Assembly (NCBI GenBank): GCA_030537255.1
Contig: JAUNOE010000001.1
Span: 75,397-124,095, forward strand
Direction: 5' to 3'
Source of the DNA: Coriobacteriia bacterium
Lineage (GTDB): Bacteria; Actinomycetota; Coriobacteriia; Coriobacteriales; Eggerthellaceae
Length of the DNA stretch: 48,699 bases
In this document: piece by piece, positions 1 to 48,699 of the stretch
Position numbering within the stretch: the first letter of the stretch is position 1
Layout: every line of letters begins with the position of its first letter
Notes under the pieces: generated by a model
What the model was told of the DNA's origin: nothing
Databases searched by the model: none
Seen by the model: the letters and a program-made list of their open reading frames with translations, nothing else
Translations under genes and position numbers: made by a program

Positions 1-1572
1 GAGCTTGCCGTTGATGATCTTGTCGACTTCCTCCAGCTCGGAACACGGAGCCAGGCCGATAGACAGGCAGATTTCGCGGCGATGGGCGGCAAGCGAGTCT
101 ATTTCTTTTTCGAGCGAGGCAATCTGCAGGTCCAGAGCATGCACGATCTGATTGTTCGCCTCCGCCTGTGCCTGCGCTTTTCGCACACGACCCAAAAGAA
201 CGCGCGCCTGAGATACCGAGCCTGCTGCTTGGGCGAGATGGTTTGCCGAAAGGAAGGTCGCCACCTTTGCACGCTGCTCCGCATGAGCGCGCTCGCACTC
301 CTCCAGCATGAGGGCGTCCTGACGCATGACCCATTCGGCCTTTTTCAGACGGTCGCTCATTTCCTCTTCGACCCTTGAGGGTCTGAAGTTCATGGCGAAT
401 CCGGCGCCGCAAACAAACAGTGATCCAACCAACAACGAAGCAGCCATGAAGAGCATGGTGAAACTCGACTGGTTAAGGGCGCGATACAGCATAAAGGCAG
501 AAGCCAGCACCATCAGCAGGGGCACAAGCACCGCCAGAACAAGCTTCACCTTACGCTGCCTTCCAGCACTGGCCCGCTCCTCCCTGAAGTCAGGGTCGCG
601 AGAGATTGCCTCGTACGCAACTCGGGACGCCGTTTCGTTTGCGCGAGCCGCCGATACGGCGTGTTCCGTCCTTTCGAGTTCCCGTTGCTGCTCGTTCAGA
701 CCCTCCTCCAGCTGGTAGACCTGAACCTGAGACAGTTTCGACAAGGCATCCAGATCAGGGTCCACCTCAGCAAAGGCAGATTCTTGAGCCTCCGTGCGCT
801 GCCTTCGCGCCTCGTTGAGTGCTTCGGTGGCCGACTTCGAACGCTCGTCCAGAGACACCAGGCGTGAACGCAACTCCTTAAGCGAATCCAGCTCTCCTGC
901 CAACGACGATTCAGCTTCGGTCAGGGTATCCAAGCGAAATGCCAGTTCCTCGAGCTGACGTTGATCGGCAAGGTAGGCCTCTGCCTGAACCTGCCCCTCA
1001 CGCACCTTGTCACGCTGGTGTTGCTCGGCAGTTCGCAAATTTGCGATAGAGCGAGGTTGATTTTTCGACTTGGACAAGCAGTTACGGATTTCGTCATCAA
1101 TCTGGGCCAAGGCAGAAGCCGGAGACGCAGCCGTGCCCGAACCAGCAGTGAGTAGGTGAGCGATAACTTCGTCATGGCTCTTGAGGTCCATGAGCTCGTC
1201 GGACGTCAACGAAAACATCGTGTCGTAGGTCCCCGCATCGATGTCAGAAAGAACGCCGAAATCATCGTTCAACGCATCTGAATTCTTTATACGCCGAAGT
1301 TCTGCGCTTTCATGCGTGCTCGCGTCAGCGAAGAACAGGCTTCCCGCCCGCTCGGCCACTTCCGGCTTGTAGGAGTTGGCGTTGGCACTATTGCGCAGCC
1401 AACCGAATAGCACGCCACGCACCAGCTGACTTAGGGTGGTCTTGCCTGCTTCGTTTGTGCCATAGACCACATTAAGGCCCGGCTTAAAGGGGCCAACTAC
1501 GCGATTCGAAAAGGCTCCGAAACTCGTGAGCTTCACATATTCCAGATAGCATTCTTTTGGTGACTTTCCCAT
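1..1572 (-). CDS. YhaN/SbcC-like AAA family ATPase (partial, 3' end outside window)
   Basis: The frame is open from an ATG at 1572 to the window edge, giving 524 codons of the N-terminal part. The first 40 residues have the RecF/SbcC-type ATPase start, with LTSFGAFSNR followed by Walker A GTNEAGKT. A long charged coiled coil follows. Two hydrophobic segments near residues 343-395 are probable membrane helices inside the coiled coil, as in YhaN-type proteins. The Walker B and signature motifs would lie beyond the window. The start is supported by AAGGGGGTG just upstream. The YhaO-like nuclease gene ends 9 bases upstream, so the two are co-transcribed; such pairs form Mre11/Rad50-like DNA end-processing complexes. 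Assignment to YhaN rather than SbcC rests on the membrane segments and is an inference. Confidence 0.8.
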   Translation of the reverse strand, partial: MGKSPKECYLEYVKLTSFGAFSNRVVGPFKPGLNVVYGTNEAGKTTLSQLVRGVLFGWLRNSANANSYKPEVAERAGSLFFADASTHESAELRRIKNSDALNDDFGVLSDIDAGTYDTMFSLTSDELMDLKSHDEVIAHLLTAGSGTAASPASALAQIDDEIRNCLSKSKNQPRSIANLRTAEQHQRDKVREGQVQAEAYLADQRQLEELAFRLDTLTEAESSLAGELDSLKELRSRLVSLDERSKSATEALNEARRQRTEAQESAFAEVDPDLDALSKLSQVQVYQLEEGLNEQQRELERTEHAVSAARANETASRVAYEAISRDPDFREERASAGRQRKVKLVLAVLVPLLMVLASAFMLYRALNQSSFTMLFMAASLLVGSLFVCGAGFAMNFRPSRVEEEMSDRLKKAEWVMRQDALMLEECERAHAEQRAKVATFLSANHLAQAAGSVSQARVLLGRVRKAQAQAEANNQIVHALDLQIASLEKEIDSLAAHRREICLSIGLAPCSELEEVDKIINGKL

Positions 1573-1581
1573 GGCACCCCC

Positions 1582-2835
1582 TTAGGCGAGCAGGTCGAGG
1601 ACGATGTTCTTGGCATGCTGAGACACCTTCCCCAGACTCCTCTTGCTGATGGACGGAACGCCGTAGCCCAGCTCGCGATACTCCTCCTCAAGTTCTGACA
1701 GCAACTTGGAAGAATCAGCCGTCATGACATCAAAAGAATCCAGGAACACCGCGGAAAACAGCCCTTCTCCGCGCAGCTTTTCTTCATCCAAAGGTGCTTG
1801 CGTTTCATTGCTCAAGGAATCCAAGTAGAAGAAGGGGAAGCCCTCGTTCAGTGAGACCCTCAGATCCTCAAGTACCTCAGGGGTCAAGGTCTTATGCAGG
1901 GAGGTTCGCCCCGTAAGGTAAATGCGGAAAATCATCTCCTTGGCATACGACGATGCGTTCAGGGCAAACTGCTTGCTAATAATGAGCTCACGAAGCTCAG
2001 CAATCGTTGAAACCTCAGAAACGTCTACAGAAACGCGTTGCCACTCAATCGAAGCCGTTTCGATAAAGCGCGCTTTGTTGGGCGCCCCCTCGGTCAGGGT
2101 GACCTCGAGAATTCCATGGGCTCCCACTTCGTGAATGGCGCGGCCCTGAGGGGTTCCCGAATAGGCAATGAACGGATGAGACGCATCAGGGATTGCCTGC
2201 AGGTGATGCACGTGACCAAGAGCCCAGTAGTCAACGCCACGCCCTTCGAGGCGCTTAGGATCGACAGGCGCCCGCGTCGGGTCGACGTCTAGACCCGAAT
2301 GCATCACGCCCACCACAAAAGGAGCGGTTCGACCACAGGCACGCTGTGCGTTCGCACGATCAATGCCACGAGAGACGTCGTCATCAGGAGGGAAGGACGC
2401 ATTGAGATACCCCCTGCCCCCGATGAGAGCCAGAGCTTCTCCGTCTCGTTCATATACAAAGAAGCTCGGGTCCTCGACTCCAAAGCGATGCATGTTTTCG
2501 GGGAGCTTTGCGTAATCACCTTGCCAGGAAATCAACGGATCGTGATTCCCTGTGCAGTAGTACACCGGAATACCGGCACTCTGCAGTTCCTCCATCCCCC
2601 TCAAAAAAATCCTGAAATCCCTGAATGACGGATGGGAGTTATCAAAAAGGTCTCCTGGCAAAACCACGAAGTCGACAGCATCCTCCAATGCCGTATCAAT
2701 CATTCTCCTAAAAGCGGCAGGCACGGCTTTGGTCATCTTTTCAGCCCATTCGGGCGAAGAATTCCGCAAACCTTTGAAGGGAGCTCCCATATGAAGGTCT
2801 GCAGCATGAATAAAGGTGACCGAGCGCGCTGGCAT
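1582..2835 (-). CDS. SbcD/YhaO-like DNA repair exonuclease (metallophosphoesterase)
   Basis: This 417-residue protein carries the calcineurin-like phosphoesterase motifs in order: DLH at residues 13-15, PGDLFDN, GNHDP, a single His in GVMHSG, and GHVHH. These residues bind the two metal ions in Mre11/SbcD nucleases. The C-terminal half is a less conserved capping region. It begins 13 bases after dnaB and is followed closely by the ATPase gene, so it probably forms a nuclease-ATPase complex with that protein that trims DNA ends. The start ATG at 2835 has AGGAG about 10 bases upstream. YhaO is the closest family because the partner looks like YhaN. Confidence 0.88.
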   Translation of the reverse strand: MPARSVTFIHAADLHMGAPFKGLRNSSPEWAEKMTKAVPAAFRRMIDTALEDAVDFVVLPGDLFDNSHPSFRDFRIFLRGMEELQSAGIPVYYCTGNHDPLISWQGDYAKLPENMHRFGVEDPSFFVYERDGEALALIGGRGYLNASFPPDDDVSRGIDRANAQRACGRTAPFVVGVMHSGLDVDPTRAPVDPKRLEGRGVDYWALGHVHHLQAIPDASHPFIAYSGTPQGRAIHEVGAHGILEVTLTEGAPNKARFIETASIEWQRVSVDVSEVSTIAELRELIISKQFALNASSYAKEMIFRIYLTGRTSLHKTLTPEVLEDLRVSLNEGFPFFYLDSLSNETQAPLDEEKLRGEGLFSAVFLDSFDVMTADSSKLLSELEEEYRELGYGVPSISKRSLGKVSQHAKNIVLDLLA

Positions 2836-2848
2836 AAGACATCAGCTC

Positions 2849-4222
2849 CTAGTACGAAGAATCGTCGAAGTAGTCGCCAAACTTGGTGTATTCGGGGATG
2901 AACGAAAGGGTGATGTCAGCCGTAGCACCGTTACGATGCTTGGCCACGATAAGGTTTGCCGTACCCCAGTCGGGACGACCATCAGCTTCCGCTTCAGCCT
3001 CGCTCGTGGAACGGTCAATAAACATGACGATGTCGGCGTCCTGTTCGATAGAACCCGATTCACGAAGGTCGGAAAGCATGGGGCGCTTGTCGCTGCGCTG
3101 CTCGACCGAACGAGACAACTGCGACAGAGCCAAGATAGGAACGTCGAGCTCTTTCGCCAGGACCTTCAAACCACGGGAAATCTCAGCGACTTCCTGATTG
3201 CGGTTGTTAGGGTGCGGAATGACAGGCTGCATCAGCTGCAAGTAGTCGATGATGATGATGCCACGTTCGATATCTCGCATCTCGCGACGAGCCTTGGTAC
3301 GCAGTTCGGTCAATGACAACGAAGGAGAGTCGTCAATAAAGAAGCTGCAGTTAGAAAGGTTCGAAGATACACGAATAAGGTCTTCCCAGTCTTCGTCACG
3401 AAGGAAACCACCGCGCATACGATGCAGCTCAAGTCCCGCCTCGGCACAAAGCAGACGCTGGGTGATCTGAATCGATGACATTTCCAAGCTGAACAAGGCA
3501 ACGGTAGAACCAAGTTTTGCGGCATTCGTCGCCAAGTTCATGGCAAACGAAGTCTTGCCAACAGCGGGGCGCGCAGCAAGGATGACCAAGTCGCCACCAC
3601 GAAAACCATTAAACAGTTTGTCGACGTCCTTGAATCCAGTGGGGACTCCCTGCATGGAATCGTCCCTCTGGGACATCTTCACGATTTCTTCGATGGCCTC
3701 GGTATTCAACTCTTGGATTCCCTTGAAGGTAGAACTTACCGTACCTTCAGTGACACCGAAGAGCTTGGCCTCTGCCTGGCTAACAAGCTCCTTGGCATCG
3801 TTAGGGGAGTCGTAGGCAAGAGCCTTGATTTCACCAGCCGCACGGAGCAGTTGCCTACGCAGGGCGTCACGAGCGACAATCTCGGCATGATGCTGCCAGC
3901 TGGTGAAGGCAAAAGTATTGTCCGCCAATTCCAGTAGATAAGTAACGCCACCCGCCTGCTCAAGTTCGTTCTTGGAATTGAGGTAGTCGGCCACCGAAAT
4001 GGCATCAATGACGATAGATTTGGAATTCATCTCGCGCATCGCCGAGAAGATCAGCTGATGCTGATTACGCACGAAATCCTCAGGCTTCACCTTGAGGGAA
4101 ACCTCTTCGAACACACCGGTAGAAAGCAGACAAGCCGCAAGAATAGTCTTTTCCGCTTCGATATTCTGGGGAAGAGAGCTCTGCTTGTCTTCGGCTTGAT
4201 TGCCCTGCGCAAAGTCCGGCAT
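2849..4222 (-). CDS. dnaB: Replicative DNA helicase DnaB
   Basis: DnaB is the hexameric 5'-3' helicase that unwinds the replication fork. The 457-residue protein has the N-terminal DnaB domain (SLPQNIEAEKTILAACLL near residues 16-33) and the RecA-like domain with Walker A ARPAVGKTS near 218-225, Walker B IIIIDYLQLM, and the arginine-finger region near HRNGATADI. The reading frame extends upstream to 4354, but the ATG at 4222 is preceded by AAGGAG at ideal spacing, and the upstream extension reads through a parS site and a terminator-like hairpin. That extension is therefore probably untranslated. It sits downstream of the ribosomal/ssb operon but is separated from rplI by a terminator. No loader gene (dnaC/dnaI) is seen; the DUF721 gene near recF is the candidate loader. 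Confidence 0.96.
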   Translation of the reverse strand: MPDFAQGNQAEDKQSSLPQNIEAEKTILAACLLSTGVFEEVSLKVKPEDFVRNQHQLIFSAMREMNSKSIVIDAISVADYLNSKNELEQAGGVTYLLELADNTFAFTSWQHHAEIVARDALRRQLLRAAGEIKALAYDSPNDAKELVSQAEAKLFGVTEGTVSSTFKGIQELNTEAIEEIVKMSQRDDSMQGVPTGFKDVDKLFNGFRGGDLVILAARPAVGKTSFAMNLATNAAKLGSTVALFSLEMSSIQITQRLLCAEAGLELHRMRGGFLRDEDWEDLIRVSSNLSNCSFFIDDSPSLSLTELRTKARREMRDIERGIIIIDYLQLMQPVIPHPNNRNQEVAEISRGLKVLAKELDVPILALSQLSRSVEQRSDKRPMLSDLRESGSIEQDADIVMFIDRSTSEAEAEADGRPDWGTANLIVAKHRNGATADITLSFIPEYTKFGDYFDDSSY

Positions 4223-4234
4223 CCATCGCTCCTT

Positions 4235-4262
4235 AAAAAACGAACGGCCAGACGCGCTGGCC
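4235..4262 (-). terminator. Terminator-like hairpin in the dnaB leader
   Basis: On the minus strand GGCCAG-CGCGT-CTGGCC forms a perfect 6-bp stem (4246-4262) followed by GTTCG and six T residues (4240-4235). The dnaB Shine-Dalgarno follows at once. No other gene lies between it and the rplI terminator, so it may act as an attenuator of dnaB rather than a gene end. Confidence 0.5.
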
Positions 4263-4313
4263 CCGCTGTCTCGTAGGCATTCCATTGTACTCAGCCAAGC
4301 TGACAAACGGACG

Positions 4314-4329
4314 CGTTTCACGTGAAACA
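4314..4329. other. parS site 1 (one mismatch)
   Basis: CGTTTCACGTGAAACA matches the bacterial parS consensus TGTTTCACGTGAAACA at 15 of 16 positions. It lies in the leader region upstream of dnaB and is the leftmost of the eight sites seen. Confidence 0.88.
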
Positions 4330-4416
4330 CTTGCGAACGCATCCTCTGACACACATCAAACTGTCTGGACTCAAATGAGCCTGGGTCACCCCACTGTTTG
4401 ATACCTTGGACGCCCT

Positions 4417-4454
4417 CTTAAAAAGAAAGAAGGGCGGACCGAAGTCCACCCTTC
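4417..4454 (-). terminator. Rho-independent terminator of the rpsF-ssb-rpsR-rplI operon
   Basis: The arms 4429-4439 and 4444-4454 pair over 11 positions with one mismatch around a 4-base loop. On the minus strand the stem is followed by TTTCTTTTT. It lies 28 bases after the rplI stop. Confidence 0.75.
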
Positions 4455-4482
4455 CAGAAAGAACCTAAAAAGCTTCTCAGAT

Positions 4483-4995
4483 TTACTCTGCGGCTTCCTC
4501 GGTAGCCTCCTCGGCCTCAGCCTCGGGCTCTGCAGGAGCGGCAAACGTGGACTCATCGCCAACCAGAACGGTGACGGTAGCCTTGATGTCGCGGTAGAGA
4601 GCCAGAACAGCCGTGTGCTCGCCAGCAGTCTTGATTGCATGCTTGACGGCAATGTCACGACGGTCGACCTCGACACCAGCCTGCTCCTTGATTGCTTCTG
4701 CAATCTGAGCGCTGGTGACGGAACCAAAGAGAACGCCTTCTTCGCCAACGCGAGCGATGACCTTGACCTGAGCAGCCTCAAGAGCAGCCTTGGTTGCGGT
4801 AGCCTCGGCAACGCGCTTTTCCTCACGGACAGCGATGTTGGCCATGCGGTTCTCGAGCTGCTTCAGGTTGCCCTTGGTAGCACGGAGAGCCTTGCCCTGG
4901 GGCAGGAGATAGTTGTTGGCGAAACCGTCACGAACGTCGATGACGTCGCCTTCGCCGCCCTTGCCCTTGACTTCGGTAAGCAGAATAACCTTCAT
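4483..4995 (-). CDS. rplI: 50S ribosomal protein L9
   Basis: L9 binds 23S rRNA at the base of the L1 stalk. The start MKVILLTEVKGKGGEGDVI and the motif NYLLPQGKALRAT are the L9 signature. The connecting helix and a C-terminal rRNA-binding domain follow. At 170 residues it is about 20 longer than usual, owing to an acidic Ala/Glu tail after residue 150. The start has AGGAGGT just upstream. It is the last gene of the conserved rpsF-ssb-rpsR-rplI operon and is followed by a terminator. Confidence 0.96.
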   Translation of the reverse strand: MKVILLTEVKGKGGEGDVIDVRDGFANNYLLPQGKALRATKGNLKQLENRMANIAVREEKRVAEATATKAALEAAQVKVIARVGEEGVLFGSVTSAQIAEAIKEQAGVEVDRRDIAVKHAIKTAGEHTAVLALYRDIKATVTVLVGDESTFAAPAEPEAEAEEATEEAAE

Positions 4996-5008
4996 CTGTT
5001 ACCTCCTA

Positions 5009-5269
5009 TTAGCGGTCACGGCGATTGCCACGGCTGCTGACTGCAGGCACGACGTAGGGCATGAGAGCCATTTCACGTGCGCGCTTGACAGCGTTGGCAA
5101 TGTCGCGCTGATGCTGGACGCAGGCACCGGTCACACGGCGGGGCTTAATCTTGCCACGATCGGTGACGTACTTGCGCAGCAGCTGGGTGTCCTTGTAGTC
5201 GATGTACTCAGCATGCTCCTTGCAGAACTGGCAGTACTTACGACGAGGTTGCTTGTTATGTTCAGCCAT
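5009..5269 (-). CDS. rpsR: 30S ribosomal protein S18
   Basis: S18 is a small 30S protein that binds next to S6. The 86-residue sequence has the S18 core [20 protein letters not shown] and the C-terminal [10 protein letters not shown]. The N-terminus keeps CQFC, a cysteine-containing form of the protein; some actinobacteria carry a second, cysteine-free paralogue, which is not seen here. It lies between ssb and rplI in the usual order, 13 bases from rplI, and is co-transcribed with its assembly partner S6. Confidence 0.96.
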
Positions 5270-5289
5270 TGTGCAAAACCTTTCGGTGA

Positions 5290-5757
5290 TTAGAACGGGA
5301 TGTCTTCGTCGTAAACCGAAGCGTCAACCACAGGAGCCGCAGGCTGAGCGGGAACCTGATAAGCAGGTGCCTGCTGCTGATAGGCGGGAGCCTGATAGGT
5401 AGGCGCGCCAGCGTTGCGGGGACCGTCATTGCGGCCACTCATGAACTCGAGCTCATCAACGATGACCTCCAGCTTGCTGCGACGCTGACCATCGCGCTCC
5501 CACTGGCTCCAACGAAGCTTGCCTTCGATGGCGACCTTGCTGCCCTTGGACAGGAAGCGAGATACGGCCTCGGCGCGAGCACCGAACATGACGCAATCGA
5601 CGAAGTTCGGGTGGTCCTCCCACTCGCCGGTCTGCTGATTACGACGACGATCGTTCACCGCAACACCAAGACTCAGAACAGACGTACCACCTGCGGTGGA
5701 GCGAAGTTCGGGGTCACGAGTAAGATTGCCGGTGATAAGAACCTTGTTGATGCTCAT
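5290..5757 (-). CDS. ssb: Single-stranded DNA-binding protein
   Basis: SSB coats single-stranded DNA at forks and recruits repair proteins. Residues 1-110 form the OB fold ([19 protein letters not shown], then [21 protein letters not shown] and [13 protein letters not shown]). A Gln/Pro/Ala-rich linker follows, and the C-terminal tip YDEDIPF is the acidic peptide that binds partner proteins. The 155-residue length is normal. It lies between rpsF and rpsR, the common arrangement for the housekeeping copy. Confidence 0.96.
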
Positions 5758-5813
5758 GATGGGATGCCTCTTTCGGTTCGCGAATTCCCATTCGCTTTGA
5801 TGATTTCCTTCGT

Positions 5814-6107
5814 TTAGTCGCGATCGGTGCGAGCAACGATCATGTGACGCTCGACAGCGTCGGAGATGCGCAGAATGCGGTTCAGCTCCTCGATGCTTGC
5901 GGGCTCAGCATGGAAATCGATCAGGGTGTAATCACCGTCAGTCATGTCGTTGATCTCGTAGGCCAGCTTGCGCTTACCCCAGTTGTCAACGTTATCGATG
6001 GTGCCGTTGTTCTCGGCGATCGTGGTCTCGATGCGCTTGAATGCTGCGAGACGAGACTCCTCATCGATAGACGGGGCTACAAAAAACAAGAGTTCGTATG
6101 CCTTCAT
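5814..6107 (-). CDS. rpsF: 30S ribosomal protein S6
   Basis: S6 heterodimerises with S18 on 16S rRNA. The 97-residue protein starts MKAYELLFFVAPSIDEESR, the usual MRxYE start of S6, and ends with RHMIVARTD; DNWGKRKLAYEIN is the conserved central strand. The start is preceded by AGGAGGTG. It is the first gene of the rpsF-ssb-rpsR-rplI operon, so the operon promoter should lie within 6108-6300. Confidence 0.95.
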   Translation of the reverse strand: MKAYELLFFVAPSIDEESRLAAFKRIETTIAENNGTIDNVDNWGKRKLAYEINDMTDGDYTLIDFHAEPASIEELNRILRISDAVERHMIVARTDRD

Positions 6108-6413
6108 CTTTTCACCTCCTCTGGACTTATGGCTCCGGGCGATAAAGGAAAGTCCCGGAACAGGAATAGCCTGATTAACTTACCAGAGAAGTTCACTGAT
6201 GAAAAGAAGGCATTTTTCAATCACGCAACCCACACAATTACCCGCTCTGCCCGTTTACACAAGCATAGCCAGCAGAATCGAACCAAATCATAAGGAAGGA
6301 GGACGCCAATCTAACGTCCTCCCTAGCAAAGCTTAAAATTTATCGGAAATCCACCAATGAGAGACAGGTCACTCACGACTTGCCGCTATCGCGCTGAGTC
6401 CTCTATCCGAAAG
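6108..6413. other. Intergenic region upstream of rpsF
   Basis: This 306-base gap lies between the hypothetical gene at 6414-6992 and rpsF, both on the minus strand. It holds the rpsF Shine-Dalgarno at its left end and an imperfect hairpin at 6297-6324 (GGAGGACG arms) that could end the upstream transcript, although its T tract is poor. I see no convincing -35/-10 pair and no further reading frame. Confidence 0.6.
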
Positions 6414-6992
6414 CTAGGCCTGCAAGCCCTCATCTTCCTTGGCTTCGGCATCTGCCAGAGCCTTTTCCATACGAGCGACGGCATCGTCAGCATTGAACAT
6501 CCCCTGAACACGAACCTCGCCAGTGGTCTTGTCGAGTTCGGTTTCCACTTCAAGTTCTTCCTTCAGGCGTTCCATGAAGTTGGGGCACTTTCCGATGTAC
6601 GTTATTTCATCACGGTAGATACCCTGGTCATCGTAGAGATAGCCAAACGCAATACCAAACTCTTCGCCAGGAAGGCCACATTCGGCAATGAGGCAATTGA
6701 CCTTGCCTTTGTTCGTATCCAACTCGCCGTCATAACAGAAGGCATATCCTGTGGCACCACGGGCACCCTGGACCTCAGCACGTGCTGCTGCGTAGGCGTC
6801 TGCAGCGTTATCGTACTCGTGAGTTTCGATAAAGAGGTTCTCCTTGACGGCCAATGCGGTAAAGGGAACTACCGCCTTACCCTCGACCAGCTTGTCTGCT
6901 GCTTCGTCAAGGGTTGCCTTGGCCAAGGCCATGATTACGGGGTCAGCACCGTTGTATTCGTTGTCGTTAGGGTCGACTACGCGATCAGACAT
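6414..6992 (-). CDS. Hypothetical acidic protein, 192 residues
   Basis: I do not recognise this family. The protein is soluble and acidic, with no signal peptide or membrane segment. The N-terminal third (MALAKATLDEAADKLVEG) looks helical. The middle has mixed strand/turn character with scattered Gly and Tyr (GYAFCYDGELDTNKGKVNC, FGIAFGYLYDDQGIYRDE). The C-terminus is a charged helix (ADDAVARMEKALADAEAKE). The frame extends to 7061, but the ATG at 6992 has AAAGGA at good spacing and avoids the terminator at 7046-7079. It stands alone between that terminator and the rpsF operon. Codon use resembles its neighbours, which supports a real gene. Confidence 0.75.
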   Translation of the reverse strand: MSDRVVDPNDNEYNGADPVIMALAKATLDEAADKLVEGKAVVPFTALAVKENLFIETHEYDNAADAYAAARAEVQGARGATGYAFCYDGELDTNKGKVNCLIAECGLPGEEFGIAFGYLYDDQGIYRDEITYIGKCPNFMERLKEELEVETELDKTTGEVRVQGMFNADDAVARMEKALADAEAKEDEGLQA

Positions 6993-7045
6993 CAGCAATC
7001 CTTTCCTGCATGAACTGTTCTGTTGGATAGTACCGCCAACGACAA

Positions 7046-7079
7046 AAAAGACCAGGAGCACTTAGGCTCCTGGTCTTTT
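7046..7079 (-). terminator. Terminator after the tRNA-Ser genes
   Basis: A 14-bp perfect stem (AAAAGACCAGGAGC and its complement) has a 6-base loop and is followed on the minus strand by a run of T. It starts 6 bases after the 3' end of tRNA-Ser(CGA) and could work in both directions. Confidence 0.85.
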
Positions 7080-7084
7080 ACTTG

Positions 7085-7177
7085 TGGCGGAAGGAGAGGG
7101 ATTTGAACCCTCGATGCCGGGATAACCGGCATAACGGTTTTCGAGACCGCCGCATTCAGCCGCTCTGCCATCCTTCC
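7085..7177 (-). tRNA. tRNA-Ser(CGA)
   Basis: Read on the minus strand, the acceptor arms GGAAGGA and TCCTTCC pair, followed by discriminator G and an encoded CCA. The anticodon loop reads TCTCGAAAA, giving anticodon CGA. A long variable arm (GCCGG...CCGGC) marks it as a class II tRNA, and the T arm has GGTTCAAATCC. Confidence 0.95.
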
Positions 7178-7276
7178 GGAAAAGGGTTTTACCCCTTATG
7201 TAGAAAAACGCTCTTTCGAGCGTTCCCCTTTGCGGTTTCCCGCTATTCATAGAACCCATATGGGTTTCGAAATATG

Positions 7277-7369
7277 TGGCGGAGAGATGGGGATTCGAAC
7301 CCCAGGTACCCTTATGGGGCACACACGATTTCCAATCGTGCTCCTTCAGCCAGACTCGGACATCTCTCC
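7277..7369 (-). tRNA. tRNA-Ser(GGA)
   Basis: On the minus strand, acceptor arms GGAGAGA and TCTCTCC pair, with discriminator G and encoded CCA. The anticodon stem-loop CGATTGGAAATCG gives anticodon GGA. The long variable arm (ACCC-TTATG-type stem) fits serine. It lies 99 bases upstream of tRNA-Ser(CGA) and is probably co-transcribed with it. Confidence 0.95.
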
Positions 7370-7411
7370 ATTGGCTACACTTTGCAAGTGCGTTATGGAA
7401 GTATAGCCAAA

Positions 7412-8212
7412 CTAATAACGGCTGACAAGTGAGAAATAGCCATCTTCCTTCAAAATTTTTAGCGGAACCCCAAAAAGTTCGCTCATCGACTGGGTAGTAA
7501 GCACCGTTTCCTTGCTCCCATCTGCGAAAACGTGAGCATTCTTGATAGCCATGACACGTTTGATCTCAGGGATGATGTCCTCGGGATAATGGGTTACCAA
7601 GATGACCGACTTACCCTCAAGGGCCAAATCACGCATGGTTCGACGCACGTAGTACATGCCTTCGGGGTCAAGTCCGGAGGTTGGCTCGTCAAACACCAGA
7701 ACCCGTGGGTCATGAACCAACGCACGGGCAATCAGGACACGACGCGCTTGGCCCGTAGACAAGGTCATGACATCCTGATTGCGCAGATGGGCCATTCCAA
7801 CCTTCTCCAGGGCCTCTTGGGCCACCTGGAACGACTCGGGGGTAACTTGGCAGTGCTGAGGAATGCCCAAGGTTCCAAACAGGCCACCACACACCACTTC
7901 GATCACAGGCAGGTGGCAAGTGATCTGGCTCTGCATGCTCGAGGACACAACACCAAGGTCACGCTTCGTCTCCTCAAGAGTTGCACGGGGGTTGCCGCGA
8001 TACAGCACGGGGGGCTCCTCGCGCCACAAGGGCAGAATCTCGCGCGTGATCAGTTTTATAAAAGTCGACTTGCCCGCACCATTTGGTCCAATCAGGGCAA
8101 TGTTTTCCCCTTCTTCGAGCACAAACTCATCAATAGAGAGGATGTCTCGCCCATCACGGCGAACCACGGCGTCCTTCAGCCTCAAGAAGGGACTTGTTTC
8201 GCTTTCCTGCAT
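7412..8212 (-). CDS. ABC transporter ATP-binding protein (orphan, ModF/iron-type)
   Basis: This 266-residue ATPase has Walker A GPNGAGKST near residues 40-48, a signature motif LSTGQARR (LSTGQ in place of LSGGQ), Walker B VLVFDEPTSGLDP, and the switch His in VTHYPED. The start ATG has AAAAGGAG upstream. No permease or binding-protein gene is adjacent, so the transported substrate is unknown. The layout (one ATPase domain, LSTGQ, strong DEPTSGLDP) resembles the ATPases of molybdate/iron-like systems, which can be encoded alone. It follows a terminated lipoprotein gene and precedes the tRNA-Ser pair. Confidence 0.85.
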   Translation of the reverse strand: MQESETSPFLRLKDAVVRRDGRDILSIDEFVLEEGENIALIGPNGAGKSTFIKLITREILPLWREEPPVLYRGNPRATLEETKRDLGVVSSSMQSQITCHLPVIEVVCGGLFGTLGIPQHCQVTPESFQVAQEALEKVGMAHLRNQDVMTLSTGQARRVLIARALVHDPRVLVFDEPTSGLDPEGMYYVRRTMRDLALEGKSVILVTHYPEDIIPEIKRVMAIKNAHVFADGSKETVLTTQSMSELFGVPLKILKEDGYFSLVSRY

Positions 8213-8231
8213 CTTGGCATCTCCTTTTACG

Positions 8232-8261
8232 AAAAAGGGAGCTGCGTTGAGCAGCCCCCTT
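8232..8261 (-). terminator. Terminator after the parvulin lipoprotein gene
   Basis: The arms AAGGGAGCTGC (8235-8245) and GCAGCCCCCTT (8251-8261) pair with one mismatch around a 5-base loop. On the minus strand TTTTTC follows. Confidence 0.75.
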
Positions 8262-8282
8262 CGAAATTAGGTATCGTCTCGC

Positions 8283-9452
8283 CTACTTGTCCGAATCAGC
8301 GGACTTAGAGCTGTTTGAATCGGTCTTGTCCGAAGTGTCAGACGAAGACTCGTCGGAGTCCTTGGATCCATCGGAGGACTCAGAGGATTCATCGCTCGAC
8401 TGACACTTGGACATATCCAGGTTGTAAGGAACGTTTTCAGGCATGTCGTTGACCGTAATCTCGGCCTGCTCCTTGAACTTTTCGTACCACTTGTTGTACT
8501 TGGTGGTCTCCTTGCTGGACTTATCAAGGTCACGCACGTAGTCAACGATGGCATCTGGATAATCGGAAACGCTCGACTCCTTGCCCGTGGTCTTAAGCAC
8601 ATCGGTACACTTGATGATGTGGTAGCCGTAATCGCTCTTGACCAACTTGGACACCTGGCCCTTCTTCAGCTTGCCCAAGGCGTCGGTGTATTCAGTGACG
8701 AAGTTATTGATGGCGTCCCAGCCGACATCTCCACCCTTCGTGGCGGAACTGGAGTCCTTGGAATACTTCTTGGCCGCCTTTTCAAAGGAAATCTTGCCGG
8801 AGTTGATCTGCTTCAGAACCTTCTTTGCAGTCGCTTTGTCTCCAGACTCGAACAGAATGTGAGAAGAACGCTTTGCGCCATTCAGATACGTTGCATAGCT
8901 CTTCAAGGACTTCAGGAGGGCCTTGTCAGAAACCTTGACGGTACCAACAACGTTTTCCTTGAGCTTCTGCTCGAGGAGGCCCGCCTCAATGGACTCGCGA
9001 TAGGAGTCCTCGGAAGTTCCCGCGTTCTTCAAGGCCTCGTTCCAGGCCTCGTCGGAGTCGTAGTTGGCCTTCATTGCGGAGATCTTTTCGTCCACCTCCG
9101 AAGAGTCAACCGTGATGCCCTTCTGAGCACAGGCCTGCTTAACCAACTCTTGTTCGGTGTAGTGGTCGATCACCTGCGTGCGAACGGTGGAAGGCTCGTA
9201 ACTGTTAGAGTTGAGCCATTCGCCCCAAGCATCATCGGAGGTGACGTTCGCCGACGTGCGGAAATCCTGGATGTACTTGGTGACCGTATCCTCTGCGATT
9301 TCGGCAGCCGTGTCCGTTCCCGACGCCTTCACGGTGGCGGCAGTTCCACCCGTGAATCCGTAGTTCTGGGCACTGCAACCAGTGATAGCAAAGCAGCAAG
9401 CCACGGAAACGCCAAGTACCGCAACCTTGCTCATGAGCTTGGTCTTTTTCAT
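8283..9452 (-). CDS. PrsA-like peptidyl-prolyl isomerase lipoprotein (parvulin/SurA type)
   Basis: The protein is an extracytoplasmic foldase. The N-terminus MKKTKLMSK, a hydrophobic stretch and the lipobox AITGC show a lipoprotein signal with Cys near residue 26. Residues around 75-185 form a SurA-like helical domain. The parvulin domain (about 195-287) shows SSHILFES, FEKAAKKYSKD, KGGDVGW and KSDYGYHIIK. The tail after residue 335 is almost only Ser, Asp and Glu and is probably disordered. The start could be TTG at 9455, but the ATG at 9452 fits the AGAGGA spacing better. A terminator follows. In Gram-positives PrsA helps secreted proteins fold at the outer membrane face. Confidence 0.9.
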   Translation of the reverse strand: MKKTKLMSKVAVLGVSVACCFAITGCSAQNYGFTGGTAATVKASGTDTAAEIAEDTVTKYIQDFRTSANVTSDDAWGEWLNSNSYEPSTVRTQVIDHYTEQELVKQACAQKGITVDSSEVDEKISAMKANYDSDEAWNEALKNAGTSEDSYRESIEAGLLEQKLKENVVGTVKVSDKALLKSLKSYATYLNGAKRSSHILFESGDKATAKKVLKQINSGKISFEKAAKKYSKDSSSATKGGDVGWDAINNFVTEYTDALGKLKKGQVSKLVKSDYGYHIIKCTDVLKTTGKESSVSDYPDAIVDYVRDLDKSSKETTKYNKWYEKFKEQAEITVNDMPENVPYNLDMSKCQSSDESSESSDGSKDSDESSSDTSDKTDSNSSKSADSDK

Positions 9453-9601
9453 CAAGGTTCCTCTTGTCAGTTTTGGTCAGATGAAGCGAATTTTGGCACA
9501 AGTTGCAACAACAGGGACCCATCTGCACAATTCACCCACGTAACGGGTCAATTCGAGTCGAAACACGACAAAGGACGAAGGTGAACGGCTGAAAGCCAAA
9601 C

Positions 9602-9635
9602 AAAAAAGGACACCCTCCAAAGAGGGTGTCCTTGT
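9602..9635 (-). terminator. Terminator after typA
   Basis: A 12-bp perfect stem (AAGGACACCCTC with its complement, 9607-9618 and 9623-9634) and a 4-base loop are followed by TTTTTTG on the minus strand. Confidence 0.88.
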
Positions 9636-9667
9636 ATTTCGCTACCAGAGACGATGGTAGGCCCGGG

Positions 9668-11476
9668 CTACTTACTGGCCTTCTTGCGGTCGATGGCGGA
9701 AAGCAGGCGCTTGCGCAGTCGAATGTTCTTGGGAGTAATCTCCACCAGCTCGTCTTCCTGGATGTACTCCAGAGCTTCTTCCAGCGTAAAGGTAACGGGA
9801 GGAGTCAGCTGGATTGCCTTGTCGGAGCCAGAAGAGCGCTGGTTACCCAGGTTCTTGGCCTTCTCGACGTTAACAACCATGTCACCTTCACGGGAGGACT
9901 CGCCGACGATCATGCCTTCGTAGACTTCCTCGCCAGGACCGATGAACAGGGTGCCGCGCTGCTGCAGGGTATCCAGAGCGTAAGCGACAGACTTACCGGT
10001 GGACATGGAGATCATTGATCCGTTCTTGCGACCGCCAAAATCACCACGGAAGGGACCATACTCGCTGAAGTGATGGAACATGATGGCCTCGCCACGGGTG
10101 ACGTTCAAAATGCGCGTACGCAGGCCCATGGTGCCACGGGAGGGAATCTTGAAGACCAGATGGGTCTGATCGCCCATGGGATACATGTCGGTCATTTCGC
10201 CGCCTGCGGTACCGAAGACCTCGATGCACTTGCCAGCGTATTCGCTGGGGCAGTCGACGGTTGCCTCTTCGATGGGTTCAACCTTATTGCCGTTGTCGTC
10301 CTTCTTGATGATGACGCGGGGATTGCCAACCTGGAACTCAAAGCCTTCACGACGGAGGGTCTCCATCAGGACGGACAGGTGCAGAAGGCCACGACCGGCG
10401 ACTTCCATGCCCGACTTGTCCTCAAGCTCGGTGATACGCATGGAAATGTTGCTTTCAGCCTCGGCGAACAGGCGCTCCTTCAGCTGACGTGCGCCGACGA
10501 TTTCGCCATCGCGGCCAACCAGGGGAGACGTAGAGGCCTCAAACACGACAGCCATCGTGGGTTCCTCGACCTCGATGGGGTCAAGAATGATGGGCTTTTC
10601 ACGGTTGGTGACCATGTCTCCGATGTCTGCATCTTCGACACCGACGACGGCGATGATATCACCGGCATAGGCCTCTTCGACCTCGCGCTTGCCCAGGTTG
10701 TCGAATACGAAGACCTGCTTGATCAGCGTGTTGTAGCGAGTACCGTCATTCTTGACCACCAAGACGGGCTCGTTCTTGTGCATCGTGCCCGAGAACAGGC
10801 GACCAACGCCAATACGACCCACGAAGCTGGAGTGGTCAACCGTGCAGATCTGCAGTGCGACGGGGCCTTCAGGGGTCACGTCAGGAGCAGGAATCTTCTC
10901 CAGGATGGTGTCCAAGAGGGGAATCATGTTCATGTTGCCGTCTTCGGCGTCGTAGCGCGCGTAGCCATTGACGCCGCTGGCGTAGATGACGGGGAAGTCA
11001 AGCTGCTCATCGGAGGCGTCGAGCTCGACCATAAGGTCGAAGACCTCGTCCACAACTTCCTCGGGGCGAGCACCAGGACGGTCAATCTTGTTGATGACCA
11101 CGACGATGCGCAGACCCAGCTGCAGGGCCTTGTTCAGAACGAAGCGAGTCTGGGGCATGGGGCCCTCGAAGGCGTCGACGATGAGCAGAGCGCCATCGGC
11201 CATGTTCAGAACACGCTCGACCTCGCCGCCGAAGTCAGCGTGGCCAGGGGTGTCGATGACGTTGATCTTGACGTCCTTGTAGGTAACGGAGATGTTCTTG
11301 GAAAGAATGGTGATGCCGCGCTCGCGTTCCTGGTCATTGGAGTCGAGCACACGCTCGGCAACTTCCTGATTCTCGCGGAAGACACCTGCAGTGTAGAGCA
11401 GGCGGTCAACCATCGTGGTCTTGCCGTGGTCAACGTGTGCGATGATCGCAACGTTGCGAATGCTTTCCTGTTTCAT
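9668..11476 (-). CDS. typA: Translational GTPase TypA/BipA
   Basis: TypA is a ribosome-associated GTPase related to EF-G that acts in stress, cold growth and 50S assembly. The 602-residue protein shows G1 AHVDHGKTT, switch I RERGITI, G3 [12 protein letters not shown] and G4 NKIDRPGA, then the BipA C-terminal region with [11 protein letters not shown] and [22 protein letters not shown]. The frame runs upstream to 11515, but the ATG at 11476 follows GGAGA at good spacing. A probable promoter lies at 11514-11542 and a terminator lies downstream, so it is a single-gene transcript. Confidence 0.96.
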
Positions 11477-11513
11477 CCATTCTCCTTCGAACACATCAGT
11501 GAAGAGCTGTCTC

Positions 11514-11542
11514 ATTCTAGAACGAGCTCATTTCATCCACAA
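11514..11542 (-). promoter_or_regulatory. Probable typA promoter
   Basis: On the minus strand TTGTGG (11542-11537), a 17-base spacer and TAGAAT (11519-11514) precede typA by about 37 bases and follow the tRNA-Ala terminator. Confidence 0.5.
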
Positions 11543-11575
11543 ACAAAAGAAGGGCCGTTCAACGAACGGCCCTTC
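11543..11575 (-). terminator. Terminator after the tRNA-Ile/tRNA-Ala pair
   Basis: A 12-bp perfect stem (GAAGGGCCGTTC, 11549-11560, with 11564-11575) is followed by TTTTG on the minus strand, 10 bases past tRNA-Ala. Confidence 0.85.
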
Positions 11576-11584
11576 GAAGTTTCA

Positions 11585-11660
11585 TGGTGGAGCATAGGGG
11601 GATCGAACCCCTGACCTCAGGCTTGCAAAGCCCGCGCTCTCCCAGCTGAGCTAATGCCCC
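11585..11660 (-). tRNA. tRNA-Ala(TGC)
   Basis: On the minus strand the 76-base gene has acceptor GGGGCAT paired with ATGCTCC, discriminator A and encoded CCA. The anticodon loop CTTTGCAAG gives TGC. The D arm TAGCTCAGCTGGGAGAGC and T arm GGTTCGATCC are typical. Confidence 0.96.
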
Positions 11661-11748
11661 ATGTACCAAGACGACTTTTCCAAGTTTTCAAAACAAACGC
11701 TCCACCGGCTTACTGGGCTCACGATGGAGCGATCGTTGTCAAAAACAC

Positions 11749-11825
11749 TGGTGGGCCTGAGCAGACTCGAACTGCTGACCTCCCGCTTATCAGGCGGACG
11801 CTCTAACCGGCTGAGCTACAGGCCC
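11749..11825 (-). tRNA. tRNA-Ile(GAT)
   Basis: On the minus strand the 77-base gene has acceptor GGGCCTG paired with CAGGCCC, discriminator A and encoded CCA. The anticodon loop CTGATAAG gives GAT. It stands between gyrA and tRNA-Ala. A tRNA-Ile/tRNA-Ala pair next to gyrA, outside an rRNA operon, is known from other actinobacteria. Confidence 0.96.
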
Positions 11826-11905
11826 GTAAAAATCGTGCCTGATTAAATTACCACACACCAATTTCTGGTCAAGCACTTTTTCAAACTTTTTTGGACTTTC
11901 TTGTT

Positions 11906-14443
11906 TTATTCGTCCAAAAGGCTGGCCTGACCCTCGGCAACAGGCTCGCTGTCGCGGACGTCACCATGCTTGCGCTCCTGGGATTCAGACAGCGTGATGC
12001 CGATGACCTTGTCGCCGGAGGCAACATCCATGACATGGACGCCCTGCGTGGAACGACCCAGCTCAGAGATGCCAGCAACGGGAGTGCGCACGATAACGCC
12101 CTTGTCCGTAATCAACATGACCTCGTCATCCGGGTTGACCACCATGACGCATGCCAGATCGCCCTTCTTTTTGGTCTGGGTGATGGTGTAGACGCCCTGG
12201 CCGCCGCGATGGTGCGAGGGGTAATCGGAGATAGGCGTACGCTTGCCATAGCCCTTGTCGGTAACAACCAGTAGCTGAGCGTCGTCGCTTGCAATCTCCA
12301 TGCCGATGACGCTTTCTTCGTCAGAGGAAAGCTTGATGCCGCGGACACCCATGGTGTCGCGACCCATAGCACGGACCTCAGATTCGTTCCACTTGATCGC
12401 CTTGCCGTCTGAGGAAACCAGAATGACATCCCGACCCTCGGTCACCTGCTTGACGGACAGCAAGTTGTCGCCGTCCTTCAGGTTGATGGCAATAAGGCCG
12501 TCCTTGCGGGTGCGGTCATACAAGTCCATGGAGGTCTTCTTTACCATGCCCTGCTCAGTTGCAAACATCAGGAAGCGGTCATTGGGGAAGTCCTTGGTGG
12601 AAACGACGGAACGAATGGTCTCGCCCTTCTCAAGGGGCAATAGGTTCACGATGGCCGTGCCACGTGCGTGACGCGAAGCCTCGGGAATCTCATACACCTT
12701 CACGCGATAGACCTTGCCCTTGCTGCTGAAGAACAGCATGTAGCTCAGAGTGCTTGCGATAAAGAGGTGCTCGACGTAGTCGTTTTCCTTCAAATTGACG
12801 CCCTGCGTGCCCTTGCCACCGCGCTTCTGCTGGCGATATGCCGAAACGGGAATGCGCTTGACGTAACCCGCGCGAGTAACGGTGACGGCAACGTCTTCGT
12901 CTGCAATGAGATCTTCGACGTCGATGTCCTTTGCCGCAGCCGAGATCTTGGTCCGGCGAGGAGTACCGAAGCGCTTCTTGATGTCCTCCATCTCCTCCTT
13001 GATGATCTGGCGAACCAGAGCATCGTCGGCAAGGACGCGCTTGTAGTATTCAATTCGCTCGCGGAGCTCTGCGAGTTCTTGCTCGATCTTCTCTCGCTCC
13101 AAACCGGTCAGACGGCGCAGGCGCATCTCCAGAATGGCCGAGGTCTGCTTGTCCGTAAGGCCGAAGCGCTCGGTCAAGCGAGCCGCAGCCACCTTGTCGG
13201 TCTCGGAGGAGCGGATGATTTGAATGACCTCGTCGATATTGTCGAGCGCGATCACGTAGCCTTCCAGGATATGAGCGCGCTCCTCGGCCTTCGCCAGCTC
13301 ATAACGCGTGCGTCGGACGATGACCTCGCGCTGGTGGTCGATGTAGTGACCCAACATCTGGCGCAGAGACAGAACCTGAGGTACGCCATTGACAAGCGCC
13401 AGATTGTTGATGCCGAAACCAATCTGAAGCTGGGTATGCTTGAACAGCTTGTTCAGAACAACCTGAGGAATGCTGTTTTTCTTCAGGTCAATGATGATGT
13501 CGATGCCACGACGGTCAGCCGCGTCGTGAACGTTGGAGACCTCAGGAAGCTTCTTTTCCTTGACCAGTTCGCCAAGCTTCTCCAGTAGGCGACGACGGTT
13601 CACCTGGTAGGGAATCTCGGAAATGACGATGCTGTAGTTGCCGTTCTTCTTTTCCTCAATACGCGTCTTGGAGCGGATGGTGATGGATCCATGACCCGTT
13701 TCGTAAGCATCGCGAATGCCATCGCGACCCATGATGATGCCGCCCGTAGGGAAGTCAGGGCCCGGAAGAATCTTCATCAGCTCTTCGGTGGTGATGTCCG
13801 GGTTATCCATCATGGCGCAGCAGGCATCGATGGTTTCGTTCAGGTTGTGCGGCGGAATGTTGGTAGCCATGCCAACGGCAATGCCGTTAGAGCCATTGAC
13901 CAGGAGATTAGGGAAGCGCGCAGGCAGAACCGCAGGCTCCTCCAAGGACTCGTCGTAGTTGGGAGTAAAGTCGACGGTTTCCTTGTCCAGGTCCCTCAGC
14001 AGCTCCATGGCAGCCTTATCCAGGCGTGCCTCGGTGTAACGCATTGCCGCAGCGGAGTCGCCGTCAATGGAACCGAAGTTGCCATGGCCGTCAACCAGAG
14101 GCACACGCATGCTGAAAGGCTGGGCAAGACGAACCATGGTGTCGTACACGGCAGAGTCGCCATGGGGGTGATACTTACCGATAACGTCACCAACGGTACG
14201 TGCCGACTTCATGTGGGGGCGAGTGGGCGTATAGCCCGACTCGTTCATGGCGTACAGAATGCGGCGATGAACCGGCTTCAGGCCGTCACGAACGTCAGGC
14301 AGAGCGCGGGAAACGATGACCGACATCGAGTACTCGAGGAACGAGGTCTGCATAGACTCGCCCAACTCGGTACGCAGAATGTCCGTGCCCTCCCCGAACT
14401 GCTCACCTTGGGTCTCGTTGTTGTTCTGATTGTCTTCAGCCAC
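11906..14443 (-). CDS. gyrA: DNA gyrase subunit A
   Basis: GyrA is the DNA-cleaving subunit of gyrase, which introduces negative supercoils. The 845-residue protein has [30 protein letters not shown] at its start (the winged-helix domain), the catalytic Tyr in [21 protein letters not shown] followed by [11 protein letters not shown], and the C-terminal beta-pinwheel with the GyrA box QKRGGKG. The quinolone-determining region reads [17 protein letters not shown], with Ser at the position usually linked to resistance. The start is GTG at 14443, with AAAGGAGGA upstream. It follows gyrB by 12 bases. Confidence 0.97.
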
Positions 14444-14455
14444 AGAGATCCTCCT

Positions 14456-16570
<2,115 letters not shown>

Positions 16571-16646
16571 TCACGCAAAGGGGTTTGTAACTTACGTGAT
16601 TCCACCCCTGAGAGGCTACGAGAGCCATTTCTAGCCCTGGTTTCCG

Positions 16647-17369
16647 CTATTCTTCAGAATTCTTTCGATTCTTGACGAAAGTAGCCGCCATAGCTTGCTC
16701 GAAGGCCCGCCTTAGGCGACCATCCTCTATGGATCCCGTCAGTTCGTCAATGCGTTCACGCTCAGCGATGGGCAGTGTTTCACGTGAAACAGCCATCGAT
16801 GAGGTCGACCGACCAAGAGCCGCGCCCCCCTGACGCTCCAGGTAGGGATGAACCTTACGGTACTTGCCCTTGGAAAGACGAACTTCGAAGTCAACGAGCT
16901 CGATAAGGTGCTCCTCAAGATAGCGAAGCCGAAGAAGCTCGCGCTGCGCATCCAATTCAGCAGCAACCAGTGAATTGTCTACATAGACAATGAGATTGCG
17001 CTTCTTCGCCAGGCGAGTCTTGGCTCGGGGGTTGTAGATGCCGCTCTCGTCGAGCTCCGACTTTGGCACAGAGTAATCTTTGTCGGAAACTCTATTGGCT
17101 TCGACGCCCGAGGAAGCCTTGGCACCTACAGCGTCCGACCGAGTGAGCCCCTTGGAATCGGAGCCCTTGACCGGCAACAGGTACACCGCATTGACATGCT
17201 CAAGCACGAAGGACGAGGTAACCGTAGCGAATTGATCGAGGATCCGCTCGACGGCGCGCTCCTTTGCCAGCTTCTCCCGTTCCTCTCCCGGCAGGGAAGA
17301 GGCCCATTCGGAAAAGTAGATCGAAAAAGAAGAAAGACGAAAGCGCTTAGAACGTACCACGATGCTCAC
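16647..17369 (-). CDS. DUF721 protein (DciA-like helicase-loading candidate)
   Basis: DUF721 proteins between recF and gyrB are the actinobacterial form of DciA, a DnaB-interacting protein in bacteria that lack DnaC/DnaI. This 240-residue protein is larger than the usual domain. Residues around 40-150 match the expected layout (EKLAKERAVERILDQFATVTSSFVLEHV, then NLIVYVDNSLVAAELDAQRELLRLRYLEEHL, a strand-helix pattern). The C-terminal part contains VSRETLPI, encoded by a parS site. The start is GTG, overlapping the recF stop by four bases (GTGA), which implies translational coupling. Function is inferred from family and position. Confidence 0.75.
   Translation of the reverse strand: MSIVVRSKRFRLSSFSIYFSEWASSLPGEEREKLAKERAVERILDQFATVTSSFVLEHVNAVYLLPVKGSDSKGLTRSDAVGAKASSGVEANRVSDKDYSVPKSELDESGIYNPRAKTRLAKKRNLIVYVDNSLVAAELDAQRELLRLRYLEEHLIELVDFEVRLSKGKYRKVHPYLERQGGAALGRSTSSMAVSRETLPIAERERIDELTGSIEDGRLRRAFEQAMAATFVKNRKNSEE
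16776..16791. other. parS site 2 (perfect), inside the DUF721 gene
   Basis: TGTTTCACGTGAAACA, a full match to the parS consensus. In the reading frame it encodes VSRET near residues 193-197 of the DUF721 protein. Confidence 0.93.
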
Positions 17370-18532
17370 CTTCCTTTAGTCCTACGCCCATCCCATTTAA
17401 ACCGGAGCAGACGGGAGCCGTCTTCCGTGTTCAGGGAAACAACGTCGGCGTCGGCGATAAGCTCCTTTTCGAAGTATCCCAGATTGGTTGCCGTAACGAA
17501 GGTCTGCACGCCGAAAGGGATCCCCGACATGAAGGCGCTACGACGATCGGAATCCAGTTCACTCATGACGTCATCAAGCAAAAGGACAGGGGTCTGGCCC
17601 AAACGATCGCGGACCAGCATGACTTCAGCCATCTTCAGCGCCAGGACAATGGAACGTTGCTGGCCCTGGCTTGCAAACACAGAAGCGTCGCCCCCCTCAA
17701 GGAAGAACATGATTTTGTCTGCGTGAGGACCCACTAGGCAACGACGGCGCTCACGTTCCTCAAATTGGCGACGGGACAGAGCCTCAAGGATGAGTGCCTC
17801 CACCTGATTACGCTCCAAGCGGAACTCATCCACAGGCCTGGGGTCAGAGTCCTGCTCCCACGAAGGGACAAGGGCAAGCGTCACCACGTCGCGGCCCGAT
17901 GCGATCTCAGCGTAGTTTTCCGTGACGTAGGGAGCCAACTCCCCAACCAGGCGCGCGCGAAGAATGAATAGCTGAGCGCCCACGCGAGCCAAAACCTCAT
18001 TGATGGCGACAAGGAAGTCCCAAGAAGCCTGTTCCTTCAGGTAGCGGTTCTTCTGCTGGACGATCTTCTCATAGTCCCTGAGAACCGCGCGGTACCCCGA
18101 GGAGACCTGGGAGCCCAGGGAATCGAGCTGATGGCGACGAACCGACGAGGATCCCTTCACCAAGTCAAGATCATCAGGACAAAACAGCACTGCAGGAAGC
18201 AAGCCTTTGCAAGAGGCACCTGTACGCTTCTTCCCATTGAGCAAATAGCCCTTCCCTTCATCGGACACCCTGAGTTCGAGCTCCAGATGACGAAATTCGT
18301 CCTCCAACGTCACTTTCGCCCACGCAGAGGAAGCCCCCATCCGCACCAGATGAGCAGGCTTCGGATTCCTGAAGCTAGAAATGGCCGTACAGAGCTGCAG
18401 TGCCTCTACGACATTGGTCTTGCCGACTGCGTTGGGACCAACCAAAAGAGTAAGACGCCCCAAGCCCGAAAGACGACAGCTTTCATAGCTACGGAAATCC
18501 CTCAGATCTAGTTCTGTTACGGCCAGGCCCAT
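17366..18532 (-). CDS. recF: DNA replication and repair protein RecF
   Basis: RecF loads RecA at single-strand gaps with RecO and RecR. The 388-residue SMC-like ATPase has the start LDLRDFRSYESCRL, Walker A VGPNAVGKTN near residues 32-41, the signature region with SQGQQRSIVLALKMAE, and Walker B PVLLLDDVMSELD. It follows dnaN by 12 bases and overlaps DUF721 by four, so the three are one transcription unit with dnaA. The ATG at 18532 has only a weak Shine-Dalgarno, which fits translational coupling to dnaN. Confidence 0.95.
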   Translation of the reverse strand: MGLAVTELDLRDFRSYESCRLSGLGRLTLLVGPNAVGKTNVVEALQLCTAISSFRNPKPAHLVRMGASSAWAKVTLEDEFRHLELELRVSDEGKGYLLNGKKRTGASCKGLLPAVLFCPDDLDLVKGSSSVRRHQLDSLGSQVSSGYRAVLRDYEKIVQQKNRYLKEQASWDFLVAINEVLARVGAQLFILRARLVGELAPYVTENYAEIASGRDVVTLALVPSWEQDSDPRPVDEFRLERNQVEALILEALSRRQFEERERRRCLVGPHADKIMFFLEGGDASVFASQGQQRSIVLALKMAEVMLVRDRLGQTPVLLLDDVMSELDSDRRSAFMSGIPFGVQTFVTATNLGYFEKELIADADVVSLNTEDGSRLLRFKWDGRRTKGR

Positions 18533-18544
18533 GAGTCAGAGGAC

Positions 18545-19639
18545 CTACACGCGAACCGGCATGATGAGATACAGGAAGTCCTCTTCCGTGGAGCGGAGAA
18601 TGCCGGGCCTCATGCTGCCGGCCAGATCAACATATACATGATCGGTCTTCACCGAAGCGAGACCATCCAGGAGGAACTGGTGATTGAAGGCGATACTGAC
18701 CGTCTCGCCCTCAACTGTGCCCTCAAGCGCTTCTTGGGCATTGCCGACATCCTGGGAGCTGGTCATGCACGTGACCACGCCCGCCTCGGCATCGACGCTC
18801 ACCTGAATGGGCGACACCTTGTTGCTCAGCAGGGAAACACGCCTTACGGCAGCGACGAAGGACTGGACGTCCAGCTCGACACGCGTCGTACGTTCGCCAC
18901 CGATGAGCTGGCGATAGTTCGGGAACGTTCCCTCGATACGACGATTGATGAACGTGGTGCCACGATACGAAACGATGACCTGGTTTTCACTCAGGGCAAT
19001 GGTGATTAGCTCGCTCGAAGAGGGAAGTGCTGCAATTTCGGAAAGGAAAGGACCGGCAACGACTGCTTCGAACTCACCCTCGATGGAATGCTCGAGCGTA
19101 GTGGAAGCGACGGCCAGGCGGTAGGAGTCGGTCGCAACCATCTTCAGCTCCGATCCCGTCTGGCTGATAAGCACACCGGTCAGGATCGCACGCGTCTCGT
19201 CCTTTGAAACGTCCTTCGCCACGGACTTGACCATGTTGCTGAAGGTATTGAAGGGGAAACTTGCCTCCTTGTCCGCATAAGTCTCGGGGAAGGAGGGGAA
19301 GTCGGTGGGGTTCAAGGTTTTCAAGGCGAAGGTGGTCGAACCGCAGAAGACATTCATGCCCGCCTCGGTGGTTTCGACGGTTACCGCTTGATCCGGGAGA
19401 GTCTTGACGATATCGGTGAGGAGCTTTGCGGGTGCGACCGTTTCACCAGGTTCGTCAACAAGTGCAGGTACAGCCAACCGGATGGAGAGTTCAAGGTCCG
19501 TCGCCTGGAGGACAAGCTCGGAATCTTCGGCTCGAAGGTAAACGCCTGCCAAGATGGATAGCGTGGAACGAGTGGAAGAACCTTTCGAGACAACGGCCAA
19601 CGCGTCTCGAAGTTCTGCTTGGTTGATGCTGAACCTCAT
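18545..19639 (-). CDS. dnaN: DNA polymerase III beta subunit (sliding clamp)
   Basis: The clamp encircles DNA and tethers DNA polymerase III. The 364-residue protein contains three similar domains, starting MRFSINQAELRDALAVVSK and ending DHVYVDLAGSMRPGILRSTEEDFLYLIMPVRV, the typical C-terminal clamp peptide. The frame extends to 19672, but the ATG at 19639 has AAGGAGAA upstream. It lies between dnaA and recF. A 376-base gap to dnaA holds a hairpin and an AT-rich tract and may carry the dnaN promoter. Confidence 0.97.
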   Translation of the reverse strand: MRFSINQAELRDALAVVSKGSSTRSTLSILAGVYLRAEDSELVLQATDLELSIRLAVPALVDEPGETVAPAKLLTDIVKTLPDQAVTVETTEAGMNVFCGSTTFALKTLNPTDFPSFPETYADKEASFPFNTFSNMVKSVAKDVSKDETRAILTGVLISQTGSELKMVATDSYRLAVASTTLEHSIEGEFEAVVAGPFLSEIAALPSSSELITIALSENQVIVSYRGTTFINRRIEGTFPNYRQLIGGERTTRVELDVQSFVAAVRRVSLLSNKVSPIQVSVDAEAGVVTCMTSSQDVGNAQEALEGTVEGETVSIAFNHQFLLDGLASVKTDHVYVDLAGSMRPGILRSTEEDFLYLIMPVRV

Positions 19640-20015
19640 ATGCTTCTCCTTCTTCATTGAGCATGGGAGCAAACCATACTACGTAAGTTCTCCGAGGCGA
19701 GACGAAAGTCACGCCTTTCAAAGCTCCACCCGAACAAAATCCGTAAGGATTGAGTTCGGTGGGCTCCTACCTTTAATTCTTTCCTTTATTTATATAAACA
19801 AGTAATCGTTGTAATAGGGACGGTCGAAATGTATAAAACTCATAAAACGCCTGATAGATGCCTTGTTCTGTAGTTTTGTTCCTTGTCGGTTTGCCCTCTG
19901 GATTTCAACGTAGATATCGTGTCGATTTCTGTGCAAAACTTTTTAGGCTTTCTTTTCGTCAAAGTCTTCGACTTTTCTTCAGCGTTTTGGACAAGTTTTC
20001 GTCTTTCTTCATGCG
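19640..20015. other. dnaA-dnaN intergenic region: hairpin, AT-rich tract, scattered box-like sequences
   Basis: The 376-base gap has no gene. A two-part hairpin spans 19726-19763 (outer CCACCCGAAC with GTTCGGTGGG, inner AATCC-GTAA-GGATT); it has no T tract in either direction. The tract from about 19768 to 19805 is strongly AT-rich (TTTATTTATATAAAC) and could be a melting region if replication starts here. Degenerate TCGA elements like those upstream of dnaA appear near 19829, 19920 and 19965, and TTTTGGACA near 19984. Confidence 0.5.
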
Positions 20016-21665
20016 CTATTCGACGCGAAGCTTTTCCCGGATTGCTTCCACTTCTTCCCTCAGATTCCTGTCTTCATTGATCTGTTCGGATATGACCTCA
20101 TACGAATGCATGATGGTGCTGTGGGCACGTCCGAAGCCGTCCCCGATTGCCGCAAAGGTACAGTCGAGCATCTCACGACATAGGTAGATGGCGACACTGC
20201 GGGGGAGCTTGATCTTCTTGCTTCGGCCGGGCCCCGTGAGCTCCTTGTCGCTTACTCCGTAGAAGGAACAGATGGCGTCTTTGATGGCGTCCATGGTTAC
20301 CTTGTTCGAGGTGTCGCTGGCAAAGTGGTTCGAAAGCATCTGCTTTACTTGCTGCTTTGTCACCTTGTGCTCCGGGTCAAGCTTCAGGGCAAACACGACG
20401 TTGGTGACCGCGCTTTTGAGCTCACGGACGTTCGAGCTGGAGTTTTCGGCAATGTAGTCAAGGACGTCATCGGTCAGCTCAAGGGGGAAGTCTTCGTCTT
20501 CCTGGCATTCCATGAGGAAGCTCTTGGCGATATTTCGCTTTGTTTCGGCGTCGGGCGGATGCACATCGATGGTGGCACCCGAGTTGAATCGCGACACGTA
20601 ACGTTCGTCCAGGTCGATGTTCTTAGGCGCGCGGTCCGCGCTGAATACGAACTGCTTTCCCTTGGGGATGAGTTCGTTGAAGATGCGGAACAGGGTGTCA
20701 AGCGTCTGCTGTTTTCCCTGCAGGGCCTGGATGTCGTCAATGAGCAGTACGTCCAACTCCCGGAAGGATTCCTCAAAGCTGCGGAAGCTCTTGGTGATGG
20801 CCGCGTTGCTGTATTCGTTGACCATCTCCATTGCGTCGATGTAGCGAACCTTCAGCGTGGGGTAGTGCTCTTCCAGGTAGTTGCGGATGGCGCAGAGCAG
20901 GTGTGTCTTGCCCACTCCACTCCTACCGTAGATAAACAGCGGGTTGAGTGCGGAGTTTCCGGGCTTGTCGGCTACTTCCACGGCCATGGAGTAGGCCATT
21001 TGGTTCGAGGCTCCTGCAACGAAGTTGCCGAAGGTGAGCTTGGTTTCCCCTGTTGTGGTCCGCCTTGGCTGAAGCGGCTCCGCTGGCTTCTCTTTGGGTT
21101 CGGTCTCCTCCGCCGTAGACTCATCTTTTGCCGGCTGCTCGTATTCCGAGGGTTTCACCTGAGACCGGGACGGGCTCTTTCCGGCCGTTGCCTCTTTGTT
21201 TTTGGGGGGTGCTGTCGGCTTTTGATCCTCCTTCTGCTCTGGCTTGTCCATTGCTGGAGCGTCGTCTTGCGGCAGTGGCTGGGGGGCCGCTTCGATGGGA
21301 TTCTCCTTCGTTTCCGACAGCTTCGGCGCCCCTTCCTTAGCCGCGTCGCTTTTCTTCGGGGACTCTGCCACTGCGGGTGTGCTTGTTGCTTCGGAAGCTT
21401 CTGAGGCCTGGGTTGTGTCAACCTCAATCTGGATGATCCAGTTGTCTCCTCCGTAGAGCTCGCTCATGGCTTGACGGATGTCGTCGGTGTAGTGGTCTTC
21501 GATCCAATTCTTGATGAAGGCGTTATCTGAGGTCAGCATGGCGAACCCGCCTGCCGCCGCCTGGATTTGCACGCGCGAAAAGAAGGCGTCGATCTGGGGT
21601 GCGCTGTTGGAATGGTAGGTTTTCAGCTGGGCGATGAGTTTCGCTCGGGCTTCTTCGAGATCCAC
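20016..21665 (-). CDS. dnaA: Chromosomal replication initiator protein DnaA
   Basis: DnaA binds oriC and melts it. The 549-residue protein has domain I (residues 1-80, QIDAFFSRVQIQ, FIKNWIEDHYTDDI), an unusually long Glu/Lys/Pro-rich domain II (about 85-205), the AAA+ domain with LTFGNFVAG, Walker A GRSGVGKTHL (247-256), Walker B VLLIDDIQAL, a sensor with SRFNSGATIDV, and domain IV from about 453. Domain IV ends with a signature reading FGRAHSTIMHS (511-521), where actinobacterial DnaA usually has FGRDHTTVxxA; the Asp and one Thr that contact the box are Ala and Ser here. The start is GTG at 21665 with GGAG upstream. It follows the GHKL gene by 20 bases. Confidence 0.97.
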   Translation of the reverse strand: MDLEEARAKLIAQLKTYHSNSAPQIDAFFSRVQIQAAAGGFAMLTSDNAFIKNWIEDHYTDDIRQAMSELYGGDNWIIQIEVDTTQASEASEATSTPAVAESPKKSDAAKEGAPKLSETKENPIEAAPQPLPQDDAPAMDKPEQKEDQKPTAPPKNKEATAGKSPSRSQVKPSEYEQPAKDESTAEETEPKEKPAEPLQPRRTTTGETKLTFGNFVAGASNQMAYSMAVEVADKPGNSALNPLFIYGRSGVGKTHLLCAIRNYLEEHYPTLKVRYIDAMEMVNEYSNAAITKSFRSFEESFRELDVLLIDDIQALQGKQQTLDTLFRIFNELIPKGKQFVFSADRAPKNIDLDERYVSRFNSGATIDVHPPDAETKRNIAKSFLMECQEDEDFPLELTDDVLDYIAENSSSNVRELKSAVTNVVFALKLDPEHKVTKQQVKQMLSNHFASDTSNKVTMDAIKDAICSFYGVSDKELTGPGRSKKIKLPRSVAIYLCREMLDCTFAAIGDGFGRAHSTIMHSYEVISEQINEDRNLREEVEAIREKLRVE

Positions 21666-21685
21666 CGGTAGTCTCCTTCCTTCTC

Positions 21686-23017
21686 TTATGCTTGACGTGC
21701 GGCCTCAAGGCCTTGCTGGGTAAGGTGGCGCTCCTTGCCGATTTCCTCGACCAGACCTGCCTGGGTGAGTCTTTCGAACGAGTTGTGGACGGAGGACACC
21801 GAAATACCTGTTTCACGTGAAACAGCGGTGACTCCAGCAGGCCCTGCCTCCAAGGCCTTTAGGATGATTCGATCATTGCTGGTTATCTTTATGCCACTTG
21901 CGGTTTTTTGTTTACTGCTTGATGGTAACGGTGCGCCTGGCGTTGCGGGGTGTTCCATAAGGCTGATAGTTACCACAGCGCCCGAATTGATGTTGTCTTC
22001 GATCGTGATGCTGCCATGGTTGAAGCTCAGGGCGTCTTTTACCAAGGGGAGACCGGAGCCGACGCCTCGAATGTATTGCTTCATAGGCTCGGTGGCGCTG
22101 GTTACGCCAGGCATCTGCACAAGGGACTTGTCTTTGATGCCGGGACCCTGGTCTGTGAATCGGATGGTGTTTCCCGCATCGAGGATCGAGACCACGACTT
22201 CCTTGAACTGCGCATGGATGAAGTTTTCGGATACTTCTCGGATCACCGAATAAGGTATGCGGCCTCCCGTCGCCTGCGAATGTTGGTAGGTCAGGGATGC
22301 GATTCGCTCGATGAATTCGTGCGTCGGGCCTCCGGGTATACGGATGACGCGTGGTGCGCTGTGAAGGTCGTCGTAAATGGCGACTCGAGCTGAGGTATCG
22401 ATGTTCGAGTAGTCGAAGTCGTCGGCAGGCTTTGTTGGTGATGTCCGCGCTGGTGCAGGCGTGGGTACCGATGCAGGTGCTGCACCTTCGGGAGTAAAGC
22501 CGGGCGTCCAGCCTTGCTGCTGGGGTTGGATGACGCCCCCTTGCGGTTGTTGCATTGGTTGGATGGGGGCCTGAGGGTGGCCAGGGACCTGCGGGTAGCC
22601 GAAGGCCTGTGGGTAGCTAGGCCAGGATCCTGGTGTGGGCTGTTGGGCTTGCGGATAGCTGGGGGTTGCAGGGAAGGCTTGCTGCTGAGGGGGCATGTCC
22701 TGACCTTGGGGGTAGCCATACCCCGGCCAAGCCTGGGTGGGGTGGTAGCTGGGTTGCCGCATGTCCCAAGCCTGCTGACCCGACCAGGCTTGGCCGGCGT
22801 GGGGTGGGTTGCCGTCTGTCGCGGCCCGTCCTGGCTGCGGTTGCCCCGTGGTCTGTTCGGGGATGGCCCTGCCTCCGTTTATGGTCATTGCTCCGTTTGC
22901 CTGATCCCAGTCGGGCGCTGCCTCTTCGACCGTCGAGCCACCCATGGATAGGTTTCCCCTGGGTGGTAGCGCTTGGTCTTCTGGTGTCGTTTCGGCATTG
23001 TTGGGTGCTTGGTCCAT
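21686..23017 (-). CDS. GHKL ATPase with Pro/Gln-rich N-terminus and C-terminal winged helix
   Basis: Residues 1-200 are low complexity, rich in Pro, Gln, Gly and Tyr, with repeated YPQA/YPQ-like units around 92-150, and are probably disordered. Residues about 230-355 form a histidine-kinase/anti-sigma-type ATPase domain: N box REVSENFIHA (260-269), G1 FTDQGPGI (287-294), G2 GVGSGLPLVK (318-327). There is no phospho-accepting His domain and no membrane segment. Residues 378-440 form a winged helix (NDRIILKALE, VSSVHNSFERLTQAGLVEE) whose helix-turn-helix includes VSRET, encoded by a parS site. It lies 20 bases upstream of dnaA on the same strand. A role in origin or dnaA control is inference from position. 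The ATG at 23017 has a weak Shine-Dalgarno. Confidence 0.85.
   Translation of the reverse strand: MDQAPNNAETTPEDQALPPRGNLSMGGSTVEEAAPDWDQANGAMTINGGRAIPEQTTGQPQPGRAATDGNPPHAGQAWSGQQAWDMRQPSYHPTQAWPGYGYPQGQDMPPQQQAFPATPSYPQAQQPTPGSWPSYPQAFGYPQVPGHPQAPIQPMQQPQGGVIQPQQQGWTPGFTPEGAAPASVPTPAPARTSPTKPADDFDYSNIDTSARVAIYDDLHSAPRVIRIPGGPTHEFIERIASLTYQHSQATGGRIPYSVIREVSENFIHAQFKEVVVSILDAGNTIRFTDQGPGIKDKSLVQMPGVTSATEPMKQYIRGVGSGLPLVKDALSFNHGSITIEDNINSGAVVTISLMEHPATPGAPLPSSSKQKTASGIKITSNDRIILKALEAGPAGVTAVSRETGISVSSVHNSFERLTQAGLVEEIGKERHLTQQGLEAARQA
21809..21824. other. parS site 3 (perfect), inside the GHKL gene
   Basis: TGTTTCACGTGAAACA. It encodes the VSRET stretch (residues 399-403) at the start of the winged-helix recognition region, so here the parS-encoded peptide is part of a folded domain. 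Confidence 0.93.
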
Positions 23018-23048
23018 GCTGCTTCGATTCCGTTGTGTTTGTTAGGCC

Positions 23049-23054
23049 AGTATC
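23049..23054 (-). promoter_or_regulatory. Possible -10 of the GHKL-dnaA operon
   Basis: GATACT on the minus strand lies about 32 bases upstream of the GHKL start. No good -35 is seen, so this is only a candidate. Confidence 0.3.
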
Positions 23055-23099
23055 ACTGCGAGCCTAGCTGCGTTTTCGTCATTCGCCTTCAAGGCTACG

Positions 23100-23340
23100 C
23101 CGTCAAATTTCAGGGTTTTCGTCGAAATTCGGCCTATGTTTTGTCGAAAACCGAAAGAAACGTCGAAAACTCTGTCGTTTTCGCTCAAGATTCTATCGAG
23201 CTTTTAGTCAATTTTCAATTTTTCGACAGAGTTTTCGAGTTTTCGACATTTGAGTTCTCTACAACTTTCGATATTTCGACTGAGTTTTCGACAGAATGTA
23301 GAAAAGTCGAAAGAAATATCGAAAAACAAGGAGCACGGTC
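23100..23340. other. Probable oriC: cluster of variant DnaA boxes TTTTCGACA
   Basis: The gap sits at the strand switch between the dnaA and rpmH gene blocks. Perfect copies of TTTTCGACA lie at 23220-23228, 23240-23248 and 23285-23293 (plus) and 23142-23150 (minus). Near copies lie at 23161-23169 (minus, TTTTCGACG), 23273-23281, 23305-23313 and 23317-23325. In all, 12 TCGA cores lie in about 210 bases. The element differs from TTATCCACA at two positions; no canonical box is seen. AT-rich patches such as AGTCAATTTTCAATTTTTC (23207-23225) could melt. The call rests on position and repeat density; the dnaA-dnaN gap could also take part. Confidence 0.7.
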
Positions 23341-23453
23341 AAAAAGACCCTTCGCCTTTCGCCTTTTCGGCCTTTAGGGCCGATTCTTTCGTCGCTGTTT
23401 TCGGGGCGTATTCGGTGACTTCCGAACAACCATTAATAAAGTTTAGAAATTCG

Positions 23454-23481
23454 TTGACAGGCGACCCGTCACTTGTATAAT
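23454..23481 (+). promoter_or_regulatory. rpmH promoter
   Basis: TTGACA (23454-23459), a 16-base spacer and TATAAT (23476-23481), both perfect hexamers, lie 31 bases upstream of rpmH. It should drive rpmH-rnpA-yidD-yidC. Confidence 0.85.
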
Positions 23482-23512
23482 TTCGAATTTACGAGAACTG
23501 AAAGGATAGGCA

Positions 23513-23647
23513 ATGAAACGCACTTATCAACCCAACAACCGCAGGCGTGCAAAGACTCATGGTTTCCGTGCTCGTATGGCAACCAAGGGTGGCCGCGCCG
23601 TCCTGTCCGCCCGTCGTGCTAAGGGCCGCAAGCGCCTTTGCGTCTAA
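23513..23647 (+). CDS. rpmH: 50S ribosomal protein L34
   Basis: This 44-residue basic protein begins [19 protein letters not shown] and ends [10 protein letters not shown], the L34 pattern; the last residues are normally RLTV or RLSA, so the Cys is a small variation. It has AAAGGA upstream and is followed 15 bases later by rnpA, its standard neighbour. Confidence 0.97.
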
Positions 23648-23662
23648 GACAGATGAGGAATC

Positions 23663-23992
23663 GTGCGCGGAACCATTAAATCCAGCACCGAAGTTTCCGA
23701 CATCTTCTCACAGGGTGAACGTATCGATACCGCGTTCATCACGCTATTGGTATCACCTCGACGCGGCCTTACGGGCCGCGTTGCTTTTGTAGCGGGAAAA
23801 CGCAACGGATGCGCCGTGTGGCGTAATTCAGCAAAGCGCCGCATGCGTGAGATATGTCGGGAACTTGGCGGTCCTTGGGCGGACTACGATGTCGTTTTTC
23901 TCGCCAAGAGAAGAATCATGGAGCCTGCTTATAGTAAAGTGCTACGAGCGTGCCAAAAGGGCGTTGCCTCCTTCGTCAAGGAGGCTTCGTAG
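23663..23992 (+). CDS. rnpA: Ribonuclease P protein component
   Basis: RnpA is the protein subunit that helps the RNase P RNA process tRNA 5' ends. The 109-residue protein has [35 protein letters not shown]; the RNxxKRRxRE segment is the family's RNA-binding signature. The start is GTG at 23663; the nearby ATG at 23653 is in another frame. Its stop overlaps the start of yidD. The catalytic RNA gene is not in the window. Confidence 0.94.
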
Positions 23993-24261
23993 TGTGGAAA
24001 TCCATGGCGGGGTTCCTGGCCAGCATCCCGAAGAAGCTTGCTCTGCTGCTGATTCGTTGCTATCAGATCGCCTTGTCTCCGCACTTCCCGGGACAGTGCC
24101 GGTTCATACCGACCTGCTCTCAGTACGGAATGATCGCCATCGGTCGTTTTGGCTTCCTCAAGGGGTCTTACCTTACCGCACGAAGAATCCTTCGCTGCCG
24201 TCCTGGTGGCGATTATGGCTACGATCCCGTGCCGGAGGAGTTTCCTCACGGACGGAAATAG
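23992..24261 (+). CDS. yidD: Membrane protein insertion efficiency factor YidD
   Basis: YidD assists YidC-dependent membrane insertion. The 89-residue protein shows the family core [28 protein letters not shown], with its three conserved Cys, and [24 protein letters not shown]. The frame is open from 23950, but the GTG at 23992 shares one base with the rnpA stop (TAGTG) and has AAGGAGG at good spacing. The order rnpA-yidD-yidC is standard. Confidence 0.94.
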
Positions 24262-24277
24262 AGAGGTTTACTGACGT

Positions 24278-25084
24278 ATGTGGGAAGCATTTAAAGACGC
24301 GATCTTCTGGTGCATCCAGTCGCTGTACGGCATTGTTGCCGACTGGGGCCTGGCAATCATTGTTGCAACCCTGATTTTCCGATTGGTGCTTGCGCCAATC
24401 ATGCAGAAGCAGATCAAGTCCTCCTACCAGATGCAGAAGTTCAACCCTCGCATCCAGGAGATTCAGCGCAAGTACGAAGGTGATCAGCAGCGTATCGCCC
24501 TTGAGACCCAGAAGATTTACGCAGATACGGGCTTCAATCCCATTGCTGGCTGCCTGCCGATGTTGCTGCAGATGCCTATCTTCATTGCCTTGTTTCAGGT
24601 TCTGCAGGAAATGGGCACGCGTGTCGGTTCTCTGGACAACTACTGCCTCTATGGCATTCTGCCCAACCTGGTCTCTTCCCCCGCATCCTTCTTCAACGAG
24701 GGCAACATCGCGGGTGGCATTCCTTACTTCCTGCTGCTCCTGTTCTTCGCCGGTTTGACCTTCCTACCTTCCCTGTTGCAGATGCGCGGTCAGACCGACG
24801 GCCAGCAGAAGCGCCAGACCATGATCATGATGGCCGTTATGTCGGTCATGATGCTCTTCATCGGTTGGGGCTCTCCCGCAGGTGTTCTCCTGTTCTGGGC
24901 GGTCTCCTCTCTGTGGGGCGTCGCTCAGCAGCAGGTCACTACCGCCATCATGCGTCGTCGTGATGCCGCCGAGGAGGCAGCCAATCCTGCTCCCGTGAAG
25001 CCCGTTGAGGTCAATGTCGTTCGTAAGCAGCAGAAGCCTCGTCCCACCAAGGGCTCTTCCAAGAAGAACAAGAAGAAGCACTAA
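24278..25084 (+). CDS. yidC: Membrane protein insertase YidC
   Basis: YidC inserts and folds membrane proteins, alone or with Sec. The 268-residue protein is the short Gram-positive form without a periplasmic domain. The first membrane segment holds the conserved Arg in ATLIFRLVLAPI; the cytoplasmic hairpin follows (KFNPRIQEIQRKYEGD); further segments lie near residues 90-115, 150-170 and 185-225. The C-terminus is Lys-rich (SSKKNKKKH), which fits ribosome contact. No signal-peptidase II Cys is seen. It lies between yidD and jag. Confidence 0.95.
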   Translation: MWEAFKDAIFWCIQSLYGIVADWGLAIIVATLIFRLVLAPIMQKQIKSSYQMQKFNPRIQEIQRKYEGDQQRIALETQKIYADTGFNPIAGCLPMLLQMPIFIALFQVLQEMGTRVGSLDNYCLYGILPNLVSSPASFFNEGNIAGGIPYFLLLLFFAGLTFLPSLLQMRGQTDGQQKRQTMIMMAVMSVMMLFIGWGSPAGVLLFWAVSSLWGVAQQQVTTAIMRRRDAAEEAANPAPVKPVEVNVVRKQQKPRPTKGSSKKNKKKH

Positions 25085-25119
25085 CTAATTAGACGATCTT
25101 CTTCCATATCGTGGACTCC

Positions 25120-25148
25120 TCCCCCTCCGTCCTGTTTTCGGAGGGGGA
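25120..25148 (+). terminator. Hairpin between yidC and jag
   Basis: TCCCCCTCCG and CGGAGGGGGA form a 10-bp stem, but no T run follows (GATTTGATT), so it is a weak terminator or a processing/attenuation hairpin. Confidence 0.4.
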
Positions 25149-25170
25149 GATTTGATTAAAGGAGAAAAAC

Positions 25171-25731
25171 ATGTCAGAAGAACGCATCGAAGATGAGGCC
25201 ATCGAGACCAAGAATCTCGAAAACGAGGTATCCGAAGGTACCTCCGACGAGTCTGCTGCCTTCAGCGAGGACCAGGTCGACGCTGTTGCGGATACCGCGA
25301 TGTCCGTAATCAATGACCTTGTGAAGTACTTCGAAGTCGGAGAGATTTCCATTGATGAGTACGAAGGCGACGAAGGCGAGCTCATCTTGGATATCACGGG
25401 TGACGACCTCGCTGTCCTCATCGGACGTCATGGCCGTACGCTCGAGTCTCTGCAGTTTATGGTTTCGGCCATCACCACTCGCAAAGTCGGCTTCCGCTAC
25501 CCCTTGGTTGTTGATGTCGAGGGCTACAAGTCTCGTCAGCGTCAGAAGCTCGAAGACATTGCCTATGATGCCGCGGAAAAGGCTGTTGAGCAGGGATCGA
25601 GTGTCAAGCTCCGTCCTATGAGCCCCTATGAGCGTCGCATCGTTCATTTGGCCCTTCGTGGTGACGAGTCCGTAGAGACCGTTTCTGAAGGCGAAGGCCG
25701 TGCTCGCCGCGTTGTCGTTGTTCCTCGCTAG
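25171..25731 (+). CDS. jag: Jag/KhpB-type KH-R3H RNA-binding protein
   Basis: The 186-residue protein has an acidic N-terminus (1-45), a KH domain with GDDLAVLIGRHGRTLESLQ (about 75-93), and a C-terminal R3H domain (LRPMSPYERRIVHLALRGDE, then SEGEGRARRVVVVPR). It lacks the N-terminal Jag_N domain of firmicute homologues, as is common in actinobacteria. Jag/EloR proteins with KhpA control cell elongation and division in streptococci; the role here is unknown. It follows yidC and precedes rsmG. The ATG at 25171 has AAAGGAG upstream. Confidence 0.9.
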   Translation: MSEERIEDEAIETKNLENEVSEGTSDESAAFSEDQVDAVADTAMSVINDLVKYFEVGEISIDEYEGDEGELILDITGDDLAVLIGRHGRTLESLQFMVSAITTRKVGFRYPLVVDVEGYKSRQRQKLEDIAYDAAEKAVEQGSSVKLRPMSPYERRIVHLALRGDESVETVSEGEGRARRVVVVPR

Positions 25732-25747
25732 TGTTTCACGTGAAACA
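25732..25747. other. parS site 4 (perfect), overlapping the rsmG start
   Basis: TGTTTCACGTGAAACA between jag and rsmG. Its last base is the A of the rsmG ATG, so it fills the place where a Shine-Dalgarno would be. Confidence 0.93.
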
Positions 25748-26436
25748 TGTCTGACAACGTAACGAATGTGGAGCCTACCGAGGCTCAACGAGAGCTCCTT
25801 GATCGTCATTTGAGCCTCATCATTGAGGCGAATAAAATATCCAACCTGACAAGGATCACCGGCTGGGAGCAAGGTCAGCTTCTTCATGTGGAAGATTCCC
25901 TGGTTGGCGTCCCTGAAGTGCTCGATGCACCCGAAGGGCGTTATGCCGACCTAGGTACCGGTGGTGGATTCCCTGGCATCCCTGTCGCCATCATGTCGGG
26001 ACGTGATACCCTGCTGGTGGATTCCGTCGGCAAGAAGACTCGAGCCCTCGATTCCGTCATTGACGAGCTCGGGATGAGCGAAGTGATAAAAACCTATACC
26101 GGCAGGGCGGAGGACTTGGCACTTGAGCTGCCTGGCGAGTTTGCCGTTATTACTGCCCGGGCGCTTTCGTCCTTGCCTTCGCTTATCGAGCTTGGCTCCC
26201 CTTTACTTAAGCGAGGTGGACGTATGGTTTGTTACAAGGCTCGTCCTGATGATGACGAGGTGGAAAGGGCTGTTTCCTTGGAGAAGAAGCTGGGTATGTC
26301 CTTGGTTTCCCGTAGGGACGTTGTTCTTTCTGATGAGGAAACCCATCGCTGCATTTTTGTCTTCGAAAAGGTCAAGAAGCAGAAGATTAGGCTTCCTCGA
26401 AGGGTTGGCATGGCGCAGCGCCATCCTCTCGCGTAG
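25747..26436 (+). CDS. rsmG: 16S rRNA (guanine(527)-N7)-methyltransferase RsmG
   Basis: RsmG methylates G527 of 16S rRNA using SAM. The 229-residue protein has NKISNLTRITGWEQGQLLHVEDSL, the SAM-binding loop DLGTGGGFPGIPVAI (near residues 69-83) and VITARALSSLPSLIEL. The ATG at 25747 is joined to a parS site and no Shine-Dalgarno is visible; translation may be coupled to jag, whose stop is 15 bases upstream. No alternative start with a better site follows. The place between jag and parA is standard. Confidence 0.94.
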   Translation: MSDNVTNVEPTEAQRELLDRHLSLIIEANKISNLTRITGWEQGQLLHVEDSLVGVPEVLDAPEGRYADLGTGGGFPGIPVAIMSGRDTLLVDSVGKKTRALDSVIDELGMSEVIKTYTGRAEDLALELPGEFAVITARALSSLPSLIELGSPLLKRGGRMVCYKARPDDDEVERAVSLEKKLGMSLVSRRDVVLSDEETHRCIFVFEKVKKQKIRLPRRVGMAQRHPLA

Positions 26437-26465
26437 GTTTCTAAACCGTATTATTTGCTTCCACG

Positions 26466-26506
26466 CCGTAGGGTTGTCGTTACCGTGATGACAACCCTAC
26501 GGCTTT
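26466..26506 (+). terminator. Terminator after rsmG
   Basis: CCGTAGGGTTGTC (26466-26478) pairs perfectly with GACAACCCTACGG (26490-26502) around an 11-base loop, followed by CTTTG. It separates the rpmH-rsmG group from parAB. Confidence 0.75.
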
Positions 26507-26535
26507 GATGTTTCACGTGAAACATCGGCTATAAT
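26505..26535 (+). promoter_or_regulatory. parAB promoter
   Basis: TATAAT at 26530-26535 lies 25 bases upstream of the parA start. TTGATG at 26505-26510 is the likely -35, with a 19-base spacer. A parS site (26509-26524) fills the spacer. Confidence 0.55.
26509..26524. other. parS site 5 (perfect), inside the parAB promoter
   Basis: TGTTTCACGTGAAACA between the putative -35 and -10 of parAB. ParB bound here should compete with RNA polymerase. Confidence 0.93.
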
Positions 26536-26560
26536 CGTCACGTTTACGAAAGGGGTTTAC

Positions 26561-27658
26561 GTGGGTTTATTCGGTAGTCTCAAACAGACTTTCAGCGCAC
26601 CAACGACTTCCAAAACGGACCACGACGGAAACAAGGCAAAGTCCGTTCAGGCAACGTCTGTCACCGGCATTGCCCCCGAGTCCATCGATGCTTTTGACCT
26701 CAAGAACGAAGAGGCTGAGGTCGTCGAGCGCGAAGTCGTTTCGAATGACGGCTCAAGTCAGAATCAAGTTGTCGAAGATTTGGCAACTGGAGCTGTATCT
26801 GATGGGGCGGCTTCGTCTGAGGATGAAGAGGTTGAAGACGAAGCCCCGGCATTTGTCCCCTTCCGTGAGAAGGGTCCTGTTGGCCATGTAATTGGTCAGA
26901 CCAAGATTCTTGCCATCATTAACCAAAAGGGTGGCGTCGGTAAGTCGACTACGGCCGTAAACCTTGCTGCTGCTCTTGGTCATGCTGGCAAGGAAGTCTT
27001 GCTGGTTGACCTCGACCCTCAGGGAAACGCAACCAGTGGCTATGGTGTGGACAAGCGAAGCATCAATGGCTGCGTGTATGACGTTCTTCTGGGAAACGTG
27101 TCCGTCGAGGACGTTATTCTTGCTCGCGTGAACGAGGGTGTGGACATTCTTCCTTCCACCATCAATCTTGCTGGTGCGGAAGTCGAGTTGGTCAACGAGA
27201 TGGCTCGAGAGAATCGCCTGAAGAATGCTCTGGGTAGCCTTCGTGGTTTGTATGACTATATCCTTATCGATTGCCCTCCCTCGCTTGGTTTGCTCACCAT
27301 TAATGCGCTGGTGGCTTCCGACAAGCTGCTGATTCCTATTCAATGTGAGTTCTACGCATTGGAAGGCGTGACAAAACTTCTCGATTCGATGAATCGTGTC
27401 AAAACTATCCTGAACCCTGGCCTGGATATCTATGGCATTGTCATGACCATGTACGATGCTCGCACTAATTTGTCCAATCAGGTCGTCGAAGAGGTGCGTT
27501 CCTTCTTTGGTTCTACCGTCTTTGAGACTTTGATTCCGCGTACCGTCAAGCTGTCCGAGGCTCCTAGCTATGGCCAGCCCATCAGTGACTACGCTCCTGA
27601 CAACAAGGGTGCCAAGGCCTATGACGATCTTGCTCAAGAGGTGATTGCCCGTGGCTAA
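26561..27658 (+). CDS. parA: Chromosome-partitioning ATPase ParA (Soj) with long N-terminal extension
   Basis: ParA is the nucleoid-bound ATPase that moves ParB-parS complexes. From residue 114 the sequence is a normal Soj: KILAIINQKGGVGKSTTAVN with the deviant Walker A (123-130), LLVDLDPQGNATSGYG, LIDCPPSLGLLTINAL, and SEAPSYGQPISDYAP near the end. The first 112 residues are extra, acidic and Ser/Glu-rich, after a short hydrophobic start MGLFGSLKQTF. Total length is 365, against about 250-280 for most chromosomal ParA. The start is GTG with AAAGGGG upstream. It overlaps parB. Confidence 0.95.
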   Translation: MGLFGSLKQTFSAPTTSKTDHDGNKAKSVQATSVTGIAPESIDAFDLKNEEAEVVEREVVSNDGSSQNQVVEDLATGAVSDGAASSEDEEVEDEAPAFVPFREKGPVGHVIGQTKILAIINQKGGVGKSTTAVNLAAALGHAGKEVLLVDLDPQGNATSGYGVDKRSINGCVYDVLLGNVSVEDVILARVNEGVDILPSTINLAGAEVELVNEMARENRLKNALGSLRGLYDYILIDCPPSLGLLTINALVASDKLLIPIQCEFYALEGVTKLLDSMNRVKTILNPGLDIYGIVMTMYDARTNLSNQVVEEVRSFFGSTVFETLIPRTVKLSEAPSYGQPISDYAPDNKGAKAYDDLAQEVIARG

Positions 27659-28838
27659 ACCCAAGCAGAAAAGCGGACTAGGTCGTGGCCTCGACTCCTT
27701 GTTTGGCCAGTCCGACGTTGCTTCTTCCTACACTTCCCCTAAGCAGCAGCCCGAGTCGGCTGCCCCCGTTGCCCCCGAGAAAACCCAGGAAGCGCAGAAG
27801 CCTGTGGCGGAACCTACCCCTTCTCGAAAGATCGAGCATGGTTCCGACATCTATATCTCGGAGAATGCCGTCGAAACCGCAAAGGTTGTCGAGCGTCAGG
27901 CTCGTCCTTCGCGCAATGCGGCTCCTGCTACACGGACATCGCAGTCTGTGATGGTTGCTTCTGGTCAGACCGTCGAGCCGACGATGGAGGCGAAACCTGC
28001 TGAATCAGGGGAAGACAAGGCTGTCGAACCTGTTTCTGGTGACGTCATCGAGGTCTTTTTGCTTGATGTTCACCCTAATCCCGACCAGCCTCGCACTCAT
28101 TTCAAGAAGGAAGAAATCGAGGAACTGGCTTCTTCCATCGCCCAGGATGGTCTGCTTCAACCCATCCTGGTGCGTCCCGGGGAAGAGGGATACCAGATTA
28201 TCGCTGGTGAGCGTCGTTGGCAGGCTTGTCGCTCTCTTGGCTTGGAAAAGGTTCCCGTTCGTCTCTGGGATGCCGACGAAGACAAGGCTCTGGAACTTGC
28301 CCTCATCGAGAACATCCAGCGTTCCGACTTGAATCCGATCGAGGAGGCCTATGGCTACAAGCGTCTGATGGAACGAAAGGGCATGACTCAGTCCGAGGTT
28401 GCTCAGACGGTCTCCAAGGGACGTTCCACCATTGCTAATGCCTTGCGCCTGCTTGAGCTTCCTGAGGAAGCACAGCGACTTCTGTTCGAGGAAAAGATTA
28501 CGGCCGGTCATGCTCGTGCCATTCTTTCCATTCCTTCGGCCGAGGGACGCATGACGCTTACCCGCAAACTCGAAGAGGAAAAACTCAGTGTCCGTGAGGC
28601 TGAGTCTCTGGCTCGATTGATTGCTGGTAGGGAAAAGGCACATGATGCCGATACGCCGAAGCGTACGCCTGCGCCAGCAAGTTTCAAAAAGGCCGCCCGT
28701 GGCTTGACGAAACTTCTTTCCGCTCCCGTTCGTGTTAAGACGGTCAAGGGAAAGAACAAGATCGAGATTCAGTTCAAGGACGAAGAGGAGCTTCAACGCA
28801 TCATGGATGCCATCTCCCATACGGAGTCTGCTGAATAA
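27651..28838 (+). CDS. parB: Chromosome-partitioning protein ParB with long N-terminal linker
   Basis: ParB binds parS and spreads as a CTP-dependent clamp. The 395-residue protein begins with the ParA-stimulating motif GLGRGLDSLF. A linker of about 110 residues follows, much longer than usual. The CTPase domain (from about 133) has LDVHPNPDQPRTHF, ELASSIAQDGLLQPI and the C-motif GERRWQAC, with Gln where Arg is usual after GERRW. The helix-turn-helix parS-binding domain has MTQSEVAQTVSKGRSTIANALRLL, and a dimerisation domain ends the protein. GTG at 27651 overlaps the parA stop by 8 bases and has AGAGGTG upstream; TTG at 27645 is less likely. Confidence 0.95.
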   Translation: MAKPKQKSGLGRGLDSLFGQSDVASSYTSPKQQPESAAPVAPEKTQEAQKPVAEPTPSRKIEHGSDIYISENAVETAKVVERQARPSRNAAPATRTSQSVMVASGQTVEPTMEAKPAESGEDKAVEPVSGDVIEVFLLDVHPNPDQPRTHFKKEEIEELASSIAQDGLLQPILVRPGEEGYQIIAGERRWQACRSLGLEKVPVRLWDADEDKALELALIENIQRSDLNPIEEAYGYKRLMERKGMTQSEVAQTVSKGRSTIANALRLLELPEEAQRLLFEEKITAGHARAILSIPSAEGRMTLTRKLEEEKLSVREAESLARLIAGREKAHDADTPKRTPAPASFKKAARGLTKLLSAPVRVKTVKGKNKIEIQFKDEEELQRIMDAISHTESAE

Positions 28839-28902
28839 AACGACCTCGTGAGAAGCGTTCTAAGGCGCGTTTCTCTTGATTGGTAAGTACATACTAGCTA
28901 CA

Positions 28903-28948
28903 AACCAAAACAACCCCTCAGATTTGATTCTGAGGGGTTGTTTTGGTT
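28903..28948. terminator. Bidirectional terminator between parB and rlmN
   Basis: A 20-bp perfect stem (28903-28922 with 28929-28948) is flanked by A-rich and T-rich arms, between convergent genes. It can end both transcripts. Confidence 0.92.
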
Positions 28949-29043
28949 ATGTGTTGTAGTACAAGCGCATTTAATGTGAAATTCCTGCTAGTTTTGCTGG
29001 ATGGGGAGTTTGACCCGTAGGGCTCTTCAGTGTCGGAGGCGGA

Positions 29044-30087
29044 CTATTTGGCCAAGGTGTTCTTGAGTTGCCCGCATGCGCCATCGATGTCTGAGCCTCG
29101 GGAATTCCTGAGCGTAGCCTCGACGCCATGCATGCCAAGCGCCCGGATCCACCTTTTATAGGTTTCTGGTTTACAGGGCTTGAAGGGCGAGTCTGGAACG
29201 TTGTTCAAGGGGATAAGGTTCACGTGGCAAAGCAGGCCCTGAGTGAACTCGATGAGTTCATGGAGGTCTTTGTCGCTGTCGTTGGTGCCTGCGATCATGG
29301 TGTACTCGAGCGAAGGTCGTCTTCCGGTTTTTGTGACGTATTCCAGCAGTGCCTGCTTAAGTTTGCCTAATGGCTGATTCTTGCAGCGGGGCATGATCGA
29401 GTTGCGAAGCTCTTGGTTTGCGGAGTGGAGCGAGACAGCAAGGGTGAACTGTTCTGGTTCATTGGAAAGGCGTTCGATGCCTGCAAGAATTCCGCAGGTC
29501 GAAAGGGTGATATGTCGAGCCCCAATACCGAAGGCCTTGTTGGCATTGAGGAAGCGCAGGGCTTCGATGACCGCATCGTAGTTTTGGAATGGCTCGCCTT
29601 GGCCCATGGAAACCACGTTTGACACGCGAATCCCGAAATCCTTTTGCACAACCCTGATTTGCTCGACCATCTCCGTTGAGGACAGATTGCGCGTGAGGCC
29701 TTCTTGGCCTGTGGCGCAGAAGGAGCAGGCCATAGCGCAGCCGACCTGCGTTGAAAAGCAGACGGTTAGGTGTTGGGTTCCACTCTTTGTTGTCAAAGAA
29801 GGAATGCCAACCGTCTCCACCAGGCAGCCATCGGCTAGCCCTAGGACGTATTTCCTCGTGCCGTCGCGGGAGACTTGCTTTTCCACAATATGGGTTTCCG
29901 TTAAGGGATGTTCGTCAGCGAGTCTTTCACGGAGCGTTGCGGGAAGGTTAGTCATTTCGTCGTAACTGGCGGCACCCTTTGCAAGCAACCATTCAATGAG
30001 CTGCTTTGATCGAAATTTAGGCTGTCCGTACGAAAGAACCACTTCTTCGATTTCGGACAGGTTGAGTATTTTGATGTATTTATCCAT
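29044..30087 (-). CDS. rlmN: 23S rRNA/tRNA (adenine-C2)-methyltransferase RlmN
   Basis: RlmN is a radical-SAM enzyme that methylates A2503 of 23S rRNA and some tRNAs. The 347-residue protein shows TVCFSTQVGCAMACSFCATGQ, whose CxxxCxxC binds the 4Fe-4S cluster, then SNVVSMGQGEPFQNYD (GEP motif), RHITLSTCGI, and the conserved catalytic Cys near the end in NSRGSDIDGACGQL. No Shine-Dalgarno precedes the ATG; a TATAAT at 30095-30100 sits just 7 bases upstream, so the mRNA may be leaderless. It converges on parB and diverges from ddl. Confidence 0.94.
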   Translation of the reverse strand: MDKYIKILNLSEIEEVVLSYGQPKFRSKQLIEWLLAKGAASYDEMTNLPATLRERLADEHPLTETHIVEKQVSRDGTRKYVLGLADGCLVETVGIPSLTTKSGTQHLTVCFSTQVGCAMACSFCATGQEGLTRNLSSTEMVEQIRVVQKDFGIRVSNVVSMGQGEPFQNYDAVIEALRFLNANKAFGIGARHITLSTCGILAGIERLSNEPEQFTLAVSLHSANQELRNSIMPRCKNQPLGKLKQALLEYVTKTGRRPSLEYTMIAGTNDSDKDLHELIEFTQGLLCHVNLIPLNNVPDSPFKPCKPETYKRWIRALGMHGVEATLRNSRGSDIDGACGQLKNTLAK

Positions 30088-30094
30088 GGCTCAG

Positions 30095-30100
30095 ATTATA
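30095..30100 (-). promoter_or_regulatory. rlmN -10 element
   Basis: TATAAT on the minus strand ends 7 bases before the ATG, so transcription should start at or near the A of the start codon. The -35 is poor. Confidence 0.55.
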
Positions 30101-30241
30101 CGGGAGCGAATGGTTTGCTGGTGTGGAGGGGATCTTTCCGACCTGTGCAGTAGTTTGTTGTAGGGCTTCATCGACCTGACAGAATCACGAAATACCGCTT
30201 TGTTATACTGCAGGAACGTCTTATCTACGAAAGAAGGTCAT

Positions 30242-31186
30242 ATGTCGCCTCTGAATCCCTCTGCGACCAAAGTAGCCCTGCTTGCTGGTGGAAACAGCGG
30301 CGAGCGTGAAATTTCCTTGGCTTCCGGGGCGGGTGCCTACAAGGCCCTGACAGAGGCTGGCTTCGAGGTCTCTCAGCTCGACCCTGCCAATAAAAAGGAT
30401 CTGGTCGCCTTGGTTGAGGGCGAATTTGACGTGGCGTTCCTTGCCCTTCATGGCAAGGGTGGTGAAGATGGTGCCATGCAAGGAATGCTTGAAGTTTTGG
30501 GTATCCCGTACACGGGTCCTGGCATCTGGGCCTCCTCAACCGCGATGGACAAGGCAAAGGCGAAGGTGTTCTACCGCTCCCATGGCGTTGCAACACCTGG
30601 TTCCGTGACTTTGTACTCGGCTACGGATTACACTCCCGGGCAGATCGCCGAGCTGGTTGGTTCCCATTGCGTTATCAAGGCTGCTACCGAAGGTAGTGCC
30701 CTGGGTGTCTATCTTTGTAATGGCGAGAACGAAATTGCCGATGCCCTGACCAAGGTTTTCGAGATCGACGACGAGGCTCTTGCCGAGACCTTCGTCAAAG
30801 GTGACGAATACACGGTTGCGGTCCTGGGTAACGAAGACCCCGAAGCGCTGCCGGTTATTCAGATTGTTCCCATGCATGAGTTTTATGACTTCGAGTCAAA
30901 ATATGCGGAAGGCGGCTCGCAGCACATTTGCCCCGCTCCATTGTCTGAGGCTGATACGAAGAAAGCTTCTGAGCTGGCCATTGCTGCTCATAAGGCGCTG
31001 GGATGCGAGGGTGTTTCTCGTACGGATATGATTAGGGACGATGCGGGTGAGTTCTGGGTCTTGGAAACCAATACCATCCCTGGCATGACGGCAACGTCGC
31101 TCCTTCCTGATGCTGCTCGCGTTGCTGGTATGGACTTTCCGGCCTTGTGCTGCCGACTTATCGAGAATGCGCTGGCTAGGAAGTAG
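30242..31186 (+). CDS. ddl: D-alanine--D-alanine ligase
   Basis: Ddl joins two D-Ala for the peptidoglycan peptide. The 314-residue ATP-grasp enzyme shows VALLAGGNSGEREISLASG, the N-terminal HGKGGEDGAMQGMLE, PYTGPGIWASSTAMDK, and the metal site VLETNTIPGMTATSLLP. SGEREIS carries the catalytic Glu of the family's SxEREVS motif. The frame opens at 30200, but the ATG at 30242 has AGAAGG upstream. TATACT at 30204-30209 is a possible -10. It stands alone, ended by the terminator at 31252-31286. Confidence 0.93.
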   Translation: MSPLNPSATKVALLAGGNSGEREISLASGAGAYKALTEAGFEVSQLDPANKKDLVALVEGEFDVAFLALHGKGGEDGAMQGMLEVLGIPYTGPGIWASSTAMDKAKAKVFYRSHGVATPGSVTLYSATDYTPGQIAELVGSHCVIKAATEGSALGVYLCNGENEIADALTKVFEIDDEALAETFVKGDEYTVAVLGNEDPEALPVIQIVPMHEFYDFESKYAEGGSQHICPAPLSEADTKKASELAIAAHKALGCEGVSRTDMIRDDAGEFWVLETNTIPGMTATSLLPDAARVAGMDFPALCCRLIENALARK

Positions 31187-31251
31187 AGCCACTTCATTCT
31201 GTCGTCAAGGCTTTGCAGTCTTGGCGATGTGCATTTCTTCAATCAAAACAA

Positions 31252-31292
31252 AAGACGTCCTTGGTTTGTCTGGCCAAGGGCGTCTTCTGTTT
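31252..31292. terminator. Bidirectional terminator between ddl and the 31390 gene
   Basis: AAGACGTCCTTGG (31252-31264) pairs with CCAAGGGCGTCTT (31274-31286) with one mismatch, flanked by A-rich and T-rich arms, between convergent genes. Confidence 0.8.
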
Positions 31293-31389
31293 TGTCGAAT
31301 GATGTCTATCGAAGCGATGGATCGAACCGTGGTGCTTGATGTTGTTGGGCGTTGGAAAGGCGCAAAGCTTGCTTTCCTTGCCTGTTCTT

Positions 31390-32043
31390 CTAGAAGACAC
31401 CTGAGAACCTATAAATTGCGTAAGCGATGACGCAGACCAAGGCGATGACGAAGATCCAACTAGCGGCAAGACATCCCTTGTTTCCTTTTCGAGCTTGGGC
31501 GGCGAGTTTTTCGTTTGCCGAACGCTCGGTCTTGACGAACGCCATGCCCTTCTTCTTTTTAGGAAGGGGTACGCGACCTGAGGGCAGGTAGTCACCCTGG
31601 GCATCAACCAGTGCCTCAAGTGCCTTGGAGCCTAGTTTGATGTCGGGGCGGATGCCATCGCCAAGGGATTTGTCCAACTTGTCGATGAAAGTCTCAAATG
31701 CTTTGTCGTAGCGGGAATCCCAGGCAACGACGGCCACTTCGCCCCAGTAGTATCCAGGTTCGTCGCCCCTCGCCTCTTGGAAGGCTACGAAGGAGAGAAC
31801 CGCCTCGACGTTCCAGCCTTTAGCTCTGATTAGATCAAGGGTGTCTGCGAACTTGGGGTCAAGCTCTCCCATTTCGACGTCGAAAGCGTTTACGATCCAG
31901 TCGGTACGTTCGCCCTCTTCGTACTTTGTCCTGATTTCGTAGTGGTCGCCCACAGCATTGTCGAGACCGAGAAAGGCGACTGCCTTTTCCTGTTCCTGTG
32001 TCTTGAAACGGACATAGCTTCCGTGATAGCCGATAGCAGCCAT
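31390..32043 (-). CDS. Hypothetical protein with C-terminal membrane anchor
   Basis: I do not recognise this family. The 217-residue protein has a soluble N-terminal domain (1-150) with many aromatic and acidic residues, including YVRFKTQEQEKAVAFLGL and GYYWGEVAVVAWDSRYDKAF. A basic linker (PLPKKKKG, near 159-166) follows, and a single hydrophobic helix at about 192-212 lies five residues from the C-terminus. This is a tail-anchored topology, with the main domain in the cytoplasm. The ATG at 32043 has GAGGAG upstream. It diverges from the exonuclease-helicase gene, whose start is 65 bases away, so the two may share regulation. Confidence 0.78.
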   Translation of the reverse strand: MAAIGYHGSYVRFKTQEQEKAVAFLGLDNAVGDHYEIRTKYEEGERTDWIVNAFDVEMGELDPKFADTLDLIRAKGWNVEAVLSFVAFQEARGDEPGYYWGEVAVVAWDSRYDKAFETFIDKLDKSLGDGIRPDIKLGSKALEALVDAQGDYLPSGRVPLPKKKKGMAFVKTERSANEKLAAQARKGNKGCLAASWIFVIALVCVIAYAIYRFSGVF

Positions 32044-32107
32044 GTGTTCTCCTCAGAGTTTGTTTGGTCAAGCCGAACTGCGAACCATTAATGATAATCT
32101 GCTAAGC

Positions 32108-35100
32108 ATGAAAAAACAAAATGACGCGCAGCTAGGCTGCCTTGATAGCTATATCCTCGACAACACCCCCGAGCGCATTAGGGACCGGTATCACGGCCTG
32201 CTTTCGTATGCCCAAAAGACCAACTTTGGCGTCTTGGATCATGACGTGGTGGTGCTTGACACCGAAGCCACGGGTCTTTCGTTTGTGCATGACGAATTGA
32301 TTCAGGTGGCTGCTGCACGCATGTGCGATGGCGAGATTGTCGACTGGTACGTGACCTTCGTAAATCCGTCGAAGCCCATCCCGGATGAAGTAGTCCATCT
32401 TACCCATATCACGAACGACATGGTCGCTGATGCTCCTGGGGCCGATGAGGCCTTGGCTGCCTTGGTCGACTTTGTCGGTGATACCCCCGTTGTGGCTCAC
32501 AATGCGAATTTCGACCGTACCTTCTGCACGAAATATCCTGCAGGCAGCAAGCTCAAGGACAATATCTGGATCGACTCTTTGGACCTTGCCCGCATTGCGT
32601 TGCCGCGTATGAAGTCGCATCGTCTGCTAGATTTGGTGCGTGCTTTTGGTGGCCCTGAGTCTACGCATCGCGCTGATGATGACGTTACTTCAACCTGCTT
32701 GGTCTATCGCGTGCTTCTTGCCGCCGTGGCTCAGATGCCCGCCGAGTTGGTTCGTCATATTGCCGCATTGCGCTCTGTTGAAGAATGGAATACGGCCTTT
32801 GTGTTCAAGAGTCTGCAGGATGAGAATGCCGCACCTCTGAACGTGAAGGGGTTGCGCCGTAGAGCCGCGTTGTCTTCTTTGAATACCTTGCGTCATGACG
32901 CTTTCTCCTCTTCGATCGAGGATGTTTCACGTGAAACGCTCGATGGCGACGGGTTCTCAAACGACACTGTTTCACGTGAAACAGTGGAGACGTCTGCTTA
33001 TTTCACGGATCATGGAGATGACCAAGGTCGCGCAATCCAGTCCATTGCCGAAGATGAGGTTCGTGCCGCCTTTGGCGGTGAGGGCTTCGTGGCGTCGCTG
33101 TATCCCGAATACGAGATGCGCCCTGAGCAGCTGCAGATGTCTTTGGCTGTTAACAAGGCGTTTTCCACGTCACGCAACCTTGCTGTTGAAGCGGGTACGG
33201 GTGTTGGCAAGTCCATGGCGTACCTGGTTCCCTTGGCGATGTTGGCTAAGAAGAACGAAATCACGGTAGGCGTGGCAACTAAGACCAATGCGCTCCTTGA
33301 CCAGTTGGTAAACAAAGAGCTTCCTCTTTTGAGCAAGGCACTGGGGGTGACCTATGCTCCTCTCAAGGGCTTTAGTCACTACCTCTGCTGTCGCAAGGTC
33401 GAGCATTTTGCGAACAAGGGGCCTCGTTATGTGACGGTACGCAACAACGACGTCGATCAGGCGCCGGCTTTGGCTGCTCTGCTGTCTTTCGTCGAGCAGA
33501 CGGATTATGACGATATCGATGCCTTGAAGATCGATTACCGAGCCGTTCCCCGTTGGTCTATTACCACCAAGAGCACCGAGTGTCTAAGGCGAAAGTGTCC
33601 CTTCTTTGGACGTTCCTGCTTTGTACATGGGGCTCGCGACCAGGCCCAGCGATGTGATGTGGTGGTGACCAACCATAGCCTTTTGTTTTGGGACCAGCGA
33701 TTCGACGGAACGCTACTCCCCCCGATTCGTTATTGGGTCGTCGATGAGGCCCATGGTGCCGAAAGTGAAGCACGTAAGGCCTTCAGTATCGGAACCTCTT
33801 CCGCCATGGTTCAGTCGTTGATAAGGAAGCTGTCTTCCGCCGAAGCGAAGCATAACGTCTTGCTTCGCGCGGAGCGCAATCTTTCTCTGGCTAACGAAGC
33901 ACGAACGCTGTTTGAGAGCCTGATTGCGAAAGCCTGCACTGATGGTGACGCTTTTGCGGTTGCTGCAGAAGAATATTGTCTGGCCATCAAGGATCTCTTG
34001 TACTACGACCCCCAGAAGAAGGGCCGTGGTTATGAATATTTCGACCTGTGGGTAAACGAAGAAGTACGTCAAGGTTCCCGCTTCAAGGGTGTTGCTTCTT
34101 GTGCTCTTTCCTTGATCGAGGTGACGGAGAAAGCCATCAAGAGCCTTCGTGATGTGGTGGCCTACCTGGAGTCGCAGGAGATTTCTTCGCGCGAACAGCG
34201 AGACATGGCCCTGGCTGCCATCGAGCTTCGTGAGTTGCTTGATTCCCTGGAGAGCATGTTCGTCAAAAGTGATGACAATCAGGTTCGTTCGGTGCATCTG
34301 TCTCGCAACAAGACACAGCTTAACGATGCTCTTTCGGTTCAACCCCTGGACGTGGGTGCTCGTCTGCTGGAAACCCTGTATGATTCGACGCACAGTGTCG
34401 TGTACACGTCGGCTACGCTCTCTGTCGATCATTCCTTTGCTTCGTTTATGAATGCGATGGGCCTCAATTCCGGTGAGGGCTCCGAGGCTGACAGTCTGCA
34501 GGTTGCGTCAAGCTATAACTTCGATCGCAACATGCGTGTCTTCGTCCCTTCGGACATGCCCGACCCTCAGGATCCCGCCTACCTTCCCACATTGCAGGAC
34601 TTCCTGGTGAAGCTTCATATTGCCCAGCACGGATCGATTCTCACCTTGTTCACCAATCGCAAGGAGATGGAGTCTTGTTTTGAGGTGGCCAATCCAGCCA
34701 TCAAGGAGGAGGGCCTTAGGCTGGTTTGTCAGAAGTGGGGTGTGTCGGTCAAGGGTCTTCGTGATGACTTCATCAAGGACGAAACCTTGAGTTTGTTTGC
34801 GCTGAAGAGCTTCTGGGAGGGTTTTGATGCCCCTGGCTCCACCTTGAAGGGCGTGGTTATCCCCCGTCTGCCTTTTGGCCTTCCCTCTGATCCCCTGTCC
34901 CGCGAACGCGAAGAGCGAGATGCTCGCGCTTGGGCGCACTACTCTCTCCCTGCGGCTGTCATTGACGTCAAGCAGGCAGTGGGACGTCTGATTCGCAATT
35001 CAACCGATCGTGGCTTTGTCGTTCTGGCTGACCATCGCCTCGTTACGAAGTATTACGGAGCGAAGTTCCTTAACTCCCTCCCCAGCCGTAACGTCGCCAT

Positions 35101-35173
35101 CATCCCCATGGAGGACATCATCTCTGAGGTGAGCACGGGCTTTTGGGGTTCACGTGATGGAGGTGCGAACTAA
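32108..35173 (+). CDS. DnaQ-like exonuclease / DinG-family helicase fusion
   Basis: The 1021-residue protein joins two domains. The N-terminal DEDDh 3'-5' exonuclease shows VLDTEATGLSFVHDE (Asp-Glu pair), VVAHNANFDRTFC and HRADDDVTSTCLVYRVL. The C-terminal XPD/DinG superfamily 2 helicase shows Walker A EAGTGVGKSMAYL, Cys residues in HYLCCRKVEH and STECLRRKCPFFGRSC that could hold a 4Fe-4S cluster, DEAH, SATLS, and FWEGFDAPG with QAVGRLIRN. It resembles firmicute DinG. The linker carries VSRET twice (near 272-276 and 287-291), each from a parS site. The ATG at 32108 has no clear Shine-Dalgarno. A role in DNA repair is inferred. Confidence 0.9.
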   Translation: MKKQNDAQLGCLDSYILDNTPERIRDRYHGLLSYAQKTNFGVLDHDVVVLDTEATGLSFVHDELIQVAAARMCDGEIVDWYVTFVNPSKPIPDEVVHLTHITNDMVADAPGADEALAALVDFVGDTPVVAHNANFDRTFCTKYPAGSKLKDNIWIDSLDLARIALPRMKSHRLLDLVRAFGGPESTHRADDDVTSTCLVYRVLLAAVAQMPAELVRHIAALRSVEEWNTAFVFKSLQDENAAPLNVKGLRRRAALSSLNTLRHDAFSSSIEDVSRETLDGDGFSNDTVSRETVETSAYFTDHGDDQGRAIQSIAEDEVRAAFGGEGFVASLYPEYEMRPEQLQMSLAVNKAFSTSRNLAVEAGTGVGKSMAYLVPLAMLAKKNEITVGVATKTNALLDQLVNKELPLLSKALGVTYAPLKGFSHYLCCRKVEHFANKGPRYVTVRNNDVDQAPALAALLSFVEQTDYDDIDALKIDYRAVPRWSITTKSTECLRRKCPFFGRSCFVHGARDQAQRCDVVVTNHSLLFWDQRFDGTLLPPIRYWVVDEAHGAESEARKAFSIGTSSAMVQSLIRKLSSAEAKHNVLLRAERNLSLANEARTLFESLIAKACTDGDAFAVAAEEYCLAIKDLLYYDPQKKGRGYEYFDLWVNEEVRQGSRFKGVASCALSLIEVTEKAIKSLRDVVAYLESQEISSREQRDMALAAIELRELLDSLESMFVKSDDNQVRSVHLSRNKTQLNDALSVQPLDVGARLLETLYDSTHSVVYTSATLSVDHSFASFMNAMGLNSGEGSEADSLQVASSYNFDRNMRVFVPSDMPDPQDPAYLPTLQDFLVKLHIAQHGSILTLFTNRKEMESCFEVANPAIKEEGLRLVCQKWGVSVKGLRDDFIKDETLSLFALKSFWEGFDAPGSTLKGVVIPRLPFGLPSDPLSREREERDARAWAHYSLPAAVIDVKQAVGRLIRNSTDRGFVVLADHRLVTKYYGAKFLNSLPSRNVAIIPMEDIISEVSTGFWGSRDGGAN
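32923..32938. other. parS site 6 (one mismatch), inside the exonuclease-helicase gene
   Basis: TGTTTCACGTGAAACG. It encodes VSRET in the linker between the exonuclease and helicase domains. Confidence 0.88.
32968..32983. other. parS site 7 (perfect), inside the exonuclease-helicase gene
   Basis: TGTTTCACGTGAAACA, 29 bases past site 6 and extended to a 20-base palindrome with flanking AC and GT. It encodes a second VSRET. Confidence 0.93.
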
Positions 35174-36547
35174 ATGGCTCGCACCCCAGGCGAAAAGAAG
35201 GGCTTGGGTCAGAAGGAGAGGTCTTCCCTTCACATTGTCGAGTTCTCCAAGGGTAAGCCCAACGAACTCTCGCTCAATGTGTTGGACAACCTTGCTTCCG
35301 ATACCGGCGAAAAGAAGGGGTTCCTGTCTCGGCTGTTTGGCGCTGAGAGGACGGGCAAGCATCCGTCTTCTCAGGTCATCGGCTCGGATGTTAGCGCTCC
35401 TGATGTGAGTGGTTTGCCGGCATCGACCCCTGTGAAACCCAAGGGGTCGACGGGCGGGCTTGTGAGGCGTCGCTCCGGGGATGCTTCCTCTGAAGTGCCC
35501 AAGCATGCCATTCCCTCTCCACCAAAAAAGACAGGCTTGCTTCCCAGGAAAGCGGCAGCAGCTCCTTCCAGGTTAATCGGGCACGACTCTCAGCAAGAGA
35601 TCGAACGTCGCCAGCGTGCGCGTAGAGCTTATCGTCTTGCGAGCGTCTTTTTGGTTGTGGCCCTGAGCATCGGAGGTCTTGGTGCGGGTGGCTGGTATCT
35701 CTATGAACAGTATCAGGAGCAGTTGCAGGGTATTGACCTCTTGAAGGCGTCGGTGCGTAACGTCGAAGGCGCTGATGAGGCTATCGTTGCCGTGGATGGG
35801 TATTTCGCCAAAGCATTCGATAAGAACACCGTTTCGCAGGCTGATCAGCTTAAGAAGGATATGCCTGAAGCCGAACTTCGTCTTGAGGCGGCCAAGGATA
35901 TGGCGCAGCGGGCGGCTGATGGCCTGGATGAAGGGTCTCAGGACAAGCAAGTGGCAGAGCATGCCGTTTCGTCCATCACCGCACGTGAGAAGCTTTTGGC
36001 CGTTGCTGGACAGCGTCTTGACGAGGACGTGGCCGCGAAGACCGCTTACGACAAGATGGAGGAAGCCTGGGCAAAGCTCGAAGAGGGAAACTCCCTCATG
36101 GTGCAAGCGGCGAGCCTGGTGTCTGACACCACGAATGAAAACGTGAATCAGGCCACTGAGTACCTCAAGGAGGCACGTACGTGTTTCGCTGAGTCGAAAA
36201 AGGATCTCAAGGCTGGCTTCAAGGCCTATCCCTTGGCCAAGGAGACCACCGAATACGATTACCTAAAGCTTCGCCAGCAAGCCATCGACTACGCACTTGC
36301 TTCAAACGAGGCCATTTTGATTCAGGACAAGAAGACGGCGGAAAAGAACAACGACAAGTACAACAAGCTCGACAAAAAGGCCAGCAAGCTTGCGACTTCC
36401 TATTCCAAGGGTTTCTCCCAGGTTGTGGTCGATGCCTACTCAAAGGACCAGGAATCTCTTCAGAAGGATTACGAAAGCCTTCGTTCAGAGATTGGCACCC
36501 ATGACTCCTTCATCAGGGATTATCTGGGCGACGATAGCTGGGTTTAG
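35174..36547 (+). CDS. Membrane protein with extracytoplasmic coiled coil
   Basis: I do not recognise this family. Of 457 residues, 1-150 are cytoplasmic and low complexity, with Lys/Pro/Ser-rich stretches (PGEKKGLGQKE, SPPKKTGLLPRK) and a short conserved-looking segment SLHIVEFSKGKPNELSLNVL. One membrane helix lies at about 155-175, after a basic RRQRARRAYR. The outer part (176-457) is helical, with heptad-like and Ala/Glu/Lys-rich repeats (KMEEAWAKLEEGNSLMVQAAS). It begins directly after the helicase stop (TAA then ATG), with GGAGGTG upstream. The M28-like gene follows. Envelope or division function is a guess from topology only. Confidence 0.8.
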   Translation: MARTPGEKKGLGQKERSSLHIVEFSKGKPNELSLNVLDNLASDTGEKKGFLSRLFGAERTGKHPSSQVIGSDVSAPDVSGLPASTPVKPKGSTGGLVRRRSGDASSEVPKHAIPSPPKKTGLLPRKAAAAPSRLIGHDSQQEIERRQRARRAYRLASVFLVVALSIGGLGAGGWYLYEQYQEQLQGIDLLKASVRNVEGADEAIVAVDGYFAKAFDKNTVSQADQLKKDMPEAELRLEAAKDMAQRAADGLDEGSQDKQVAEHAVSSITAREKLLAVAGQRLDEDVAAKTAYDKMEEAWAKLEEGNSLMVQAASLVSDTTNENVNQATEYLKEARTCFAESKKDLKAGFKAYPLAKETTEYDYLKLRQQAIDYALASNEAILIQDKKTAEKNNDKYNKLDKKASKLATSYSKGFSQVVVDAYSKDQESLQKDYESLRSEIGTHDSFIRDYLGDDSWV

Positions 36548-36648
36548 TGCCTAAGGGCTTGTCGTATACTTAAAACACGTGTAGCTAGATACAAAAGGCG
36601 GCTAGGTAAGTAATCGCCTTGAAGAACATAATCCAGAAAGGGCGATCA

Positions 36649-39600
36649 ATGACTCAACTCATCGATGACGTCACCTACCTTTCGAACGAAATTGGCCCTC
36701 GTCCGGCAGGCACCGAAGAGGAGCAGCAAGCGGCTCTCTATATTGCTGATTCCATTCAGCGCGACTCGGGCTTCCAAGCAGTAATCGAGGATTTCGACGG
36801 AATGGCTAATCCTGACGTCCCCAAGGCTATTTGCTTTGGTCTGGTGCTCGTGTGTGGCTTGGTCTCTTTGTTGGTACCTTTGCTGACCTTGCCTGCTGCG
36901 GTTGTCGGCATTATTGCGGCCGTTCTCTATGGTCTGGAAATCACGGGTAGGCCCTTGCTTTCCCGTGCTCTCAAGGGCGGCGTCAGCCAAAACGTCGTGG
37001 CCAAGTACAAGCCTTCTGGTGTCCCTGGCAAGCGTCGCAAGATCATTCTTGTAGCAAACTACGACAGCGGTCGTGTCGTTCCTGATCAGAAGGGTGTCCT
37101 TCAGGCGAATCGTCGTGCTATCGAGTTTGTCTCATTGGGTGGCCTCGTTGCTCTTCCCCTGATCCTTCTTGTTCATGGCGTGGTGTTTCCCAGCGCTTCG
37201 GGGGTTGTGGGTACGGTCTTTTCCGTTCTTACCGTTGCCGCCATGGTGCTTGTTGCGGTGCCGGTCGTGTTCTCCCTCGTTCATCTTCGTGCCGAATACA
37301 CCGACGCTGCTAACAACAACGCTTCTGGTGTTGCCGTTTTGCTTGATGTTGCTCGCAAGGTGGGCAACGGATGTGTCAGCCTCAAAGAGATGGAACGTCT
37401 GGCCGAAGAGGGCGGTTCCGAGGTCGAGGGTGAGAATGCCGCTCGCGAAGCAGGTGTCATCACTGATGACTACGAAGTCGAATATGCCGCCCGTCCTACG
37501 GTAGAGCCTTCGAACGCAGCGTCTTCTCGCCTCGAGGACGAAGATGATGTCGAAGCCGTCTCGGCCGTAAACGAGCGCCATGTGGAAGATGAGCCCGCCG
37601 TTGATGTCGAGGCTCCCGAGCCGGCTTCTGCCGAAGCGGACGAATCCCAGGTTTCCGTCGAAGCGGGCTCCGTGGCAGCCGAGGTCCCCGTGGCGGCTTC
37701 CACCCCTGTTCCTGCGACGCCTTTCCCAGCTTCAAACATGGTGGGTGGCATTCCTTCATGGGCGCGTGCCGCGCAGGCAAAGGCTCGTGAGAACAAGCCC
37801 GAAGAAATGAATCGCACACCTGTTGCGCGTTCTCGCTATGCCGACACCCCCGCTGCGCAGATTCTTGATCATGAGGTCGCAAGCCACACGGGTGCCTTTG
37901 CCCCCGTTTCGTCTTATGCTTCCCCGGCCCAGCCTGTTCAGCCGGTCGAGCCCGATGCGTTTGTGGAGCCTGCCGTCAGCGCTCCATCCCAGGAGCTTGA
38001 CCCCGAAGCTTCGTCCCAGGCTGCTGCGGCAGAACCCGTTGAGCAGGTCAGGGAAAGCAAGCCCGCACCTTCTTATGGTCAGAACTCCTTCGTAAATCCC
38101 TGGAGCGATCCTTCCATTGCTTCGGGAAACTCTGATTTGTCGGCGCGTCTTGCTGCCTTGAGGAGCGAAATTCAATCCGCTCCCGTCCCTCATGTTTCTG
38201 AAGAGGTTCGTAAGGCCTTCGACGAGATGGATACCCCCAAGCCTGCGCCAGCCCCCAAGCGTGTTTCACGTGAAACATCGGAAGACGAGCCTGCAAATAC
38301 CGTGAGCACGTCGGCGGATGAGCCTCAGCAGGCGCCTTTGCCGGAAGAAGTCAGCGTTTCTGACCGCGTTGAGCCCATTGCTGGCAATGAAGAGCAAGAG
38401 CAAAAGCTTGACGCTGTTGTCGAGGACGTTGCTGAGCCCACTATTGACGCGAACGAGCTTGCTTCCGACGAGCCTGTTGTCGAAGAGGAGGAGCAGGAAG
38501 AGAAGCCTCTGTCTCGCACTGCGCGCTCGCTCCGCCGCGGCGCCAACTCTTCCTTCGATGGTTTTATGGGTCGTATTCACAAGGTTGCGGAAAATATGGC
38601 CGACGCTGCTAGCGAAGCTGGTTCGCGTCTTGGCGAAGCTGCTTCCGAGGCAGGCTCTCGATTCGCTTCGGGTCGCAACCAGGAACCCGAGGTCTCTGAG
38701 CCCGAAGACCAAGACGTCATCGTCGAAGACGAGCATTACGTGGGCGAATCTCATGACGTCCGTGGCGTCGAGCCTGACGTTTCCGAAATGGATTCCTTCG
38801 AGGACATTGAGACGACTGAAGTCGACTACGTTGAAGAGGGCCTTCGTCCCAATGACGACGATGAGCTGACGTCGGCCGAGCCCGAAGCCGTTGCTGCGCT
38901 CGACGTCTCTGCCTTCATGAACAAGCCTCTCGCCGCACCTGCATCTTCCGGTAAGGAGGACGATGTGGCTGATGAAACCACGCAGCCTGTCTCCATGGCC
39001 GAGATCCGTGAAGCCATGGCCCATACCTCCGCTGTCACCCCCAAGCCCGCTGCTCAGGAGGTGCCCAGCAGTCAGCAGTCTCAGGAAGACAAGGGTGTTG
39101 CTGCTCCCGTTTCCCCTATCGTGGGTCTCGATCTGGAATCCTTGCCTGCCATTGGCGAGGTTTCTCAAGGAAAGCAGCAAGTCATCACCCTTCCCGAGCT
39201 TGACGCCGTTAAGGCCGAGCCCGTGGAGGCCGCAAGCCAGCGTGCGCCTATGGCTCAGTCTTCAAATGTCCATTCCCCTCTGACCTCAGGCGCTATTCCA
39301 CGCATCAGCATGTCTGACCTGGCTCGCGAAGAAAGCTCATCCGATCGATTTGGTCTCGATCTGCCCCCTCTGGGTGCTGAGTCTGAGGTTTCGCATGAAA
39401 AGGTCTCTGCCACCAGCTCCTTCTCTACTGCTGGAGGTACGGGTGCTTTCGCCCCTGTCGGCGACGAGCTGGTTGAGGGCGTTCCCGAGGAAAACCTGTA
39501 CGTGGAAGATGTCGACGATTCTGCCTTCGAAGAGAATCACACCGAGACAGGCGCCTTTGCTGGTCCCGAATATGTTGATTTGCCCCAGTCTCGCGTTGGC

Positions 39601-40461
39601 AAGCTCTTTGGTCGCTTTGGCTCCCGTAAAAAGAAGAACGCCGAAGAAGGTTCCATGAAGGAATGGATTGGTGCCGATGAAGACTACACGGCTCATGGTG
39701 CTGGAGTAGATCGCGGTAGCTGGGAAAGCTTCCGCGAGGGCGACGAGGGCAAGCCTTCTTCGGGTAACTGGAACGGTGGTGCCTTCAGCCTTGATTCGCT
39801 GCGTAATCTGGGTGGCGTGAAGGCCTTGGGCAATAAGTTTGGCAAGGTGTCCGAGTCTTCGGAACCTGAGAAAACAGCTTCTGTCTCCCTCTATGATGAC
39901 GAGTACGTTGATCGGAAGGTCTTCGTCGACGAATTCAATGAGCCGGTCCAGCCTGAGGTGAACAGCCGTGTCGAGGAGCTTAACCGCGAAATGCGCCAGC
40001 TCAACGAGTTCCGTCATCCTGGCATCGATACCGAGGTTTGGTTTGTTGCCCTGGGTTCTGAAATCGGAAGCAGCTGCGGTATGCATGCCTTCCTTCAGAA
40101 CCATGCGGACGAGCTTGATGGGGCCATCATCGTCAACCTCCAAGCTTTGGGTGCGGGTAAGCTTTCTTATATCGATACCGAAGGTGTTCTGTTCCCCGTG
40201 AAGCCTTCTTCGCGTATGAAGCGTTTCGTACGTCAGGCATCCATTCGCTCCAAGGTCTCCTACGGCATGGCAAAGCTTTTGAGTGTCGAGACTCCCGCAA
40301 GCTATGCAAGCCGTCAGGGTTATCAGGCCTTTAGCGTGGTGGGCGTCAAGGATGGCAAGCCTGCCTACTATGCCGAAGCAGAGGATCGTATCGAAAACAT
40401 CAACCCCCGCGCTTTGGAAGATGCAAGCAAGCTTGTCATGGAGCTTCTGAAAGTTATCTAG
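36649..40461 (+). CDS. Giant M28 peptidase-like membrane protein, metal site degenerate
   Basis: The 1270-residue protein keeps an M28 aminopeptidase framework split by a long insert. N-terminal pieces are NEIGPRPAGTEEEQQAALYIA, VANYDSG (near 136-141) and ANNNASGVAVLLDVA (221-235); membrane segments lie at about 60-98 and 161-212. Residues about 245-1115 are acidic, Ala/Pro/Glu-rich and probably disordered, with TGAFAP repeated and an ASEAGSR amphipathic repeat. The final part has WFVALGSEIGSSCGMHAF and VNLQALGAG. Against Aeromonas aminopeptidase, four ligands are lost: His to Asn, bridging Asp to Asn, base Glu to Ser, third Asp to Gln; no final His aligns well. It is probably not an active peptidase. 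ATG at 36649 has AGAAAGG upstream. Confidence 0.82.
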   Translation: MTQLIDDVTYLSNEIGPRPAGTEEEQQAALYIADSIQRDSGFQAVIEDFDGMANPDVPKAICFGLVLVCGLVSLLVPLLTLPAAVVGIIAAVLYGLEITGRPLLSRALKGGVSQNVVAKYKPSGVPGKRRKIILVANYDSGRVVPDQKGVLQANRRAIEFVSLGGLVALPLILLVHGVVFPSASGVVGTVFSVLTVAAMVLVAVPVVFSLVHLRAEYTDAANNNASGVAVLLDVARKVGNGCVSLKEMERLAEEGGSEVEGENAAREAGVITDDYEVEYAARPTVEPSNAASSRLEDEDDVEAVSAVNERHVEDEPAVDVEAPEPASAEADESQVSVEAGSVAAEVPVAASTPVPATPFPASNMVGGIPSWARAAQAKARENKPEEMNRTPVARSRYADTPAAQILDHEVASHTGAFAPVSSYASPAQPVQPVEPDAFVEPAVSAPSQELDPEASSQAAAAEPVEQVRESKPAPSYGQNSFVNPWSDPSIASGNSDLSARLAALRSEIQSAPVPHVSEEVRKAFDEMDTPKPAPAPKRVSRETSEDEPANTVSTSADEPQQAPLPEEVSVSDRVEPIAGNEEQEQKLDAVVEDVAEPTIDANELASDEPVVEEEEQEEKPLSRTARSLRRGANSSFDGFMGRIHKVAENMADAASEAGSRLGEAASEAGSRFASGRNQEPEVSEPEDQDVIVEDEHYVGESHDVRGVEPDVSEMDSFEDIETTEVDYVEEGLRPNDDDELTSAEPEAVAALDVSAFMNKPLAAPASSGKEDDVADETTQPVSMAEIREAMAHTSAVTPKPAAQEVPSSQQSQEDKGVAAPVSPIVGLDLESLPAIGEVSQGKQQVITLPELDAVKAEPVEAASQRAPMAQSSNVHSPLTSGAIPRISMSDLAREESSSDRFGLDLPPLGAESEVSHEKVSATSSFSTAGGTGAFAPVGDELVEGVPEENLYVEDVDDSAFEENHTETGAFAGPEYVDLPQSRVGKLFGRFGSRKKKNAEEGSMKEWIGADEDYTAHGAGVDRGSWESFREGDEGKPSSGNWNGGAFSLDSLRNLGGVKALGNKFGKVSESSEPEKTASVSLYDDEYVDRKVFVDEFNEPVQPEVNSRVEELNREMRQLNEFRHPGIDTEVWFVALGSEIGSSCGMHAFLQNHADELDGAIIVNLQALGAGKLSYIDTEGVLFPVKPSSRMKRFVRQASIRSKVSYGMAKLLSVETPASYASRQGYQAFSVVGVKDGKPAYYAEAEDRIENINPRALEDASKLVMELLKVI
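38262..38277. other. parS site 8 (perfect), inside the M28-like gene
   Basis: TGTTTCACGTGAAACA, the rightmost site. It encodes VSRET near residue 538, in the disordered insert. Confidence 0.93.
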
Positions 40462-40627
40462 CGATGATTTGTAATTGACGGGAGTGCCTTGTCATACGTC
40501 TTGAGTATGGTAGGCTTCATCTGGTCAAATACCCCAGCGAACAGTACACTGTTTGCTCGCTGAAGCACTTAGCTCGGTTTCGGGATGGCGTGATCGAGTG
40601 ATTATCTAGACAGAGAAAGAGGATTCC

Positions 40628-40783
40628 ATGGCTGTTGTTGGCTATTGCGTGAAGTGCAAGGACAAGAAAGAAATGGTAAACCCCACCGAGGGCGTCACCA
40701 AGAATGGTCGCGTCATCACCAAGGGTACCTGCCCCGAGTGTGGCACTAAGATGTCTCTCATTGGCGGCGTCGCCAAGAAGTAG
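40628..40783 (+). CDS. Small zinc-ribbon protein (DUF5679-like)
   Basis: This 51-residue protein reads MAVVGYCVKCKDKKEMVN, then GRVITKGTCPECGTKMSLIG. Two CxxC pairs (Cys 7/10 and 35/38) should bind one zinc. The KxxCPxCGTKM end matches the DUF5679/topoisomerase-tail type, which acts as a nucleic acid or protein binding module. The ATG at 40628 has AGAGGA upstream. It lies 16 bases upstream of tRNA-Gly and may share its transcript. Confidence 0.82.
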   Translation: MAVVGYCVKCKDKKEMVNPTEGVTKNGRVITKGTCPECGTKMSLIGGVAKK

Positions 40784-40799
40784 GCACCAGCCTTTTCTT

Positions 40800-40874
40800 G
40801 CGGGTGTCGCCAAGTGGTAAGGCCCCAGCTTCCCAAGCTGGTATGCGCGGGTTCGAATCCCGTCACCCGCTCCA
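40800..40874 (+). tRNA. tRNA-Gly(CCC)
   Basis: The 75-base gene has acceptor GCGGGTG paired with CACCCGC, discriminator T and encoded CCA. The anticodon stem-loop CAGCTTCCCAAGCTG gives anticodon CCC, and the T arm has GGTTCGAATCC. Confidence 0.96.
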
Positions 40875-40882
40875 GCGAATTC

Positions 40883-40920
40883 AAAGGCAGTCAGGTTGTA
40901 ATCCTGACTGCCTTTTCTTT
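40883..40920 (+). terminator. Terminator after tRNA-Gly
   Basis: AAAGGCAGTCAGG (40883-40895) pairs perfectly with CCTGACTGCCTTT (40903-40915), followed by TCTTT. Confidence 0.9.
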
Positions 40921-40983
40921 ATGCTGGGTTCTGGTCACTACTTGGATAACCCTTAGAAGAACCTAACGAAAGAAGGTTTTCCG

Positions 40984-41625
40984 ATGTCATTTGACGCCTA
41001 TTTGTTTGACCTCGATGGAACGCTGCTCGACACCTTGCCCGACCTGCATGCCTTGGTCAACGAGGCCCTTTCCCGAAAAGGCTTTCCACCTCGAAGCTAC
41101 GAAGAGGTACATTCCTTTATCGGCAATGGTGCTCTGGCATTGGTGTGGTCGTGCGTCCCTGAAGGCACCTCCCCAAAAGATGTCGATGAAGTGTACCAGC
41201 TGTTCTGCTCGCTATATGAGGAATTCGGAATGGAAAAGACCCGTCCCTTTGACGGCATCATGGAGGTTTTAGGCTCTCTGTCTGCCCAGGGGAAGAAGTT
41301 GGGCATTATTTCCAACAAGTTTGACGGAGGCGTGAAGGCCGTTGAGGAGCGATACCTTCCTGGCCTGTTTGGTTGCGCCCTGGGCGAATCTCCTCGGGTT
41401 CCTCGTAAGCCTGATCCTACGGGTCTTTTGAGTTGTGCGAAGGAATTGGGCGTTGAACCCGGTAACTGTGTATATCTGGGTGACAGCGCCAGTGACATGA
41501 GAGCTGCTCATAATGCGGGTATGTATGCAGTGGGCGTAACTTGGGGATATCCAAGCGTCGAGATGCTTCAGGAAGGGGATCCCGACAAGCTGATCGACCG
41601 TCCTAGTGAAATACTGGATCTGTAA
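40984..41625 (+). CDS. HAD-family hydrolase, phosphoglycolate phosphatase-like
   Basis: The 213-residue protein has the HAD motifs: FDLDGTLLDTLPD (nucleophile and acid Asp, near residues 8-20), the Thr/Ser motif IISNKFDGG, Lys in RVPRKPDPTGL, and the acidic motif VYLGDSASDMRAAHNAGM. An alpha-helical cap sits between the first two. This layout fits the Gph/PGP subgroup, which removes phosphate from phosphoglycolate or similar molecules, but the substrate cannot be fixed from sequence. The ATG at 40984 has GAAAGAAGG upstream. It is followed by a terminator shared with galE. Confidence 0.88.
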   Translation: MSFDAYLFDLDGTLLDTLPDLHALVNEALSRKGFPPRSYEEVHSFIGNGALALVWSCVPEGTSPKDVDEVYQLFCSLYEEFGMEKTRPFDGIMEVLGSLSAQGKKLGIISNKFDGGVKAVEERYLPGLFGCALGESPRVPRKPDPTGLLSCAKELGVEPGNCVYLGDSASDMRAAHNAGMYAVGVTWGYPSVEMLQEGDPDKLIDRPSEILDL

Positions 41626-41642
41626 GAGCCTCTGCAGCTAAA

Positions 41643-41676
41643 AAGGGAGGGAAGTCATCGTGACTTCCCACCCCTT
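41643..41676. terminator. Terminator between the HAD gene and galE
   Basis: An extended stem with core GGAAGTCA-TCG-TGACTTCC (41649-41667) plus flanking AAGGG/CCCTT lies between convergent genes. Confidence 0.78.
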
Positions 41677-41702
41677 TCGTTTGGCATAGGTGAGTATCCG
41701 GT

Positions 41703-42830
41703 TTAGCCTTCGTAGCCATTAGGGTTGTTCGACTGCCAACGCCAAGTGTCTTCGCACATACGCTTGAGGTCATATTGGGCAACCCAGCCTAGTTCGTTCT
41801 TCGCCTTTTCGCAGGATGCGTACACTTCCGCCAGGTCACCAGGGCGGCGCTCCTTGATGACGTAGGGAACCTTATGTCCGCAGGCCTCTTCAAAGGCGTG
41901 GACAACCTCAAGGACGCTGGAGCCCTTGCCAGTACCCAGGTTGAAGATGCCAACGCCATGACGGGTGCCGTCAGCGCTCAGGGGACCCTGGTAGCTGCCC
42001 GTTCCGATGGGTGCTCCCGTACCGATCTTGCCTGCCATCCAGTCAAGCGTCTTCACATGTCCGATAGCCAGGTCCACAACATGGATGTAGTCACGGACAC
42101 CCGTGCCGTCAGGGGTGGGGTAGTCATCACCGAAGACACCGAGCTCCTTGAGCTTGCCAACGGCTACCTGGGAGACATAAGGAAGCAGGTTGTTGGGGAT
42201 ACCCTGGGGGTCTTCGCCAATGCGTCCGCTGATGTGGGCTCCAATGGGGTTGAAATAGCGGAGAAGCACGACGTTCCACTCGTCGTCAGCGAGGTAGAAG
42301 TCGGTGAGCATGCGCTCGATCATGGCCTTGGTTTCGCCATAGGGGTTGGTTGTGGTGCCACGCTTGCAGGCTTCGGTGTAGGGAACCTCGGCTTCTGCTC
42401 CATATACGGTTGCCGAGCTGGAAAAGATGACGTTCTTGCAGCCATGGTCGCGGGCGACCTCAAACAGAACCAGGGCACCACCGACGTTGTTCCAGTAGTA
42501 CTCCAGGGGCTTCTGGGTCGATTCGCCGACAGCCTTCAGTCCGGCAAACATGATGATGGCGTCGATATCATGTGCGCCGAAGACTTTATGCATTTTGTCT
42601 CGGTCGAGAATGTCGGCCTCGTAGAACACCAGCTGGTCTTCGGTTGCCTGGGTGAGCTCACGAATGCGGTCGATGGCAATCTTGCTCGAATTGGAAAGAT
42701 TGTCCACGACCACCACTCGATAGCCGCGCTCCAAGAGTTCGACACAGGTGTGGCTACCGATGTAGCCAGCGCCACCAGGAACCAGGATGGTTAGCTCCTT
42801 GGGGTCTTTGTTTAGGTCCTTGTTTGCCAT
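41703..42830 (-). CDS. galE: UDP-glucose 4-epimerase
   Basis: GalE interconverts UDP-glucose and UDP-galactose for sugar use and surface polysaccharides. The 375-residue protein has the NAD loop GGAGYIGSHT (near residues 19-28), the SSSATVYG segment, the catalytic Tyr-Lys in TTNPYGETKAMIE, and RYFNPIGAH and GTGVRDYIHVVDLAIGH. The frame starts with TTG at 42836, but the ATG at 42830 has AGGAGG at good spacing. It lies 26 bases after the 157-residue hypothetical gene on the same strand and is probably co-transcribed. Confidence 0.95.
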   Translation of the reverse strand: MANKDLNKDPKELTILVPGGAGYIGSHTCVELLERGYRVVVVDNLSNSSKIAIDRIRELTQATEDQLVFYEADILDRDKMHKVFGAHDIDAIIMFAGLKAVGESTQKPLEYYWNNVGGALVLFEVARDHGCKNVIFSSSATVYGAEAEVPYTEACKRGTTTNPYGETKAMIERMLTDFYLADDEWNVVLLRYFNPIGAHISGRIGEDPQGIPNNLLPYVSQVAVGKLKELGVFGDDYPTPDGTGVRDYIHVVDLAIGHVKTLDWMAGKIGTGAPIGTGSYQGPLSADGTRHGVGIFNLGTGKGSSVLEVVHAFEEACGHKVPYVIKERRPGDLAEVYASCEKAKNELGWVAQYDLKRMCEDTWRWQSNNPNGYEG

Positions 42831-42856
42831 AGTCAAGCCTCCTAGCTCGGAACCAG

Positions 42857-43330
42857 TTAGTTACGAGCAATGCTTTTCAGTAGTTTCCAGGCATTTTGCT
42901 TGCCTTCGTTTGACGAAATCATGCTATCAAAATCTTCGAAGCAACAAAGTGGGCGTCCCAAAAGCTTTTGGGGTGCTTCTATTTTGATTTGCGTGCGATA
43001 GGCATCCGCAAGGGTTTTGGCGGATGCATGGTCGCAGGTAACGATTGCGAGTGGGTCCAGACTCTCCAGGGTCAGGATGAGCTCTTCGGGTCCCATTTGG
43101 GTTCCTAAGGTGACCAGCGTCAAGGGGCTAGCCTGGTCTTGGGATGAAAAAGTGGCTGGAGCTGAAAACCCCAGGGCTCGGGCGCTGTTGGAGAGCGCTT
43201 CGAGTGCAGGAGGTTTGAGCTCCGCCTGGCTTATCACGACGAAGAGCCCTTCGTGATTCCCGGAAACGTGTCCGGGAAATGTGCGGTCGAGTCCTACGAA
43301 GATGGTTTCCATGGGGGAGCTAGATCCCAT
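42857..43330 (-). CDS. Hypothetical protein upstream of galE
   Basis: I do not recognise this 157-residue protein. It has alternating hydrophobic strands and helices (IFVGLDRTFPG, LTLVTLGTQMGPEELILTLESLDPLAIVTCD) like a Rossmann-type or small alpha/beta domain. It has no membrane segment and ends with FEDFDSMISSNEGKQNAWKLL. The frame opens at 43390, but the ATG at 43330 follows GGAGG by 5 bases. It overlaps nothing and shares a transcript with galE. A glycosyl or nucleotide-binding role is possible, but nothing visible fixes it. An inverted repeat GCATCC-TTTGA-GGATGC lies upstream at 43363-43379. Confidence 0.65.
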   Translation of the reverse strand: MGSSSPMETIFVGLDRTFPGHVSGNHEGLFVVISQAELKPPALEALSNSARALGFSAPATFSSQDQASPLTLVTLGTQMGPEELILTLESLDPLAIVTCDHASAKTLADAYRTQIKIEAPQKLLGRPLCCFEDFDSMISSNEGKQNAWKLLKSIARN

Positions 43331-43516
43331 GCATGCCTCCTGGAGCCATGATGCAAACGGCTGCATCCTTTGAGGATGCCTTAGTCGCATCTTAGGTTAA
43401 GTTCACCGTTCAAAAGGTTCCTTGGTCGCAATTTTTACGAATTGCCTACCGACACCCTGATGGATAGTGCTACGTTCTAAACAAATCGTGTTCACACCCT
43501 TCGACAAGGAGTAGTT

Positions 43517-43771
43517 ATGTGCACTAACGGAATCAACACGAGTCAGTTCGAACAGATGCTTGACCAGATCGACGACCACATCAAGCTCGAGCGTCGCTGG
43601 ACCCATAACCTTGGCCACAACGCCGAAGATGCCGGCTTCCCCACGGTTGGCGAAAAGCTGCACGAGGCAATGGCCCTTCTTGACCAGGTTCGCGCGCTTC
43701 TCGATGACGCCAAGGATGCCCTGGAAGACGACGCCGAGGCCGCTTCTGGCGTGCAGATCAATCTGGTCTAG
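43517..43771 (+). CDS. Small acidic protein upstream of nikR
   Basis: I do not recognise this family. The 84-residue protein is acidic and helical (FEQMLDQIDDHIKLERRWTHNLGHNAEDAG, then EKLHEAMALLDQVRALLDDAKDALEDDAEA). It has several His and Asp residues that could bind metal. The ATG at 43517 has AAGGAG upstream. It is the first gene of a group with nikR (8 bases later) and hypE, so a link to nickel or hydrogenase maturation is inferred. Codon use matches the neighbours. Confidence 0.75.
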   Translation: MCTNGINTSQFEQMLDQIDDHIKLERRWTHNLGHNAEDAGFPTVGEKLHEAMALLDQVRALLDDAKDALEDDAEAASGVQINLV

Positions 43772-43779
43772 GCGTTCTT

Positions 43780-44202
43780 ATGTCTAACGACCTGATGCGG
43801 TTTTCGGTGGCGATGCCCGAAGACCTGCTTGTGAAGTTCGACCGCCTGGTGGCTCGCCGTGGTCTGGCGAAGAATCGCAGCGAGGTCATTCGTGACCTCG
43901 TTCGCGAGGCACTGGTGGAAGACGAATGCTCCATTCCGGGGCGCATCGTGATGGGTACCCTGACAATCGTGTATAGCCATCATGCAAACGACCTGCAGGA
44001 AAAGCTCCATCATATTCAGCATCATTACCTTGAAGTGGTCATCAGCTCCACCCATGTGCATGTTGATGAGGACAACTGTCTTGAAGTCATCATCATGAAG
44101 GGCGAAACGGGCGACGTCCAGGACATCGGCAACCTTATTTTGGGAACCAAGGGCGTCAAGACGGGCCGTCTGGTCATGACCACCACGGGTCAGTTCATCT
44201 AG
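43780..44202 (+). CDS. nikR: Nickel-responsive regulator NikR
   Basis: NikR is a ribbon-helix-helix repressor controlled by Ni2+. The 140-residue protein has an N-terminal RHH domain (MRFSVAMPEDLLVKFDRL, RSEVIRDLVREAL) and the ACT-like metal domain from about 55 (GRIVMGTLTIVYSHH). The nickel ligands are visible: His in HHIQHHY, two His in THVHVDED and Cys in NCLEV, matching H76, H87, H89 and C95 of E. coli NikR. It precedes hypE by 9 bases. No NikR operator of the E. coli GTATGA type is seen in the upstream gap. Confidence 0.95.
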   Translation: MSNDLMRFSVAMPEDLLVKFDRLVARRGLAKNRSEVIRDLVREALVEDECSIPGRIVMGTLTIVYSHHANDLQEKLHHIQHHYLEVVISSTHVHVDEDNCLEVIIMKGETGDVQDIGNLILGTKGVKTGRLVMTTTGQFI

Positions 44203-44211
44203 GAGGAATTC

Positions 44212-45228
44212 ATGGACGAAACAGTCCTGCTCGGTCACGGTAGCGGCGGCACCATGATGAAGCGCATCATCGATGAGGTGTTCTTCGAAGCATATGCCGA
44301 CAAGGAATTGCTCGAGGGCAACGACGCCGCCCGTCTCCCCCAGGAGCCGGGACGCGTGGCCTTTTCCACGGACAGCTTCGTGGTGACTCCTCACTTCTTC
44401 CCTGGCGGAGACATCGGACGTTTGGCTGTGTGTGGCACCGTGAACGACGTTGCTACGTCGGGCGCAATTCCCAAGTATCTGAGCTGCGGTTTCATTCTTG
44501 AGGAAGGCTTCCCCATGGAAGACCTGAAGCGCATTTGTCAGACCATGGCAGAAGTCGCTCGCGAAGCGGGTGTCCATATCGTTACGGGCGACACTAAGGT
44601 GGTCAACCGTGGTCATGGCGATGGTGTCTTCATCAACACCAGCGGCGTTGGTTTTATCCCCGAAGGCATTGACCTGTCCGGCGCCTATTGCAAGCCAGGT
44701 GACAAAATCCTGGTAACGGGCACCTTGGGTGATCACGGCATCACCATCATGGCCTGCCGCGAAGACCTTTCGTTCAATGCGGACGTTGCCACCGATGCCG
44801 CCCCTCTGAACCATCTGATCCAGGAGGTCATCGCGGCCGCACCGGATACGCGCTGCTTCAGGGATCCTACTCGTGGTGGCCTTGCTTCCACGCTGAACGA
44901 GCTGGCTGATCAGTCTGGCGTCGATTTTGTGGTGGAAGAGGATGCCATCCCTGTGAAGGATGCTGTTCGTGGCGCATGCGAGATGCTGGGTTATGACGTC
45001 TATCAGGTTGCCAACGAGGGCAAGATGGTGTGCGTCGTTCCTGCCGACCAGGCGGAAGCTGCGCTGGCAGCCATGAAGAGCAACGTCTACGGCAAGGATG
45101 CCGCCATTATCGGCGAGGTGCTCGTCTCCCCTGAAGGACGTGACCCTCGCGTTTCCCTGAAGACGGGTTTTGGCACCATGCGTATTATGGATATGCTTGT
45201 TGGCGAGCAACTTCCGCGCATCTGCTAG
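44212..45228 (+). CDS. hypE: Hydrogenase maturation protein HypE
   Basis: HypE carries the cyanide precursor for the NiFe hydrogenase active site on its C-terminal Cys. The 338-residue protein shows LGHGSGGTMMKRIIDE, STDSFVVTPHFFPGGDIGRLAV, GTVNDVATSGA, and ends PRIC, the family's thiocyanate-carrying tail. The ATP-binding AIRS/PurM fold is evident. It follows nikR with GGAGGA upstream. HypA-D and HypF, and the hydrogenase itself, are not in the window, so it is detached from them; translation and length look normal. Confidence 0.95.
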   Translation: MDETVLLGHGSGGTMMKRIIDEVFFEAYADKELLEGNDAARLPQEPGRVAFSTDSFVVTPHFFPGGDIGRLAVCGTVNDVATSGAIPKYLSCGFILEEGFPMEDLKRICQTMAEVAREAGVHIVTGDTKVVNRGHGDGVFINTSGVGFIPEGIDLSGAYCKPGDKILVTGTLGDHGITIMACREDLSFNADVATDAAPLNHLIQEVIAAAPDTRCFRDPTRGGLASTLNELADQSGVDFVVEEDAIPVKDAVRGACEMLGYDVYQVANEGKMVCVVPADQAEAALAAMKSNVYGKDAAIIGEVLVSPEGRDPRVSLKTGFGTMRIMDMLVGEQLPRIC

Positions 45229-45266
45229 CCCCATAAGGCCTTTGGTGGGGAAAATCTCGATGACGC

Positions 45267-45294
45267 TTGCAAGACGCGTGCGTCATGGTATGGT
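45267..45294 (+). promoter_or_regulatory. Probable ferredoxin promoter
   Basis: TTGCAA (45267-45272), a 16-base spacer and TATGGT (45289-45294) lie 57 bases upstream of the ferredoxin start. Confidence 0.45.
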
Positions 45295-45350
45295 CGCAAC
45301 CGTGGATTCGCACATCCACGAAGCATGAGGATTGAGGAAGGGGTACCACA

Positions 45351-45539
45351 ATGGCACGTCCTGTTATTTTGGCCGATGAGTGCATCGGTTGCGGTATTTG
45401 CGTCGACGCTTGCCCTCAGGGTGCAATCGACGTTGTCGATGGCGTTCTGAAGGTCGTCAACGAAGAGGCCTGCATCGCCTGTGGCGATTGCGTCGAGGAA
45501 TGTCCCATGGGTGCAATCGAGGAGATTGCCGAGGACTAA
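45351..45539 (+). CDS. 2[4Fe-4S] ferredoxin
   Basis: The 62-residue protein carries two 4Fe-4S motifs, CIGCGICVDACP and CIACGDCVEECP (CxxCxxCxxxC each), the pattern of clostridial-type ferredoxins that carry low-potential electrons. The start ATG at 45351 has GAGGAAGGGG upstream. It stands alone with its own promoter and terminator. No enzyme partner is adjacent. Nearby hypE suggests hydrogenase-linked electron flow, but that is inference. Confidence 0.93.
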   Translation: MARPVILADECIGCGICVDACPQGAIDVVDGVLKVVNEEACIACGDCVEECPMGAIEEIAED

Positions 45540-45577
45540 TCGTCTCTTACAAAACCGGACTTCATAGGAAGTCATCG

Positions 45578-45605
45578 AAAGGAGCTCGCAAGGGCTCCTT
45601 TTTTA
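45578..45605 (+). terminator. Terminator after the ferredoxin gene
   Basis: AAAGGAGC and GCTCCTTT form an 8-bp stem, followed by TTTTAT. Confidence 0.82.
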
Positions 45606-45775
45606 TTGCCGCCAGAGCCTTCTTGGATTTGGTTTGCCCGTCTCTCTAGTTGCACCTTGTTGGGGTTGGACCTTAGTGGGCCTTGTTAGATCTTCCTTAG
45701 GTCTTATCTAGTGAAATGTGGAGATGTGAAATTCGTCTGACCTGGGAAAATGGAGAACCATCAAATTATCTCCAA

Positions 45776-45800
45776 ATTGTCAAATAAGAAATTTGACAAT
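45776..45800. promoter_or_regulatory. Inverted-repeat operator on the dnaK promoter
   Basis: ATTGTCAAAT (45776-45785), 5 spacer bases, then ATTTGACAAT (45791-45800): a perfect 10-bp inverted repeat. Its right arm contains the -35 hexamer, so a bound repressor would block RNA polymerase. Confidence 0.7.
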
Positions 45801-45821
45801 GATGCACTTAGATTTTATATT
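45793..45821 (+). promoter_or_regulatory. dnaK promoter
   Basis: TTGACA (45793-45798), a 17-base spacer and TATATT (45816-45821). It lies about 108 bases before dnaK, leaving an untranslated leader of about 100 bases. Confidence 0.8.
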
Positions 45822-45929
45822 TCCACTTGTCGAAGAAAGCTGCAGGGTTTCATCACCGTGTGGCTCTTCCTTATATCGGTAATAAAGGTTGGCTGGCTTT
45901 GACCGGTCACAATTGAAAGGATAGAAACA

Positions 45930-47828
45930 ATGGCTAAGATCATCGGCATCGACTTGGGTACCACCAATTCCGCCATGGCAGTCATGGAGGGCTCCGAGCC
46001 CGAGATTCTGGTTAACGCCGAGGGCGACCGCACTACGCCTTCCGTCGTTGGCTTCAAGGACGGCGAGCGCACGGTTGGCAAGGCTGCAAAGAATAAGGCA
46101 GTCACCAATCCTGCTAACACCATCGCATCCGTCAAGCGCTTCATCGGTCGTTCCTTTGCTGAGACGGCCGAAGAGCAGAAGACCGTTGCCTACAACGTGA
46201 AGGCTGGCCAGGGTGGCCGTGCCGTCGTCGATGTTGACGGTAAGGACTACACCCCCGAGCAGGTTTCCGCTGAGGTTCTTCGTAAGATCAAGACCGACGC
46301 AGAGAAGCGTCTTGGCGAGCCTGTGACCCAGGCAGTCATCACCGTTCCTGCTTACTTCAACGATGCACAGCGTCAGGCAACCAAGGATGCTGGCAAGATT
46401 GCTGGTCTCGAGGTTCTTCGTATCATCAACGAGCCTACCGCAGCAGCTCTCGCCTACGGCCTGGACAAGACCAACACCGAGCAGAAGGTTTTGGTCTTCG
46501 ACCTTGGTGGCGGCACCTTCGACGTCTCCATCCTGGAGCTTGGTGACGGTGTCTTCGAGGTTTGCGCAACCAATGGCGACAACCACCTGGGCGGCGACGA
46601 CTGGGATCAGCGCATCATCGACTGGATGGCTGACAAGTTCAAGGGCGAAAACGGCGTCGACCTTCGCACCGACAAGATGGCTCTGCAGCGCCTGAAGGAA
46701 GCAGCGGAGAAGGCAAAGATGGAGCTTTCCTCCACCAGCCAGACCACCATCAACCTGCCCTTCATCTCCATGAACGCTAACGGCCCTCTGCATCTGGATT
46801 ACACGCTGACCAAGGCTGAGTTCGAGCATATGACCAGCGACCTGCTGAACCGCTGCAAGAAGCCCGTCGAGCAGGCTCTGCGCGACGCTGACCTCACCGC
46901 AAGTGACATCAACGAGGTCATCCTGGTTGGTGGCTCCACTCGTATGCCTGCCGTTCAGGAGCTGGTCAAGCAGATCACCGGCAAGCAGCCCAACATGTCG
47001 GTTAACCCCGATGAGGTCGTTGCTATGGGCGCAGCTGTTCAGGGCGGCGTTCTTGCTGGCGACGTTCAGGGCATCCTGCTGCTCGACGTCACGCCCCTTT
47101 CCCTGGGCGTTGAAACCATGGGTGGCATCATGACCAAGATGATCGAGCGCAACACCACCATTCCTACCCGCAAGACCGAGATCTACTCCACCGCTGCTGA
47201 CAACCAGACCAGCGTTGAGATTCACGTCCTGCAGGGCGAGCGTCAGATGGCACGCGACAACAAGACCCTGGGCAAGTTCCAGCTGAGCGGTATCCCCGCT
47301 GCACGTCGTGGCATGCCCCAGATTGAGGTTACCTTCGACATCGACGCCAACGGCATCGTTAACGTCTCTGCTAAGGACCTGGGTACGGGCAAGCAGCAGC
47401 AGATCACCATCTCTGGTTCCACCGCTCTGTCCGATGACGAAGTCGATCGCATGGTCAAGGACGCCGAAGCTCACGCTGAGGAAGACGCTGCTCGCAAGGA
47501 AGAAGTCGAGACCCGCAACAACTGCGACGCTCTGGTGAACGCAACCGAGACCACCCTGGGCGAGGTAGGCGACAAGCTGGCTGCTGACGTCAAGGCTGAA
47601 GTCGAGGGTGCCTTGGCTACCGCAAAGACTGCCCTCGAGGGTACTGACATCGAGGCAATCAAGCAGGCCACCGAGGCTCTGCAGCAGGCAGGCTACAAGA
47701 TGGCCGAGGTCGTCTACTCCAACGAGCAGGCAGCCGCTGGTCAGCCTGGTGCCGCTCAGGCTGCTCCTGCTGATGATGTCGTCGAAGCTGACTTCGAGGT
47801 TGTCGACGACGACAAGAAGGAGAACTAA
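45930..47828 (+). CDS. dnaK: Chaperone protein DnaK (Hsp70)
   Basis: DnaK binds and refolds proteins in an ATP cycle with DnaJ and GrpE. The 632-residue protein has the ATPase signatures [14 protein letters not shown] (near 5-18), [16 protein letters not shown] and [17 protein letters not shown], and the substrate-binding domain with the C-terminal lid; residues after 600 are Ala/Gln-rich and end VDDDKKEN. Length is normal. It starts at ATG 45930 with AAAGGAT upstream. It forms an operon with grpE (2 bases later) and the J-domain gene. Confidence 0.97.
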
Positions 47829-47830
47829 TC

Positions 47831-48427
47831 ATGGCCGACGACGCTAAGGAAGAGCGTTCGCAGCAGGCCGAGCCCGAGGCCGTAGAGGCCGAGGTCGTCG
47901 AGGAAACGGAGGCAGCCGAGGAGTCCGAGGCTGCCACCCCCGAAGACGAACTTGCAGCTGCGAAGCAGGAAGCCCAGGAGTGGCAGGAAAAGTACCTCAG
48001 GCTTCATGCCGAATGGGACACTTACCGTCGCCGCATGAAGGAGCAGCGCGCTGAGGAAAAGCAGCGCGCCACCGAGGCTCTGGTCGAGAACCTCATTCCC
48101 GTGGTGGACGACTTCGATCGCACTTTGGCCTATGCCAAGGAGAACGGCGAAAGTGGTCTGTTGGGAGGCGTCGAAGCGGTGTACAACAAGTTCACCGACG
48201 CGCTGACCAAAGATGGTCTTGAGATCATCGATCCTGCTGGTCAGCCCTATGACGCCCTTCTTGCCCAGGCAGTTGGCGTAGTCGAGGACCCCACGGTTCC
48301 TGACGAAACCGTCTCCCAGGTATTCCAGAAGGGATACCGCATGGGCTCGAAGGTTCTTCGTCCGGCAATGGTTACCGTTACGAGCGGTGGCCCCAAGCGC
48401 GAAGTTCCCGAAGAGGAATCCGAATAA
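47831..48427 (+). CDS. grpE: Nucleotide exchange factor GrpE
   Basis: GrpE releases ADP from DnaK. The 198-residue protein has an acidic Glu/Ala-rich N-terminus (1-45), a long helix (EEWQEKYLRLHAEWDTYRRRMKEQ type, near 50-75) and the C-terminal beta domain with the signature VFQKGYRMGSKVLRPAMVTV. It starts two bases after the dnaK stop and should be translationally coupled. A hairpin follows before the J-domain gene. Confidence 0.96.
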   Translation: MADDAKEERSQQAEPEAVEAEVVEETEAAEESEAATPEDELAAAKQEAQEWQEKYLRLHAEWDTYRRRMKEQRAEEKQRATEALVENLIPVVDDFDRTLAYAKENGESGLLGGVEAVYNKFTDALTKDGLEIIDPAGQPYDALLAQAVGVVEDPTVPDETVSQVFQKGYRMGSKVLRPAMVTVTSGGPKREVPEEESE

Positions 48428-48435
48428 GAATGGTT

Positions 48436-48466
48436 AGGAAGGCGGGCCTTATGAGTCCGCCTTCCT
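48436..48466 (+). terminator. Hairpin between grpE and the J-domain gene
   Basis: AGGAAGGCGG (48436-48445) pairs perfectly with CCGCCTTCCT (48457-48466). Only TGTAGAG follows, so it may attenuate or stabilise rather than fully terminate. Confidence 0.45.
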
Positions 48467-48489
48467 TGTAGAGAAAAGAGGTGAGTCGC

Positions 48490-48699
48490 ATGGCGGCAGC
48501 TCCCGACTACTACAAGACGCTGGGTGTTTCCAAGGACGCCTCTGCTGATGAGGTCAAGAAGGCCTACCGCAAGCTGGCACGCGACAACCATCCCGATGCC
48601 GTCAAGGCGCGCGGCGGCAACGCCGAACAGGCCGAAGAGCGCATGCGTGAAATCAACGAAGCCTACGAGGTGATCAAAAAAGCCCGAGGTATCAAATAA
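48490..48699 (+). CDS. J-domain-only protein (short DnaJ-like)
   Basis: The 69-residue protein is just the J domain: [17 protein letters not shown], helix II with [14 protein letters not shown] (the HPD motif that triggers DnaK ATPase, at 34-36), then helix III and IV ([17 protein letters not shown]). Full DnaJ would continue with a Gly/Phe region and zinc fingers, but an in-frame TAA at 48697 ends the frame at the last base of the window. It lies where dnaJ is expected, downstream of grpE. The ATG at 48490 has AGAGGTG upstream; GTG at 48481 is less likely. A full-length DnaJ may lie elsewhere, which the window cannot show. Confidence 0.85.

Follow-up and report, generated by a model that had tools for sequence, protein, structure and literature searches.

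A gene for a GHKL-ATPase/winged-helix protein beside dnaA in Actinomycetota, a candidate regulator of replication initiation

What is the function of a gene that lies between a replication origin and dnaA, and whose product joins an ATPase of the GHKL type to a DNA-binding fold? The question is raised by a locus in a stretch of 48,699 nucleotides (the window) from a Coriobacteriia bacterium of the Eggerthellaceae, whose genome is a 1.57-Mb draft, 82% complete. A first-pass annotation of this DNA suggested a regulator of the origin or of dnaA that perhaps senses the ATP level, and both the regulation and the ATP sensing are what we too infer. A search of the literature outside subscription journals and preprints found no paper on the gene.

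The gene and its product

The open reading frame list and translation place the gene exactly where the first-pass annotation had it, 20 bp from dnaA, and add the strand, which is minus. The gene encodes 443 amino acids from an ATG start. Downstream, dnaA is followed by dnaN and recF, and rpmH, rnpA, yidC and later parA/parB run in the opposite direction from 23514:

21686..23017, minus strand: gene for the GHKL-ATPase/winged-helix protein, first gene of the apparent dnaA operon (open reading frame, translation, profile, synteny)
20016..21665, minus strand: dnaA, its recognition motif for the DnaA box changed to GRAHST (TIGR00362 over cut-off; motif)
23514..23648, plus strand: rpmH, divergent neighbour that marks the other side of the origin region (homology, synteny)

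An open reading frame at 16647-17369, after recF, occupies the position where a DUF721/DciA-type gene usually lies but has no Pfam match.

The product consists of an arm and two domains:

22406..23017, minus strand: Pro/Gln-rich arm, presumably disordered and lineage-specific, residues 1-204 (composition; absent from most homologues)
21950..22405, minus strand: GHKL ATPase domain with its N-terminal strand-helix segment, residues 205-356 (Pfam HATPase_c; model; structural matches)
22211..22237, minus strand: N-box E261-VSE-N265-FI-H268-A269, invariant or near-invariant in 109 homologues (alignment)
22136..22153, minus strand: G1 box D289-Q-G-P-G-I294 (alignment)
22046..22069, minus strand: G2 box R317-G-V-G-S-G-L-P324, histidine-kinase-like (alignment)
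21689..21892, minus strand: winged helix-turn-helix with a conserved wing (R430), residues 376-443 (Pfam HTH of IclR/ArsR/TrmB/MarR type; MarR-like fold)

The arm, the ATPase and the winged helix had all been recognised in the first-pass annotation, and composition, Pfam and the intact N, G1 and G2 boxes bear this out. Rich in Pro, Gln, Ala and Gly, the arm has 34% P+Q in residues 1-200 vs 10% in the remainder. Most homologues carry only 12-50 residues ahead of the ATPase, a long arm being found in few lineages; judged from the alignments, the arm is a peculiarity of the window's lineage, and the GHKL domain and winged helix are the conserved parts. HATPase_c matches residues 256-353 (E 3e-8, over the gathering score), PF02518 is matched by 31/31 family members, and an IclR/ArsR-type winged helix is matched at residues 384-430 by PF09339 and PF01022, both over their gathering scores.

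The importance that had been attached to the ATPase and DNA-binding parts is supported by motifs that are invariant across several families of the phylum. Among 109 aligned homologues E261 is present in 108 and N265 and H268 in all; the N-box has the general form E261-x-x-E/D-N265-x-x-H268-A269, the G1 box is D-x-G-P-G-I and the G2 box R-G-V-G-S-G-L-P, with D289xGPG and G318xGxG invariant. The winged helix likewise keeps a consensus across classes (L-S-x-R-Q ... G-P-S-x-I-A ... S-T-A-Y-R-D-L-x-x-L-E-x-x-G-L ... G-K-R-x-L-T), and the N-box E-x3-N, H268, G1, G2 and winged helix are kept even at 23-30% identity. The linker between the domains varies from a few residues to more than 200 (Collinsella). 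From motifs and fold, the GHKL domain is expected to bind ATP, and dimerisation and DNA binding are probable, although the winged helix of the window protein has no net positive charge (8 K/R, 8 D/E). The Glu four residues ahead of the N-box Asn lies where GHL ATPases and SpoIIAB have their catalytic Glu; hydrolysis or phosphotransfer is thus possible.

The predicted structure is confident (pLDDT 86 for the model and 89 for GHKL alone). As the first-pass annotation held, a phospho-acceptor domain is missing: Pfam gives no HisKA match, and the models have no helical hairpin ahead of the N-box helix, merely a short strand-helix segment. The catalytic domains of sensor histidine kinases (CpxA, HK853) share the HATPase_c fold and the G2 box, and the NCBIfam matches are mostly to histidine kinases. 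The protein could on these grounds be the relic of an orphan sensor kinase, but this is already contradicted by domain content, there being no DHp domain and no conserved phospho-acceptor His outside the N-box; the operon contains no response regulator, and the strong conservation is incompatible with decay. A relic is scarcely credible.

Hardly more probable is an ATP-driven clamp or origin architecture factor of the GHL kind, which would dimerise on ATP as do MutL and gyrase and act directly on origin DNA. Such a protein would account for the GHL-type N-box (E-x-x-E-N-x-x-H-A), for a match to a MutL model at residues 255-299 and for the near-invariance of Glu261, but the G2 box and lid are histidine-kinase-like and no clamp partner is present. 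Moreover, the GHKL domain leads directly into the linker and winged helix, whereas MutL, GyrB, Hsp90 and TopoVI-B have a transducer (S5-like) domain.

Structural comparison of the GHKL model gives DIP2311 of Corynebacterium diphtheriae (PDB 3lmm) as the best match to the core (Z 14.3, 154 residues, rmsd 3.1), followed by SpoIIAB with nucleotide (Z 11.2), histidine kinases and mitochondrial dehydrogenase kinases; known families low in or absent from these lists are not counted as excluded. The winged-helix model is MarR-like, matching MarR-type structures with Z 11-13.6 over 65-73 residues. We take DIP2311 to be a putative regulator of AlbA_2/GHKL/winged-helix type, COG2865-like. Foldseek aligns it over most of the two-domain model, but identity is only 14%, DIP2311 is longer, with an extra domain ahead of GHKL that has no counterpart here, and it has no known link to dnaA. 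The AlbA_2 and HATPase_c_4 models are neither among the Pfam matches of the window protein nor among the 25 most frequent over the 31 family members.

SpoIIAB with ADP/ATP, the best functionally characterised of the structural matches (127 residues), raises the possibility of a partner switch, in which the GHKL domain, as in SpoIIAB or NifL, would bind a protein partner, possibly DnaA, or phosphorylate it on Ser/Thr, the winged helix serving mainly for protein contact or for positioning on DNA. The SpoIIAB/RsbW anti-sigma factors and serine kinases share the GHKL fold and both the N-box Asn and the Glu four residues before it, which are conserved here, and the weak NCBIfam matches include models for anti-sigma F and NifL. 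They are, however, single GHKL domains encoded beside a sigma factor and a STAS antagonist, whereas here a winged helix is added and kept across families, and the neighbours in the window are dnaA/dnaN/recF and rpmH/rnpA/yidC, with no sigma-factor or antagonist gene adjoining. The N-x-x-H-A spacing of the N-box also resembles that of GHL proteins. A partner switch is an unlikely, if respectable, explanation. No NCBIfam model is over its cut-off for the window protein, the 31 members give only scattered kinase-type and HTH matches, and curated regulator families give no match over cut-off; the family thus appears to be without a name in NCBI's curated set.

Linkage to dnaA and distribution in the phylum

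That the association with dnaA exceeds chance is evident from its constancy. The loci read in detail were the matches listed first together with a hand-picked spread of families, and in 109/118 distinct homologues dnaA lies within 1 kb of the gene. The remaining nine genes are within 600 bp of the end of a contig or record, and seven of them belong to closed or single-contig records that have dnaA at their start. Wherever there is enough sequence dnaA is the neighbour, from Eggerthellaceae to lineages at 23-35% identity, and no counterexample was found. The outcome by which the first-pass annotation would have been refuted, homologues lying mostly away from dnaA, is not what the loci show. The gene and dnaA share a strand in 126/129 loci. 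Their spacing has a median of 58 bp in Coriobacteriia and 11.5 bp elsewhere; gaps of 2-50 bp and several 4-bp (ATGA-type) overlaps indicate that the pair forms an operon.

The protein might instead regulate other genes and be carried with dnaA through a conserved early-replicating position or a common promoter, with no role in initiation. Order near the origin is generally conserved, rpmH, rnpA, yidC, dnaA, dnaN and recF keeping their places, which favors passive carriage. Yet inversion of the gene-dnaA block against dnaN and rpmH, seen in a dozen loci from Eggerthellaceae, has left the pair together (L034, L039, L040, L041, L047, L055, L057, L058, L061, L062, L066, L068), and no copy away from dnaA occurs in any genome searched: the gene has been lost, not moved. 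We consider passive carriage improbable. Local inversions at the origin are recurrent, with dnaA alone inverted in L060 and L063 and the gene alone in L009. In Rubrobacter-like loci (L083, L086, L087, L122, L123, L124), 14-18 TTATCCACAG boxes lie in the dnaA-dnaN interval; the gene is still ahead of dnaA, and its bond is thus with dnaA and not with the main box cluster. Co-evolution specific to DnaA is not visible beyond vertical inheritance, since by simple distances the GHKL domain correlates with YidC (r 0.71) as highly as with DnaA (0.68).

Relatives with the same protein were retrieved from Slackia, Adlercreutzia, Paraeggerthella, Raoultibacter and Collinsella. Within the Coriobacteriia, sampled without regard to dnaA linkage and with many genomes in draft, 222/246 genomes carry the gene in single copy at E 0.001, a few of the weakest of these being kinase matches only. 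A profile (A2) of 31 diverse family members, run on 396 genomes across Actinomycetota, gave two-peaked scores; 157 genomes reach E 1e-16 or better, the majority lying at 1e-50 to 1e-106, and the gene is again single-copy. Carriers include many other families of the phylum and a complete record of 3,225,748 bases (G284). None of 118 genomes of the Actinomycetes-type class, delimited by way of a 9-Mb member assumed to be Streptomyces-like, has the gene, and an orthologue there was ruled out: the matches are histidine-kinase ATPases of at most 55 bits that lack the winged helix, vs 200-350 bits for orthologues. Mobile copies were not found in 72,556 plasmids, 50,697 phages or IMG/VR.

Twenty-six Coriobacteriia genomes lack the gene. 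In 17 of these dnaA is absent as well, which implies that the locus is missing from the assembly. Nine have dnaA, in one case at a contig start, and at least eight have a continuous rpmH/rnpA/yidC-dnaA region. In the eight with an intact region there is neither a remnant at the locus nor a copy elsewhere in the genome; draft-assembly error cannot account for them all. Because they span four families, the gene has been lost several times, and these losses, with its absence from the 118 Actinomycetes-type genomes, show that it is not generally essential.

DnaA boxes ahead of the gene

Between rpmH and the gene lie two further features:

23143..23292, no strand assigned: five clustered TTTTCGAC repeats, interpreted as DnaA boxes whose specificity has changed (repeat counts, relatives)
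23190..23218, minus strand: sigma-70-like promoter TTGAAA-17-TAGAAT for the gene and dnaA, within the box cluster (consensus match only)

The concentration of five of the window's seven TTTTCGAC copies in this interval supports the placement of the gene between origin and dnaA, and 4 of the 19 copies of TTTTCGACA in the 1.57-Mb genome fall inside the same 150 bp. The first-pass annotation had suggested that the protein binds these repeats at 23.1-23.3 kb, a suggestion now weakened. Relatives hold the ordinary variants TTTTCCAC or TTTTCAAC at homologous positions, and the recognition motif of DnaA has changed in parallel, being GRAHST in the window, NRSHST in the nearest relative (L031) and NRDHST or GGRDHTT in other relatives; similar arrays are present in genomes without the gene. 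The most satisfactory interpretation of the repeats (TTTTCGAC) is as DnaA boxes whose sequence has changed and matches the altered motif, and a shift in DnaA specificity would explain them without a new protein. The change from TTTTCCAC to TTTTCGAC, accompanied by the disappearance of Asp from the recognition motif of DnaA in the window and L031, has the appearance of a natural switch of initiator specificity. DnaA with GGRHHST (Asp to His) in L092-L095, L111, L112 and L121 suggests a second, independent change.

Inverted DnaA boxes exactly 24 bp apart are upstream in 50/114 loci, and shuffled sequences gave at most 1. Outside Coriobacteriia a third box lies between the pair (TTTTCCACA-N2-TGTGGAAAG-N3-TGTGGATAACT), and a matrix made from this triad found it in 44/64 further loci. 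The conserved palindrome might be taken for the protein's own operator. This reading was rejected, for the same triad (TTTCCACA-N2-TGTGGA..-N3-TGTGGA) is upstream of dnaA in the gene-less genomes of L207, L214, L215, L218, L221 and L224; it most likely belongs to DnaA. The triad score is low in 6/8 loss loci, which leaves a slight chance that the triad has a part in both the DnaA and the gene systems. No binding site of the protein's own was found. With its N2 and N3 spacers, the triad ahead of the dnaA operon is phylum-wide and present in most loci that carry the gene, apparently an ancestral element of DnaA control or of the origin; the gene thus has this old DnaA-box element on one side and dnaA on the other. 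For Streptomyces and mycobacteria it is established that dnaA is autoregulated via its promoter (PMC8203912).

A proposed role in replication initiation

Domain content, intact motifs, single copy, the unbroken link to dnaA and operon-like spacing are directly established. Since the gene leads the operon and is inseparable from dnaA, and since the protein has an intact nucleotide site and a conserved DNA-binding fold, the most economical reading is a DNA-binding regulator, switched by nucleotide, that acts on dnaA expression or on the origin and whose gene heads a dnaA operon under DnaA-box control; from sequence comparison we give this reading an even chance. As the first cistron of the operon, downstream of the old DnaA-box array, the gene would supply a protein whose GHKL domain binds ATP and may hydrolyse it by means of the conserved catalytic-type Glu261. 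Dimerisation, or the way in which the C-terminal winged helix is oriented, would change with the nucleotide bound, and dnaA expression or the action of DnaA at the adjacent origin would then be set by the protein according to ATP/ADP state. The target, the dnaA promoter/origin or DnaA itself, is proposed only.

We know of no origin or dnaA regulator, among them SeqA, Fis, IciA, AdpA, MtrA, HP1021 and CtrA, with a GHKL and winged-helix layout. These proteins exert DNA-binding control of dnaA or oriC (PMC4285127), the role proposed here, but differ from the present family, whose gene is fixed beside dnaA. A precedent for the nucleotide switch is NifL, whose GHKL domain acts as an adenine-nucleotide sensor rather than a kinase, binding ADP and tuning the inhibition of NifA (PMC9866876); in the window protein such sensing is only proposed, and NifL differs in having PAS and H domains, no winged helix and another partner.

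A wider proposal, to which we lean somewhat less than evenly, is that the protein, probably ancestral to Actinomycetota, regulates replication initiation by tying dnaA expression or origin firing to adenylate state, and that Actinomycetes have lost it. If so, the loss occurred in the class behind nearly all work on actinobacterial replication. The dimer interface of DnaA domain I is conserved in class Actinomycetes and not in the other classes (PMC13270200), a distribution opposite to that of the gene, which is a lead only. Many Actinomycetota are without recognised DnaA regulators; for mycobacteria, one paper (PMC5720831) says as much. When a gene is single-copy and its link to dnaA is complete in several families, comparative genomics can hardly point more strongly to a new initiation factor, and gut Coriobacteriia that can be cultured, as well as Rubrobacter, offer a direct test. 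Should the protein read ATP/ADP, there would be two nucleotide switches, DnaA being the other. Because its link to dnaA is never broken, this conserved, unnamed gene, present in several deep branches of Actinomycetota, is a strong candidate for a hitherto unknown controller of the start of replication.

Follow-up and report, generated by a model that had tools for sequence, protein, structure and literature searches.

The window considered here, a stretch of 48 699 nucleotides from an incomplete metagenome-assembled genome (a draft 81.6% complete) of a Coriobacteriia bacterium of the family Eggerthellaceae, contains a switch between two divergent sets of genes, all named by resemblance. The genes to the left of the switch (a gene for a GHKL-type ATPase with a winged helix-turn-helix, GHKL-wHTH, and then dnaA, dnaN, recF, gyrB and gyrA) run leftward, and those to the right (rpmH, rnpA, yidC, jag, rsmG, parA and parB) run rightward. 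Between them lies an intergenic region with a putative origin of replication (oriC; Table 1), where the AT fraction reaches 0.70, compared with 0.36–0.50 in the genes; no trio motif could be established there. There are eight parS sites, spread over 34 kb (4314–38277) around this region, and six of these are perfect copies of TGTTTCACGTGAAACA. In 150 of the 157 Coriobacteriia loci that were compared, the gene immediately upstream of dnaA encodes a homologue of the GHKL/HATPase_c-wHTH protein, which is a candidate regulator of initiation.

Table 1. Features in and around the putative origin (positions in the window; G013 is a related genome described in the text)
Feature	Position	Strand	Remark
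dnaA	20016..21665	-	Pfam: domain I, AAA+ domain III, domain IV
Helix-turn-helix stretch GDGFGRAHST, DnaA domain IV	20116..20144	-	
Codon GCC (Ala), position of E. coli Asp433	20124..20126	-	alignment to E. coli
GHKL-type ATPase with C-terminal winged HTH	21686..23017	-	between origin and dnaA
parS TGTTTCACGTGAAACA	21809..21824	.	inside the GHKL-wHTH gene
Seven further parS sites	4314, 16776, 25732, 26509, 32923, 32968, 38262		
Intergenic region with putative oriC	23018..23512	.	AT up to 0.70 at 23201-23250
DnaA box TTTTCGACA, perfect	23142..23150	-	exact match
DnaA box near copy TTTTCGACG	23161..23169	-	place and orientation kept in G013
DnaA box TTTTCGACA, perfect	23220..23228	+	place and orientation kept in G013
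DnaA box TTTTCGACA, perfect	23240..23248	+	place and orientation kept in G013
DnaA box TTTTCGACA, perfect	23285..23293	+	G013 counterpart TTTTCGACC, same orientation
DnaA box-like TTTTCTACA	23297..23305	-	position 6: T in window, A in G013
DnaA box near copy TTTTCGATA	23317..23325	-	place and orientation kept in G013
Promoter-like TTGACA-16-TATAAT of rpmH, at origin edge	23454..23481	+	sequence reading
rpmH	23513..23647	+	divergent from dnaA operon

The intergenic region carries a cluster of 9-mers that resemble DnaA boxes, and the counts given in the first-pass annotation of this DNA are borne out. The four perfect copies of TTTTCGACA that it reported are the only ones in the window and all fall within 23100–23340, its several near copies correspond to one-mismatch copies at 23073 (plus strand) and at 23161, 23297 and 23317 (minus strand), the 12 TCGA tetranucleotides in 23100–23340 are an exact count (the window mean is 2.0 per 241 bp), and the canonical box TTATCCACA is indeed absent, with no match within one mismatch in that interval. 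Four copies of TTTTCGACA were reached in none of the 100 shuffles of the whole window, and at least four boxes with G at position 6 in none of the 1000 dinucleotide shuffles of 23100–23340 (shuffle mean 0.04). The 81.6%-complete draft genome contains 19 copies of TTTTCGACA altogether, 4 of which lie within 152 bp at the cluster. TCGA can be ruled out as an independent motif because 11 of the 12 occurrences belong to the TTTCGA/TCGAAA context, that is, to box-like sequence. The perfect copies agree with the canonical TTWTNCACA at T1, T2 and T4 and at A7, C8 and A9, and all four depart from it at position 6, where G replaces C.

The same region is present in G013 (contig JAUMVJ010000003.1; likewise an incomplete metagenome-assembled genome), the DnaA of which is 68% identical to that of the window. 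Between the two origins, six boxes correspond in both place and orientation, with G at position 6 in five cases, and the non-box sequence diverges (295 of the 476 aligned bases are identical overall). Among the perfect boxes of the two genomes, 7 of the 9 have G at position 6. The first-pass reading of the repeats, as DnaA boxes in which G has replaced C at this position, is supported. The divergent genes, the eight parS sites and the boxes aligned one for one with those of G013 make the site look like an origin; the adjacency of dnaA and rpmH and a box cluster above chance (four perfect and four near boxes) point the same way, and 23018–23512 is, by these features, very probably oriC. The GC skew, which had been proposed as a check, gives a rough fit only: the cumulative curve in the window falls to about 18–19 kb and then rises, so that it turns a few kb from the box cluster, with local gene effects blurring the turning point. 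A search of the 81.6%-complete genome for a second cluster of TTDTC[C/A]ACA sites found none, only 54 scattered matches.

The product of the neighbouring dnaA gene is clearly a DnaA by its domains (PF11638, PF00308 and PF08299, all above cut-off), despite an altered helix 5. The motif FGRAHST, noted earlier in domain IV, is present, the protein reading IGDGFGRAHSTIMHS. In the alignment to E. coli DnaA, positions 433 and 435 of the window protein are Ala and Ser, and its turn is one residue shorter; the helix 5 signature R-D-H-[TS]-T, with Asp433, is replaced by R-A-H-S-T. The protein is also unlike its relatives at other positions of domain IV, e.g. 423 and 405. A second, lower-scoring stretch that matches DnaA domain IV was seen in one relative (G078:C13:81789-81977).

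The closest view of the change comes from two members of one genus: G015 combines the helix FNRDHSTIMHS with TTTTCCACA boxes, and G013 combines FNRSHSTIMHS with TTTTCGACA boxes, so that at the listed helix 5 contact positions (432–436, 438 and 439) the sole difference between the two is Asp versus Ser at 433. Position 423 is also unlike in this pair (Lys or Ala) and is variable through the family. Another relative with Asn433, G048, which is independent of the window lineage, has G at position 6 in 3 of its 4 boxes.

The comparison of domain IV and origins across Coriobacteriia that the first-pass annotation had suggested was carried out on 157 loci (DnaA and upstream DNA) from Eggerthellaceae and other families of the class, and links the loss of Asp433 with the loss of C at position 6. 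For each locus, boxes were scored in the 500 bp upstream of dnaA with the highest density of TTDTCNACA-like sites, whatever the base at position 6. In the 106 genomes with Asp433, this position is occupied by C in 178 boxes, A in 134, G in 5 and T in none; the 51 genomes without Asp433 yield A 75, G 38, C 10 and T 10. Since shuffling produces 2.6 and 1.3 G boxes, respectively, by chance, the Asp genomes have practically no G boxes, and those of the non-Asp genomes are real (Fisher 3e-17 for G and 3e-24 for C; these values ignore ancestry and are not a measure of the strength of evidence). The small number of chance G boxes also leads to the rejection of base composition as the source of G6, and the GC fraction of the window origin (0.42) is close to the median of the Asp genomes (0.41).

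The bases that replace C differ between lineages. G dominates in two only, the window with G013 (Ala and Ser; G share 0.76, above that of each of the 106 Asp genomes) and G048 (Asn; 0.66), and it is also frequent in one further lineage, an Asn clade of 13 genomes in family f3, probably Coriobacteriaceae (0.42). The G share is 0.24 in family f2, probably Atopobiaceae (Ser/Thr433, mostly Ala435; A 38, G 11, T 9, C 5), and 0.0 in two His and two Asn lineages, the His and some Asn lineages having mainly A. The earlier notion that the Ala/Ser combination means G is therefore too strong, given that other non-Asp lineages mostly took A or an A/G/T mixture. Among the f2 genomes read (loci L238–L261), the helix is RSHAT or RTHAT, without Asp433 and with Ala435 (RSHTT in one genus); position 6 of the boxes is degenerate (A, G or T), and clear boxes are few. 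Loci L183–L197 (f3, probably Collinsella) form an Asn433 clade with TTTTC[A/G]ACA boxes. Sites reading TTTTCNAAA, with A at position 8, are common in this clade as well, and the member that was aligned has Ser/Thr at residues 438/439. At position 7, the ratio of C to A is 70:317 with Asp and 5:115 without it (uncorrected for ancestry, the second count covering the main non-Asp groups only); C at this position, common in the presence of Asp433 and rare in its absence, agrees with the reported contacts of D433 at position 7. No second Ala433 lineage was recognised among pattern matches in 339 genomes of the order (translated letters, one spacing), and none of the 10 pattern matches fetched from 296 genomes elsewhere in the phylum (one spacing, codons not starting with G) is a DnaA. 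The matches of the GRLFWRSHST type that were tested in families f12 and f17 proved not to be DnaA either.

On a FastTree phylogeny of DnaA domain III, with domain IV excluded, ten changes between Asp and non-Asp are found, Asp having been lost about ten times. The share of C at position 6 is below that of the nearest Asp relatives in all 10 non-Asp lineages (Wilcoxon p = 0.001), and the share of G is above it in 6 of the 10 (p = 0.12), the nearest-Asp controls being partly common to several lineages. Binary tests on independent pairs, which are underpowered, were not significant for either the presence of G (3.3 for, 1.2 against; median p 0.63) or the absence of C (3.7 for, 0.5 against; median p 0.25). 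Taken as a comparison of sequences, it is well supported that the loss of Asp433 accompanies the loss of C6, whereas the gain of G is the outcome in some of the non-Asp lineages, strongest in that of the window. The co-evolved pair proposed in the first-pass annotation holds up in this part, both within the genus and across the ten lineages, and fails in another: the Thr-to-Ser change, to which the box change had also been tied, occurs family-wide, and 70 Asp433 relatives with Ser435 carry C and A boxes (C 124, A 91, G 4), which rules it out as the driver. The one-residue-shorter turn is ruled out likewise, with C/A boxes in 76 Asp genomes that have such a turn.

The reading we favour, with a probability of roughly 0.74, is that the window contains an oriC whose G6 DnaA boxes are bound by the DnaA encoded next to them, and that the loss of Asp433 led to a pair of changed specificity. 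Residues 432–435 of helix 5 make base-specific contacts (PMC5043019), and the helix that begins at 434 lies over TnCACA in the major groove (PMC5742627). In most relatives, Asp433, with which recognition helix 5 begins, goes with C or A at position 6; both bases offer a major-groove amino group, from which a carboxylate could accept a hydrogen bond. In the window lineage, the replacement of Asp by Ala (Ser in G013) would have removed this acidic constraint, and with it the advantage of C6, after which the boxes may have shifted to G, giving a DnaA–oriC pair with altered specificity. D433 is described as conserved in all classes and as contacting the bases at position 7, not base 6 (PMC8235120); a carboxylate that reaches across the amino groups of steps 6 and 7 would account for the effects at both positions. 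In Epsilonproteobacteria, A is the only substitute for C that is tolerated at position 6, and a box with G at this position, TTATAGACA, is unbound, although TTATAGACA also differs at position 5 (PMC5043019). A broader reading, which we hold tentatively and at somewhat less than even odds, is that position 6 must carry an amino-bearing base (C or A) as long as Asp433 is present and becomes open to keto bases once Asp433 is lost, a switch that would have been crossed repeatedly in Coriobacteriia, giving mutually incompatible DnaA–oriC pairs, with the window (Ala433, G boxes) as the most extreme.

Other accounts of the link between protein and boxes are less probable. It is unlikely, though worth weighing, that DnaA without Asp433 simply ceased to read position 6, G being a product of mutational drift and not the preferred base: the mixed bases in f2, the A in the His and some Asn lineages and the conserved box with T in the window and A in G013 are what such relaxation would leave, but G prevails in the perfect boxes of the window and G013 and in G048, and is retained in five aligned boxes although their flanks diverge. 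That the helix and box changes are unrelated, with other changes in DnaA or lineage history producing an association through shared ancestry, is improbable; the non-significant pair tests and the divergence of the window DnaA at 423 and 405 speak for it, and they are opposed by the drop of C in every non-Asp lineage, by the indifference of position 6 to Ser435 and the short turn when Asp is present, and by the identity of G013 and G015 at all the listed helix 5 contact residues except 433.

Two further accounts concern the nature of the cluster. The TCGA-rich repeats could be sites for another factor, either the GHKL-wHTH protein, the gene of which adjoins the cluster, or a TCGA methylase of a sequestration system, and the density of TCGA would fit; this is very improbable given that TCGA tracks the 9-mer and that in relatives the same wHTH gene and dnaA are preceded by TTTTC[C/A]ACA clusters, so that the 9-mer varies with DnaA and not with the neighbour. 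Least credible of all is a true origin elsewhere, with the cluster serving as a titration site or a regulator of dnaA. The offset of the skew turn and the incomplete coverage of the genome leave some room for it, against the strand switch, the rpmH-dnaA-dnaN-gyrBA context, the parS sites and the failure of the search for another cluster.

The region is best seen, from its sequence and those of its relatives, as an oriC in which a changed DnaA box is paired with a changed recognition helix, the extreme example of a change that recurs in Coriobacteriia. Across bacteria, DnaA and its box are treated as nearly fixed. An order with about ten losses of D433, and a drop of C6 each time, amounts to a natural experiment on concerted change in an essential initiator and its origin that the cell survives. 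It opens the DnaA recognition code to tests by single substitutions and offers candidate orthogonal origins. Origin finders built on TTATCCACA will miss origins of the window type.

Among the known systems, E. coli oriC (TTATCCACA/TTWTNCACA; PDB 1J1V) shares with the window a cluster of 9-mer boxes beside replication genes, and its DnaA shares Arg399, Arg432, His434, Thr436 and His439; the window differs in the change of Asp433 to Ala, T435S, the turn shorter by one residue and the change of C6 to G in the box. DnaA of M. tuberculosis (PDB 3PVP/3PVV), which among solved structures is nearest in sequence, shares the short turn and reads FGRDHTT, but, unlike the window, it retains the Asp, and its box, quoted in PMC5043019 as YWRTCCACA, retains C at position 6. 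In Thermotoga maritima oriC, as quoted in PMC10225481, a species-specific box is likewise combined with diverged contact residues, but that box is a longer, unrelated 12-mer, AAACCTACCACC, whereas in the window a single base of the 9-mer is changed. Epsilonproteobacteria (TTCAC core; PMC5043019) resemble the window in having a class-specific box change that is attributed to the start of helix 5 in DnaA domain IV; there, however, Asp433-His434 is retained, residues 435, 438 and 439 vary, and the box has T at position 5 and C (A tolerated) at position 6, whereas in the window Asp433 itself is gone and position 6 is the one that has changed.
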